A model generated the notes under the pieces. It searched no databases, was not told the origin of the DNA, and saw only the letters and a list, made by a program, of their open reading frames with translations. This document shows positions 1 to 64,000 of a stretch of 64,000 nt of DNA, piece after piece. The position numbers and the translations under genes are program-made. The stretch comes from Arbacia lixula (Eukaryota > Echinodermata > Echinoidea > Arbacioida > Arbaciidae): positions 8,471,699 to 8,535,698 of the forward strand of contig OZ022597.1 of the NCBI GenBank assembly GCA_963669155.1, read 5' to 3'. Positions within the stretch are counted from its first letter, which is position 1. The number at the start of each line of letters is the position of its first letter.

Positions 1-133
1 AGGTACAATTGAAAATATATGTACAGCATGCAACAGGCTCCATGCTTGGACTGGCTTAAGAAATTGAAAATGGATAATTGATAATGGACAATGGCTAACT
101 GATAATGTACAAGCAGAAGACATGTTTAATTGT

Positions 134-493
134 TTAAAGGGAAAATACTGTACTAGGAAGACAAAAAGCCTTCTAAAGGGTGATCGTGAGCAATCTTCTT
201 ACCAATGGTTTTAAATCCATAGTGTACTGTCCATTTTAGCAACTTGCTGAAAGTTATTTGCCCTCAAATGATCCACATTTAGTAAATAAATCACAAATCC
301 TCAAAATGTTCGGGCCGAACAATTTGAGGATATGTGAGTTAATCACTAATTACGCCAAATGTGGATCGTTTGAGGCCAAATAACTTTCAGCAAAAATGGA
401 CACTACCTGAATTTAAGACCATTGCCAAGAAGACTGCTCAAAATCACCCTTATGAAGGCTTTTTGTCTCCCCAGTACAGTATATTCCCTTTAA
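134..493. mobile_element. TTAA-flanked foldback MITE in LDH intron 3
   Basis: The two ends are inverted copies: TTAAAGGGAAAATACTGTAC at the left matches the complement of GTACAGTATATTCCCTTTAA at the right. The complementarity continues inward through AGACAAAAAGCCTTC and AACTTTCAGCAA. TTAA at both ends suggests a piggyBac-like target site. There is no open reading frame, so it would be non-autonomous. It ends 25 bp from the 5' splice site of LDH exon 3. The superfamily call is inference. Confidence 0.75.
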
Positions 494-518
494 CATATAA
501 ATGATTGTATTCAGTTAC

Positions 519-629
519 CTTCAAATATTTTGACATTCCTTTGGACCAAGTTCAGTCTACTCTCTCCCTCTCGCTGCCGGGCACCCGCAGTAACAATACA
601 GAGTCTGGATCCTGCCGTCACTGCGTAAT
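519..629 (-). CDS. LDH: L-lactate dehydrogenase, coding exon 3 (partial gene)
   Basis: On the minus strand the exon lies between acceptor ...AAATGTAG and donor GTAACTG. It takes the 1-nt carry-over of exon 2 to complete an Asp codon and reads [19 protein letters not shown] followed by [13 protein letters not shown] and VKIFE (residues 83-119). This is the nucleotide-fold strand plus the mobile active-site loop of LDH. The Gln that separates LDH from malate dehydrogenase (residue 101) and the loop Arg (107) are present. The usual second Gln of the loop is Arg here. The 111-nt exon is shorter than the 174-nt vertebrate equivalent, so an extra intron probably interrupts the following segment. 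Downstream exons, with the catalytic His, lie beyond the window. Confidence 0.93.
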
Positions 630-3230
630 CTACATTTCAGCAAAAACAATAGACCAATTCAAATTTTAATTGCAGAATTTAAAAACAAAATAAACTATTT
701 TTATGACAATGAATTTAGAAAGCCGATGGTTTTTAAAAGGTGATGGCCTTCAACATGAGTTGCAATGTACAATATAATGTAGTTCACAAATGAATGGATG
801 TATACTGTGCAGTAAGAGGAACCAGAATGAACAAAATACTTAAAAATACATACTTTTAAAATGAAAACATCAAAGAATAACCTATACCAACATAATACAC
901 ACACACAAAACAAAAATACATGTAAACAAATTATGAACAGCTAAGACAATTATCAACAAGTAACAATTTGTTATAATGAAATGTCCATGTAGTGCACCTG
1001 TACTCCTCCCTGCTCCTTGTACACAATATCTTTTTAAATCTATTATGGCTATGACCACCCAAGCAAGGTCAAAATAGACCAAGGTCAGATATACTAGACA
1101 AAAGCAGTCTTGTGCGAGTGTTATAACATGAAAATAAAAATCCCTTTCTCCTCTGTCCACTCTTTCCTTTCCTTTCCTTACCCAAAATATGCACGCATGC
1201 AATGAAAGCGCACTATCCAGAAAGCACTGTGATCTTTATACATTACATGCATTCCATAAAGATCACGGCTATTCAATAAAAATCATGCTTGAGGTAAGAT
1301 TGAGACCTCAGTCAAGATCTCACCAAGAAATGAACCGATCGCATTCACACACAAATAATAGACCAGTTCGTAATTACACCATGGTTGGACAATCCACTGA
1401 ACAAATACTACTAGACTGCTGAGTGGGAATTTTTCATGAAGCTGTGTTGGATGATGGATACATTTTACAGTGACAGATCAACAATAGAAGGAGGTGAACA
1501 TGGTGGAATGATCTTTCACTACGCAGAGCTCAGAGCTGAATAGTTGTTGCTATATTTGCATGAAAATAAATTGAAATGTGGCTGACTATCTAATGAATTC
1601 CCAATTTACTCTATGAATAGTGAAACTGACCTACAGTAAGGTCATTTTCTACCAGCAATAATCTACTCATGCGCAAATTGCAATCACGACGTGGCTTATT
1701 AGGGACATTTTGACCAATGTCAAAATACCAATGTTTACACCTCACTTATTTTGGCTTGTGTGAATGCCTGTATAGTGTCGTCTTGTGAAATCGATACTAG
1801 CATGAGCCCAGGAATGCAGGCTATTAGCGCTGAAGCTCATCCATTGAAATTTGCTGCAAAAGAGAACTGTTAAGTACTTGAGAATGTGCAGACTTTCCAT
1901 TTCCTTATTTCCTGCACACTGTTGAGATGTTTAGTAGATATAATGGCAAGTATTGTAGACAGAAAATGGAGTTTCAGATTTCCCCTCAGAATAGGAATAG
2001 AACAGAATCAGCTATGAATGGAATCATACTGACATTATATTGAGCATACAAATCTTTAATTACTATTCAAAACTAGGTTTAAAGCGCAGCAAGTACATGT
2101 ACAATTACAGTAAATTACATGTATGTAAGTGGTCACAACCTAACAGGTACTGCTTTATGGTACAAAGAGTTCATTTGGGTGACATTTTTCTTTTAACTTT
2201 CACACTGTCCTGCTACTTCTGATCAAAATAAATCCATATAAAAGACTTTCTACTGTTCATGCAGGATGACAAAAAAAACATGTATTTTTCTGCCTCACAG
2301 CTTTACAGTAGGCTTTAATTGGTCAAAAATTGTGAATTTGAAGGTTTTTGTCTTTTTTGTACTTGAAAAAGAAGCTGAGCCTGGAAAACTACATCGTGAA
2401 TTTTGAAGTTTCATATTTCACAGAGTGGATCTATACATGTAGATGTAGGTCACGTACAATTATGTACTGGTGGTTTATATTGCAAGTGCAAAACAGCCAC
2501 GTTACTGTGTACGCTCGTTCAATCTTTCCTACTGCACAATTTCCTCTTCTTTCTCTTTGAAACTTTTTTCATGAAGTTTTTTTCTCTTCTTGGTCTCCTT
2601 GTTTTTCTTATCTTTCCTTGTCTTTTTTTTTCTTCCTCTTCATCTTCCATCTTTTCTTATTTCCTCTTCTTCTTGTCTCATGATTGGTAGTTTCTTTTTA
2701 TAAAAATAAAAATGAAATGTAACAAGAGAGGCTAACCTTCTAAAATCCAAACAAAAAATTTGTGTGATAGTAAACAGAACTGTTTGCTCACACACAACCA
2801 GTCTACAAAACATTAAAAACCTCACATATTTTCTAAAGTAAAAACCATACCTGTAATGCCATTATCCAAAATAAAGGTACATGTACACACATGTACATGC
2901 TCTCCGATACTAGAATCTTGTACATGTACGTACAGTAGTACTGAACATTAATACCTGTAGGTTTATAATACTGGATCTAGGTCTGGAATAAAGACCTCTT
3001 TCAACAGCCTACCCTGGTCGAATGCAAAAATGAATATCAAATGCCGCAAGCTGATCTCTCCTCTTCTAGTACGGTATCTCTATGGCCTGCAGCGTCAGGC
3101 ATGCATGGTACTGTACCTATTACATAGTATAAAGGTTAATTCATGTGCGAAACTCAAGCCAATAGCGATCTACATACATGTCTATCCTAACAATTCATTC
3201 CACACTCCCTGTGCAAGATACAATTCTGGG
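630..3230. other. LDH intron 2, no gene recognised
   Basis: This stretch is AT-rich, and the short ORFs on both strands lack any recognisable domain. It contains a T/C-rich patch around 2525-2700 and several TACATGTA-type palindromes. Together with the elements at 3231-3835 and 4022-4256 it forms the 3.66-kb intron between LDH exons 3 and 2. Confidence 0.6.
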
Positions 3231-3835
3231 GAGGTATTCCGAAAACGATCTAAGGAAAAAAATCTATTGCATATCAGGGAGTTAGGAAAAATGTTTATCT
3301 TTTGGTATTCTGAAAAGCCAAGTTAGGATAAAAGATAAAATGTGTATTCAAATGAGCTAGAAATAAGATTTGCATGTAAATGAGCCTTAGAGATAAAAAT
3401 CAATATGCAATTGAGCTAAATCAGTATTCTGAAACGCTTAGGAAAAAAAAGTTATGATAAAAGATAAAACTGCTCAAGCAATTTTATCTCCCTATGCAGA
3501 CGTCTAGGCCCATACCTTTCCATTGCATTACATGCAAAAATAATTTGTGCATTCAACTTTTTGCAGATAGCGCACCAAATGCAATAAGACACACTTATGC
3601 ATATTGATATGCAATGTCAGTTTCATGACGATGGTGTTAATGCATGCAAAGGACATGAAAGGGTGTTAAATACTGGCTGCCTTGGGAAGGGAAGCACATT
3701 TCATGCGCTCACTGATATTGGTTAAAATTTTGCTTAGATGCGTTTTCGAATACCAAAGATAAAATATTTTAAAGACATTTTATCGTAGGGTCCGAGATAA
3801 AATGTTTATCTCTGTGGATTTTTAGAATACCAGCC
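3231..3835. mobile_element. Foldback element with GGTATTC-type ends
   Basis: The left end GAGGTATTCCGAAAACGATC is mirrored by the right end, whose complement reads GGCTGGTATTCTAAAAATCC. Internal blocks of AGATAAAA(T) occur near both ends in opposite orientation (around 3326-3340 and 3750-3805). No coding capacity is seen. Outside the right end, a CTCTATGGGAT(T/C)TGTRTG segment occurs twice (about 3838-3895 and 3955-4010). I call it a non-autonomous DNA element; its family is unknown to me. Confidence 0.5.
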
Positions 3836-4021
3836 ATACTCTATGGGATTTGTATGCATTACTTGGGCAAGATATGCTGGAATGAAGGGTGGTATTTTAT
3901 CAGATGAACTTCTGCTCCTTCTCACCGGAATCGCCTTTGACAGATAAAATTCTGCTCTATGGGATCTGTGTGTATTACTTGTGCAAGATTTATGCCGGAA
4001 TAAAGGATGATGAAAGTGGTG

Positions 4022-4256
4022 TACACTACAGCTCAAAAGAATTGGTATAGGGAAAGGGAAAGGGAAGAAAGGGAAGGAGCCGCAGTTTTAAACCGCGGTA
4101 TATTTTGTCCACATCAGCATGAAACATGATGCTTTTTAGGCTAAAGCATCGTGTTTCACGCTGAACTGGACAAAATATACCACAGTTTAAAACTGTGGCT
4201 CCTTCCCTTTCTCCCCTTTCCCTTTCCCTATGCCAATTCCTTTGAGCTGGAGTGTA
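4022..4256. mobile_element. Palindromic MITE, family A (TA-CACTACAGCTC), in LDH intron 2
   Basis: This is a nearly perfect 235-bp hairpin. It begins TACACTACAGCTCAAA, has a purine tract of GGGAAAGGGAAAGGGAAG type, then GCCGCAGTTTTAAACCGCGG and TATATTTTGTCC, and the same in reverse order to end ...GAGCTGGAGTGTA. TA at both ends fits a Tc1/mariner-type target. The same family recurs at 21066, 26466, 38231 (fragment), 38448, 41952 and 62527. It lies only 30 bp inside the intron from the exon 2 splice donor. Confidence 0.85.
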
Positions 4257-4286
4257 CATATCAGATGACCTTTTGCTGTTTCTTAC

Positions 4287-4404
4287 CTGTGTCTCCTTTG
4301 ACAGAGCAACCCTTGACGAAGGCCAGCCCATGTTGCATGTCAAACACTTCTCCCTTTAGTTTGTCTGCTATCACGTCCACCAGCGCTATCTCACTCGCAA
4401 TATT
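4287..4404 (-). CDS. LDH: L-lactate dehydrogenase, coding exon 2
   Basis: The minus-strand exon sits between acceptor ...CTTTGCCCAG and donor GTAAGAAAC. It translates as NIASEIALVDVIADKLKGEV then FDMQHGLAFVKGCSVKGDT (residues 44-82). This is the second strand of the Rossmann fold, with the Asp (residue 53) that binds the NAD ribose, followed by the LDH signature around FDMQHG. The length of 118 nt with phase 1 at the end equals the corresponding vertebrate LDH exon. It joins exon 1 in phase 0. Confidence 0.95.
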
Positions 4405-4556
4405 CTGGGCAAAGAAAGATGAATCAAAATCAGAGAAAATGCAAGGTGATGATCTCCATGTTCATTATAAAACACATCTGATACATACACATGGACATGT
4501 AGCCCTACAGAACACATTAGAATAGTGTTGCACGATATCTCCTTTAGGTAAACATT

Positions 4557-4957
4557 TTGAATTTAAAAGTTTGATTTTGTGACGTCAAATGCGAGGTGCT
4601 CTCCCATGTTTTTGCAATAAATTGCCCTTTTTTCTGTTCTTTGATGAAGAAAATACATTCTTTCAACAGCGATATGTGCATAAAAACATGTGTCTAATGA
4701 TATACATTATCAAACGCACAGGTAAATATATATCGTTTTGAGAAACTGGACATTTTCCAAAATAAATTTAGGCCTAAAAAACACATGGGAGAGCAACTCG
4801 CACGTGACGTCAACAATTCAATCCTTAAAATTCAAAACTTTATTTTTCCTTTGACCCATTTTCGTCAAACCTTCGCTAATATGTTTCTTTTACATGTACA
4901 TGTATGTGTTTCCTTTAATCAAAACCAAAATAATTTCAGGGTGAACTATCCCTTTAA
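4557..4957. mobile_element. TTAA-type MITE, family D, filling LDH intron 1
   Basis: It is homologous along its length to the complete copy at 47503-48014. Both share AAGTTTGATTTTGTGA, GCGAGGTGCT, the TTTGATGAAG block, the GGACATTTTCCAAAATAA block, and the right end ACTATCCCTTTAA. The left ~110 bp are missing. Its TTAA terminus occupies intron positions +6 to +9 of LDH intron 1, directly behind the GTGAG of the splice donor. It carries a CACGTGACGTCA stretch (E-box plus CRE-like) at about 4801-4812. Confidence 0.8.
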
Positions 4958-4962
4958 CTCAC

Positions 4963-5091
4963 CTGAGTCAAAATGCTGTAGGCGCAGGCCATGCCAACTT
5001 GGCCGACGCCCACTACGGTGACCTTGGTGGGCGAGGCAGCGTCCTCCTGCAGGCCCACCACGTCCATCAGCTTATTGGCAATGGACACCAT
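4963..5091 (-). CDS. LDH: L-lactate dehydrogenase, coding exon 1 with start codon
   Basis: The enzyme interconverts pyruvate and lactate with NAD(H) in the cytosol. The minus-strand exon begins at ATG (5091-5089) and reads MVSIANKLMDVVGLQEDAAS then PTKVTVVGVGQVGMACAYS and ILTQ (residues 1-43), ending at donor GTGAGT. The dinucleotide-binding loop GVGQVG is at residues 28-33, in the position expected for LDH after a short N-terminal arm. No in-frame upstream Met is needed. The 5' UTR probably continues through a non-coding exon, because possible acceptor AGs lie just upstream (about 5092-5115). Its promoter could not be placed. Confidence 0.94.
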
Positions 5092-6240
5092 GTCTGGTCA
5101 GTGGTCCGGTCCTCAAAAACACAGACGTCCAACAGAGACTTGGTAGAGCAAACTGCAGTGAAATATAAGTTATAATATTGAAATGTGATCGCGACTGTCA
5201 TCCGCAAGCAGATTGTAGGCAGTGCATGCAACACTGGCTCATCTAGTAATGAGATCACACACATGGCAACATCATTGTGGACTAAATTATCTAAATTACA
5301 GTAGTGTAATAGTTTGTAAGGGTTTGTTAAAAGGATAAAGTCAAATTTTGAAAGATCATAACTTCATTTTTGGCAATTTTTCATAAAAACTTCAGTAATA
5401 TAGGTTTTGTTTAAGTTTTTGCATTTAGTTAAACCAACTTAATATCAGGGTGGACTATCCCTTTGACAAAGACCTTCCATACATATAATTATGTTCTGAG
5501 TTACAATCTGTGCCGAAAGGTGAGAACAATTACAGTGCGTACCAGTTAATTTCTTTTTTCTTTCAAGTGATGCATATATAATCAACTGTGCTATTGTTCA
5601 CTGCAAAAATTGATAAAATATTTTGTTTGTTAAAAACATGTGTGGTTAATGTCCTGGACGAAATGAGACAAGTACATGTGCTTACCAGTTTTACCAGTTT
5701 TGCAAGTGATGTAATGTGAGATATGTTTTCAACTGTTCAAATCGCTCAGTGCAAATAACTTTTTAATTTTGTAAACAAAATCCCCTCACATAACATGTAT
5801 TTATATGCATACTTGCGGTTACAAGTCAAAGAAAAATGATACATGTGCTTTCCAGTATTACAGGAGTGACTACTTGGAATACCTTTTCAACTGTTATTGT
5901 CTATCGATAAAATGCAAATTCCTAAATGGCGTTTAATTCTCATTGAACTATACATGTTATTTGTTTGTATATGTTTGTGTTATATGTCAAAGCAGGGCCC
6001 CCTGGTAGAACAGTGTTCAACCACTGAAGGGGCTACCCTGGGTAAATAATACCAATAAAATAAAATAAATAAATACAAGTCTGACAAAAATGCGCTGGGA
6101 GTCTGTCTCACGGCTTCGCAACTATTTCCTCAAAGTCATGTAATTATTTATGATTCATTATATATTCCACATCAACGTAGGCAAATGATCGCCTTCCCTA
6201 CGGCCCCTCAAGTAAATTCTCAATCTCCCTCTCCTCCTCC
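5092..6240. other. Upstream flank of LDH, no gene recognised
   Basis: The AT-rich sequence contains a degenerate family D MITE piece at 5327-5465. It starts TTAAAAGGATA and ends GGACTATCCCTTTG, and the middle is shortened relative to the 512-bp full copy. No coding exon with convincing splice sites is seen. A 5' UTR exon or promoter of LDH may lie here or further right, but I cannot locate it. Confidence 0.5.
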
Positions 6241-6255
6241 TCCGAACTCCCTCTA

Positions 6256-6274
6256 CCCCCCCCCCCCCCCCCCC
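6256..6274 (+). repeat. Poly(C) run
   Basis: An uninterrupted run of about 19 C lies next to a TCCTCCTCC patch. It is a simple repeat, and its length is likely polymorphic and assembly-sensitive. Similar C runs occur at 7687, 8225, 40300, 41241, 43100 and 51600. Confidence 0.85.
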
Positions 6275-6339
6275 AAACACACACAACACATGTTAGCGTG
6301 AGGCGACCGGTTTTTAAATGGATCACGACCAAATAGACA

Positions 6340-6730
6340 GCCTGTACTTCCTACAGACAGGAATAACTGTCTCATTCGGGGCATTCTTTGAACGAAATTA
6401 CATCTACATGTATCTAGGGCAATCAGAGGTGCCAGATGCACCTTATATAATAGACCTTATAGCTCACTAATCTATTAAAGTCATGATAGTATTTGACCTT
6501 GGCGTCTCACTTGATTATCATGATTATGACCACCTACATGTATAACCAGCAACGCCTACTTTTTATAACAAAGCTCAATGACAATTGATGCGCGCCAAGG
6601 CACCGATCTGGGCATGCTTGGTCGTGGGTAGACAGGATTCAGGAATAACCGTCTCATTCGGGGCATTCTTTAATCGAAATGACATTTTTGGACATACCCC
6701 TGAGTAGGCATTCAGAGGAGCCAGATGCAA
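6340..6730 (+). repeat. Direct duplication upstream of LDH
   Basis: A segment of about 100 bp occurs at roughly 6340-6440 and again at 6626-6730. Both copies share GTCTCATTCGGGGCATTCTT, then (G/T)AA(C/T)GAAAT, and further on ATCAGAGG/TTCAGAGG and GCCAGATGCA. The copies differ by substitutions and small indels, so the duplication is not recent. No function is evident. Confidence 0.7.
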
Positions 6731-6739
6731 TATCAGCGC

Positions 6740-7680
6740 ATCCAACGTCCTACAGAGACTGATTTTTCGATCTAGATCGCAGGTGTTACTAAGGATCAGT
6801 GACTGCGATCTACCTTGTACCCCTGCCCTGGAGCTACGGCTCGGCGGCCAGGCCAGGCACCGTAACATGCACACACGGTACACAGCTAAGTGCGACCTCC
6901 ACATCAATCATACACACAGTGCAAAAACCCAGGCACCACTCACGACAAGTGATCTAATGTACACACTGCCAACACAAGTCTCAATCGTCCCAGAAAACTG
7001 AGCTCAAATATCCTGTATTTCATACATGCCGATAAAAACACCGACGTAACGAATTCGCGGGTTGTGGTTAGTCGAATATATCAAAAATATCAATAAATCC
7101 ACGAAAAATTACCTGTATTCGAGATCAGAATCTTCCCAAGAACGGAGCGCGACACTTCAATACGTGTCGCATACTACTACTACTGATGACTGTGTACAAA
7201 TTAGATAGACGTGTAAACAGCCAAGCTCGCACGTAGCCCACACAACTGTACATCACATTATCGGAGCAGACGAAATTTAAGTCAGAGTGGTAACCCAATA
7301 CACACACAATTCCCCTCGTACTGAAATCCTGTCATGTTAAGAGATGGGCTATTTTTCAGTCTATAGGCTACGTGCGCTGATTGAAGAAACATGCGATTGA
7401 ACTTTGATCTACCATTAACCAACCAATGAATGCGGTCGATTGCAGCAGACAAATCAGTGGAAAGAGGTCCCTACGTTTTTCTCTACATATGTATGTACAT
7501 CCTTGCCCTTACCTTTCAAAGAATCAGCGTTGATTTATTTTTCAGTTCCCGGATCTACGTTGTTCAGATAGCTCCATTGCTTACATTATAAAGTACAGTC
7601 ATGTATACGATTTGTTGGCGCACGTACGTCCTTGCGCGACGCCATCAACATAATTACGTTAAGAATACCCCCTCGTAACC
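6740..7680. other. No gene recognised
   Basis: The sequence is less AT-rich than its surroundings and has scattered CpG, for example around 7020-7150. It could include the LDH promoter or 5' UTR because it lies 2 kb upstream of the LDH start codon on the correct side. I see no TATA box or splice donor strong enough to claim this. Confidence 0.4.
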
Positions 7681-7686
7681 CTCCCT

Positions 7687-7728
7687 CCCCCCCCCCCCCC
7701 AAAAAAAAAAAAGTTGGGGGGGGGGGGT
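7687..7728 (+). repeat. Poly(C)-poly(A)-poly(G) tract
   Basis: Consecutive homopolymers of C, A and then G with an inverted character (C run followed by G run) could form a hairpin. The short ORF across it is a by-product of low complexity. Confidence 0.8.
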
Positions 7729-7729
7729 A

Positions 7730-10700
7730 TTTTAAAGGAAAGTTTTTTTATGTGCATGAAATGTGTAAAAGAAGCTCTCATTCTTTCAAAACACATCTCA
7801 GAAATGTTCCCATTCTTTCAATTATACGCGCCTCTAAGCAACATTGATGGAGTTGCATGATAATAACAACATGTGGTTCGGTATAGAAGATGAAAATTCA
7901 CGTAGTCCTACAAAAAAAAATATATATGTTTGTCTTTTTAAGTCTCATTATGGTTCAAATGATGTTTTGTCTCTGCATGGAACACGAATTCACCTTGTAG
8001 TTTGCCTCAGTGAGCCTAATTCCAATGAATTGAAATGTTCAAAATGACGTTTAAAAAGCTCTTAAGGGTCTGCACAAAATTGCAAGTGACTCGGCAATAA
8101 ATCAATTTCAAAATGACATTGTAGGCTAAAGGATTAGTTTTAGCTGTCATAATCATTGTCAGACAATTAAGTAATATAAACACTATGAAATATTTTAATG
8201 GATAAATCTAGCACCACCCCGCCCCCCCCCCCCCCCCCCACTTTATGTTGTATTAATTATAGTTCGTTTAGTAAGTTGTACCCGCATGCTGATGAAATTC
8301 GCATCGAATAGAATACATACAGACCTTGTATGAATTCCATCCATGTGAACTACTGTATGTAGGTTAATAAAATATTTAACCAATATGGTTGTCCAGTTGT
8401 TCACGGTACAAACTGTGAGAATCGAGTGTAATGAGAGGTGGTGTGTCTGCACTCGTAGTCGGATTGTTTTATTACCATCCTCATCATCATTGACAAGAAT
8501 ATATGAAACTACTTCACATGACATTTCTCCTGCATTACATGGATACATGCATGCTTAACACACATGTCACAATAAAAAAAAATTAACTGTCAGAGATGAA
8601 CTATTGGTAATACCTCCATATCTCATATATATGTGCTAGTCGAGCCTGCATGACTCGCATGTTGAAATAAAAATACATAAAGAGAAATAGGTTCATACAT
8701 GAACTATATGTAGATCATTACCTTTCTATGAAAATTACAATTACAATTTCGTATTACAATTTGATTAATGGTTCAATTACCAGAAGATGTTGCATCTATT
8801 CACATGAAAGAAATCTGACAAAACTAAAATATTAATTAAAATGAAACTACCTGTTTTTTTTATATAAATGAATGATTAATCAAACTAAAAGGTTAATTGA
8901 CTGTAATAGGAATACAAAACAACAAATTACTTTTCGCTCAATAACATGTCTGAAATAGCTTTCCGAAAACCACATTGAGATGTTTTTGCTCTCAGTTTGT
9001 GGGATTGCATTAAAAAAAAACTACTTCCTACAAAGGACATTAAGAATTCCCCTGCATTGTTTTGAAAGGGGGGAGACGAAGCTGCTGGTCTTCTTTTTGT
9101 CACGGTGAATAATTATGTTGTATGATACTGCAATAATCTTTAACAGCATGTGGCAACCTGTCATGAACTAAATCAAACATGAATGTACATACAAATAATT
9201 TGTGCAGGTGATTTCAATTATGTTCAACAATTTTAGTTCTTCAAAAAGAGGTCGAGTATGGGCACGCCAAATAGCTTGATGTTATGGAACTGTACAGCCA
9301 TTTTCTGCGTATAGAACATACAATAACATACATCACCTAACACTACAAGACGGGTATGGGTCTACATGATACGTAATGACTTGAAAGCAATCACGTACAT
9401 GCTGGTTTTCGTTACTTAATTCTTTACATCAGTGTAATTACTCCCCTCGCAAGCTAGGCGAGGGGCTCCAAAGAGTAGTCCGTCGCGTTATTAAAACGCC
9501 GTTTCCGTCATTAATTACAGGGTTGACATTGAACTTCTATATATTAACTTAAATTTATGTCCGTGGTTAGTAATTACAAATAATACGTTTTTAGTATTCT
9601 TATCATGTTTTTTTTTACTATCATATTGAAATAACACAATTTTTTTCATAAAAATTTTGTTTTAGCCAAACAAGATGTGAGTGCAGAATAAACAACTTTT
9701 AAAAGAACTTTTACTGCAAAACAAATCAAATTTATTAATCATTTTGAATCGATTACATTCCCCCGTCATGATCGATCGAATTATATTTTCGCTAAACTTT
9801 GATCGATTCTGAGGCTTCTCTTTTCATGCTCGCACTGTACAGTGAAATATACTCACGCGCAATGTGTGTATGAGGGGTGGGGGCGTCTTAGGGGCGTGCG
9901 TGTGGGATATTTGTAGCTGTGTGCAAAGCGTGAGTTGGCAGTGCGTTAACAAAATACTTCTGGGTGTCTTTTTTTATAGTACACTTTATTATTTTTAAGA
10001 AGCTAAAATATTATTGACACACCGTAAAGTCCCCTCCCCCCCCCAAAAAAAAAAAAAAAAAAAAAAACATGCAGGATTCGTGAAATGTATTGTAGCGGAA
10101 CACCCCTGTTTAATCTTTGTGTAAGAATAGAAGGGGCGGACGGTGGGAAGTCGTACGATCGGTTACCCCGGAACTTGTCAGGATGCCGAAATCACCGACC
10201 GTACAACACGCCATCGGTTCCGGCCAAGATCCTCCGAGCTCGTTGACGTGCTCTCGTTTTGCCGCAATTTACGACACCTTCAGCACCACTGCAGTTCTAA
10301 CCTCTACTATTCCAGCCTTCCCCGTATTGTCCCACGGTGTCACAGGCTTAATTGTCCCACGCTGGCACAGCCCCACGCTGGCTCAGCCTTATCCGTTCCC
10401 CTGTTATACAGGTCCAAAGTCCCACGCTGGCACAGGTCCACGGCCACGCTGGTCTGTCTTCATCCGTACCTCTGGTACTCGCTGGCACAGGTCCCACGCT
10501 GGCCCAGCTCACATCAGCCGTCTGCAACGCGGCTCGACAGTCAGGTTGTCACACCTCATTAAACATTCCAACTCATCAACATGCATCAACGTGCATTCCA
10601 CTCGTTCAATAAAAACAATAATTCCATTACATGATTCAACACACTTTAATTTGTGTGGCTTATATTCATCTTTTCATGTAAACTACACATGGTAGTAAAC

Positions 10701-13700
10701 ATACCTCGTCAACCTCAGCGACGACAGCAATCACCTACTTGTACACAGCGTCGGAGAGCCACTTGGCCTTCGCTCAGTCAAGAACATAACAAATGCTAAA
10801 TTTCCAAGTACGGTGTACTTTCAGTTCTTTAAACAGTTAAAGATTGTTCGTCCCTTTTGCAAGCTTAAAATCTGAAATTGTCTATCACGATCGTAAATTG
10901 AAGAAAGTGTGATTCAAGACCATTTCTAAGAATATAGCATGTTGAAGCTTTCTGTATAAATTATGTAAAAAATTTCAGCCGTTAAATTTCAAACCGACTT
11001 TTTTCGTACTACGAAAAAAGTATTAGTCTTTGTTACAGTATCTATGTGGTTATTTTGCGTGTGTGAAATCCTAATTTTATGAGTAACTACCAAACTTTGG
11101 ATGTGATTCCTTCCATAGAACATTTTTTTTCATAATGCGTTTCATAATTTAATAAACAGATTAATCAATAAAGCAGATATTTCAACACAAACTACTAAGA
11201 GCCTGAGGTAAAGACTATTAATCAGACGTTGTTTACGTGCATTATTTGAATTTTACACTACGTATTAGTTTCAAATTGTGAATATAGAGCTTGCTTACAC
11301 TTCTCTATATTTTTTTCCAATGTTTCGATGGTTTTGTGGTGATCTGAAAAAGGGACTGGATGTCTTTAAGCCGTTATCAAGCCGTGATGAAAGAGTCAGA
11401 AGCCCAATGACATGCAATTGAATATGTATAATTAACAAATTTTTTTCATACGGTGATAATAAATTCATTGTGGTGATTAATTGTTCTGCTCGGTTTACCC
11501 CACTTTACAAACATTTTCTCCACCAATAGTTTACTATGGGCCATGAATGAGGCGTCATTTGATAGATAATTCAATTTTCTATTATAATAAAATAACCTTA
11601 GTTCAGTCCTTTTTTATTTCTAGAAATTATAATCATTAATTTTCCCCAAATTATCACATGTTTACTATCGATCATAATAATTGGTTGATCGATTTAACTA
11701 TTCTCAATAATCGATTCCAATAATCGTTTTTAGCCAATTACACATAAAATAACGGACCTAGCCTCTTAAATGAGGGCTATTTCGTTACAGTATCAATTAT
11801 GTTGGTAATAATCCTTTGAATAAAATGAAATTTTGACTTTTGGATGTAATATCAGAGTGATGATTAATTCAAAACGCAACAAAGCCCATTGTGCATCAAT
11901 CATCTCTAATCCACTAGTAACTGTCATCACGATGTCATGAATAATGCATGTTGCTTCTGGCTGGAATGATCTTGTGGGTTGACATGTTGATTTATGATGC
12001 GCAATGAGCGTTGTTGTATTCTGAATTAATCATCTCATTATTACACACATAATGTTTAGGTCCAATTTCGTCCGAAAGTGAAAATCTCATTAGATTATTC
12101 TAAAGATTATTACAAGAATAGATATATCATCGTTTAAATATCTCACAATAATAAATATTATTACTGAAATTAAACTTGAAAAGAACTATGTCATGATTTA
12201 GACCGCTTTAATTTTTTTACTTCCCTCCTTTATGGTAACACACTAGCTTACACGACACAACATCGCTACAAGGCGTCACTGGAATTAATGTCTGGGATTT
12301 TCCTACTCTCTATTGGATTTTCCTACTCTCTATTGTACGGACGCTCATCATATGAGATTATATTTTGTTGTTGCAATAATATGATAGACCAGTCATGTCC
12401 TGATCCGAGCGAGCGAAACTTAAACATCCTCTTTTCTTAGAAGACGTCATGCATCATCCCCTGTGGTGGTGCACAGGTCACCCATTTTACACTGTTTTGA
12501 CATCACAACTACTTTCACTTTTTTTGCCTGTGTTGGAGGAAAACATCCGTCTAATCAAAACAAACGTCGACAAACTTTTTTGTTGTCGTCATCAGAAGTG
12601 GTGCATATTCCCCGATTCACAGATGTTCCCCCACGAGCAAAGTTGAGTGTTTCGTGGTTGTCAAGGCAACATAGCTCTCCGCCTGCCTGTGACGAGTGGA
12701 CGCTATAAGACCGTTGCTCTAGATCGACTCATCTGAAGACACCTTCCCTAAGATTCCCCTTTTAGAATTATGTAATGATTATTGTAACAACGAAAGTTAC
12801 TACATTCAGTTTAGTTCAATTATGTTCAGTTCATTTCACTTCATCACGTTGACCCACCTTAGCCAAAGGCTGATTTCATAGGGGCCGTGCAAGATAAAAA
12901 ATGAAAAAAAAAAAAAAACATAAAAAATATCAAAATATGCAAACCAACAAGCATTATTTACATACCTAGTCATTTAGAGAAAATAAACACTAAAGAGCAA
13001 AGAGAAAGAAAGAAAAGCACATACTGAATTTGCTATTTTGTGCATCATTGAAAGTTTAAAAATATAAGAATTTTATGCTATACGGGAAGATCAGATTCAT
13101 TAAATCATGAACTTATTCTTACGTAATAATTATTTAATATGTTTCTTTGGAATAATTTCCGATACATGTGTAAATTTTGTACACGTGCCGACGATACATA
13201 ATATAATTTGATTTGATTTATTGACAAGCTTCATACATTTGTAGCATTAAATTTTCTTGAGAATTTATGTTATAAACATTACACTGAGTGTGATTATCAC
13301 TCAGATAAACCCCTCTAAAAGTAGGTCGTGTTTAATACTAAACTGATCTGCGCAGGCTAAATGTGTCTTTCTCAGTTAGACAGTTATGTGATAATATTTA
13401 CTAGTAAACTGTTTTTCCCCTTACAATCTAACGCTGACCTTACACAATTTAACATTTTGGACTTGCCAAATCAACACCAATGAGTTTGCGATGTATTGTA
13501 ACACCCTTACCAAAATCTCCCGATTAGCAATATACAATTGACAGATTCAACGTGCATTTCGGTGGTGAAATATCATTCACTGAAATGTATTTGTGTTACT
13601 TTTCTTCATGATGTGTGTGTGCGATAGATATTAGCTCTCACAATCTGGCGAATAGCCATACCCTACATACACAACCGAGTCCGTACAGTGAAGCTGTCAT

Positions 13701-13790
13701 TATTGAATGTGTCACTTTGTACAATCGTGTTTTATAAACAAAAATATGTAATATGTTTTCATACGGAATATGAACAAATATAAATGCAAA
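7730..13790. other. Six kb without a recognisable gene
   Basis: I found no exon with family resemblance. Noted content: a small GC hairpin CCCCTCGC..GCGAGGGG at 9443-9468; a poly(C)/poly(A) tract at 10034-10067; a repeat-bearing GC-richer patch at 10117-10700 (listed separately); AT-rich sequence from 10800 to 13780 with many short ATTAAT/AATAAT runs; and a doubled GGATTTTCCTACTCTCTATT unit at 12295-12334. It may be intergenic between LDH and the RING-CH gene. Confidence 0.45.
10346..10510 (+). repeat. Short interspersed CCCACGCTGGCACAG repeats
   Basis: The 15-bp word CCCACGCTGGCACAG or close variants occurs about six times (near 10357, 10371, 10422, 10444, 10469-ish and 10493) with irregular spacing, in a GC-richer patch. 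Three overlapping plus-strand ORFs of up to 192 codons cross it, but their translations match no family I know and look repeat-driven. I do not call a gene. Confidence 0.6.
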
Positions 13791-16354
13791 TTAGTCCAGG
13801 CATTTTTTGAAAAAAGGGGTCAACCTCCCACTAATTGCAACAGAAAATCCGTCAAGTGCTTTGTACCCAGAAAAAATGTCCTCTATAACATATCAAAACT
13901 CTTAAGGAATCCTGGTGGTGGAAAGTTCCGTGGCGGCCATTTTTCAAAATGGCCGCCATAAATCTGATATTTCCCTATGACTCTGCTTCTAAATAGCGTA
14001 GAACTTTGATTTTGAGTGCTGAACATACATTTTCAGGGAAAAGGCATCAAATGAAACACATTTCGGTATGCTGAACTTGGCACAAAATGCCGAAATGGCA
14101 GCCATTTTTCAAATTGGCCGCCATAAACATATATTTTCTTATATCTCCGCTTCTAAGTGGAATGGACATTTTATGTGAAGTGCTAAATATACTATTTCAG
14201 TGACAAGGAATAAGATGAAACACATTTCAGTATTCTAAACCTGACCACAAAGCCAAAATGGCAGCCATTTTCTAAAATGGCCGCCATAAACAGATATTTT
14301 CCTATAACTCCGCTTCTAAGTGGCATGGAGATTTGATGTAAAGTGCTAAACATACTTTTTCAGTGACAAAGAATCAAATGAAACACATTTCGGTATGCTA
14401 AACCTGGCTACAAAGCCAAACTGGCAGCCATTTTCCAAAATGGATGCCATAAAACTTACATTTTCCTAAATCTCCGCTTACAAATAACACAGAGATTTGA
14501 TTTTAAGTGCTAGACGTACATTTTATGGGGCCAGGAATCCAATAAAATACATCCAATAAGCTAAACCTGACTTATTGAAATACATTTAAATAAGCTGACT
14601 AATAAAATAAACCTGACTAATCCAATTATTGGATTTATTGAAATGTGTGTCATTGGATTCCTGGCCACATAAAATGTATGTTTAGCACGAGAAATCGAGT
14701 CACTTGGTCATTAAAGAGCTGAATTATATTGAGAAATATCAGGTTTATTTGGCGGTTATTCGGGATAATGGCTGCCATGTAAGCTTTTTAGTCAGGTTTA
14801 GCTTATTGAAATGTGTTTCATTGGTTTCGTGGTCCCAGAAAATGTATATTCACTACTAAAAATCACATTCCTGAGTAATCAAGAAGCGATGATATTGAGA
14901 AATATCAGGTTTATATAGTGGCCATTTTGGGAAATGGATGCTGTTTCAGCTTTTTGGCCAGGTATAGCTTATCAGAATGTGCTTCATTGGATTCCTGGCC
15001 CCTAAAAATGTATATTTAGCACAAACAAAAGCCCTAAGTCATTTGGAATCAGAGATATGGTGAAATATCTTGTTTTTGGTGGCCATTTTGGAAAATGGCT
15101 ACCAATAAGGCTTTTTATTCAAGTTTACCGCCTTGAAATGTGTTTCATGGCCCCAGAAAATTTTATTTAGCACTTAAAATCAAAGCCCTAAGTAATTCAG
15201 AAGCAGTGATATTGGGAAATATCAGGGTTGCATGTTGTCTTTTTGGAAAATGGATGCCATTTAAGATTTTTGGCCAGGTATAGCTTATTAAAATGCTTTT
15301 CATTGGATTCCTGGCCACAGAACATGTATACTTAGCCATGAAAATCAAACCCCTAAGTCATTTAGAAATGGAGATATTGGGAAATATCAGGTTTATATGG
15401 TGGCCATTTTGGAAAATGGCTGTTGTTTCAGCTTTTTGGCCATGTTTAGCTTATTGAAATGTGTTTCAGTGGATTACTGGCCCCCAAAAATGTATGCTTA
15501 GCACTGAAAATCAAAGCTCTATGTCAATGCAACATGTTTCATAATCTTCCATCAGATATTTGGGGAACGTTTGGCGCAATTTTTAAAAATGTTGAAGGGG
15601 GTCAGGTTACAAATTGTCTAATAATGAGTTGATTTGCCGTTGATTGACCGGCATTGTATTTATGATTATGATTTATACCATCGAATCGAAGTGCTAACAA
15701 CAGGTCACCGTCAGACCTACATACAATCGGGCAAACCTAGAATCTTCTAGACTGCAACTACTCTGGTTTGCAGACCCTAATAATACTACATTATTACTAC
15801 CTTTGAACGGATGCATGCCTGTTACCTGTAACAGGGCTACTTGTAACATTCAGCTTAAGGCCAGTCTACTATGTTTACTACTACTGCACCAATTTTATGT
15901 TGGCGTTGTGGCCAGGTTTATACCCAAATGTGTTTCATCTGATTCCTTGTCACTGAAAACGTATGTTTAGCACTTCACATCAAATCTCCATGCCACTTAG
16001 AAGCGGAGATATCGGAAAATATCTGTTTATGGCGGCCATTTTGGAAACTGGCCGCCATTTCAGCATTTTGTGCCAGTTTCTGCATACTGAAATATATTTT
16101 ACTTGATTCCATGTCCCTGAAAATGTATGTTTAGAACTTAAAATCAAAGATCTATTCTATTTAGAAACAGAGATATATGGAAATATCAGATTTATGGCGG
16201 CCATTTTGAAAAATGGCCACCATGGAACTTTCCGCCATCAGGACTCCTTGAGAGTTTTGATATGTTATAGAGGTCATTTTTCTGGGTATAAAACAGTTGA
16301 CAGACTTTCTGTTGCAATTAGTGGGAGGTCATATCAAATAATGCCTGAACTAAA
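13791..16354. mobile_element. Giant 2.6-kb foldback element built of ~160-bp monomers
   Basis: The outer ends are long inverted repeats. The left reads TTAGTCCAGGCAT, CCTCCCACTAATTGCAACAG, TATAACATATCAAAACTCT and GGAAAGTTCCGTGGCGGCCA; the right carries the complements in mirrored order, ending ATGCCTGAACTAAA. Each arm is a tandem array of ~160-bp monomers carrying a GGC(G)GCCATTTT..AAAATGGCCGCC palindrome, followed by a conserved TATTTCC...CTCCGCTTCTAA...ATTTGAT...AAGTGCTAAACATACATTTTCAG block. Left-arm palindromes are near 13931, 14099, 14260 and 14424. Right-arm palindromes are near 14920, 15079, 15238, 15399, 16032 and 16196. The inversion centre is around 14570-14650. About 370 bp (15530-15895) does not match the monomer and looks like an insertion. 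It encodes nothing. The target duplication is unclear. Confidence 0.85.
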
Positions 16355-16845
16355 TCGGTATACATAATTTATACTTTTATGTACATTTCACTTTTTCTTC
16401 TTTTCTCATGTGTTATTTTTCTGTTGTTGTTTTAAGATTGTATTAATGTCGATCTTTTACATATGCATGCATGCGTTAGGGTCTCAATAAGGCTGCTACC
16501 CACTCACTTATGTGTTTGTTGTTATTGTTGTATTTTTATCAAGTGAGTAAAAAAAATAAACTTGAACTTGATTTACATGTAACAAGTCTCTTTAATACCA
16601 TCCACTTTGAATGTCACTCTGGAAAAAAAAAAAATCGGCGTTTAGGTTTGCCCCTTTTCCTGGGACAAATTAATAACGCGCAAACGCCCAAACCCGGATC
16701 CGACGCAAATTGATCATAATGATGTTATTGTTTGCTGCCCTCTCTTGGAATAATGATCCGTTTATAGAGCTGAGTGAATAAAATGAAAGACTTGGTGTTT
16801 TGCTTAGAACTGCTCTTTTTTTTATATTATGTGCATGATGCACAC

Positions 16846-17079
<234 letters not shown>

Positions 17080-20000
17080 ATTGAGAGGGGCCTACAACAT
17101 TGAAAGTCTTAAATTATCATTCGAGTAAATAGTATTCTTGTCGAAAATAAGTTACTCTCAATAAAAGCAAGACAATGATTGGGAGATCGAACAACATCTA
17201 GGTAATAAGAAAGTTGTGAATGTTTTTTGTGATAGACGATCGCTATTTTTTTATCAGGAAATTAGTATCAGCAACGCAGTTGTGAGGCTGAAATGTCACA
17301 TATTCACTTCCCTTTAACAGTATTCATGCCAAATGTGTGTGTTTATATATAAATATTACAGTTTCTCTGCAAGAAAGCGAAGCATCATGACCTAAAATGA
17401 AATAAACCGATATTTTATAGGTTTCAGGATCACAAGTTCATTTTTTTTTACTCATGCAAAACATTTATTATTTGATGTGTATGCAAGGAGAATAGGAGAT
17501 ATCTATTCTCCGGAGAGCATTACACATGCATCGATACAAACCAAGAAAAAAAAATTCTTTGGAGGAAATTTGGAATTCGATGAAAACACACATGCACAGT
17601 AAGGTCTGGAGGTGCACCTGTGACAGTACAGTCTCATGGCATAGTTTTATTTACCGCCCCCAAATAACGATCGTCTAATCATCATCTGAAAGGACGAATG
17701 AGTACATTCATCATGTTTCCATACAAACTCAAAGTAAAACAAAGTAAAACAAAAACTCAGACTGAGATGAACGTTTCGTGGAGAGACGTGTGAATTGAAT
17801 ATAACATCTTGCAAATTGATCTAAATAGCAGGATACAAAAAAAGTGACACCACAGCCTCAGGCTGAAGAGACCTCCCTAAACGAGCGATTGTCTATAAAT
17901 CATTGTTCAGTTTTGGTCAGAGTTTGCTGATATTCTCTTAGATTATCATGCATGCTTGTATAGAAATCAACTGATTTTTGGAGAAGAGTTCTGCTGTCAC
18001 CACGTATTAACCATTAGGACCTTTCTAAATTGATTCAATAAAAATGGAACTTCTTATTGTATTATATCATAAAGGCACCGATAGAATTGGTTATTTTCTT
18101 TTCAACTTTCAAATAAGCAATAGACATTACACATTCACCATGTTCACACAACTGCTCGGTCTACAAATCATCTATTTTAATCCTAATCCTACGTATTAAG
18201 CCTACTCCGTAGTTTTAAAAATACCATGTATCATGTACAGCTCTTTATTGTGTTTTAATGTGTAATGCCTTTGTTTACAAAAACCTATACATTCAAAACA
18301 AAAGATAGGGCCTACGCAACAGTATTTGTTGGTATTTTTGAGGCCTATATCAATCTTGTTATTACTTATTAGCCTATGTTTATCAAAAGTTGCGTTTAGT
18401 CTTATCATAGTAAAGCATCGACTCCGAATACCTCGATCTTCGCCGATTGCCCATCTTCATAATACTTGCCAGAAAGCTCGACACATATCGAATAGAGTAC
18501 CACTGATAGACGAGAATATGGGGGACTTAAGGGGCGGGACAGAACGAGGCATTTTATTTTTTTTTTGGCGGGATGCTTAGAAGGCTGAAGGGGAAAAAGT
18601 TTGTTGGAGGGGAACACAATACAGACATCACGAGTGATTGGTAAGACTTTTTTTTTTTACGACAGCCACCCAAATCAGTGAAGAAAAGAAAATTATGGGT
18701 AGGCCTTCGCATGGCTTATAGTTAGTAAAATATAAGGGTGAGGGTTAGACCAGGGTTGATGTTACCTGATATCAGCATGGACTCTACTTAATTCGTAATG
18801 GTTGAAGGCTCGAAGCTGCATGGTTACTTCAATTAAGGAGGTAAAAGGGTTAGTTTTATACCGCTTCGGCCTTCCTTAAAATAAGGCCCAACCTTTCAGC
18901 TGCCAAATTGGGCGTAAATTCTATCAAAAGGCGGTTGTATCCGCTTGTTTACAAAGTAACATTGAGTTCCATTGACTGGTACACGTGCGATGCAAAACAA
19001 TGCCTGGCTCTGGTTTTGTTTAGACCATTGGAAATAGTGGGAAACCACTCAGTGTATTGTTTACAATAGGGAAACACAAAGGAAGAATCTTCTTTTGTGG
19101 AAGACGGATCGAACCGGTTAGGCGAAATACTGTACTAGCATTATAAAGGATCTGTGTAGTAGTTACAGAAAGTATGATTTGCGCATGACGTTTGATAAAG
19201 TGACCAATCATGTGTCTGCTAGGCAAGTTCACAAAGGTCGGATCCTCTACGAACTATGCGCGCACCCATTACGTACGCATCGTACTAGTCAGCTGTACAG
19301 TATTTCTGTACGTGCAACCCTAATTGCGCAATAATGCTTGTAGATAAAACCTTTCTTGGGAGAGATCTCGGAAATACCCTTCAAAATATTTCGTTGAAAT
19401 GGGGCTTGCCAAACAGATTTTGATCCGATTTGTGGATAGATAGCACAGGGAGCACACTGTGATACGTGAGTATAACAACTTATAATGTCATGATGCGGGA
19501 TAATGTTAAAGTTTAAAGGTACAGCCGTTGGAATGAGCTTGTTTTGCATGGATGACACATCGACCAGCTGATTCCTCTTCTGCTGGCAGCTTTGTCTCTG
19601 TGATGACTGTATGCTAAAGGAAAGATACCGTACACAAGCAGTGTAGCAGCTGCATGCCGTCTTCATTGCACTGTATGCTACGGCGAGTACGAGTAATACT
19701 AGTAATACGCCAGCGATACAAACATTAGTTACATTTTTCTAGAGTGAGAGTTCTAGTGAGATATAACTAACCATTGCTAACTGTGTAAGTTAGATCATAA
19801 CATACTGTAATTTCAGACTCACAAGACTCAATTTTAACTTTGATCATGCTTATTAATATTAGAAACAGTAACAGTAGTCTAGAAAAGATATCTGAGTCTG
19901 ACTCTGACATGTCTGACTCTGTTGTTTTCGTACCAAGCCAAGATGAGCTAGTACAAAATACTGAAATTTCACTCACACAGTATTAGATCTAGAGAGTAGA

Positions 20001-20220
20001 GACAGAGCCTAAGGCTAAATAAAATTGTGCTCTTTCAAAAAATGTTCATATCGAAGATTAGCGATCCTTCTGAGAAATCGCACTTGAATTGAATCAAAAC
20101 AAACATTGTATCACTTGGTAAAACATCAATTCAATTGAAACACGTCTGCTCAAATTAGTGCTTGACGCATGAGAAAGATGACCGAGAACTTGAAAAGTAG
20201 ACCTACATACATGTATGGTG
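17080..20220. other. No gene recognised
   Basis: ORFs of up to 125 codons occur on both strands (for example 19289-19666 minus), but none resembles a known protein or shows paired splice sites with a neighbour. CpG is relatively frequent from 18400 to 19700. A weak possibility is a 5' exon or promoter of the downstream gene; nothing decides it. Confidence 0.4.
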
Positions 20221-20626
20221 GTGTGACCTAATTTTGCGTGTGTCCCTATTTTGGGCACTAACGCTAAATATGCTAAACAAAAGTTGAACAAGAAGGATAC
20301 GTGATGCATACGTGGGACTACTGCATGTACATGTATGTACATCATCTAAACGTCCATGATGCGTCAAAAGAACCTTAGTATGCCTTATATTTCACATCTC
20401 TACGAATGAAATTCTCTATTTTTTATCAAATGATAATAAAGTACAAAGAAATTACCAGCAGATTCTCAACCTCGAAAAAAGAAATAAAAAATATAAATAA
20501 ATTTTGACTCAAATGACTGGTTCGTGCTTGAAAATACGAGGTGGTTTTTGTCACTTTTTGAACGTTTTGACACTCGTTGTCGACCACAAGAAGGCAGCAA
20601 ACTTGCTGTGCAAAATTAGGTCACAC
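20221..20626. mobile_element. MITE with GTGTGACCTAATTTTGC ends
   Basis: The left end GTGTGACCTAATTTTGCG is matched by the inverted right end, GCAAAATTAGGTCACAC. Beyond about 18 bp the arms do not pair well. The ~400-bp interior has no coding capacity. The call rests on this single terminal inverted repeat. Confidence 0.55.
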
Positions 20627-21065
20627 ATGTGAGTGGACGGCGGAGTCGGTAAGCGTTGCAAATTTCTCGAAAGATAATCCTGAGTCAACTCATCGGAAAC
20701 AATATCTTTCAAGAAAACAACAATGAGTATATAAGAACTCTGACAGCATTTCTCTGCAGAGAATTTTTACAGGATTTCCAGATCTTACATCAACCAATAA
20801 TACTTGGGTTCTCGCAATTTTGTTACGAAGTGAACATTTAACAAAAGGTCTGTTCGCCCCGAATTGACTACAGCGCATCAACGTACCACTGAATTTGTAA
20901 AGAATGCCCATTACCCAGCATGCTTAGAGGCAAGACTGTACCCCAACCACCATTTCTTCCTGACTTCTACGTCATTGTATACGTGTGGTTTCCCCTTGTT
21001 ACGACAGAAGAAATGTTACGAAGTGAGCTACCAAATGTACAATATATTTTCCCATTACATACATG

Positions 21066-21178
21066 TACACTACAGCTCAAAGGAATTGGCATCGGGAAAG
21101 GGAAGAGAGGGAAGGAGCGGCAGGTTTAAACCGCGGTATATTTTGTCCAGTTCAACATGAAACATTAGGCTAAAGTAT
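21066..21178 (+). mobile_element. Half copy of palindromic MITE family A
   Basis: Only the left arm of the family A hairpin is present: TACACTACAGCTCAAAGGAA, the purine tract, the (G)CAGGTTTAAACCGCGG block, TATATTTTGTCCAGTTCA, and then ATGAAACATTAGGCTAAAG, where homology stops at the hairpin apex. The second arm is missing, which suggests truncation at the centre. Confidence 0.75.
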
Positions 21179-21496
21179 CTAAACAAGAGATTCTGTTGGA
21201 GTACCGTAAATTTTTTGTCAATGAATGTTTGTCCCTTGACCATTTAACGTGGAAAGACTCATGAACTCTTACATAGTTATACACACAAATCCCATAGAGC
21301 ACCATTTTGTTTTGCACAAAAAAGTTTTTAGTCATTCTGTGAACTTTATAACTGGTTTCTTTCGCTGGGTTTGTATTTTCGCGAATTTTGCGAATGGGAT
21401 GTGTCCGCGAAATTAACATCACGCGAAAAGATTTTGAGCATTACCGCGAATTTATCCACGCTAGAAAATGTGTTGAACTCCATGAGCAGAGTTGCG

Positions 21497-21729
21497 TACT
21501 GTATAAGCTGTTTATTTCGCGTACATATATTTTCGCGAATGGCGGCTTCTGCCACATATTCGCGTGTTGTTCACGTACACTCATCCATGCGTGTTAGTAC
21601 TTAGTATAATCTCGTAATGTTGCAAGTTGATATGAGAATATTTTCGCGCGTTGTTAAATTCGCGTTTGCTCGTTCATTCGCGAAATTCACGTAAATAAAA
21701 CCCTCGCGAAAATAACAGCTTATACAGTA
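21497..21729. mobile_element. MITE with TACTGTATAAGCTG ends and CGCGAA-rich body
   Basis: TACTGTATAAGCTGTTTATT at the left is the inverted copy of CGCGAAAATAACAGCTTATACAGTA at the right (shared over about 24 bp). TA at both ends suits a Tc1/mariner-like origin. The interior and flanks (21370-21965) are full of TTCGCGAA/CGCGAAAA words. The flanks may be a second, diverged element of the same group, since GCGCGAAAA..TTTTACAGTATA occurs at about 21905-21977. Confidence 0.65.
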
Positions 21730-21979
21730 TGTGGCGCTATAAATAGCACACACAACGATACAGCGCGCGCGATGCGTGAAAGAATGTCCAGAATGTAGGT
21801 CAAATGAATACGGTCACAGTACTGGAATTCGCACATGATCAGATGGATTACTTAGCCTAGCCTAGTTCTAGTTACTTTAGATTTGCCGACCGTGAATTTA
21901 ACATCGCGCGAAAATGTTGGGACCCCCGTCGAGCGCGAAAATATCTGCATGCGAAAAAAAACCTCTTTTACAGTATATC

Positions 21980-23330
21980 ATAAAGTCATCAAAACAATTC
22001 AGAGTAATACTTTGAAGCAGTAATCTTCTTTTCAAAAACATTGCTTGCATACATGTATACTGTCAGCATTGCATCCAAGTGTACAAAAGGTGGGTCCAAA
22101 TACCATGGTAGGGAGCGGCACACAATGTTGTCTCTTGGACAAAAAAAGATGTGAGGTGAACTCGACACATAGCCTGGCTTCCAGGCTGTTTACATCAATT
22201 ATTAATCCAAATGTTGTTTGGAAACAGTACAAAGTAACAAACAGGCCTGGCTGGAGTAGACTACATTACAGAGTATTGCTGTCTAGTTCTGGTTAAACAC
22301 TGTAATGGGAGAAGAGGATTGTTACACTTTAGTTGTAGAGGATGAGACCTGCATACAAAAAAAGTACTTAGTGTTGTTTGACCGAGAAATGTCAAACAGC
22401 CTGATTGCCAGGCTAAAGAGTGTAGTAGACGGAAACTGATACAATCTACAAGGTATAAACAAGCAAAATTAATGTGTTTTAGAGCTTCCATATATTTAGT
22501 TATTACCCATTGTTCTGGTCTTCAGGGCAGGTTCCGGTGTTTTATTATATTGTTTTTAAGATGAACAGGAGTGATGAGGAGTGTTTAAAATAAATGTACA
22601 CTAAGGTCTTTAATATTTAGACAGTCTACTGTACATCACCTCCACCAATATATTTGACCGCTGATCAAATTCAATCTGTTTGTTGTGGATTTAAGTCAAA
22701 AAGAGCAAGAATAAAATCATGTGAGATTGTGCCAATAAAGGAAACACTTGTCCGTCGAGATAGTGTTCCTGTTTCCGCGACACATTAAATGTTGTGCAGT
22801 TCGTATCCCACATTCCTGCTCAAGGATACCGGTACGTGAAGTGTACAGGTGTACTATTTACACTGTATACCATATTACCTACCTCAGGTGATCCGTACAG
22901 TAAACTGAACTGTACTGAACTAAGAGTGCTGTATGTTTATTTGTGGTGTGCTAGTGGTTTGTGGCCATTCCGGTTTCTGGTTTATTGTGGATCCATTTTT
23001 TTTTTCCAGGAGTACATTTTTAAACAGTAAAAAAGTTATAGAAAGTTATTACTGCTACATTTGCTCACAGTGTGTTAGTGTGCACCTCTGAATGATACAT
23101 TTACATTTATTGAAAAATAAATTATTACACCCAATAGTAAGGATATCATGCACCATCCTGTAATCAAATATTTTTGTTGCAAGCAAATAGTATTTTTTAT
23201 TTCAACATAGTATTCTGGGACAAGTTACATGTACAGTACTGAAAAATTAACACACAGCTGAGGGTGATGCTTGTCCCTGCTATTAAAAAACAGAGCCTGT
23301 ATACAATGTATGAATCATTTTTTCCTCTTC
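21980..23330. other. No gene recognised
   Basis: A few short inverted words (AGCCTGGCTTCCAGGCTG near 22171-22188; GCCTGATTGCCAGGCT near 22399) repeat a CCTGG..CCAGG theme. No exon was identified. Confidence 0.4.
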
Positions 23331-23338
23331 AGGGACCG

Positions 23339-23781
23339 ATGCAAAAGATAATGTACAATGATGATTGCTTCATGACATGATAATGAGACGAAATAACTAT
23401 GGGGTATACATATAAATGCTGTAAACAACATGATCCATTGATTAATGTGTCTGCATTCTTTGTCTTTTATTTGTGCAGTGTACATACTGTGTACTGTGTA
23501 CAGGTTGATGTACAATTGTACACAGAAGATTAACACACTGTTATGACAAGCCTTGTCATGCAAAAGATAATGTACAATGATGATTGCTTCATGACATGAT
23601 AATGAGACGAAATAACTATGGGGTATACATATAAATGCTGTAAACAACATGATCCATTGATTAATGTGTCTGCATTCTTTGTCTTTTATTTGTACAGTGT
23701 ACATACTGTGTACATACTTTGCCTGTGCACAGGTTAATGTACAATTGTACACAGAAGATTAACACACTGTTATGACAAGCC
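23339..23781 (+). repeat. Two-copy tandem duplication, ~219-bp unit
   Basis: Copy 1 (23339-23557) and copy 2 (23558-23781) are almost identical from GCAAAAGATAATGTACAATG through GACAAGCC. Copy 2 carries about 10 extra bases where GTACATACTGTGTACATACT replaces a shorter stretch. High identity implies a recent duplication. The minus-strand 145-codon ORF across it merely reads the same sequence twice. Confidence 0.9.
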
Positions 23782-24305
23782 CTGTTTTGAATGTAAGTCA
23801 CTGTCAAGAAAGGTCAGACATAATTTGATTTTCCTTCTGAATTGCATTGTAGTCCTGCCGGAGAAAGCATTGGTGCATACATGTATTAATAGCACAGTTT
23901 CTCCTTGTCGGCTCTGTAAACAATTCTTGCAGTCCCTACAGTCATGCAGACCTACCGAAGCTACATACATGTACACTACATAGTACTGTATTTGCTTGAT
24001 GCAGCACGTGATGCAGATAACACTACGGTTAATTGATACAAATACATTCTACATGACTCTACAGTACATACTGTACACACATTTTTCTACGCACATATGA
24101 TTTATGTACGCACGTACAAGTAAAAACTTGCAGTCTGTACATGTACAGTATTGTAATATTGTACAAGTACTGTACATGTTTATGTATTTCTTGAGGCTCT
24201 GCGATGTACGTTTTACATGTCCATGTCCATGTACATGTCACAGTAGCTTTCATATCTGTTCTTTTACAGGCCTGGCATTGCAGTAAATGATGAAGATGAG
24301 TGTGT

Positions 24306-24563
24306 TTGTGTTCACCACGAAGGTCTATGATTAGACACTTCATATTGTGCCTTCAGCTCTCGCATGCCCTTGCACTGTTGCCTTCATCTCCGTTAGAAAA
24401 CCCACACACACAGCTGAGGACAGCTTTACTCTGTCTGCTCCCAGTAACATTCATCATCCATTGGTGCTAAACTACTGTAAACAACAGGAGAAAAACTCAC
24501 ACTCATTGAGAGTTGTTGCATCCTGAACGTTTAACACTGCGTGCGGGTAGAGACCTGACTAGG
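24306..24563 (+). other. Probable 5' UTR/upstream region of the RING-CH gene
   Basis: It lies directly upstream of the ATG at 24564. An in-frame stop (TGA, 24507) precedes the ATG, so no N-terminal extension within this exon starts further upstream. No TATA box or initiator was recognised. Further non-coding exons upstream are possible. Confidence 0.4.
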
Positions 24564-24738
24564 ATGGATTGCTCCGTGGATGATTTGGTGATGCGGTTGA
24601 AGGGCGTGGTGGCGGAGACCGGTGATTTGGGGACCACCGGGAGGCCGATTGGGGGCCGGCTAACACAGACCGGTGGGGAGGTGGAGACCCTGCTCTCAAG
24701 CATCCTGAAGTCTCAGAGGGACTCCCAGCAAGAGGAAG
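24564..24738 (+). CDS. RING-CH gene coding exon 1
   Basis: It begins at ATG in the context CTAGGATGG and encodes residues 1-58 (MDCSVDDLVMRLKGVVAETG...ETLLSSILKSQRDSQQEE), ending with donor GTATGTAA in phase 1. A longer ORF upstream would need a non-ATG start and is not used. GC content is well above that of the flanking DNA. Confidence 0.85.
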
Positions 24739-27700
24739 GTATGTAACCACTCAACCAAGTCCAACAAACAATTTTTGGGCCCCGTGTCACAAAGAGCGAG
24801 GTGCAATAGATAACTTTGAAATCTATTACAAAGTTGCTATCTATTGCAACTCACAGTAGCTGATACATGTATCTGTTGCTTATGTCCAATCCTACATGAT
24901 TTTGCAATCAATGTACAGTAGTTATGCTTCCGCCACGAAGTGGCCGGAGGCATTATGTTTTCGGGTTGTCCGTCCGTCCGTCCGTCCGTCCGTCCGTCCG
25001 TCCGTAAGTCAGTCCGTCCGTCCGTCCGTCCGTCCGTCCGTCCGTCCGTCCGTCCGTCCCGTCCGTCCCGAATCCGTTTAGGCAATATCTTGAGAACCGT
25101 TAACCAGATTTGCTTCAAACTTGGTACATATATGTATTGCATGACACTAATGAAGCGTGTAAAATTGGGGTCAAACCTGATTGAGGTCAAAGGTCAAAGG
25201 TCAATGAACTTTGTAAAAATTGCCCAAAAATGACCTTTTCCACAATAAATCCAAATCCAAGCATGCAATTGTCATTAAACATGGTACAAAGATGGATCAC
25301 TACTTGGAGATAGACTGGTGACATTTTTGGTAAAATTCCTGAAAGGTCAGAGGTCAAAGGTCAATGAAATTTGTGAAAATTTGCCAAAAATTGACCTTTT
25401 TCACAATAAATCCAAATCCAAGGATGCAATTCTCATTAAACATGGTACAAAGATAGATCACTACTTGGGGATAGACTGGTGACATTTTTGGTAAAATTCC
25501 TGAAAGTTCAGAGGTCAAAGGTCAATGAACTTTGCCAGAATTGGCTAGAAATTGCCCCAAACTTTAAATTTTTCACAATAAATCCAAATCCAATGGTGCA
25601 ATTCCAACCAAACATAGTGAAACGATGGATCACTACTTGGGGGTAGACTGGTGATATTGTTGGTGAAATTGCTGGAAGGTCAGAGGTCAAAGGTCAATGA
25701 ACTTTGCAAAAATTGATATTTTTCACAATAAACCCAAGTCCAAATCCAATAGCGCATCTAACCAAACATGGTACGAGATGTATCACTTCATGGAGGTAGA
25801 CTGGTGAAAGTTTGGGTAAAACTCCTGAAGGTTCAAAGGTCAAAGGTCAATGAACTTTGCCAAAAAATAGCTAAAAATTGCCCCTAAAGTGATAATTTTC
25901 AAAATATATCCAGATCCAATGGAGCAATACTAACCAAACATGGTGCAAAGATGGATCACTACTAGACTGATGACATTTTTGGTGACATTTCTCAAAGGTC
26001 AGGGATCAAAGGTCACTGAACTTTGCCAAAAATTGGCTAAAAATTGCCCCCAAATAGATATTTTTCACATTGAATCCAATACTAATGATTCAATTCAAAC
26101 CAAACATAGTACAGAGATGTATCACTTCATTGAGGTAGACTGGTGAAGTTTGGGTAAAATTCCTGAAAGATCAAAGGTCAATGAACTTTACCCAAAATTG
26201 GCTAATTTTAAACAAACTTTATACAAGGATGGATTTAGACATACTGGTTAGATTGGAAGGCAAAGAAGTAAGAGGTCAAAAGTCAATGAACATTGCCAAA
26301 CTTGGCTAAACTTGAAAAAGCAGAATGTGATATTTTCATTTCACATAGGAGCAATGGTGCATTGCCCACCAAACATATACATTTTCTGAGAATAGCAAAG
26401 AGGCGGAGGCATATTTATCGACTGCGTGGCAGTCGAATTGCTCTAGTTAACAATAAATTCAAACAAGGGCCGCAGTTTTAAACCGTGGTATATTTTGTCC
26501 AGCCCAGCATGCAACACGATGCTTTAGCCTAGTAAAAAGCATCATGTTTCATGCTGAACTGGACAAAATATACCCCAATTTAAAACTGCGGCCCTTCCCT
26601 TTCTTCCCTTTCCCTTTCCTACATGTATGCCAATTCCTTTGAGCTGTAGTGTATGTACAATCAATGTCAATTGCAAGTTACATGGAAGATCAATATCGAT
26701 CGCAGGTTCTTCGTGATACAGATTTATGATAGATACTGTAAATCAGTTGTACAATTCATCAAGTTATTGTGTGATAACTCATACAGTAGCCCTTTGTCCC
26801 TGATCTGTGTTGTTTTTACTCTGTAACAATTGTTACAGGCAGGGTTTCATACTTGGTTTCTGTAAAACGGGGTTTACGGAAGGCCCGTTTTATTTCTTAA
26901 TTTTAGAGTTCTCATTTGGGTACATGCATGTGTGCACCTGAAGGATGCTAGTGTTGAGCCTAAGTAAGGGGTCATATAAAAAGCCAGCAAAACTGTTCCT
27001 CCATCAGCAGGTTTGGATTACATTATTTTTAAAATAATGTTTAGTTAACTTAATTCCTTCTTGGTATCCTGAAATCTAACGAGAACCGACCCATGTTTAC
27101 GGCTGAATTACCCTTACCTTTTCAAACGTACATGTAGGTGCCACCTTTTTCAAGAAAATGCAGGTTCAGTGTTACACATTTAGTGTGCCACATGTGACCT
27201 TTTCACAAATGATAAACTTGTACACACAATCTCCATAGAACAGCAATTTATCTGGCACGGAAAGGGTTAAAAAAAATCTTAACATTGAGTAAGTCAGGGT
27301 AAAGACTGTGGTGGATTATATCCATACTTAGCATTTTTCATTATACATGTAACTCTGGTGAGTTGTAATCTAATGGATATTAAAGTGGATTAACAATTTA
27401 GCCTAGAATATAGGCTATATTACTAGCCACTTAATCCTTTTAATTTGTTTTCCAGTCACGTGGGCATCATAAATAAAAATGAAGATTTTTTTTTTCTGAA
27501 TGTGTACGGTACTTTTAAAACCTGGACTGACTAGCGTCATGAAACAAATATCCTACTGTGCATTACCCCTAACCCTATGAGAGAAAAAAAAAGAAAGCTA
27601 ATGAACACGCGATTGCAACTTCAAGCTACCAGTAGTTTCTCGGATCAGCAAACTAGCTCACCTTTTTGTCAGATCGGGCTAATGCAGATGCACCTACAGT

Positions 27701-30700
27701 TGAGGCGAAAAGTTTACATACACCCATGGAATTCAGTGAAATTTGCTCTCTTGCCAAACATCGTAATATTTACTATACTATCATGACGAATTTGGTATCA
27801 AATGAAAGACCGTATTAAGCTCTTTCATATGATTGGAATGTCGTTGGGATTAAATTATATTTCAGGTGAAATTTTCTTTGAAGAAAAAAAAGAAATATTC
27901 ATGCCAAATGTATTCTATTGTTTGTTATTATATTTTCAAACATCGTTTCATAGAAATATATAAATGTCAAATCTACGATTTATATCAGGGTGCTACATAA
28001 CTTTTTTTTAGCACTGGCCCGTTCGGGCAAGCAGATTTTGAAAAAATGAAAAATCACTTGCCCGAAATGAAATTTCACTTGCCCGGAAAGAAAACACATT
28101 AATGCTACATTTCTTACATAAAATTCAATTTAACTATTTTATGGGCCGTATACATAAACCTATACACTCACAATAAATAAAAACACACACAGACCACTGT
28201 TTCCTGGTAACAAAACACTTATGCTTTAATATGTTCTTGTTTTTGAATCGAACATGAAGAAGATTGTTTAGCCTTTTATGATTACAAAATAGGAAAACTT
28301 GCATTTTGATTAGCTATTAACTAGCTGTAATAATCTGCTTGCCCGATTCGGGCCAGTACTTTCCCCACAATCATCAAAATAGCTTGCCCCAACGGGATTT
28401 TCACTGGCCCCGGGCCATCGGGCAAGCGCTTATGTAGCACGCTGTATATTACATTTTCCATCATGATATGACACCATCGAACAAAAAAGCGTAATCTGAA
28501 ATGTGTGTGTTGAGAAGTAACTAGCACAAATATGAAATGTTTTTGCCAAGTTTTTTTTTTATATGTCTAAAATATGAAGATTTTTTTTGGAAAAATGACA
28601 CCTAAATATTTTTCAGCTCCTGATGACAAGGCAATGTGATGAAGGGGCATGACAGACTTATTTGTTTGATATCAAATTCATCGTGATAGCACAAATATTT
28701 TATAAGATACAGTACATTTTATGATGTTTAGCAAGTGTCATCTTATCTTTGAATTTCCTGGGTGTATACAAAACTTCTGGCCTCAACTGACATGTAGTTA
28801 CATGTACTTCCATTGACTATCCACCCCACCCACACCCCCTTCCCTAAGTAGTCACATAATCCCTGAAGGAAACCAAAAGAGCTGTGATTGTTTGTTCAGA
28901 GTCTGGTTGGTGAATTGCTATTGTCATTGGCCCTATTAAAGAGTATTATGTCTGGGAAGAGGATTAGGTAAGGGATATCATTTAAGGAGCTTGTCAGCAG
29001 CAGCTGTTAACAGGTTGAATGGATTACAGTACAGTATTGAGATTATAAAGGCTTTAGAGGAAGTGGTTAGCTCAAGGACAATATTGTTTTGGACAACCGT
29101 TCTAGGGTACAATATACATGTTGTGTGTGTAGATGTACACTCACTGTGTTCAAGTACACATTTGTGTTCCTGTAACACTTGTGGAACCTGGAACTTATTA
29201 AAGGGAATATAAAACCCTTTAAGCAAGTTGATTTCATTATTGCAAAATGAGAGTTTGAAGCAGATCCAGATGCATTTTCAGGGTACTTTATACATGCTGC
29301 ACATGCACTGTGCATGTACAGAATGTACTTATTAATCGTAAGTGTCTTGTGTACGGTAGATTGACCCATGCCTACATTAGTATGATACAGTGTAGGTACA
29401 TCGACCCTTTGCGTGCCAGGCAAACTTTGCTCTTTGGGAGTTGTGTGTGTTACTTTTGTGCATCAATGGTGCTTACAGAGTTAAATCATGGTACTGCTTG
29501 TTTGGAACTTGTATTGAAACAGGTACACACTTACAATCCTCCACTCCTTTCCTCTCCTATAAACTCCTCTCCTACTAACTCCTATCCTCCGTGAACCCCC
29601 TTCCCCTCATCTTCACCCCTTTCTTGCCCCTCCCCTGCTTATAACCGTCCCCTTCCCCTCCTGTTCATCCCTCCCCACCCCTCCTCTTACTCCCTTCCAT
29701 CTCCCTCTCCTCCCTTGCCCCTCATAACTCATATCCTGCCCCTCCCCTTGTCAAAACCCTGCCCTTCCCATCTGTGAACCCCTCCCTCCCCACCGGGTCT
29801 CCTCTTTTCCCCTTTCATCCTCGTCCCCTTCCCCACCCCTATCCTGCCCATTGCCTTCTTCAACCCCTTCCCCTCCTGCTACATGTAACTCCTACATGTA
29901 TCTTCCCCTACCCCTTATTTAAACCTCCTCCCCTTATCCAAATCTTCTCCCCTTACTTAAACTCCCACTCCCTTTACTTAAACCTCTCCTCCCCTTATTT
30001 AAACCTCTCCTTCCCCTTATTTAAGCCTTCCGCTCCCCTTACTTAAACCTCCTCCTCCCCTTACTTAAACATAAACATCACGTTTCCCGTACATAAACCT
30101 TCTACTCTCCTCACTTTACCCCCCCCCCCCCACACTTTCCCTTACATGAATACCTCTCCCACCTGCTCTTAGCCTTTGGTCGAGTCCTCACTCGCCGAAC
30201 AAGGTTTGAAAAAAGACTAAAGCAGTGTGCGTTTACGGTAGTGATCGCGCGAGCGAGCTGCTTTGGCAGCGAGGCCTTTGCTAACTTGAAAAGCTCATTA
30301 TATATTTGCATATGTACGAGGGTATTACATATGCAGCAGCTATTGACGATCGCGACCAATCGTAATTGTTTTCATCGTGATGTTTTACGTAGATTCGTTC
30401 ATTGTATAGTGGGGGTGTTGTTATTATAATGTACTTAATAATCAATTAATTCTGGTACAAATCTCAATAGAACATAAATTTATTACCTAAATATATCTAA
30501 AGTCTGACTAACGTATTCATAAATTTATTATCTAGATAACTTTGGAAAAAAATATTCTCCTTAGTTTTTCCTTCTACCCTGCGTATAATGGATCACTTCA
30601 ATTGACAGAGCAGCGCGACTGCAAGTAGTACCTCCCGCAGAAGTCCGGCCAGTTTCGCCAGGGAATGCCGATGGGATTTGTGTGCTTGCAGCACTGGCAG

Positions 30701-33608
30701 CGACAGTTGCTGTGCGTACAAAGTCCTTGCACAGCGGAATGGCTTGAAAAATTGCAGATTTGCCATAGCCAGTTGGAAGATTGACAAAAACATCTTCACC
30801 TTTCAATGCTGATCGTATAGCTTTCGTCTGCAAATTCTTGATATTTGACAATTTTAACCTTCCAGCTGCATATTCAATGCTTTTTGATACGATGTCTTCT
30901 TCAAATTCGCCGCCAGCCATGTTTGTTTTTCGAGCGAGCAAAGATAATCGATCAATCAAGGCTGAATTCATGCATATTCATGATTTTACTCAAATAGTCT
31001 ACTCTGATTGGTTTATTGGATTAGAAGGTGTGGTTTGGCTGGCTTCCTGGCGAAGCTCCTTTGCATCTCATTATCTACCGATTTGGTAGCGGACGTATAA
31101 TACGAAACGAAAGAATTAAACTGCAAGTTCGTAAAGGCCTCGGCGCTGAAGCGCCTCGCTTGATAGTCTTATGTATGCAGACTCGTTCGGCACATTTTGG
31201 GGTATAACAGCACCGAATGCCTTGGCTAAAGGCTAACCTGCTCTATAACCCTGCACCCGCAATCATTCCTGTGAACAACCCTCCTTGCCCCATTCACACT
31301 ATGTCCTTTATCACATGTATAACTTTCTGACATGTGTACAGATTCTGAAGGGGGTGCCATGTGCAAGCAGCAGGCAGCCGTGGATGAAGTGTTGTACCAG
31401 GCAATGGCACGCCTTGAGACAGAGCTCAACAAGAGGGAGAGAGATGTCACAGAGGAAACAGAAATAGAGGTATGTATGAAAATAGTCTAGTCAGCACCCA
31501 TAGTACATGTAAATGTTAGATGTTTTCAGAAAAAGCTGAAGAAAAAACTTGATTGTGCTGAAATCTGTAAAGTGTAAAGTAACAATACAGCTGTAAATGA
31601 TTGACAGTATTTGTCCAATTTCCCCACATTTTAATTAGGTCAACTTTCCTTAGATGTTGGATGTATCGGTGATGTATTATTACACAAGTACCGGTATCAT
31701 TCTAATTGTAAAGTTCTATGAACAAACAACAGATATATTTTTTCAGGAAACTTGTTGTTTGGATAGTTTCAAATAGTTTATCAGAAAAATGGAAAAGAAA
31801 TATGGAATAAGGTTACAGAAATATTCCTTCCTTTTCAGTTTATATTTCATCTTCCTTCTAACGTGGGTGTTATTATGTAGACTGTTAGTTGTGCTTGAAT
31901 GATCAAGGTGTAGGGTTTTATTTTTATCGACAGTTTTGTTAGATGAAGCTTTCATTTTTACTGAGGTCATCGATTGGATAGTCTGACGACTGCCACAGAA
32001 ACATAATAAAAAAAGAGAGAAAAGAAAAATGCTGAATATGGTAATATATCAGTCAGGACATGTCGATGTGTCTGCATCAGCATGAAGCTGACAAAAAAAA
32101 ATCATAATCTGTGAAATGAACCGGAACGTTTATGGCATCTTCATCAGACTGAAGTAAGCAGCACGCAACGCTGATTAGCCTTCAGTTGCTCCTAAAAACA
32201 TTAATGTTGTAAAGTGCCCACTTAGGTGGAGCAAGCTCGCAAACTTTGGCTAGATTTGGGGCTGATGGAGGCTGTCAATCTAGCTAAAAACTAATACATC
32301 GTAGCTACATGACTTAATTCTGGCGGATGGAGACAAAATTAGCTGGCTATTTTGTGATCTGGGCATCTGGCTATCTAACCTGATCACAAAATCGCTAGCT
32401 AGTCTGCCATTTCAGGTTGGTGAAGCGCTAGAATAAACATGCTGGTGTGTGTTTACATCTTCTGGTGTGGGTGTGGGCATTGATCACACTGTTTGTCACA
32501 CAGTAGGAAATCATATCAGCTCTTGTAGCCGTATTGTCGCAGTTGTCATACATGTATTATGACATCGTTAGGTCCAAATTGAATTATAGTAGGATATCAA
32601 ATGTCTTGTTGAGGTTGAATGTAGGGCGGGTCACTAACAGAGGGTGATTTGAATTCATGGAATATGATGTACATGTACAAGAGAGGATAAAGTGTGCATC
32701 TAATGTAGTTGTCTGTGCATAGGCACTACATGTATATTGTATCTCAAAATGGTAAATGTGTAGTACTGTGTCTGTAAGATCACACTTCTACCTACACTGT
32801 TATTTGAAAATTGTCCAGGGCCCCCGTAACATAAAGGTTTGCAATCAGTCGCAAAATGGCAATAGCCAATCAACACCATTGTCACATGAGCTTTGTGTTC
32901 AAAAGACTGACCAGTTACCAATCAGAATTTGTCTTTCAAATTTACAATTGATCACAAACCTTTATTTTACAGGGCCAAGGTGGTAGATCTGAGTTGCACA
33001 TGTTCTGTACATGGTGTACATACTGTATGAGAAGTCATGTACATGTAGTCTCAATATTTAAGACTTTTTGACCAACGTACATGTACCAGTGTCTGTGCCC
33101 GCAAACAACTAATATCTTCTGTTTGTAGACACTTGGTTTTTACATACATAAACTGATATTCCCTCTCTTGACATTGTGATTGTTACAGCATGAATGTTTA
33201 TTTTTCCCAGAGTTTTCTGAAATGTCTTTTTGCCTTTCTAATGGTAATGTCAGTTCTCTGAATGTATTTTGTCTTCATGGTAGATGAATACTTTTTATCA
33301 GTCCTGTTGTTTCTTTTAACTAAGTTACGCACAACTCTATGCATGACTGGTGACCTGGGAAGTTTCACCAAGCTGTTCTTAAGCTAACAACTTTACGCAC
33401 GACTGGTGATCCTTTCATGTGCTAAATGAGATTCTCGATGATATTGATTCCCATCAGCTAAAGTTCAAATCTGACGTTTATGTTGTTAACAAGTTTGAAA
33501 ATAATGCTATGACTTGTCAAATTTGATTATGCTTTTTAATTTACAATCAATCCATCTGTAGTTTTTATTTGAACAGTGGTTTAATATTTTCTACCCAATT
33601 ATCTCCCT

Positions 33609-33647
<39 letters not shown>

Positions 33648-36600
33648 TTCTCTCTTTGTCTCTCTCTCCGTGAAGGTCAACCTTCTTGCGAGATTGGAGC
33701 AGGTTCTGGAGTACTGTGCTTATCGCCTTGGCAACAAGATGATCTCTCTTGAAGTGCTTCTTCTCCTGTCAGTAGTGCTGGACCCCAATGCAAGGTACAT
33801 TAATCATTATAAGTAGTGACAAATGAGGGATCTGAGGGCAATTTAAATGAAATCTGGCCATAACGATGACAGCAGACCTGAGCCCCGTTGCGTGAAAGGT
33901 ACCATTAATGGTAACTCTCGATCAGTGGTAACTACCGTGGTAACATTGGGTAACAGCCAATCACATTCAAAGTTTCCATAGAAGTTGCCATTGGTAGCGA
34001 AGTCACCACCAATGGTAACTTTTTTGATGGAAACCTTGAATATCATTGGCTGTCAAGCTTTATTTTTATGTTGCCATGGGAGTTACCATTGATGTCAGAG
34101 TTACAGAGTTAATGATTAGTTTTATGCAACCTTGAATTTCATTGCCTGTCATGCGATGTCACCATAGTAGTTACCATTGATGGCAGAGTTACCATTTATG
34201 ATTAGTTTTATGCAATGGGGGCCTGTTCTGCTATGTGATGGCCCTTAATGATTACCACCTCTAACCTTTACCTAACGTAATGGCACATTCAGCTAGGACA
34301 AATTATGCAGAGTTTTCTTGTGGATGCGACAAGGAAATATGCGGAATTCAGTACAGCTATTGGAGACAATCGTTTAGGGAAACACTAATGGAATGCACCA
34401 GTGCAGAAACCGGGTCACCCGCGCTTACAAGCTGTGCCTGGACTCCCTAGTGAAGTCATTATGTGGAGAGTGAGAGTCTGTAGTGGGTGTGATACTCATT
34501 AAGGCCATCTTCTTTATATAGTGGACTGTAGATGCAAATTAACGCACTAATTTCTGATCTGGCTAGTAAGCAACACGAGAAAAAAAGCACACAACAGTGA
34601 TTAGCGACCATCTGTAGAGAAAGGCCACATTTTTTGTGTCACTTCAGCAATGTTACTCATTAAAAATATGAAGTATTGAAGTCACCTGTACACATGTACA
34701 TAAATACTTGTACATGTACCAGCTACTATCAAAAAGAGATGGTATTTCTTACTTCCTAGGGGCAAAGAGGTACGCTTTTGGTTTGGAAATCCCTTTAAAA
34801 AGTCCTGAGCTACATGTTGTGGTTTGCAAAATAAATGTAGCACACAGGTTTGGGGTGCGTCGTTACTTGACCTAAATCACTTCTAAAGATTTCCTGATTG
34901 TAAAAGTCTTCCGCAGCAGTCGGCAGGTACCATGCTGCATTAGCTGGAGGCATTCTACTGTGTTGACATGAACGTGCAAAATAACATGCTATTTCCTTGT
35001 TTCGGGCTATTGCAGACGCAATTGCGATTTCAACTTCGGGCTAATTTCCCTGATCAGAAAATACCTCCACAGCATCAGTCCACAGCTGACCAAAGAAAAC
35101 ACATCATTTTCTGTTGTAGGAAATTAGCCCGAAGTTCAAATTGCGTCTACCTTAGACTGATGGAAACAAGCAAAAAAAAAACATGTACAGTGAAACCTGT
35201 CTATAGTTGCCACCCAAGGGAAACAAAAAAGTGTAGCGTTTATAGCCAGGTGGCTACTATAGACAGGTTCTTTAGCACATGATCTCTCTCTGGGGGAATT
35301 ATTTTAGTGGCCACTATAGACAGGTGAGCTGCTATAGACAGGTGGCCGCTAAGACAGATTTGACTGTATGTGTGACCCTAATGTAATGTGGATCCAGCTA
35401 CATGTATTATGTTGATGACGCAAGTACCTGTAGGTCACTTGATTCACATACCTGTTGTGTGGGATCAATGAAGGATGTGTAGCAACAGGTGCCATACTTC
35501 CATGTATGTCACTCATTGATGACTTAATTGACGGCTTAATATCAAGGTGAGATGTAATGTATAAAACATGTACATGTAGACAAGTACAGTGTATGTACAG
35601 GTGTACAGATGTATACAATGTATCTGTGGGAAAATATTGTAGCTTAATCTGAGAGGTTCTGATCAGCCAATCTGGTTATGTTGGGAGAGATGTCTTTATG
35701 TTAAAAGTGCAAATGTACATAGACATGAAGTTGAAGCATCACATGGTAAAATACTGTATGTACAATTTGCATGTACAGTACAATGTATAGTACTAGACAT
35801 GGAGTTGAAGCATCACATGGCACAATACTGTATACATACACTCTACGTACAATGTGCATAGTACAGTGGGTTGTGCTCCCTTATCCCCTTCCCTTTCCAT
35901 TTCCAGTACACCTGTACACGTACATGTACATGTAACTAATGTGCATTGTACATGTACATGTTATGTACACGTAGGAATAAAGCATTAATATGGCAACTCT
36001 CCCGCACACAATATGTAGATGTACATTGCATTCTTGCATACATTTACTGTAGATGTTACCACCAATACCCATGCAATATTTTCTTCTGTGTGTACCGTAC
36101 ATGTACTGCTTATCAACAAGTACAATTAGCTACATAACATGTACATGTAGATTGTGGTGTTCAGCCCTAAGCTTCATGTAAATCAAGGAATTATTATTGA
36201 AAATGTTATAGACCAGTTTACTAACATATTCAAATTTTATGCATACCAGTTTAACAAAGGTTGCCCCTGACAACCGGAAAGCTTGCCAGATTTTTGCCCG
36301 ACATAGCTACAACTAGTGTATGCAAAGTGGATTCCAAGTACTGAAATACCATTGTTAGGTACGGGTTAATGGAATAGCTCGTTACTAGGGAAGAAACATC
36401 CATAAATTTGACTACATTAGTAAACCGGCCTACTGTGTGCAGTAAACACTACACTGGTACCTGCCTGTTCATGTACATGCGTACATGTACAGTGTACTGT
36501 AGGATGTGAAGAGAATGTACATGTACTGTATGACATTATTGGTTCATATCATGCAGTGTTTATAGTGTAACCAGGGATGTGTTAGGAAGGAGGGACAACT

Positions 36601-39600
36601 CAACCATAATATATTCAAACATCTGTATGGATACTAAAGCGTGCTAATGAATGTCAAAAGCATTCCACAATCACTGCAATGCTTTGAAGTCCCATGCGCG
36701 GCACCGTCATTTTGCTATCGTCAACTTGGAAAGCAGTATCTTTAATTGCCTGTTTTGTTTCTCGAAGCTGTGTTTCTTATCACATTTTTTTGCAATTTTC
36801 AAGAAAGTTAAGGGGCAACACCTCTAAAGATCCTGTATTCGTTTTTCTTCTAAATAATTGTTGAATGATGCACAAACGGAGATATAAGATAATATTCTTA
36901 CTTACATAATTAACAAATTTCTTCACTTTCCGGAGATTTCCGGAAATGTCGGATTCAATCATTATCAAAATCATATATTAAGCTGCTTACTTTCATTAAC
37001 AGAGTTTGCGTGAATTTGCGTGCAAATGAGATATTTTACTTTAAAAAACTGTTTATTTTTGTTCGCTGATATCTCTTTTCCTCACAAAAGTATTGATGCA
37101 ATCCAACAGAAGTGGACAAGCGAAATAAGACTCTACATTTCTTTTGTTCTCTCTGAGAAACCGTTGCTAGGCAATCGTGTTCGTTATTGTTAAAACACGT
37201 GAAAAGCACATGCTGAGACCACGCAATTTTTCGGCGGTGCCACGCATGGGCTCAAAGAAAGAATGTTGTTTCATATCCTTTCCTAACACATCCCTGGTGT
37301 AACAGATTTAAGACTAGGGCAGAGTGATAGTAAGTTAAAGATCCATGGCTTGATGATGGCGCTGTGCTTACATGTAGTTCAGGTTCATTGACCGCGCTAC
37401 GAATGGAAACTGGGCCACAGTGAATATAGCCAGATGTACATGTATGTAAAATGGGACTGAGACAAAGGACAGGTGAAAGTGGATTGAGATCAAAGGCTTG
37501 ATGATACAATGTACATACATACATGTACATACATACATACATGTACATGTACATGTAGCTCTATGCTTTGTAGTGCAGGTTTATTGACTGCTAGTGATGG
37601 AAACTGGGCCAGTGTACATGCAACATACCCTGTACATAGTGGGACTGGGATAGGTGATGGTGCCTGTACAGGGTACATGAGTGAGATCCATGGTGTGATG
37701 ATGGCTCAGGTTCATTGACCGGCAGTAATACATGTACTGTACATGTGTAGATTACTATGAACAGCACAAAATCTCTTCAAAAATGGAAAAGGCTAGTAAA
37801 TGCTCAATGTACATGTACAGTGTACTATGTTATGAACACTGACAGTGCTTGATACAGAGAAGTACACGAAATGTACAATGCCAGCTGCTTATATGAACAT
37901 TGGACATGAGTGTCATACAGCGTATATGCTGAGTTCATGATGATGTCCATTGTAATACTGTAACTGTACCATTTTGTACATTATCTTACAGTATAAATTT
38001 TGTTTATGAAAATACATTTTTGCACATGCTATCTTTAAGGCATTGCATTTTTTCTATACTATTAGTGTAACACAAATCCACAACTTAGAGAAAGTGGTCT
38101 AAATAGCACTGGATTTTATTCAACCTCCTTGTAGAAGAGAGTACCTCTATAGGCATTTCAATGTTTCTACAGTGTATGCAATACATATGTGCAATACAGT
38201 TGCACAAATACATACATGCTCACAGATATGTACACTCCAGCTCAAAGGAATTGGCATTGGGAAAGGGAAAAGGAACTATTAGTGTAACACAAATCCACAA
38301 CTTAGAGAAAGTGGTCTAAATAGCACTGGATTTTATTCAACCTCCTTGTAGAAGAGAGTACCTCTATAGGCATTTCAATGTTTCTACAGTGTATGCAATA
38401 CATATGTGCAATACAGTTGCACAAATACATACATGCTCACAGATATGTACACTCCAGCTCAAAGGAATTGGCATTGGGAAAGGGAAAAGGAACAAAGGGA
38501 AGAAGCCGCAGTTTTGTACCGCGGTATATTTTGTCAAGTTCCGCATGAAACATAATGCATTTTAGGCTAAAGCGTGATGTTTTATGCTGAACTGGACAAA
38601 ATATACTGCGGTTTAAAACTGCGGCTCCTTCCCTTTCCCTATGCCGATTCCTTTGAGCTGTAGTGTACGTGCATGATACATGCATGTATCTAGGATGTAG
38701 TACAATATGAGCAATACCACAGACAGCAATGGCATTGCATGTTCTTTTACTGTACATCTATACTTAGAGAACCTCTCAAACAAAGGAGCAGGGAAAGCTT
38801 GCTGTATACACCACCATTTAGTAAGCCTGCATAGTAACCTACATACATGTATTACACGTTCACGTCCACGTTGGGAATAAGTTATGCTTGGCTGGCTGGA
38901 CGTACAGGTACATGTGGACAGCAGGGGGAGGACTGGCAGCTGACCACAGAGGCAACTTGCCCCCACCCCAACCCCCTACCCCCACAAGAAAAAAGAAAGA
39001 AGAAAAAGTTACAGTTAAAGTTGCCCTATTAAATTTAACTGCCCATTTTAATTCTTTGAAGCTTGAGTTCACAAATTTTTCTTGATGTTTTTTCTCCTTT
39101 GCAGCTTTAACAAGGCTGAAACTTGGTCATCGCGTTCTTCATTCTCAAAGGTAAGAAGTGAAACATTATCTTATTCTTCACAAAAAGCAACAAAACAAAT
39201 AAAGAAGTGTGCAGAGCTTGATGGAACCCCATAGCTTTCACATAGTATGTTTCTAATTACCTTGAATTCCTTTAATTTTATCATTTCTTCTTCCTCAAAT
39301 CTTTATTTTTTTTATCTCTATGATCTTCTTGTTTTGCTTTTATTTATTTAGTTACTTCTATTCTCATGACTGATCTTTTCTCTTCTTTATTTCATTTACA
39401 TCAGTCTCTCCTTATTGACCTCTTTGTATTTGTCTTCTTTATTTTATTTACTTCAGTCTCTCTTCACTATTGATCTTGTTATATGTTTCTTCTTCTTTAT
39501 TCATTCATTTCTCTCCTTATGTCTGTTCTTTTTGTTTTTCTCTTCTTGTTTTTTATTTCTTCGTTTATGTTTTTCTCTTTGTAGTCATACTGGTTTTGAA

Positions 39601-42600
39601 TCTGCTGTCTGTTGTATGGAATTCCCCAATAGTGTACCTGTACATGTACAGTATGTGTACAATGCAATGATACATCATGTAAATTGGGCTGTGCACACGT
39701 ACATGTATTATCACTGATGCTCAAGAGACCATTAAACCATTTCTACTGAGCAGGAACTTCCACGCAGACAAAAGTGAAAACAGTTACTTTCCATTCAAGA
39801 AGTGTTTTTGAGTGTTTGCTGTCATGTGACCCACATGCATTGTACTCTAAGCAAGGTTTTAATAATTGCAGACAGACAGACAGACTTAAATTCTCTGTTA
39901 TTGGGGAGTGAGTTCTGTTCATGTCATAATGCCCATATTTTAATTTCTCCTAACACTGTACACCCATAAAATATTTTATTACACTTATTATAAAATACCT
40001 CAAGGCAATGTTAGTAATTTTCTGATGCAGGTTAACATGTTGTGATCTGATTTAGATGAAAATATTTCAATTTGTTATTTTCCCATTTGGATAATTTTTG
40101 TTAGATGATGTTTATATCATCATGTGATACATGTACATGTTGCACGATTATCGTTATAATGCTTGAAAATTCTTTTGTTGAACCATTTTGTAATAGTATT
40201 TTTCATTTTTTTTTGTTGGTGTGTGTTACTATGGTTGAAATCAATGCATTATTCATTTTCTTTTTTCAATGTTAGCTTTGAGAATTTGTTTTGAACACCC
40301 CCCCCCCCCCCATTCTTTCCCCAATGCTCCTTTTACATTCCATGTACACTTACATTGTGTAATTATTTTTGTACCTACTACACATACATGTAACAGGAAT
40401 ATGAGTTTGACAGTGCAGTACAGTTCTGTATCTTGATCCATTTCTTGTTGCAAGCTGTAGTGTACATACAATGGCTCAAATTGGACATGTAGAGAAAAGC
40501 TGGTTGCTGTCTCTTATCATAAAATGTGTGTAGGAGTGTTCATGTACATGTGTTGAGTGTAGCCTCTCCAGACTGGTGAACTATCCTCTCTCCCACCCAC
40601 AGAGCTCTGTCTTGGCACAGCTTATCAACCACTTTGGTGCTTGTGGAGGGTTCGAGCTGGTGAGACAGAGACTGCGCCAAGCCCGAGACCTGAGCATCGC
40701 TCACCTCGCAGCTCTTCTGAGGTATGCGTACTGGATAAATGCCATATCTTTCATGTACATTGAATTGAATTGAAAAGAATTGAAAGGGCTTATTGTATTG
40801 AAAAAATGATCGGAAAGGTTCTGTTGAATTGAAAAGAATTGATTGAAAATGCTCTATTGAATTGAAAAGAATTGATTGAAAAGGTTTTAGTGAATTGAAA
40901 AGAATTGATCTAAAAGGTTTTATTAAAATTCAAACGTGGCAGCCCTAAGGCTAAATTAGGGTTCATGTACAATCGTGACATGTATAAAAATGACATTTTT
41001 GAAAAATAATGAAAAATAAATTACAACTCAAATCATGCTGAAATTGACACATCATAAAGTCCAAAGATATCAATGTTCCTCGAAGCAGATTTTGTGACCT
41101 TTCATAAATTATTGTTCTTGGATTAATTCTTGGAATGCAAGTTACAGTGCCCATCAAATTTGAATACTTTCTGAGCACATGAATGTACATGTATGTTGCT
41201 TGGTGCAGAGTCTCAGTATGTTAACAGGTTATTAGTCTGTCCCCCCCCCCCCCTTCCCTCATTTATTTTTTGTGGGGGAGTGGGGCACTTGATTCATGTA
41301 CCCCGCACCCCTTTGATTCAACACTCACATTCAGGTGCACGGACAGGTTGTTTATTTATTCCTCAAGGACATCACAATGTGATTGCTGAAAGTTAACTCT
41401 GCTGGTATTGTGACGCTGGAAAGTTTAAGATGTAATCGTGCCTGGATAATCTCTAGGGAAGTGTACACTGATGTGCATTAAGGGAAATTAAATTCCCATC
41501 GAGCCTTCCATAAGAGATGCATACAATTGAACATTGGAGGCATAGACCCTCACTTGTGTTGCTCGCTCAGACGTGTAATTGTGCCAATATTAATATTAAT
41601 TAGGCAGAAACAGCTGCATTAAGCACGTTCAGAAAAGTTCAAGTTACAGTATGATAAAATTGACAGTATACATTACACATACATGTATGGCCAGACCCCT
41701 CACCTGTGTCACTCGCTCAACCGTGTGATTATGCCGATATTTAATGCAGAAACAGCTTGCATTAAAGACAGGGTAGCCCTTTCACAAAAGTTATGAAACT
41801 TGGCATGGATTAGCAGTATGCCCTAACGATAACATTTATGAAATGTCATAGTCGTACATGTACATGTAGCTTGAGAAACATTTGCAGGAGAACTGAAAAA
41901 CTGTCCTTGTTAACGTTTGAAACGCAGGGACCATAGTCTACATTCATACTGTACACAACAGCTCAAAGGAATTGGCATAGGGAAATGGAAAGGGAAGAAA
42001 GGGAAGGAGCCACAGTTTTAAACCACGGTATATTTTGTCCAGTTCAGCATGAAACATGATGCTTTAGCCTAAAAAGCTTTTTGTTTCATGCTGAACTGGA
42101 CAAAATATACTGCAGTTTAAAACTGCGGCTCCTTCCCTTTTTTCCCTTTCCCTTTCACTATGCCGATTTCTTTGAGCTGTAGTGTACATGTGTACTGTAT
42201 TCTTGCAATGCACCCACTGCTTGCATTACCACGGACAATTACTGACCTCTGTGCAGATTGTTCAGAGCGGAAAACCGCGATGTATGTTCTTGAGCCTCCA
42301 GGCTAAAGGAACAGCAAAGGTTTCAATGAATCTTCCAAAAGCTTCTCAATCTACTTCAGCTTGCAGTCAAGTTTCCTTCTCTAATATTGTGAGAAAACTT
42401 ACACAGTACAGTATTTTGTTCCATTTTCCCTGTTTTTAAAAATTGTATTTTTTTTTACTGGTCTGCGAAAGGGCTACCCTGTGTTTAACTGGGTTTATCA
42501 CAGGATAATAAATTGAAAGTATACAGTGGCAATGTGCATGTTTGTGGTATTGATTGTTGTATATTTTGCACTTGTAGGCCTTTTGGACAATGCTACCAGC

Positions 42601-43855
42601 AGTTGACAGCTGATACCATCAAGAGCTACTTTCTTCCAGCGGTTGTAAGTAGAATTTGTAATCTGTAAGTGTAATGAAGGGATGATATATATGTGTACCC
42701 TGTCAAACTAGTACTACTTACACTAAGAATGCAATAGAGCAGTATATTTGAATAATGATAACAATGACACTGGAAATGGATTATAAAAATGATACTGAAA
42801 ATTATCAAATCAGCAGTGGTTATTATGATAAGAGTAACAAAACTAGACATTCTTATTTTGATGATACTAAAAACAAGAGAAGCAGGTGCTCATGTTTTCT
42901 TCAGCACTGCAGATAATGTAGCTTTCTTGTTTCTGGACATTATGACTGAGTATTAAATGTGGTTGACCATCTAATCAATTCCTAATCGAACCTATAAGTG
43001 GAACACACAACTTGAAGTCAGTTGTACTTGCAGTGATCTGGTTATGCATGAAATGGCCTGTTACATGTAGGACTTGTTGTTATTTGGAATGTCTCTTATA
43101 CCCCCCCCCCCCCCCCAAAAAAAAAAAAAAAAAAAAAAAAAAATCAGAAGAAGAAGAAATGAAAATCAAACAAGAAACATGATTTATGCCGCAGTTTATC
43201 TACATTTTAGATGTCTTGTTATCTCTATGTGAGTGTATGCCTTTGCCTTTCATTAACAATTAATTCAAGTATTACCGATCTGTTTCTCTAAGCTGACTGC
43301 ATTTATGAATTCACAGAAGTTTCATTCCCACATTGCCCTTTAAGTGTTTGCGAGCAAGGCTGCAACTAAGTCTTTATTTCCTGTTCATATGCTGCGTTTC
43401 ACCCTAAACCAGGGCAGTCTTGCAGTGATGCCCAGTCCCTGATTGTCTCTTTATTACATGTTGGCAGTCATCCATGACCAACCTCTTTGTACATGTTCAA
43501 TTGTTTTCTAAATGCACATGGTACAGTGTTTATGACAGGGGATGCTCATGTACATGTACATGTATACTAGTCTAGACATGAGATCAATGCTCTCAGCTGC
43601 AAAACAACTTTATGATATATGGTATATGATACATGTATGTATGAATCTCTGGATTGGATACATGTATGGCTATTACACCTCCTTGTCTTTAGTGTATTTA
43701 GTTGGTATTTGTACATCTTCTGCTAATCATCCTCTCCATTTCCTTCCTCCTTGACCTCCTCTTCTTCCTCGTCCTCAACGTTCCTGAACACGTTCCTCTT
43801 TTTTTCTTCTCCCCCTCCCCGTCAGCCTCTGCTGTCTCCTCTCCTTCCCTTCTGC

Positions 43856-43917
<62 letters not shown>

Positions 43918-46900
43918 TTCTGCTTATCCATGTCATCTTTCCCACCCTCCATCCTTCTCTTTTTCTCCTTCCCCTTCAGTCTTGTCGTCACCTTCCCCTT
44001 TCTACCTCGTCTACTCCTCCTCCTTATCACCCTTTTGTTCCTTATGTTCACCTTTCCTTCCTCCCTCTCTCCTTACAATTTCTCCTTAGCTTCCTCTTTC
44101 TCCCCTTTCTCCTCCTTCTTCTCCACCTGCATCTCTTTATCTTTATTTCTATTTCCCTCTATACCTTCTCAAAGTATTCTTCTTCTGACCACTATCTACA
44201 TGTACTATAACAAAGCTCTTGAAGGTAATGATAAAGATTACATGTCCTACATGTATAATTACGGCATAATTATAACAATTCTTAAAGTTCTTATTATGAT
44301 GTCCATTGTCTGATTGAAATTTGGAAAAATAGATATAAATACCTTGTTGTATTCTTATCATTATCATCAGAGTAATCACAAGTCATGGTCTTGTGCAATC
44401 ATACCATTTCCAGATCGTTCATTGTGAAATTAAACGTCGCATAGTTTTGCCATGATCATGGGTACTGTAATCATTCCCATTACTATCCGTTACAGTGAGA
44501 TCTACATGCAAAGACCCAAAATGTACAATAACATGGTCTGAGACTAGTGTCTAACTTGCAATTTGTGTCTCAGCTGTTGTGCTAAATACCCCCTAGTTTG
44601 GGACTCATTAACTATTACATGCTTGTGACATGCAAGTTGTGCACTCATTTTCTGTGTTATGTTTTGCGCTTGCAGGACTGTGTGTGTTCGCACCTGCTAT
44701 CATGCTCAGACCGTCAGCTGTTTCAGCAGGACATTCAGGGTGGGGATCTGCCCACTGCAAGCCTGGTTGGACCAAGAGCTGCCTACATCATTGTGGAGGT
44801 AAAGAAGAGTTCCCATCAAAGTTCTTGTGTACATGGTGTATATGTTGCTCTCATCATCATCATCAGTGTCATCATACTTAATAGGTTGCACCCCCCCCCC
44901 CACACACACACACACCCTGCTCCTCTTCCTTCTCATCCTCCTGTACCTTTGCTTCGCATTGTTTTCACTTTCCTTCCTCTCCCCTCCTTACAATGCCTCC
45001 TGCTCCTCCTGTTTTGTTTGTTCCCATTGCTTTCTCCTTCCTCTCCACTCCTCACAATTCCTCCTGCTCCTCCTCCTCCTATTTTGTTTGTTCCCATTGT
45101 TTTTACCTTCCTCCCTCTCCCCTCCTTGCAATGCCTCCTCCTCCTGCTCCTCCTGTTTTGTTTGTTCCCAATGTTTTCTCCTTCCTTTCCTCTCCTCTCC
45201 TCACAATTCCTCCTGCTCCTGCTCCTCCTGTTTTGTTTGTTCCCCTTCTTTTCTCCTTCCTCCCTCTCTCCTCATAATTCCTCCTCCTCCTGCTCCTCCT
45301 GTTTTGTTTGTTCCCAATGTTTTCTACATCTTCCCTCTTCCCTCCTTACAATGCCTCCTGCTCCTCCTCCTCCTATTTTGTTTGTTCCCAATGTTTTCTC
45401 CTTCCTCCCTCTCCCCTCCTCACAATGCCTCCTCCTCCTGCTTCTCCTGTTTTGTTTGTTCCCCTTCTTTTCTCCTTCCTCCCTCTCCTCTCCTCACAAT
45501 TCCTGCTCCTCCTGCTCCTCCTGTTTTGTTTGTTCCCATCGTTTTCTCCTTCCTCCCTCTCCTCTCCTCACAATGCCTCCTCCTCCTCCTGCTCCTCCTG
45601 TTTTGTTTGTTCCCATTGTTTTTTCCTTCCTCCCTCTCCCCTCCTCACAATGCCTCCTCCTCCTGCTTCTCCTGTTTTGTTTGTTCCCCTTCTTTTCTCC
45701 TTTCTCCCTCTCCTCTCCTCACAATTCCTGCTCCTCCTGCTTCTCCTGTTTTGTTTGTTCCCATTGTTTTCTCCCTCCTCTCTCTCCTCTCCTTTCAACT
45801 ACTCCTGCTCCTGCTCCTCCTGTTTTATTTGTTCCCATTGTTTTCTCCTTCCTCCCTCTCCCCTCCTTGCAATGCCTCCTGCTCCTGCTCCTCCTATTTT
45901 GTTTGTTCCCATTGTTTTTACCTTCCCCCCTCTCCCCTCCTTACAATGTCTCCTCCTCCTGCTCCTTCTGTTTTATTTGTTCCCAATGTTTTCTCCTTCC
46001 TCCCTCTCCCTTCCTTACAATTCCTGCTCCTCCTGCTCCTTGTCCCGTTGTGTTCCATTTGTTCTCTCTTCCTCTCCCCTCTCCCCGAGAATTCCTCCTC
46101 CTCCTTCTTCACCTTCATCTTTCCTTTTGTCTTTATTTTCTATTTCCAAGTCATGTAAAGGTAAACATTGAAAACTGTTCTCATTCTGTATTTATTTAGT
46201 ATACCTGTGTGTACTTAAAGTATTGCAAGGTTTTAGTTGTTACATGTATGTTATGCTAGATGGTGTATTTGTAAACAATTCTGATTTTGATTCAATTTTG
46301 CTGTTTCAACTGCTAAGATCAGTTCATCTTTTGTCCATGCACCAGTGACTTTGAATGGGCCATTTATGCAAGCCTTTTCATTGTTTATGTCTGAATGAAC
46401 TTTATGGCAGTGCAAATATGTACAGTTGGGCCTGAGATCAACATCACAGCTGATTGCAATCTATTGCAGTCAGACTGCAGTAAATGTATGGAGCTGATTG
46501 CATTTGATTGCAATCAGCTGTGATGTTGATCTCAGGCCCTACTGTAGGATAAGAATTTTATTAACATAGTTAATCTCCCCATTGTGTTCTCCTTGTCTCT
46601 CCTGGATTTTTGCAATAAAAAGGCAGTAGCAAAAAAAAAGTGAGAACACACAATTTGAGATATATTTATTGTTTATGCCAGAATGAAATTTATGGCAGTG
46701 CAAATTTGTAGGTTTAGAATTTTGTTAACATAGTTAAACTCCCCATTATGTTTTCCTTGTCTTTCCTAGATTTCCCAATTGAAAGGAAGTAGTAAAAAAA
46801 AAGGGAGAACACACAATTTGAAATGACATAACAATGAGGTTACATGTCGTCAGCTTTAGCTGAAAACAACACAACTAAAACGAATGAAGTGATATAAAGC

Positions 46901-49900
46901 TTTACAGAAATTGTGGGGATGGAATAGCTTGTATGTGGATCAGGTTTTGTTGCATATTCTAGCTGAGAAGAACAAAAAAATGTTTACAGGGAAAGTTCTG
47001 TCACTTGTGAAATGATGAAAACCATCATCATACCACTAGAACCGATCTGCTCTAATTATAGGTCCTGCTCTTGTTTTATTTTGGGGGCATGAGTCGCACA
47101 CAGCGTGACCCATTTTCAAAAGTCTCTGCATGGATCAGTAGTATACCCTAACAATTAAATGTTTGAAATCTCACTGCATCCCTGTCTGCGCGTGATGTGT
47201 CAGTTAGCTGGCATTGCTTGCATTGAACGTATGCATTGTGATAAGGAGAGTGGCCTTTGATCTTTAGGCTACAACAGACTTGAAATCTAGAGGAAGCTGT
47301 AATTTTTCATAATCTTCCATGCTTTCTACAAAATGTAATTTTTTTTAGGGCTAACCTTTGTAAAGAATTGACCTCGAAATGATTTACGTGTAGTTATCAT
47401 ACTTCCTGAAATCATACAAAAAAAGGGACCAGCATTCACACCAGAACTGTTCCAGCACGCTGACGGATCCCATCACTTTACAACTACTGCACGTATTTCC
47501 CTTTAAAGGGATAGTTGACCATGAAATAATTTTGGTTTAAAAAAAAGTGGACACATGAAAGGAACATATAAGTGAAGGTTTGAAGAAAATCGGTCAAAGG
47601 AAAAGAAAGTCATTTGATTTTAAAGTTTTGATTTTGTGATGTCACGTGCGAGGTGCTTTCCCATATGCTGTGTACTACTTTTTTTCATAAATTGCCTCTT
47701 TCATGTTCTTTGATGAAGGAATACATTCTTTTCATAGCGATATGTTTGTAAAAACATATGTCTAATAATATTGCAAACACAAATGCACAGGTGAAATGGT
47801 AAATATCCTTTTGAGTAAATGGACATTTTCCAAAATAATTGTACCCGACGTATGGGAGAGCACCTCGCACGTGACATTGTAAAAATAAACATTTTAAAAT
47901 CAAATCATTTTCTTTTCCTTTGACCGATTTTTGTCAAACCTTCGCGAATATGTTTCTTTCATGTGTCTCCTTTTATTGAAAGCAAAATAATTTCAGTGTG
48001 ATCTATCCCTTTAACCATGAAACTGTCGTCATCTAGTATGGCTGAGATCCACATTTAGGCGGTTAGAACTGGAAATTCCCTTGCTTTGTTTCATCCCACA
48101 GTTGTTTTCCACACTGATCTCCCCATTTCACTTCATCTTTTCTTTGTGATTTTGTTTGTTCACTGAACCGAATCACTGTAATTTTCCACTTTACCTCAGG
48201 AAGAAGATTGCTGCAATTGAAAACCTTCCAATGAAGGGAGATACAACACTCATGCACATAACACACACATAAAATCAAAACCCTGCCTATTTTGCTCAGT
48301 ATTCTGTTATGACAATGTGTATTTACCCTGTTTTTTGAGAAACATTAGTTTGTGGTGCTAGTTTTTAGGCAAAACCTCTGCAGTCAGACTTTTGCATAGT
48401 TTGCTTACATTTATCTTGACTTCCTGCACCAGTGACTTTGAATGGGCCATTTACGCAAGCTGATTCATTGTTGGTGCCTGAATGAAATTTATGGCAGTGC
48501 AAATAAGTTGATGAATAAAAAGATAAATCTAAGCTTTGGCCAACATTTCAGAGTGTTTATTTCCAGACAATAACACTGCATTAAGAATACCTTCTGTAGT
48601 TTTTTTTTGGCCCACATTTCAGAATGTTTATTTTTCTCTGGAAATGGAATAATAAAGGTAGAAGGTACAAATGATAAGGATTACTGAACCATTATGACAT
48701 TTGACACTTTGCCATGACAATGGGTTATCCTGATTATGACACTTCTGCTAATTTGATATCCCATATCATTTTTTTTTCTGTGAAATTTGAATGCAATGGG
48801 CATTATTTGCATAGTGTTTGTCGATGAAATTTCAATTTCAAGTCCGGTTTACATGCACATGTAAATAAATACCCTCTACAAGAAACTTATCCATATCGTC
48901 AGGTTTACATGTATGTGAAATGCTGTTTAAGTCAGCTCGGTTAACATTAAATACTCACTTTTATGGAAAGGCTATACATTTTTTTTCTCAACTTCAGTTA
49001 AGTATGCTACCTTTGTAACAGTTGTGCAAATAGATTACTGGAGTATTGTAGTTACAGTATGCATCCATCTTTGTGTAATGTAATGTTGCTGAAAAGAGAC
49101 AAAATTTACTGTGGAAGAAAGGTTGATATGCTTTGGATTTATTCTTCCTTTGCAGGCTGTGATGAATTTGTTGTCAGCAGTGAAATCAGAAGAAGCGGAG
49201 GCAGAGGTCAAAGTTCAGTACTGGCATGACACCATTCTCACCAGGTAAATTTCATTCTCATCAGTAAAGATGTTTATAATCAGGTGCATTTCTGTTAAAC
49301 ACCATTCTATCCAAGTAAATTTCAGGTACATTTGAAAAAACACATAAAATAAGAAAGGGTGTTATTGTGTCTATTTCAGTGCATTTCGATAGGACACCAG
49401 TAAAGCTCGGTAAAACACTGTTCTGACCAAGTACATTTTAGTAGGACACCATTCTGATTAAGTATATTTTAGTATAAAACATTCCAACTACATGTAAGTA
49501 AATTTCAGTAAGACACCATTTTAAGTCAGTAAATTTGATTAGGACTCTATTCCAACCAAGTAAATGTCTGTGAAACACCATTCTAACCAAGAACATTTTA
49601 AAAAACTCAGACATGCTACAAGGTAGTTATTGTGTCTATTGTGTTCTATAAATTCAAGGTTGACACGTGACGCTCATGGTATTTTAAGAACAATGAAAAC
49701 AATAATATAGTACGTCATTGTGGCAAACTTGTGAAGTTGCCCTTGAAGGTTTATGATCACGATTCAATGCTACATGTAGTTATTTCCCGTTGCAAACATA
49801 TATTACCTTCATCTTGATATGACTGAGTTGTCTCAAACATTTGCAGATCTACTTCTGTAATTTGTATACTTCTATTCAAATTGAACTTATTATCAGGTCT

Positions 49901-52900
49901 GCAAAGCCTCTTTTTTTAGCAAAAAAAAGCGACTTGTATGAGTGCAGGTTTAAAGACAAATCACACTATTCCATTGATTTCTGATGTTAACTTTTGAAGA
50001 AACATAAGGAACTTTGAATAGTAATCTGAAGCAGCCTTTATCCTAACAAAGACACATAAAGAAACATTGAATTGTATTCGAATTCAGCCTTTAATAGCGA
50101 AAACTCTGCACAAATGTCCGGTAATCCACTCAGTATCCTGTTTCGTAGGAAGTTTATTTTGACGGAAATATGCTCAAAAGGTTATTAGGACTCTTTATTT
50201 GTTTGCACGTAGCAAGCGTCACAGTATCATTTTATTTTTGGAAGCAAAGGTTGGCATCTTGGGTGTGTTATCATTTTATTCTAGCCTGTAATCAGTGTTT
50301 TCAAATAAGGCTAATGTTTGCAGTTGATAAACACAACTGCAATTTGCTACATGATTAGCCCCAACATTATGCAGAAAAATTGTGAGTTTTGATATGCGCA
50401 TAATCCAGAATTATGTACATATACATGTGTAAGTTGATGAGCGCAGCATCACAGAATCACAAACTGAAACAAGTTTCAAAATACGTGTATTGAAAGGCTG
50501 ATTCTAACTGTAGAAAGTTGATATAAGCACCCACTGTTAATGATGGTCTCTCTCGCTCTCTTTCTCTCTTTCTTCTACTCTTTCTTCCCCTCTCCCTCTC
50601 TCTCTCCCCCCCCCCTTCTCTCTCTTTCTCTCTATCTCTCTCTCTCACTATTTCCCTCTATGTCCCCTTCTCTCTCGCCCTCTCCTTAATTCTCTCTCTT
50701 TCTCTCTCTCTTCATCTCTCTTTTCTCTCTTCCTTGTTTTCTCCCTCTCTCCCTCTCTCCCTCTCTCCCTCCCACTCTCTCCCTCTCCCCCCCCCCCCCC
50801 CCCTCTCTCTCTCTTCCCCCCTCTTTCTCTCTCTCCCTAGATTAAAGCATGCCCTGGAGGACGAAGCTAGCTCAGGGGAGTGTTCCCCATCTGGGGGAGG
50901 GGGGCGGGGCCAGAGTGGTACCTCTAGCCCCCAGGGGCAGGTGGCGTCAAGGCGTACCTCCAGGGAAAGCCAGAAGGACGTTACTACCCCAGGATCAGTC
51001 AGTGAGTACCCCTATCTTACACCCTTTAAAGGAATAGTTCCACCTGAAATGAATTTAGTTTCAATCAAATGAGACACATAAAAGAAACATATTAGTGAAG
51101 GTTTGATGGAAATCCGTCAAAGGATAAGAAACTTATGATCTTTTAAAGTTTTGATTTGATTTAAAATCCTGCTCAATCGGATTGGTTTGTATTACTTGTG
51201 CAAAATGCATTAATAGTCCATAAATGCCGAACTTACTAGAGGTTCACATTATCTATTTTCAATCATTTTTTTTTAATCTACATTTTGTGGCCTTTTTGTT
51301 GTCAGCTATTACATTTTTACATTTTTTTTTATATTTTGGAACAAATGTTTGGTGTATCTAATCCTTCTTTTCAAATATCCTACCCTCTCTTTCCTTCCAT
51401 GCCTCAATCCACTTTCTTTCACTCCTCTCTCCATCCCCCTTTCTTTCATCATACCTCTATGCTGTCTCCTGTTCTCTCTCTCCATGCCTCACTTTTTCAC
51501 TTTTCCCTTACTCCTCCTTGCTTTCCTCTTTCTCTCTTCTGTGATTCCCCGCCCTATCCCCTCGATCTTGTGTCTTGTTGTGTCTCTTCTTTCCCTCGCC
51601 CCCCCCCCCCCCCATGCCTTACTCTGACTTCTCCTGTTCTGCCTTCAGGTGAGGTGGAATCAGAGGTCAAGTCCCCGACCAGCCTCAGCAGTCGATCCTG
51701 CCAGACCCTTCCTTACGTGGTGGACTCAGTCCAGCAAGACACCCTTGATCTCATCGAGCGCCTGGCCAAGGAAACCACCACTTCCTCCCAACCATTCAAG
51801 GACCCCCTTTCCCCTCCCTCCCCATCCGCCCACACTGACACCAGCTCAGAGTCGGACACCATCGCCGATGTCGCCGACATCGCCTCCACCTCCCAGATGA
51901 TCACCATCGACATTGAGCCGCCATCTCCACGCCCGCCGCACCTCGCCGTCATCGATCCCGACATCCCGTCGACGTCGTACGGCGTGGTCATCGACCACAG
52001 CCACTTCCCATTCGACTGCGCCCAGCCGGAGTTGGTGCCCGGGGAGGTGATCGTGTGGAACCAGGGGCGAGCAGGCCAAGGATGTAGGGGAAGCCCCCAC
52101 GAGGGAAAGCACATTCCACTAGGCATCGGGCTGGACTCCAGCGATACCTCCTCCATGCTGTCCATGACGTCAGTGGCACGGTCTGCCAGCGAGCTAGGCA
52201 CCACCTGTAGGGTGTGCTTTGAGGGGGAGACGTCCTCCAAGAACAGGCTAATCAGGCCCTGCAGGTAAGCCTCTCCATCAATACACACAAACCAACAAGC
52301 TGTTTTCAGGATATATTTAGATATCTTCATGAGCTTCCAGAAGGACATTTTGCAAAAAAGTTATATGCAAACATATCTGTGTATGAAAATACAGTACAAT
52401 TTTTCCTACTAACCGCAAGATGACATGCAATTACATTCACCTACATGTATTTGGTGAATCAGTTTCAATAAATAAAATGCACTCTGAATCAGAATCAGTA
52501 TTTTGGTTACCAATAATAATGTTTTATTCCAAAGACATGCTTAACATATGCATACAATCACAAAATGGTGTATATGAGCAGCATTTTGTCTTGCATAGAA
52601 AACTAGAAAACATGAGATTTTCAACATCTGTCGAGGTCACTCATCCAGCTTATCGAACTCATCCAAGTCATTGCCATACACTAAGAAAAAACATGAAACT
52701 CTTTATATTACATTAACATGTGTGTTGGACGTTATTGCTTTTACAACCTTTTACCAGCCCAATGACTACGGTTTTGGCTAGATTCCATTTACTACAATAT
52801 TATTAATCACCTGTGTTTTATTGATTTTGGTTAACACGGGTGGATTTTGAGTACATTCTTTGTTCTTGTTTGATTGAACACAGATGCACTGGGTCTGCCG

Positions 52901-55560
52901 CCAGCATCCATCGGCAGTGCCTGGTGAAATGGATCCAGATTTCGGGCAACAGGACGTGTGAGGTATGCGGGGCCCGCTTCAGCTACGTGCCTCTGTCAGA
53001 ACACATGAGGGGCGTCATGGACAAGTTTAGATCAAATAGGGTAAGTGTGGGGATGGGGTAGGGATTATGTGGGTGGGGTAGCTTACAGGATAGGGGTAGG
53101 GGATGGGGGGGGGGGGTAGCTTCAGCAACGTGCCTCTGTCAGAACACATGAGGGGCGTCATGGACAAGTTTAGATCAAATAGGGTAAGTGTGGGGATGGG
53201 ATAGGGATTATGTGGGTGGGGTAGTTTACAGGATAGGGGTAGGGGATGGGGGGGGGGTAGCTTCAGCTACGTGCCTCTGTCAGAACACATAAGGGGCGTC
53301 ATGGACAAGTTTAGATCAAGTAGGGTAAGTGTGGGGATGGGGTAGGGATTATGTGGATGGGGTAGCTAACAGGATAGGGGTAGGGGATTGGGGAGGGGGT
53401 AGCTTCAGCTACGTGCCTCTGTCAGAACACATGAGGGGCGTCATGGACAAGTTTAGATCAAATAGGGTAAGTGTGGGGATGGGGTAGGGATTATGTGGGT
53501 GGGGTAGCTTACAGGATAGGGGTAGGGGATGGGGGAGGGGGTAGCTTCAGCTACGTGCCTCTGTCAGAACACATGAGGGGCGTCATGGACAAGTTTAGAT
53601 CAAATAGGGTAAGTGTGGGGATGGGGTAGGGATTATGTGGGTGGGGTAGTTTACAGGATAGGGGGTAGGGGATGGGGGGGGGGGGGGGTAGCTTCAGCTA
53701 CGTGCCTCTGTCAGAACACATGAGGGGCGTCATGGACAAGTTTAGATCAAATAGGGTAAGTTTGGGGATGGGGTAGGGATTATGTGGGTGGGGTAGTTTA
53801 CAGGATAGGGGGTAGGGGATTAGGTGGGCGGGGTAGCTTACAGGATAGGGGGTAGGGGGTGGGGGGGGGGGATAGCACCAGCTACGTGCCTCTGTCAGAA
53901 CACATGAGGGGCGTCATGGACAAGTTTAGATCAAATAGGGTAAGTGTGGGGATGGGGTAGGGATTATGTGGGTGGGGTAGTTTACAGGATAGGGGTAGAG
54001 GATGGTTGGGGGGGGGGGGGGGTAGCTTCAGCAACGTGCCTCTGTCAGAACACATGAGGGGCGTCATGGACAAGTTTAGATCAAATAGGGTAAGTGTGGG
54101 GATGGGGTAGGGATTATGTGGGTGGGGTAGCTTACAGGATAGGGGTAGGGGATGGGGGAGGGGGTAGCTTCAGCTACGTGCCTCTGTCAGAACACATGAG
54201 GGGCGTCATGGACAAGTTTAGATCAAATAGGGTAAGTGTGGGGATGGGGTAGGGATTATGTGGGTGGGGTAGTTTACAGGATAGGGGGTAGGGGATGGGG
54301 GGGGGGGTAGCTTCAGCTACGTGCCTCTGTCAGAACACATGAGGGGCGTCATGGACAAGTTTAGATCAAATAGGGTAAGTTTGGGGATGGGGTAGGGATT
54401 ATGTGGGTGGGGTAGTTTACAGGATAGGGGGTAGGGGATTAGGTGGGCGGGGTAGCTTACAGGATAGGGGTTAGGGGGTGGGGGGGGGGGGGATAGCACC
54501 AGCTACGTGCCTCTGTCAGAACACATGAGGGGCGTCATGGACAAGTTTAGATCAAATAGGGTAAGTGTGGGGATGGGGTAGGGATTATGTGGGTGGGGTA
54601 GTTTACAGGATAGGGGGTAGGGGATGGGGGGTTAGCTTCAGCTACGTGCCTCTGATAGAACACATGAGTAGCGTCATGGACAAGTTTAGATCAAATAGGG
54701 TAAGTGTGGGGATGGGGTAGGGATTATGTGGGTGGGGTAGTTTACATGATAGGGGGTAGGGGATGGGGGGGGGGTAGCTTCAGCTACGTGCCTCTGTCAG
54801 AACACATGAGGGGCGTCATGGAAGGGTTTAGATCAAATAGGGTAAGTCTGGGTAGGTGGGCAGGGGAGTGTGGAGGTGGGGTTGGGGGGGGGGGGGGGGT
54901 AACTTACAGGATAAGCTACTGTCGATTCAGTTACATGCCTCTGATAGAACACATGAGGGGCGCCATGGAAGGGTTTAGATCAAATTGGGTAAGTCTGGGA
55001 GGGGCAGGAAAATGGAGGAGGGGGGGGGTAGCTTAGATGATAAGCTACTGTTTTTGCACTACTGTGGTACTTCCTCCTATCAAACTCTTCTCTCTCTGTG
55101 GTCTGGCCCTGTATGATATTAATAACAGTCGTATAGCTGCATCTGTAAAAAAAATATAAAAAAATGGTCTAAATGGACAAGTGGTTTATTAAAATGTAAG
55201 AGATGCCGGTTCAAAACCTTGCCTTGTTTTCTTTAACTGTTGTTTTCATTATAAATTTGATATATTTATATGGAGAGGTACAGCAACAAAAATACAAATT
55301 ACAACCATGACTGATATACTGTGTGTTCTATCTTTATTGGATTTTTAAATTATGGGTACATTCTCACACCTGACCTTAGGCCAATCAAATGCTTCAAATG
55401 AAAGGATTCAAGTATGGTAGTCTATTATTTTGTAAAAATGTTTTTGTCCTTGGTCTTGCAGAGGTGGAGGAATGCAGCATTTGCAGTACTGGTGGGTCTG
55501 GTGGTGATTCTGTATCTCATCATCTTCGCTGTTTTCCCCGGAGGCATCATGAATACCTAG
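24564..55560 (+). CDS. Predicted tail-anchored RING-CH (MARCH-type) E3 ubiquitin ligase, 12 coding exons, 632 aa (gene span)
   Basis: The coding segments are 24564-24738, 31342-31469, 33676-33794, 39105-39150, 40603-40721, 42578-42644, 44676-44798, 49156-49244, 50841-51001, 51649-52264, 52884-53040 and 55462-55560. All have GT/AG borders and consistent phase, and they sum to 1899 nt with the stop. Residues 1-290 are helical and Leu-rich, with a block INHFGACGGFELVRQRLRQA (about 164-183) that reminds me of the N-terminal armadillo-like region of USP9X/USP24-type deubiquitinases; this is a weak, unverified resemblance. Residues 290-525 are Ser/Pro/Asp-rich and probably disordered. The RING-CH ligands are C529, C532, C547, C549, H557, C560, C573 and C576, the complete C4HC3 pattern that recruits an E2. 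Residues 605-625 form one hydrophobic helix seven residues from the C terminus, so the protein is probably tail-anchored with the RING cytosolic. Most animal membrane MARCH proteins have two or more membrane spans after the RING, so this layout is unusual. Introns are large and transposon-rich. Confidence 0.88.
24968..25071 (+). repeat. (GTCC)n microsatellite
   Basis: About 24 GTCC units, interrupted once by GTAAGTCAGTCC and near the end by GTCCCGTCCGTCCC. It translates in all frames into R-P-S-V or D-G-R-T repeats; these are not proteins. It lies inside the Helitron-like candidate. Confidence 0.95.
25160..26300 (+). repeat. ~160-bp minisatellite carrying AGGTCAAAGGTCA (DR1) words
   Basis: Eight degenerate monomers share AGGTCAAAGGTCAATGAAC, CACAATAAATCCAAATCCAA, AACCAAACATGGTACAAAG and GATGGATCACTACTTGG. 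The TCAATGAAC word lies near 25201, 25361, 25522, 25694, 25847, 26013, 26178 and 26283, so spacing is 153-172 bp except the last. Copies 1-5 keep AGGTCA-A-AGGTCA, the consensus DR1 half-site pair bound by RXR/HNF4/PPAR-type nuclear receptors. Binding here is untested. Confidence 0.85.
26466..26653. mobile_element. MITE family A, left end truncated
   Basis: It starts within the GGGCCGCAGTTTTAAACCG block, passes through the hairpin apex (ATGCTTTAGCCTAG) and ends with the complete right terminus CCAATTCCTTTGAGCTGTAG TGTA. The first ~50 bp of the left arm are missing. It begins about 19 bp after the Helitron-like terminus, so one insertion may have cut the other. Confidence 0.8.
26654..27696. other. 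Intron 1 sequence, nothing recognised
   Basis: AT-rich unique-looking sequence with short ORFs only. Confidence 0.5.
27697..28789. mobile_element. Tc1/mariner-like non-autonomous element
   Basis: The left end CAGTTGAGGCGAAAAGTTTA continuing CATACACCCA matches the inverted right end, which reads on the other strand CAGTTGAGGCCAGAAGTTTT GTATACACCCA. This CAGTTGAGGC..GTTTACATACACC form is typical of Tc1-family inverted repeats. A TA precedes the left end (27695-27696); the right TA is not intact. No transposase ORF remains. A second foldback element is nested inside (27986-28444). Confidence 0.8.
27986..28444. mobile_element. Nested foldback element, CAGGGTGCTACATAA ends
   Basis: The left CAGGGTGCTACATAA is the inverted partner of TTATGTAGCACGCTG at the right, and GCCCGTTCGGGCAAGC pairs with the right arm's GCTTGCCCGATTCGGGCCAG / CCGGGCCATCGGGCAAGC. 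TATAT flanks both sides (27981-27985, 28445-28449), a possible 5-bp target duplication. It interrupts the Tc1-like element and is therefore younger. Confidence 0.7.
29540..30115 (+). repeat. C/T-rich low-complexity block with ~25-bp CCCCTTA(C/T)TTAAACCT repeats
   Basis: A pyrimidine-rich stretch. From about 29915 to 30115 it resolves into tandem units of 20-27 bp built on CCCCTTACTTAAACCTCC. The plus-strand ORF across it is Pro/Leu/Ser low complexity and is not a credible gene. Confidence 0.85.
30170..31235 (-). mobile_element. Transposon-like unit with 9-bp target duplication carrying a RecQ helicase fragment
   Basis: ACCTGCTCT occurs on both sides (30161-30169 and 31236-31244). Inside it are inverted ends: TAGCCTTTGGTCGAGTCC at the left versus TAGCCTTTAGCCAAGGCA read inward from the right. 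The 1066-bp interior contains a minus-strand helicase fragment and no transposase. A 9-bp duplication fits Mutator-like elements; helicase-bearing superfamilies such as Academ are another possibility. It sits in intron 1 of the RING-CH gene. The superfamily is not established. Confidence 0.7.
30561..30971 (-). pseudogene. RecQ-type DEAH helicase N-terminal fragment
   Basis: The 136-codon ORF may start at residue 1 or at Met18 (MAGGEFEEDIV). Residues about 45-75 match the RecQ pattern: LQTKAIRSALKGEDVFVNLP corresponds to the Q-motif region and is followed by the Walker A sequence PTGYGKS (66-72), where most RecQ proteins have PTGGGKS or TGAGKS. After IFQAIPLC the similarity ends, and the remaining 55 residues are unrelated, so motifs Ia to VI (including DEAH) are missing. 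As it stands it cannot be a working helicase. It lies wholly within the inverted-repeat unit at 30170-31235, so it was probably captured or left by internal deletion. Confidence 0.75.
31342..31469 (+). CDS. RING-CH gene coding exon 2
   Basis: Acceptor ...TGTGTACAG, donor GTATGTATG. Residues 59-101 read DSEGGAMCKQQAAVDEVLYQ then AMARLETELNKRERDVTEET and EIE. The highly charged second half is predicted helical, possibly coiled coil. It is in phase with exon 1 (phase 1) and ends in phase 0. Confidence 0.85.
31470..32818. other. Intron 2 sequence, nothing recognised
   Basis: AT-rich sequence with several short direct repeats (AGCTAG..GCTAGATT near 32250-32400). No exon or element with defined ends was found. 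Confidence 0.5.
32819..32976. mobile_element. MITE with GGGCCC..TAAAGGTTTG ends
   Basis: Left GGGCCCCCGTAACATAAAGG TTTGCAATCA and the inverted right end GGGCCCTGTAAAATAAAGGTTTGTGATCA are similar over about 35 bp. The body contains CAATAGCCAATCA-type words also seen in family B elements. About 158 bp, non-coding. Confidence 0.65.
33310..33440. mobile_element. Degenerate copy of MITE family C
   Basis: TTTCACCAAGCTGTTCTTAA, ACTTTACGCACGACTGGTGA, TCC and GTGCTAAATGAGATTCTC match the element at 62321-62500 with substitutions. A second half-copy in direct orientation (AAGTTACGCACAACTCTATG CATGACTGGTGA) lies just to the left. Confidence 0.6.
33605..33668 (+). repeat. (CT)n tract forming the exon 3 polypyrimidine tract
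   Basis: CT dinucleotides with three TTTCTC interruptions run to within 7 bp of the exon 3 acceptor (CCGTGAAG|). The simple repeat serves as the polypyrimidine tract. Confidence 0.85.
33676..33794 (+). CDS. RING-CH gene coding exon 3
   Basis: The acceptor is CCGTGAAG and the donor GTACATTA. Residues 102-140 read VNLLARLEQVLEYCAYRLGN then KMISLEVLLLLSVVLDPNA, an amphipathic, Leu-rich helical segment. It is phase 0 at the start and leaves AG to be completed by exon 4. Confidence 0.85.
33881..34223. mobile_element. Complex MITE family B copy
   Basis: It starts AGCCCCGTTGCGTGAAAG GTACCATTAATGGTAAC and ends GTTTTATGCAATGGGGGCC. Inside are repeated GTTACCATTGATG/ATTACCA and TTGAATTTCATTGCCTGTC words. 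It is longer (about 343 bp) than the ~158-bp simple copies, apparently through internal duplication. Confidence 0.65.
34230..35014. other. Intron 3 sequence, nothing recognised
   Basis: Unique-looking AT-rich DNA. Confidence 0.45.
35015..35147. repeat. Inverted repeat around TTCGGGCTAATTTCC
   Basis: GACGCAATTGCGATTTCAAC TTCGGGCTAATTTCC is inverted about 70 bp later as GGAAATTAGCCCGAAGTTCA AATTGCGTC. It is probably a small MITE; its termini were not defined. Confidence 0.65.
35186..35368. mobile_element. MITE with TACAGTGAAACCTGTCTATAG ends
   Basis: TACAGTGAAACCTGTCTATA at the left and the inverted right end TACAGTCAAATCTGTCTTAG CGGCCACC are related. The interior repeats GCCACTATAGACAGGT three times. 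TA at both ends. 183 bp, non-coding. Confidence 0.75.
35708..35865 (+). repeat. Tandem duplication, ~94-bp unit
   Basis: AGACATGAAGTTGAAGCATC ACATGGTAAAATACTGTAT and AGACATGGAGTTGAAGCATC ACATGGCACAATACTGTAT lie about 94 bp apart with continued similarity over the TACAATTTGCATGTACAG / TACAATGTGCATAGTACAG blocks. Confidence 0.75.
36211..36430. mobile_element. MITE with GACCAGTTTACTAA ends
   Basis: GACCAGTTTACTAACATATT CAAATTT at the left pairs with the inverted right end GGCCGGTTTACTAATGTAGT CAAATTT. 220 bp, no ORF. Confidence 0.65.
36570..37298. mobile_element. Foldback element with ACCAGGGATGTGTTAGGAA ends
   Basis: ACCAGGGATGTGTTAGGAA at the left and the inverted right end ACCAGGGATGTGTTAGGAAA are a near-perfect match. 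CCCATGCGCGGCACCG (about 36691) is the inverted partner of CGGCGGTGCCACGCATGGG. About 730 bp, without coding potential. A diverged relative of the right part lies at 63423-63700. Confidence 0.8.
37325..37735 (+). repeat. ~200-bp tandem repeat, about 2.3 diverged copies
   Basis: AGATC(C/A)ATGG/AAAGGCTTGATGATG, CAGGTTCATTGAC / CAGGTTTATTGAC, and GGAAACTGGGCCA recur in the same order with ACATGTACATG runs in between. The third copy stops after CAGGTTCATTGACCGGC. Confidence 0.75.
38058..38491 (+). repeat. 217-bp tandem duplication with a breakpoint inside a MITE
   Basis: Copy 1 (38058-38274) and copy 2 (38275-38491) look identical over the compared stretches. Each starts ACTATTAGTGTAACAC and ends in the purine tract of a family A MITE (GGGAAAGGGAAAAGGAAC). 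Only copy 2 continues into the complete MITE, so the duplication joined the MITE purine tract back to upstream DNA. Confidence 0.9.
38448..38667. mobile_element. MITE family A, complete copy
   Basis: Both termini (TACACTCCAGCTCAAAGGAA and CCTTTGAGCTGTAGTGTA) and both arms with the TATATTTTGTC block are present. The left-end fragment at 38231-38274 is a by-product of the neighbouring 217-bp duplication. Confidence 0.85.
39105..39150 (+). CDS. RING-CH gene coding exon 4
   Basis: A 46-nt micro-exon with acceptor TCTCCTTTGCAG and donor GTAAGAAG. It completes a Ser codon and reads SFNKAETWSSRSSFSK (residues 141-156). It is the smallest exon. Skipping it would change the frame, because 46 is not a multiple of three. 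Confidence 0.8.
39151..40602. other. Intron 4: T/C-rich and AT-rich sequence, nothing recognised
   Basis: T/C-rich from 39260 to 39590, with internal repetition of TTTATTTCATTTAC(A/T)TCAG TCTCTC. A C run lies at 40300-40311. No exon was recognised. Confidence 0.5.
40603..40721 (+). CDS. RING-CH gene coding exon 5
   Basis: Acceptor CCCACCCACAG, donor GTATGCGT. Residues 157-195 read SSVLAQLINHFGACGGFELV then RQRLRQARDLSIAHLAALL. The NHFG-x-GGF block followed by a basic helix is the part that most resembles USP9X/USP24-like N-terminal helical repeats. This is recognition by eye only. Confidence 0.88.
40745..40930 (+). repeat. ~45-bp tandem repeat just after exon 5
   Basis: Four degenerate units built on GAATTGAAAAGAATTGATTG AAAAGGTT(T/C)TRTT begin about 25 bp downstream of the exon 5 donor. 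Purine-rich, non-coding. Confidence 0.8.
40931..41951. other. Intron 5 sequence, mostly unique
   Basis: A C run lies at 41241-41252. A segment around 41520-41620 (GGCATAGACCCTCACTTGTG TTGCTCGCTCA) is repeated in diverged form at 41690-41770 (GGCCAGACCCCTCACCTGTG TCACTCGCTCA), so there is an old ~175-bp tandem duplication. No exon is seen. Confidence 0.6.
41952..42186. mobile_element. MITE family A, complete copy
   Basis: A full 235-bp hairpin with TACACAACAGCTCAAAGGAA at the left and TTTGAGCTGTAGTGTA at the right. Arms pair through the purine tract, the GGAGCC(A/G)CAGTTTTAAACC block and GTCCAGTTCAGCATGAAAC. Confidence 0.88.
42578..42644 (+). CDS. RING-CH gene coding exon 6
   Basis: Acceptor TTGCACTTGTAG, donor GTAAGTAG. 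The first G completes an Arg codon, then PFGQCYQQLTADTIKSYFLP AV (residues 197-218). It continues the helical domain and ends in phase 0. Confidence 0.82.
43098..43143 (+). repeat. Poly(C)-poly(A) tract
   Basis: About 17 C are followed by about 27 A. A homopolymer pair of the same sort lies at 10034-10067. Confidence 0.9.
43725..44165 (+). repeat. Polypyrimidine block with (CT)n core in intron 6
   Basis: About 440 bp of almost pure C/T sequence with an uninterrupted CT run at roughly 43857-43914. ORFs on both strands (Ser/Leu/Pro-rich or Arg/Glu/Lys-rich) are low-complexity artefacts. Confidence 0.9.
44676..44798 (+). CDS. RING-CH gene coding exon 7
   Basis: Acceptor GCGCTTGCAG, donor GTAAAGAAG. 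The 41 codons (residues 219-259) read DCVCSHLLSCSDRQLFQQDI then QGGDLPTASLVGPRAAYIIV E. Phase is 0 at both ends, so the exon can be skipped without frameshift. The same frame stays open far into the downstream repeat array, which inflates the apparent ORF to 533 codons. Confidence 0.85.
44885..46135 (+). repeat. 74-bp polypyrimidine minisatellite, about 14 copies
   Basis: The unit is (A/G)TTTTGTTTGTTCCCA, TTGTTTTCTCCTTCCTCCC, TCTCCTCTCCTCACAATGCC and TCCTCCTCCTGCTCCTCCT. The TTTTGTTTGTTCCC word falls at 45011, 45081, 45145, 45230, 45301, 45375, 45449, 45523, 45600, 45674, 45748, 45822, 45896 and 45970; most intervals are exactly 74. Because 74 is not a multiple of three and stops are absent, all three plus frames stay open. 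It begins about 90 bp after the exon 7 donor. It is non-coding and triplex-prone. Confidence 0.92.
46321..46820 (+). repeat. Intron 7 dispersed duplications
   Basis: A segment ending GAA(C/A)TTTATGGCAGTGCAAAT occurs at about 46335-46417, again at about 46667-46705, and a third time at 48427-48505 (with GCACCAGTGACTTTGAATGG GCCATTTA). Also 46550-46655 and 46712-46822 are diverged copies (TTAACATAGTTAA, CTCCCCATT(G/A)TGTT, GAGAACACACAATTTGA). These are old segmental duplications around the palindromic MITE. Confidence 0.75.
46421..46546. mobile_element. 126-bp palindromic MITE, TACAGTTGGGCCTGAGATC ends
   Basis: TACAGTTGGGCCTGAGATCA ACATCACAGCTGATTGCAAT is inverted almost perfectly at the right, ending GATCTCAGGCCCTACTGTA. 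TA borders both ends. The loop contains GCAGTCAGACTGC, itself a hairpin. Confidence 0.85.
47503..48014. mobile_element. MITE family D, complete reference copy (TTAA-AGGGATAG)
   Basis: TTAA-AGGGATAGTTGACC at the left and GTGATCTATCCCT-TTAA at the right frame a 512-bp foldback. Inverted halves share AAAGTTTTGATTTTGTGATG, TCACGTGCGAGGTGCT and the inverted AGCACCTCGCACGTGACA. TTAA borders suggest piggyBac-like mobilisation. Related copies: 4557-4957, 5327-5465, 51026-51165 and 60028-60534. Confidence 0.85.
48015..49155. other. Intron 7 remainder, nothing recognised
   Basis: AT-rich sequence. A diverged TTCAGARTGTTTATTT word is doubled (48549, 48629). Confidence 0.45.
49156..49244 (+). CDS. RING-CH gene coding exon 8
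   Basis: Acceptor TTCCTTTGCAG, donor GTAAATTTC. Residues 260-288 read AVMNLLSAVKSEEAEAEVKV QYWHDTILT, and the exon leaves AG to complete an Arg with exon 9. It closes the helical half of the protein. Its last 20 nt plus donor are echoed repeatedly in the following intron. Confidence 0.85.
49225..49600 (+). repeat. Degenerate tandem copies of the exon 8 3' end plus splice donor
   Basis: The exon 8 terminus ACACCATTCTCACCAG|GTAA ATTTCA is followed by 6-8 intronic variants at irregular 30-55-bp spacing: AACACCATTCTATCCAAGTA AATTTCA, AACACTGTTCTGACCAAGTA CATTTTA, GACACCATTCTGATTAAGTA TATTTTA, AAGACACCATTTTAAGTCAG TAAATTT, GACTCTATTCCAACCAAGTA AATG, and AACACCATTCTAACCAAGAA CATTTTA. The G-G of the donor is changed to A-G in most copies (CCAAGTAA). 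Confidence 0.8.
49601..50540. other. Intron 8 remainder, nothing recognised
   Basis: AT-rich, no element ends found. Confidence 0.45.
50548..50838 (+). repeat. ~290-bp polypyrimidine tract ending at the exon 9 acceptor
   Basis: CT-rich sequence with CTCTCTCC(C) units and C runs (50607-50615, 50788-50802) runs right up to CCCTAG|. It is an exceptionally long 3' splice-site pyrimidine tract produced by simple-repeat growth. Confidence 0.9.
50841..51001 (+). CDS. RING-CH gene coding exon 9
   Basis: Acceptor TCTCTCCCTAG, donor GTGAGTAC. Residues 289-342 read RLKHALEDEASSGECSPSGG, then a Gly/Ser/Arg-rich stretch to TTPGSV. It is low complexity and probably disordered, rich in Ser/Thr for phosphorylation. 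The chosen donor at 51002 leaves one nt that joins exon 10 as a Ser codon. Confidence 0.8.
51026..51165. mobile_element. MITE family D, truncated copy 24 bp after the exon 9 donor
   Basis: CCTTTAAAGGAATAGTTCC, GAGACACATAAAAGAAACAT, ATTAGTGAAGGTTTGATGGA AATCCGTCAAAGGA match the left part of the 47503 copy; homology ends near TTTTGATTTGATTT. Its TTAA is at 51026-51029. Confidence 0.75.
51649..52264 (+). CDS. RING-CH gene coding exon 10 (linker and first RING-CH ligands)
   Basis: Acceptor TCTGCCTTCAG, donor GTAAGCCT. The largest exon (residues 343-547) has a Ser/Pro/Asp-rich linker, for example LPYVVDSVQQDTLDLIERLA and SPRPPHLAVIDPDIPSTSYG, then TCRVCFEGETSSKNRLIRPC. This supplies C529, C532 and C547 of the RING-CH. 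The exon is notably GC-rich and CpG-rich compared with its introns. The split Arg codon across the intron falls between the third and fourth ligands. Confidence 0.92.
52265..52883. other. Intron 10, nothing recognised
   Basis: 619 bp of AT-rich sequence with no defined element. Confidence 0.6.
52884..53040 (+). CDS. RING-CH gene coding exon 11 (RING-CH core)
   Basis: Acceptor ATTGAACACAG, donor GTAAGTGT. Residues 548-600 start RCTGSAASIHRQCLVKWIQI then SGNRTCEVCGARFSYVPLSE and continue to FRSNR. This gives C549, H557, C560, C573 and C576, plus the Trp (564) typical of RING-CH. The last ~60 nt of this exon, with its donor, are the seed of the tandem array that follows. Confidence 0.94.
52981..55035 (+). 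repeat. Tandem array: 14 copies of the exon 11 3' end with splice donor (~142-bp unit)
   Basis: Each unit contains AGCTACGTGCCTCTGTCAGA through AGATCAAATAGG, the donor GTAAGTGTGGGGATGG, then a G-rich spacer (GGGTAGGGATTATGTGGGTG...GGGATGGGGGG). Units start at 52981 (true exon), 53124, 53265, 53407, 53549, 53696, 53880, 54030, 54172, 54315, 54501, 54640, 54782 and 54929. Units 4-7 and 8-11 form a higher-order repeat of ~621 bp; units 7 and 11 share a 40-bp insert and a GATAGCACCAGCTAC variant. Units 12-14 are the most diverged. No copy has a convincing acceptor (the upstream sequence is poly-G rather than pyrimidine), so extra copies should be intronic. Minus-strand ORFs here are artefacts. 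Confidence 0.95.
55462..55560 (+). CDS. RING-CH gene coding exon 12 (C-terminal membrane anchor and stop)
   Basis: Acceptor GGTCTTGCAG; the exon reads RWRNAAFAVLVGLVVILYLI then IFAVFPGGIMNT and TAG (55558-55560), residues 601-632. A basic RWR precedes a 21-residue hydrophobic helix (605-625) and a very short tail. This is the form of a tail-anchored protein inserted after translation, with the RING in the cytosol. Its reading frame depends on use of a GTAAGT donor after an AGG codon. Confidence 0.9.
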   Translation, partial: RWRNAAFAVLVGLVVILYLIIFAVFPGGIMNT

Positions 55561-58500
55561 TGCCCCCCCCCCTTCTCCCCGATACCCCCTCCCCCACTCA
55601 CTCCCCTCCCCCTATTCCCCACCTCCACCACCCCAATTCCTTCCCACCACATTCCCTCCCCCTTTACAGATGAGACCATACAGAATCAGAAAGACACCCC
55701 CTGGTGTTTAAGGTTTCTACTTCTGATCAGCACAACTGTGGTAACTATTACCATGTCAGAGATGCATCGCCATGGTTACGGTGCCATGGATGATGCCAGC
55801 CGGGGTAAGCATACCACCGTGTAAGCTCAAACTGTGGAACATCTCGCTATACTGATGTGGCGCAGTTCACTGGAATCGCCCTCATGATCACGGTTGCATA
55901 TATACTTAACCCCTTGGCTACACAAGTCATGTGTCATGTGTGGTAAGCCTATAGCTGTCATGAGAACCTGGTATACGAAGGATTAAAGAGCATTAGCAAT
56001 TTGAGCATTGCGTCTGTTGCGGCGGTGCACAAGAACAGAGGATGTCTACATAACGTCTTTGCTGGTATGACGCTCTGACATCTCTCATGTTGACGGTGAC
56101 AGGGAGAGATATGAATGCTAATTAATTACTAGTTGCCATAGTTTCTCTGTAGATATTTACCTTACTACATCAAACATTGCTATCCTATCTGTACTTGTAT
56201 GTGTACTTGTTTAGGTTGTTTCATTTAGATAAAATTAGATATTTACACATGGGTAAAGCTTGTGCTTATTATAGTAAAGAAGACTGTGTACGCCATTTCT
56301 GTTTTGTAAGAAAAGCTGTAAGAATTAAATGGAAAAAAACAACAACATCATACCAGAATGTTTCCATTGGAATGCAATGTACACAGATATTTAAAGTGAA
56401 CTAAATGCAGAGTTTCGCACAAAGGAAATTAAACTCGATATCGCCTTGAATTCAAAATTGTCCATTTTAGCATCTTAGCCCTTCAAAGAGTCCTCAAGAT
56501 TCAAAGAAAAGTAAGACAATGCGATGGTCACTTTCTAAAACAAAACAGTTTCACGGATATTAGGTCTTTTAACATAGGCACAATTACATATAAACATGAA
56601 GAAGTGTAAGATTAAAATTAAATGAAGGTAGACAGCTGGTTTTTATATGAACTCGCTGAAGAGTGAAAAGAATGATAATGGTAAACTAGATGCAGGTGCA
56701 GCTCAATACAGTTGAAGTGTTTTTATTTTCTTGCCAATGCTCTATGCATACCCCCATTCATGTACAGTGTCAGGTCATTATGCAAACTTCAAAGCAAGGG
56801 TACATTAACAAGGAATCCATGTGCATTCAGTTCTTTATTGTATGTTGAACCATTGTTTCGTTTTGAAAGACGGAGGACCTATGTAATATCAACAGTTGTG
56901 ACTAATGGCTGAAGATTCAATTTTGTACATTATGAACATTTATTTATTTATTTCATTCTTCAGATAGATATTTTATTAATTTTGTTCTTATTCTTGTATT
57001 TTGTAGGGGATGGTGTGGCAACTATGTACATCCATGTTTCAATACAGGATCATATGTCACGCAGCTATAGTTTCTGTCTCAAATGAAGCAGTAAAAAATG
57101 ACTTAAATCCAGCTTCTCAGTTAACAATTTAAGTGCTTTCCACATTTCAATGGAATGATTAGTCAGAGTCGTCTCAAACCCAAATTGTTTTCTGAATTGA
57201 CAATTGAATAGGTTTTTCCAAGAGTTAATAAAAGTATTCACTGACACTTTGGTATATCGCCCTCTATATTTTCCTTGCAAAGACGTTCCTTATCAATTTC
57301 TGTTCACTTGCTGTTATACTGTCAAGGATTAATTAGTATTTTTTCGGGAAAAACAGTTATATGTGTGTAAAACATGTTGCTGAAATGAAGAAGAAATGCA
57401 GAAATGAAGAAGCTGGGTACTATCTAAGAGTACAGTATGCTTCAAAGAAGGTAGCATGTCATTTTATTGTTAGGTTGATGTACATATATTTATCTCATAT
57501 ATACCTGAAAACAATCAAAACTTCATCTGCTGTGGAAGAGTATACGAGTCCTGTGCAGAATCTTCTGTCTCAGCTGGCAATTATTTATTGTAAAAAAACA
57601 TTAAAAAAATATAATAGTTAAATTCATGATGCGATGTATGTTGTAAATTTGGTAAATAGTACTATTGATGGCAAAGATCTCAAAATTGGCCAGATCTATT
57701 TGTAAAAAAAAAAAATGTGTAAGTAGTTTTTTGATAGAGATATTGTGAGGTATATATTGATAATTTGTAGTGTTGGAAAAAGAAGATAACATTGCGTTGC
57801 CTTCCAAGTGGAGTTTTAATATTGGAAAATAAATGCTTCTTCATTAACAGTCCTCTTTAAGCTAAGGTCTAAAGGAGTGAAAAAATAATGAAAAATTGAA
57901 ATTAACTAACTGATATGTTGAAACTTGTAAGAGGAAAGGCAGATTGTTCTTGCCTACCGTACATAATTTAAAGCTATCAGTATAAAATATTTGGTGTGTG
58001 CAGGTTGTACTGTACATGTATGTAACATTGTTCAAGTGTCTCTCAATTTAATCCAATGTTTGTTGTTGGAACTGTGTTCCTTGAGAATGGGACCAAGCTT
58101 TGACAAAAAATGTGCTAGAACGGATGCTCTTCAGAGAGAATGCACGCATGAATTACATTCGCGTGTCTTATCAAAACATGGAAATATGTTTGACATGTAT
58201 TGTGATGGACACTCATGTTGAGTTCAGAAAGAGATTATGCCTGAACTGACAGTTTTTTGTCAGTAGTTATGGTTATTTTTTGTAACCCAAGATTTTTTTA
58301 TTTTTTTTTTTTTAAGGATGAGCTTGCAGTTGCTCCCTCCCACCCCCTTCTCTCTCTCTTTAAAAAAAAAAAAAAAATCCCAAATATTTGCCTTGTTCTG
58401 AAGTGATTGAATTGCAAGTGATCACAGCAATGATCATGGTGTGTCACCATGGCAACAGCTTTAATGCTCAGATTTCATTGGCTGTGTGAATTGCCAACCA

Positions 58501-58840
58501 CATACAACTGATTGTAAGGTGTAAAATTTGCATGGCTACATGCAACAGGGCCCCGATTATAGAACAGTTTTATTGTATGGAAATCTATTCAACTTCACGA
58601 TGTAAAGATCAATTTCATCTAATTTTCTTTTTGTTTCGCCCATATTGATATCTGTGATATGGTATATGTTATTACATGCAGTTATTCAAAAGAGTATGGT
58701 ATTCACTGTACAGTTTTTGCCAAATTATTTGATGTATAATCTCTGATAGGCAAGTTTTTACCTTTAAAATTTGAAAACAAAATATATGTGTTACCAACTG
58801 TATTGGTATTAAGAGAGCATTCAAGACATATATCGAAAAA
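55561..58840 (+). other. 3' UTR/flank of the RING-CH gene
   Basis: No further coding exon is needed after the TAG at 55558. A C-rich patch (55562-55665) follows the stop immediately. Candidate polyadenylation signals AATAAA occur near 57829 (GGAAAATAAATGCTT) and much later near 63270 (ACAAATAAACATT); the sequence alone cannot decide. A/T homopolymers lie at 58296-58312 and 58363-58378. A degenerate family B-like segment (CCATGGCAACAG .. CATGCAACAGGGCCCC) lies at about 58440-58556. Confidence 0.45.
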
Positions 58841-58997
58841 GGGCCATGTGGCATATAAGTTTTCAATTTTTCGAACTTACCATCAATGGTAACTACCATG
58901 GTAGCAGGTGCAATAGTAAGAGCTTATTGGCTGTTGCCATGGTAATTACCATTGATGGTAAGTTACAATAATTGAAAACCCAAATAGAACATGGCCC
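58841..58997. mobile_element. MITE family B, diverged copy
   Basis: GGGCCATGTGGCATATAAGT at the left, ACTTACCATCAATGGTAACT and its inverse ATTACCATTGATGGTAAGT inside, and GAACATGGCCC at the right form a ~157-bp foldback. Confidence 0.65.
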
Positions 58998-60027
58998 TGG
59001 ACTTAAAGAAATAATTAACAAGGGTGTGGGTTCATTATTCTTTGAAATGTATTTGAGCACAGAGCTACCCGTACTGCTGGGTGCATGCCTTCAATTCTTG
59101 TTTATGTTGTCTATACCGGTTATGTTAATGTGTCATGTGCTGCTGCTTTAATTGTGCTGCACGGCCTTATATGATTCAAGGAGAAATATTTATCATTAGC
59201 TGTAATTCAACTTTCAATGAAGTAGGCTTGCAGATGATGCAGAATGGGCACATGTGCCACATTGGGTGTGGAGAGTATTTGCCCATCTTAACTAGAGAGC
59301 TCAATGTAGAGTATTAAAAAATACAATAGTTTTGTGCTGTCTCTTTTTGACCTGTCTAAATCTCTTTTGTAGGGCTTTGTTTTCCTTGAATTCATGAACC
59401 AGTTACTGTATGTAGATTGTATTTATGTATTATTGCATGTTGTGTAAGATATCATTTGTATTTTTAACTCAAGCAACTGTACATTTGCATGAATAGCCAG
59501 GCTTGTACATATTTGTTACATTAGGGCTACTTGTACATGTATTTTGTATTTGTTTAGCAAGGCATTGATGATAGAATATCTGTAAGTTATATATTCAATC
59601 GCAACACATAAACTCATATCTTGCAGTCTTCAAAATGGCAATAGTTGAAGTTACATCTACATGTAGTAGTTTTTGTTGTGATGTGTACCATACTCCTATT
59701 TGATAATTCGTTTTGACACCCTTCCTTCTTTTTCTCAGACACCTCATCATCTTTTTGAGCTCCTGAACATTCGCATTCTCAAAGCCTGCATGTATTGCAT
59801 TTGAAGCACTTGGATCCTTAGAAAAAGTGGAAAGGGAAGGAAAGTAATGTTTCCTGAAAGTAGAATAAACAATCTCGGACTCATGAAAACTATTTTGTCC
59901 CAAACGCCATAATAATTACATTTCAAACATTCTCCCAGGAGCACCCTGTATCATTTATATATTTAATTTATGTTTATTTATTTGATTGATTCATTTTCTT
60001 GTTGATCCAAAGAACATAAGTTTCTTT
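58998..60027. other. No gene recognised
   Basis: AT-rich 3' flank. Short ORFs only. Confidence 0.45.
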
Positions 60028-60534
60028 TTAAAGGGAGTGACCACCCTGAAGTTAAATTGGTTTTAATGAAAGCAGGAAAAGAAACCAAAATATTATTGAA
60101 GGTTTGACAAAAATCTGTCCAAGGTTTAGAATGTTATGACATTTTTTAAGTTTTAATTTTGTGATGTCACTTGCTAACTCTTCTACCATATGGTGTGTGC
60201 TGTAGGATTCCATGAATAACCTTTTTCTTTTTTTTTTTATTAAGAAATAACTATCTTGTTATAGAAAATTTTGACTAAAAACATTTTTCATGTATCTAAT
60301 AATCATCAAATGCAGAGGTAAAATGGTTTGTATCCTTGTGAGAAAATGGAAATTTTCAATAACAAAAATAATGCACAAATTATTGCAGAGTTGCTGGCAA
60401 GTGGCCTAACTAAATTAAGAATTAAAGAGTGCATTACGCTGTTATCCTTGGACAGATTTTTGTAAAAATTTCACTTATTTGAATGTTTCTGCTTAAGCCA
60501 ACTTAACCCTACTCCAGGATGTTTGTCCCTTTAA
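60028..60534. mobile_element. MITE family D, complete but diverged copy
   Basis: TTAAAGGGAGTGACCACCCT at the left and GGATGTTTGTCCCTTTAA at the right with TTAA at both ends. The interior AAGGTTTGACAAAAATCTGT and TTTTGTGATGTCAC match the 47503 copy. 507 bp versus 512 bp. Confidence 0.75.
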
Positions 60535-61245
60535 TACAGTATGACCATACCATATTGAAATTATGACATGTCAGGAAGTCTTTATTTCAGTGTGATGCTC
60601 ATCACTGTAGAAAGAGTAAACACTGGGCTTGCATGTTGTATTATTTATGGTTTATACAGGAGTTTGCCTACCAGAATCCACAGGAAATTTGCATAATGAT
60701 TCATATCATACGTTGACTCAGATAAATTACTTAACATTTTTTTAGCTTTTATGTCTATGCATTGCTGCATCAAACAGAGGACTTCGATTTTCCAACTGAT
60801 ATTGTATGTGTTTATCATTTCTTGCTTGTGGCATTGGAAATATTTGTATATAATTTATTTATTTTCTTGTAGATCCAAGAAGCATTTTTTTTCTGCTTAT
60901 TTCAATTGTTCAGTTAAGCAGTTTAAACAAAAGTACTGTGTATGTTTCTATTTTCTGGAGCTACAAGCTTTTTGGTTCATGGCTGTTCCATTTTTTTCTG
61001 TTGTATTCATATCCGATTATACATTGTCAGTGTTCAAGCTTTACATAGTTGTTCAATTGTACAACTAGGCTAAGCAAATTATAACAGAATGTCTCCACAT
61101 TCATGTACTATACACAAATACAATTTTGCTATGTTTGATTTACCATAAGCTGTGTACAGAATGTGCATATAACATTTATTTTTGCTTTCCGCACATAGTA
61201 CGTGTATGTAACTTGCATCTGAAGACATACAGGCTTATTTCACCT
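60535..61245. other. No gene recognised
   Basis: AT-rich. The 105-codon plus ORF at 60751-61068 is Phe/Leu/Ile-rich with no known motif; chance is the likeliest explanation. Confidence 0.4.
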
Positions 61246-61403
61246 GGGCCCTGTTGCATAAAACTTACCATTAATGGTAACTCTGCCATCAATGGCAACT
61301 ACCATGGTAACAAATGTGACGGCCAATGAAATTCAAGGTGTCCATAGAAATTGCCATTGATAGCAAAGTTACCATCAATGGTAAGTTTTATGCAACAGGG
61401 CCC
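61246..61403. mobile_element. MITE family B, complete copy
   Basis: GGGCCCTGTTGCATAAAACT TACCATTAATGGTAACTC is inverted at the right as GTTACCATCAATGGTAAGTTTTATGCAACAGGGCCC. The centre has CTACCATGGTAACAAATG and CCAATGAAATTCAAGG. 158 bp, no ORF. A degenerate relative (GTTGCATATGGAAAT...GTAACTACCGTG) follows at about 61676-61780. Confidence 0.88.
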
Positions 61404-62158
61404 TGTTCAGACAAAAGGGGAATATACATGTAGGATGAAATACCTGCTGATATGCTAGGCACAATTTCCAAATCAAAGGCTACCCAATTACTATTGAATA
61501 TGCAGGGGTTGTTTCCCCTGAGATTTAGTGCATATAGCTGTAATAAAGCTCCTTACTCTAATAGGCACAAGTGTTGGTATGTATGTATGCTAATCAGTCA
61601 CACATACATGTGTACACAGACTTGGACACTGTTAAGGGTCATGAATCAGTAGTATCTAGTGCTATTCATACCCTTGTTGCATATGGAAATCTCTGAATCT
61701 ATTGTAACTACCGTGACAACAACTATCATGGTAAGCGCTCATTGGCTGTTTCTGTGGTAATACTAGTTACAATACATAACATATATATGCCACATAGTCT
61801 AGCAGGATTTGTTTTACTGTAATTATAAAGGATTTTTGTAATGTAATTACAGTATTTGGTAAATATAAGTTATAGACCAATGATGAGTTCAGGTGTTAGG
61901 TACTTTACTGTCCCTATGAACACTGACCCGTTTTCACAACAGCGGTTTAACTTAGACTGCGTACTAAACGTAAACTAACTTTATGGGGCGAGAAATAAAT
62001 AATGTGATGCTGTCAAAAAATCATTGATTTTTCATCACAGAATCAAAACAGTGGGTGACCTTAATCATTCACTGTAATAATTACGAGGACAAAATCAATG
62101 ATATTGAATTAATCATGTTTCATATTGTTTTTATTTGGCGTCCCATAAAGTTAGTCCA

Positions 62159-62317
62159 GGTCCCTGTTGCATAAAACTTACCATTGATGGTAACTTTGCA
62201 ACCAATGGGAATTTCAAAGGAAATCTTGAATTTGATTGGTTGTTGAGTGGTATTACCATGGTAATTACCATTGATGGCAGAGTTACCATTAATGATAAGT
62301 TTTATGCAACGGGGCCC
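62159..62317. mobile_element. MITE family B, complete copy
   Basis: GGTCCCTGTTGCATAAAACT TACCATTGATGGTAAC at the left and GTTACCATTAATGATAAGTTTTATGCAACGGGGCCC at the right. The interior has the family word TTGAATTTGATTGGTTG. Confidence 0.87.
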
Positions 62318-62320
62318 AGG

Positions 62321-62500
62321 GGGGTGTTTCACGAAGCTGTTCGTAAGTTACGAATGACTTTACGAACGACTGGTGATCCCTTCTTGTGGTAAATGCGATA
62401 TCACACTTTGTTCATTGAGAATCTTATTTAGCACAAGAAGGGATCACCAGTCGTTTGTAAAGTCGTCCGTAACTTACGAACAGCTTGGTGAAACACTCCC
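62321..62500. mobile_element. MITE family C, complete copy
   Basis: GGGGTGTTTCACGAAGCTGT TCGTAAGTTACGAATGACTTTACGAACGACTGG is inverted at the right as CCAGTCGTTTGTAAAGTCGTCCGTAACTTACGAACAGCTTGGTGAAACACTCCC. It abuts the family B element with only three bases between. Confidence 0.88.
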
Positions 62501-62526
62501 ACATATTAAGTTCAACAAGCTGAAGA

Positions 62527-62753
62527 TACACTACAGCTCAAAGGAATTGGCACGGGTAAAGTGAATTTAGAAGGAGCCGCAGTTTTTAACCGCGGTATAT
62601 TTTGTCCAGTTCAGCATGAAACATGATGCTTTTTAGACTAGAGCATCATGTTTCATGCTGAACTGGACAAAATATACCGCGGTTTAAACTACGGCTCCTT
62701 CCCTCTCTTCCCTTTCCCTTTACCCTATGCCGATTCCTTTGAGCTGTAGTGTA
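62527..62753. mobile_element. MITE family A, complete copy
   Basis: TACACTACAGCTCAAAGGAA at the left, TTTGAGCTGTAGTGTA at the right, with the full paired arms and the GCATGAAACATGATGCTTTT apex. It is third in a row after family B and C elements. Confidence 0.88.
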
Positions 62754-63422
62754 CGTCAGGCATACCTTAATGTTCCGTTTGAAAATGAGGGTTTTCCACT
62801 CACATTGCTCATTCAGTTGGTATTCGCTGTGAATCAGTGTACTCAGTTACAGTAAAGTTCCTATCGTCAAGGATGATGATTTGCGCTTGATAATTGAAAT
62901 GACTCTCTTGAAACATTTCTGAAATGGTACCAAATGTATAATATGCGATTATACACACTTTGTTTTTCAGTATGTGGAATACAATTATTATAGCACGGCA
63001 ACAATGTAGTACACGTATTATGAGCTACGTTGACCCTAACTTAAATTAAGAAGTGCATTACCGTATATAACATGTATATATGATATATATATTTAGATAT
63101 GATGTTGGGCTGGGAAGGCCTTTTATACACGTAAATATGGTAGCTGTACCATATGAAACCTTATTTATAGTCCTTCGTGTGTGTATGGAGTTGTTAGCTG
63201 AGTTGTGTAGCTGTATGTGTATGGTTATGTTTGGTCAGAACCAGTATCAATGCATATCAACATTATGACAAATAAACATTTTAAGAAATTCATCGATGTC
63301 GTATGCGGTCTTTGTTTTGTTATAAGTTATATGAGCGAGGAAATGATGTCCTATTTTGTTGCATATACAGTCAAACCGAGTAAATTAGATGAGTAAATTT
63401 GAGTGGTCTCTCTGTTGACTGG
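62754..63422. other. No gene recognised
   Basis: AT-rich sequence. It contains an AATAAA at about 63270 that could end a very long 3' UTR. Confidence 0.4.
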
Positions 63423-63700
63423 TTTTAAGTTAGGGTAGTTTACAAATGTCGTGAAACTCCTCAGGATTCAGCAGTATACCCTTTAATCTCATGCATTTGC
63501 GTGCAGCTGAGATATTTTATTTTTGTGTGCTGATATATGTTATGCTGACAAAAGTACTTATCTCTGACAAGCAGTTGCCACATAGTCATGTTTATAATTG
63601 TTTAAACACTTGAAGGGCACATCTTGAGAACTTTACTTTCGGCGGTGTCGAGTATGGCTTCAAAGGAAGACATGCATATCCTCCAAAACACATCCCCGAT
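63423..63700. mobile_element. Diverged relative of the 36570-37298 foldback element
   Basis: GAGATATTTTA(C/T)TTT, GCTGATAT, ACAAAAGTA, CGGCGGTG, ATGGCTTCAAAG / ATGGGCTCAAAG, CATATCCT and AACACATCCC occur in the same order as in 37025-37295. The left part differs. The first portion (GTGAAACTCCTCAGGATTCA GCAGTATACCCT) also resembles a sequence near 41790-41825 and 47120-47155. Confidence 0.6.
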
Positions 63701-64000
63701 GCAAATGTATCGCTCAGACAAGAGAACATCATAATTATTTGTTTACTTGGAAGTCTGTCAGGAGCGGAATTTCCATGAGTAAGTCTATATGAATACCGTA
63801 TGAGTAAGCCTCTGGTCAACAGATGCACATTATGTAATCCTACACACATTAACCCCTCAAAAAAAGCTGTACAGTTTGTTGCTTCATCATCGTACGTGAT
63901 TGGGTATCATTAGAAAGCTTGATACTTCTTCACATTGGTGTGTCATTTTCTACGATTATGCAATCATACGATGTGTAGTATTCCCGACAATGGGGCAAAG
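63701..64000. other. Right edge, no gene recognised
   Basis: No ORF, exon or element boundary could be supported in the last 300 bases. Confidence 0.5.

Follow-up and report, generated by a model that had tools for sequence, protein, structure and literature searches.

Tandem repeats that lie across exon-intron boundaries, known as mirages, have been described in the lancelet Adh3, globin, TnC, and PGBD5 genes (PMC3087553, PMC3902484). As given in the passages of these two papers at hand, the units are 10 to 160 bp long, AG/GT is kept in many copies, the centres of the arrays are homogenised and the edges are divergent, and haplotype differences and somatic instability are recorded. For the Adh, globin, and TnC mirages, regular splicing was reported to be undisturbed (PMC3087553, PMC3902484), whereas the same was only suggested by the authors for the PGBD5 mirage in the passages of PMC3902484. 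The corresponding passages of the globin paper add that cryptic splicing at mirage copies could produce aberrant transcripts, and propose the recruitment of exon copies, or intron birth, for the globin mirages (PMC3087553). Intron gain from the tandem duplication of AG/GT-containing segments was put forward by Rogers 1989 and by Gao and Lynch 2009, as cited in the passages of PMC3087553. Regarding the choice among competing sites, PMC9225289 reports that the sites closest across the exon are preferred when the flanking introns are large, and those closest across the intron when the introns are short.

We analysed a 64 kb stretch (C22:8471699-8535698, hereafter the window) of an echinoderm assembly of 607 Mb in 590 contigs. 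Contig C590 (15,740 bp) is its mitochondrion: COX1 stays open under the echinoderm code, as it does under several others, AAA stands at two positions where Asn is expected, and a tRNA-Lys with the anticodon CTT is present. Its genes, named by eye from the frames, run ND1, ND2, (16S by position), COX1, ND4L, COX2, ATP6, COX3, ND3, ND4, ND5, ND6 (opposite strand), CYTB, an arrangement that sea urchins have in common with sea cucumbers and that sea stars lack. By code and gene order the host is an echinoderm, most probably a sea urchin, and a cephalochordate origin was rejected. The gene that carries the array described below codes for a protein of the RING-CH (RINGv) type; the Pfam match to RINGv has an E-value of 3.5e-15 and scores 56.3 bits, where the cut-off is 21.6, and the nearest solved relative is 2d8s (E 8.5e-10). 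The protein has a RING-variant domain and then a membrane segment, a hydrophobic stretch judged by eye, as a MARCH-type membrane E3 has. The RING-CH core is divided over two exons, one ending at 52264 and the other at 52884-53040, and the intron after the second, 2,421 nt long, holds the array. The features of the locus are as follows, in which 'exon 10', 'exon 11', and 'exon 12' are labels only.

51240..52264, + strand: open frame that contains the preceding exon ('exon 10'), first half of the RING-CH core, ...CRVCFEGETSSKNRLIRPCR, donor CAG/GTAAGC; its 5' end is not fixed
52265..52883, + strand: upstream intron, 619 nt
52884..53040, + strand: 'exon 11' of 157 nt, encoding the other half of the RING-CH core, CTGSAASIHRQCLVKWIQISGNRTCEVCGARFSYVPLSEHMRGVMDKFRSNR (the Pfam RINGv match above)
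53041..53046, + strand: donor 1 (GTAAGT), the only one of the 14 donors yielding a membrane-anchored protein
53059..53061, + strand: in-frame TAG, the seventh codon beyond donor 1, reached by every read-through product
52975..54775, + strand: near-identical units 1-12; lengths 139-150 bp, with u6 (184) and u10 (186) longer
53401..54023, + strand: higher-order block A (u4-u7), 623 nt
54024..54633, + strand: higher-order block B (u8-u11), 610 nt
54776..55055, + strand: units 13 and 14, decayed, donor kept; native intron thereafter
55462..55560, + strand: last coding exon ('exon 12'), RWRNAAFAVLVGLVVILYLIIFAVFPGGIMNT*, with the membrane anchor; acceptor CTTGCAG

As listed above, 14 tandem units (u1-u14) lie at about 52975-55055, with anchors from 53001 to 54949 that are spaced by 139-186 nt (141-150 nt in 10 of the 13 spacings). 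A unit of about 142 bp is made of a 64 nt exon tail, the donor, and about 78 nt of G-rich intron, and it spans the exon-intron boundary. The array adjoins the authentic exon; u1 is the real exon end and the only unit joined to it, and u2-u14 are intronic and all precede the acceptor at 55461. The donor GGGTAAGT is perfect in every unit, and the array accounts for all 14 of its occurrences on the + strand of the window; the - strand has none. TRF reported 142-bp arrays in the window with scores of 1535 and 1104. The preliminary description had placed 14 copies of the exon tail and donor at 52884..55035, and both the number and the place were confirmed, except that 52884 is the start of the exon and the repeated part begins at about 52975. 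It had further called the 14 splice sites near-identical. The donors are in fact identical in all units, but of the units as wholes only u1-u12 are near-identical: relative to u1, u13 and u14 have diverged at 40% and 35% of the aligned sites in the intron part, and by 5% and 16% in the exon part. The later duplication of four units that it had put at about 621 bp was borne out by blocks A and B, which are separated by 0-5 substitutions per unit pair, eight in all, plus indels. An extra 40-bp internal repeat is found in u6 and u10, and u7 and u11 have the start AGCACC in common.

The homogeneous u1-u12 followed by diverged units at the far edge form the pattern of concerted evolution known from mirages. 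Among all 14 units, the mean substitution per site was 0.053 for exon sequence and 0.140 for intron sequence. Between u14 and u1, 7 codons differ and the residue is changed in 6, and no protein-level constraint was apparent on the copies as judged from their codons. The conservation of GGGTAAGT in all 14 units, even in u13 and u14, could weakly hint at selection on the donors. However, stretches of 8, 9, and 11 other columns are equally invariant across the 14 units, and selection was not retained as an explanation. Since the poly-G tracts near the unit ends are variable in length among the units, the exact unit lengths may be unsure. The units share the junction GGTAGCTTCAG, at which intron GGTAGCTT is joined to exon GCTTCAG with GCTT common to both, and intron GGTAGCTT is also present in the native intron after u14. 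The u13-u14 junction is unlike the common one (CTACTGTCGATTCAG), suggesting that the array may have arisen in two rounds of amplification. We propose that the array began as a tandem duplication of a segment straddling the exon-intron boundary and later expanded and became homogenised; the GCTT junction would be consistent with slippage or microhomology-mediated duplication, followed by unequal exchange.

Compared with the lancelet mirages, as these appear in the passages at hand, the RING-CH array is similar in that the repeats span a 5' or 3' boundary with the signals kept in many, although there not all, copies, in that the real exon is at one array end, and in that the edge units escape homogenisation. 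The unit length is similar too (BflGb6, 150-160 bp; BflGb9, 157 bp). The differences are the host, a cephalochordate there and an echinoderm here, and the number of units, 6 and 3 in BflGb6 versus 14 in the RING-CH gene. In its anatomy the array is a mirage outside the cephalochordates, and probably a neutral one. As far as the literature searched shows, a known kind of array is thereby extended to another phylum; in the sea-urchin and echinoderm literature covered, which excludes most subscription papers, no title or abstract opening dealt with exon-boundary arrays. The minisatellite of human IFI6 (6-16, G1P3; Turri et al. 1995) has a 12 nt unit and provides multiple splice donors that are reportedly used. 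It is similar to the RING-CH array in being a minisatellite at an exon end that offers multiple donors; the RING-CH unit is longer, about 142 nt, and includes a long stretch of exon, and the distal donors of the array are putative sites. With the intron gain by AG/GT tandem duplication, the array has in common that exon sequence and a splice signal are duplicated inside a gene, but the RING-CH copies occupy an intron that was already there, with no sign of a new exon.

The same construction was searched for elsewhere in the genome. Twenty 10 kb pieces (200 kb) were sampled, giving 264 kb together with the window. In this sequence 29 TRF rows passed a filter of period >= 30 and >= 2.5 copies, and 4 of them had one of the four strong donor motifs tested in the units, three being the window array and one a TRAP1-like array. 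Tandem pairs whose two copies both show a donor or an acceptor pattern were also sought in about 302 kb, made up of the window, ten RINGv loci, and the samples apart from L029 (a 10 kb satellite), an overlap of about 7 kb included; only the window array and the TRAP1-like locus emerged. A third array was noticed in the table of kinesin-domain matches (n=126) from several close hits to the same profile range.

G000:C7:5004420-5005110 (L018:4420-5110), minus strand: TRAP1-like exon end, ...WYWCSDG followed by GTGAGT, with four donors (GTGAGT or GTGAGC) 151-157 bp apart (TRF)
G000:C21:15809060-15810700 (L045 and L043): kinesin intron amplified at both ends, three donors and then seven acceptors

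In the PDB, 60 residues of the TRAP1-like exon match Hsp75/TRAP1 (E 1.4e-13); in Pfam they hit no family. GT is kept in 4 of 4 donors of this array. In the kinesin intron the real donor is the first and the real acceptor the last, GT is kept in 3 of 3 donors and AG in 7 of 7 acceptors, and all seven acceptors contain CTATCCAG. The exon part of the third donor copy is interrupted by an insertion close to its end, and pairing with U1 is weaker at the second donor (-6.9 versus -10.1). Only the outermost of the 21 donor-acceptor pairs is open. An intron amplified at both ends in this way was not found among single lancelet introns in the passages of the mirage papers. Since the real site is the first in the donor-type arrays and the last in the acceptor-type array, it is in each array the site nearest across its exon. 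Moreover, read-through at the first donor meets an immediate stop in the TRAP1-like and kinesin genes, and a stop at the seventh codon in the RING-CH gene, which would act as a further safeguard beside exon definition.

In the myosin (73), TCP1 (60), and protein kinase (132) match tables, no other close series to one range was seen by eye. The four domain families, with 391 matches from scored candidates (kinesin 122/211, myosin 65/186, TCP1 84/84, kinase 127/884), contained one gene with an array and one with an exon duplication. Such tables detect only copies with enough domain sequence, and the window array itself appears as a single RINGv match; one array gene in 391 matches is likely a lower bound. 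The arrays are recurrent but not common in this sample. Two candidate duplications, kinesin C7:7404300-7405300 and myosin C1:8453900-8455300, were rejected: neither contains an internal repeat, and both resemble ordinary exons. Overlap in profile positions between adjacent matches was observed for myosin at C15:19566485/19567394 (219-336 and 292-380) and for kinesin at C2:38529070/38528409 (232-289 and 273-305). At L044 (G000:C21:15711200-15712200) two copies of a small kinesin exon lie within G-rich sequence at a distance of about 400 bp, and part of the locus reads N.

Self-comparison of the ten other RINGv loci revealed tandem or nearby repeats in four (L034, L035, L036, and L041), none of which passed the donor/acceptor tandem-pair scan. 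One of these repeats, at L035:2208-2771 on C13, is a 148-bp tandem repeat downstream of the RINGv exon, without a donor or acceptor pattern in both copies. L036 (G000:C22:8550696-8550836) is a second RING-CH gene about 15 kb past the window end. It was considered as a guide to the ancestral intron and was found too diverged (47% identity over 49 residues).

The possible splice products of the RING-CH gene were then compared. Use of donor 1 leads to the anchored protein, whereas donors 2-14 or intron retention all lead to the identical C-terminus ...FRSNRVSVGMG*, as the read-through past donor 1 adds six new residues before the TAG at 53059-53061. With 13 of 13 distal donors this stop precedes the last junction by 122 to 1927 nt. 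Messages with a stop at such a distance are substrates of nonsense-mediated decay (NMD), and decay of the distal-donor messages is expected. The preliminary description had reasoned that most distal donors would frameshift away the anchor because the unit is not divisible by three. This does not apply: the seventh codon past donor 1 is TAG, so the in-frame stop is met first and the unit length modulo 3 is irrelevant. It had also quoted the string GGGG-AT-GGGG-TA-GGG-N7-GGG for each unit, and the exact string is present in 10 of 14 units only; the generic four-run G3 pattern holds more widely, in 13 of 14, with u14 lacking it. On the sense strand of the window, 27 of the 28 four-run matches are inside the array, and on the opposite strand none of the 18 matches is. 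One match in each of u1-u13 opens with the GGG of the donor itself, and folding that permits quadruplexes gave a lower predicted energy for all 14 units. At the sequence level the G-quadruplex potential is real, with the structure only predicted, and since 13 of 14 units possess it, it cannot single out one donor.

Taking these results together, we consider it quite likely that the RING-CH array is a mirage, that is, a tolerated boundary minisatellite whose decoys would be ignored under exon definition. The earlier suggestion of a neutral minisatellite seeded at a donor thus gained support from the match to the lancelet mirages and from the recurrence of the construction in unrelated genes of the same genome. 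Since the flanking introns measure 619 and 2,421 nt and the exon only 157 nt, the rule in PMC9225289 makes exon definition our preferred reason for the survival of the array. With the sites paired across the exon, the donor nearest to the upstream acceptor would win and define the 157 nt exon, and the 13 decoys would be removed within the 2,421 nt intron; we infer that donor 1 is the one used. If a decoy were used, the in-frame stop would make the message non-productive, so that quantity would be lost and no new protein gained.

The decoys could instead be functional. If the 13 of them diverted transcripts to non-productive messages by competing for U1, the copy number would tune the amount of the E3. 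The kept donor in 14 of 14 units, the early stop after each of the 13 distal donors, and the good pairing with U1 speak for this reading: the duplex energy is -11.9 kcal/mol in 10 units and -10.0 to -10.3 in u6, u10, u13, and u14, compared with -11.2 for the donor of the preceding exon and -14.3 kcal/mol for the full consensus. Nevertheless, the same architecture in the unrelated TRAP1-like and kinesin genes points to a mutational habit rather than the regulation of one gene, and lancelet mirages were reported in the passages at hand not to disturb regular splicing; we hold such poison splicing to be unlikely. Less probable still is a regulated switch between an anchored and a soluble E3, which the preliminary description had offered. 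The distal donors do drop the membrane segment and keep the RING-CH core. However, all 13 of them, as well as retention, give one truncated C-terminus, for which 13 donors are no better than one; all distal donors carry an NMD-type stop, and the frameshift plays no part. A soluble form could arise through intron retention, but it would not need the array.

It is also conceivable that the copy number is partly a product of assembly, by expansion or collapse of the G-rich array or by false duplication of the four-unit block. Tracts of poly-G that vary among the units are hard to sequence, and the two blocks are close; since they differ by eight substitutions and indels, and since u1-u3 and u12-u14 are distinct, a multi-unit array exists whatever the exact count, and we think this explanation very improbable. 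Intron birth in progress, in which the exon copies are recruited as new exons, was proposed for the lancelet globin mirages in the passages of PMC3087553. Here the copies taken as 64 nt cassette exons lead to a stop in 13 of 13 cases, which rules them out as productive cassettes. Furthermore, u2-u13 are each preceded by an AG that comes after G-rich sequence poor in pyrimidines, and u14 has no AG before it. Intron birth is accordingly given hardly any credence for this locus.

Under the mirage reading, three echinoderm cases from little sampling suggest either a wider deuterostome phenomenon or independent origins. It may be speculated that exon boundaries in this echinoderm lineage are a recurrent seed of minisatellites, with hundreds or more introns carrying unstable arrays of intact decoy sites whose copy number sets the loss by poison splicing. 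We regard this generalisation as unlikely, and its 'hundreds or more introns' is extrapolated from a single case in 200 kb of samples and a single array gene among 391 domain matches. If it were true, expression would vary widely across genes and change fast between individuals, with the protein unchanged. The arrays are also natural competition tests, in which very similar splice sites differ mainly in distance, and the RING-CH intron offers 14 donors for comparison, the kinesin intron 3 donors combined with 7 acceptors. They bear on the question of exon versus intron definition, as the pairing of the sites is directly testable in the animal.

Other repeats were seen in the sequence covered. 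In the window, a pyrimidine-rich 74-bp array of about 16 copies lies at 44948-46105 on the + strand, its consensus being free of the four donor motifs tested. The satellite sample L029 (G000:C18:5000001-5010000) is a single satellite over the entire 10 kb, with TRF periods of 65, 207, and 272 bp. Finally, a 217-bp tandem duplication is present at 38058-38493 of the window, and its two copies are 100% identical (TRF), being either recent or an assembly duplicate.
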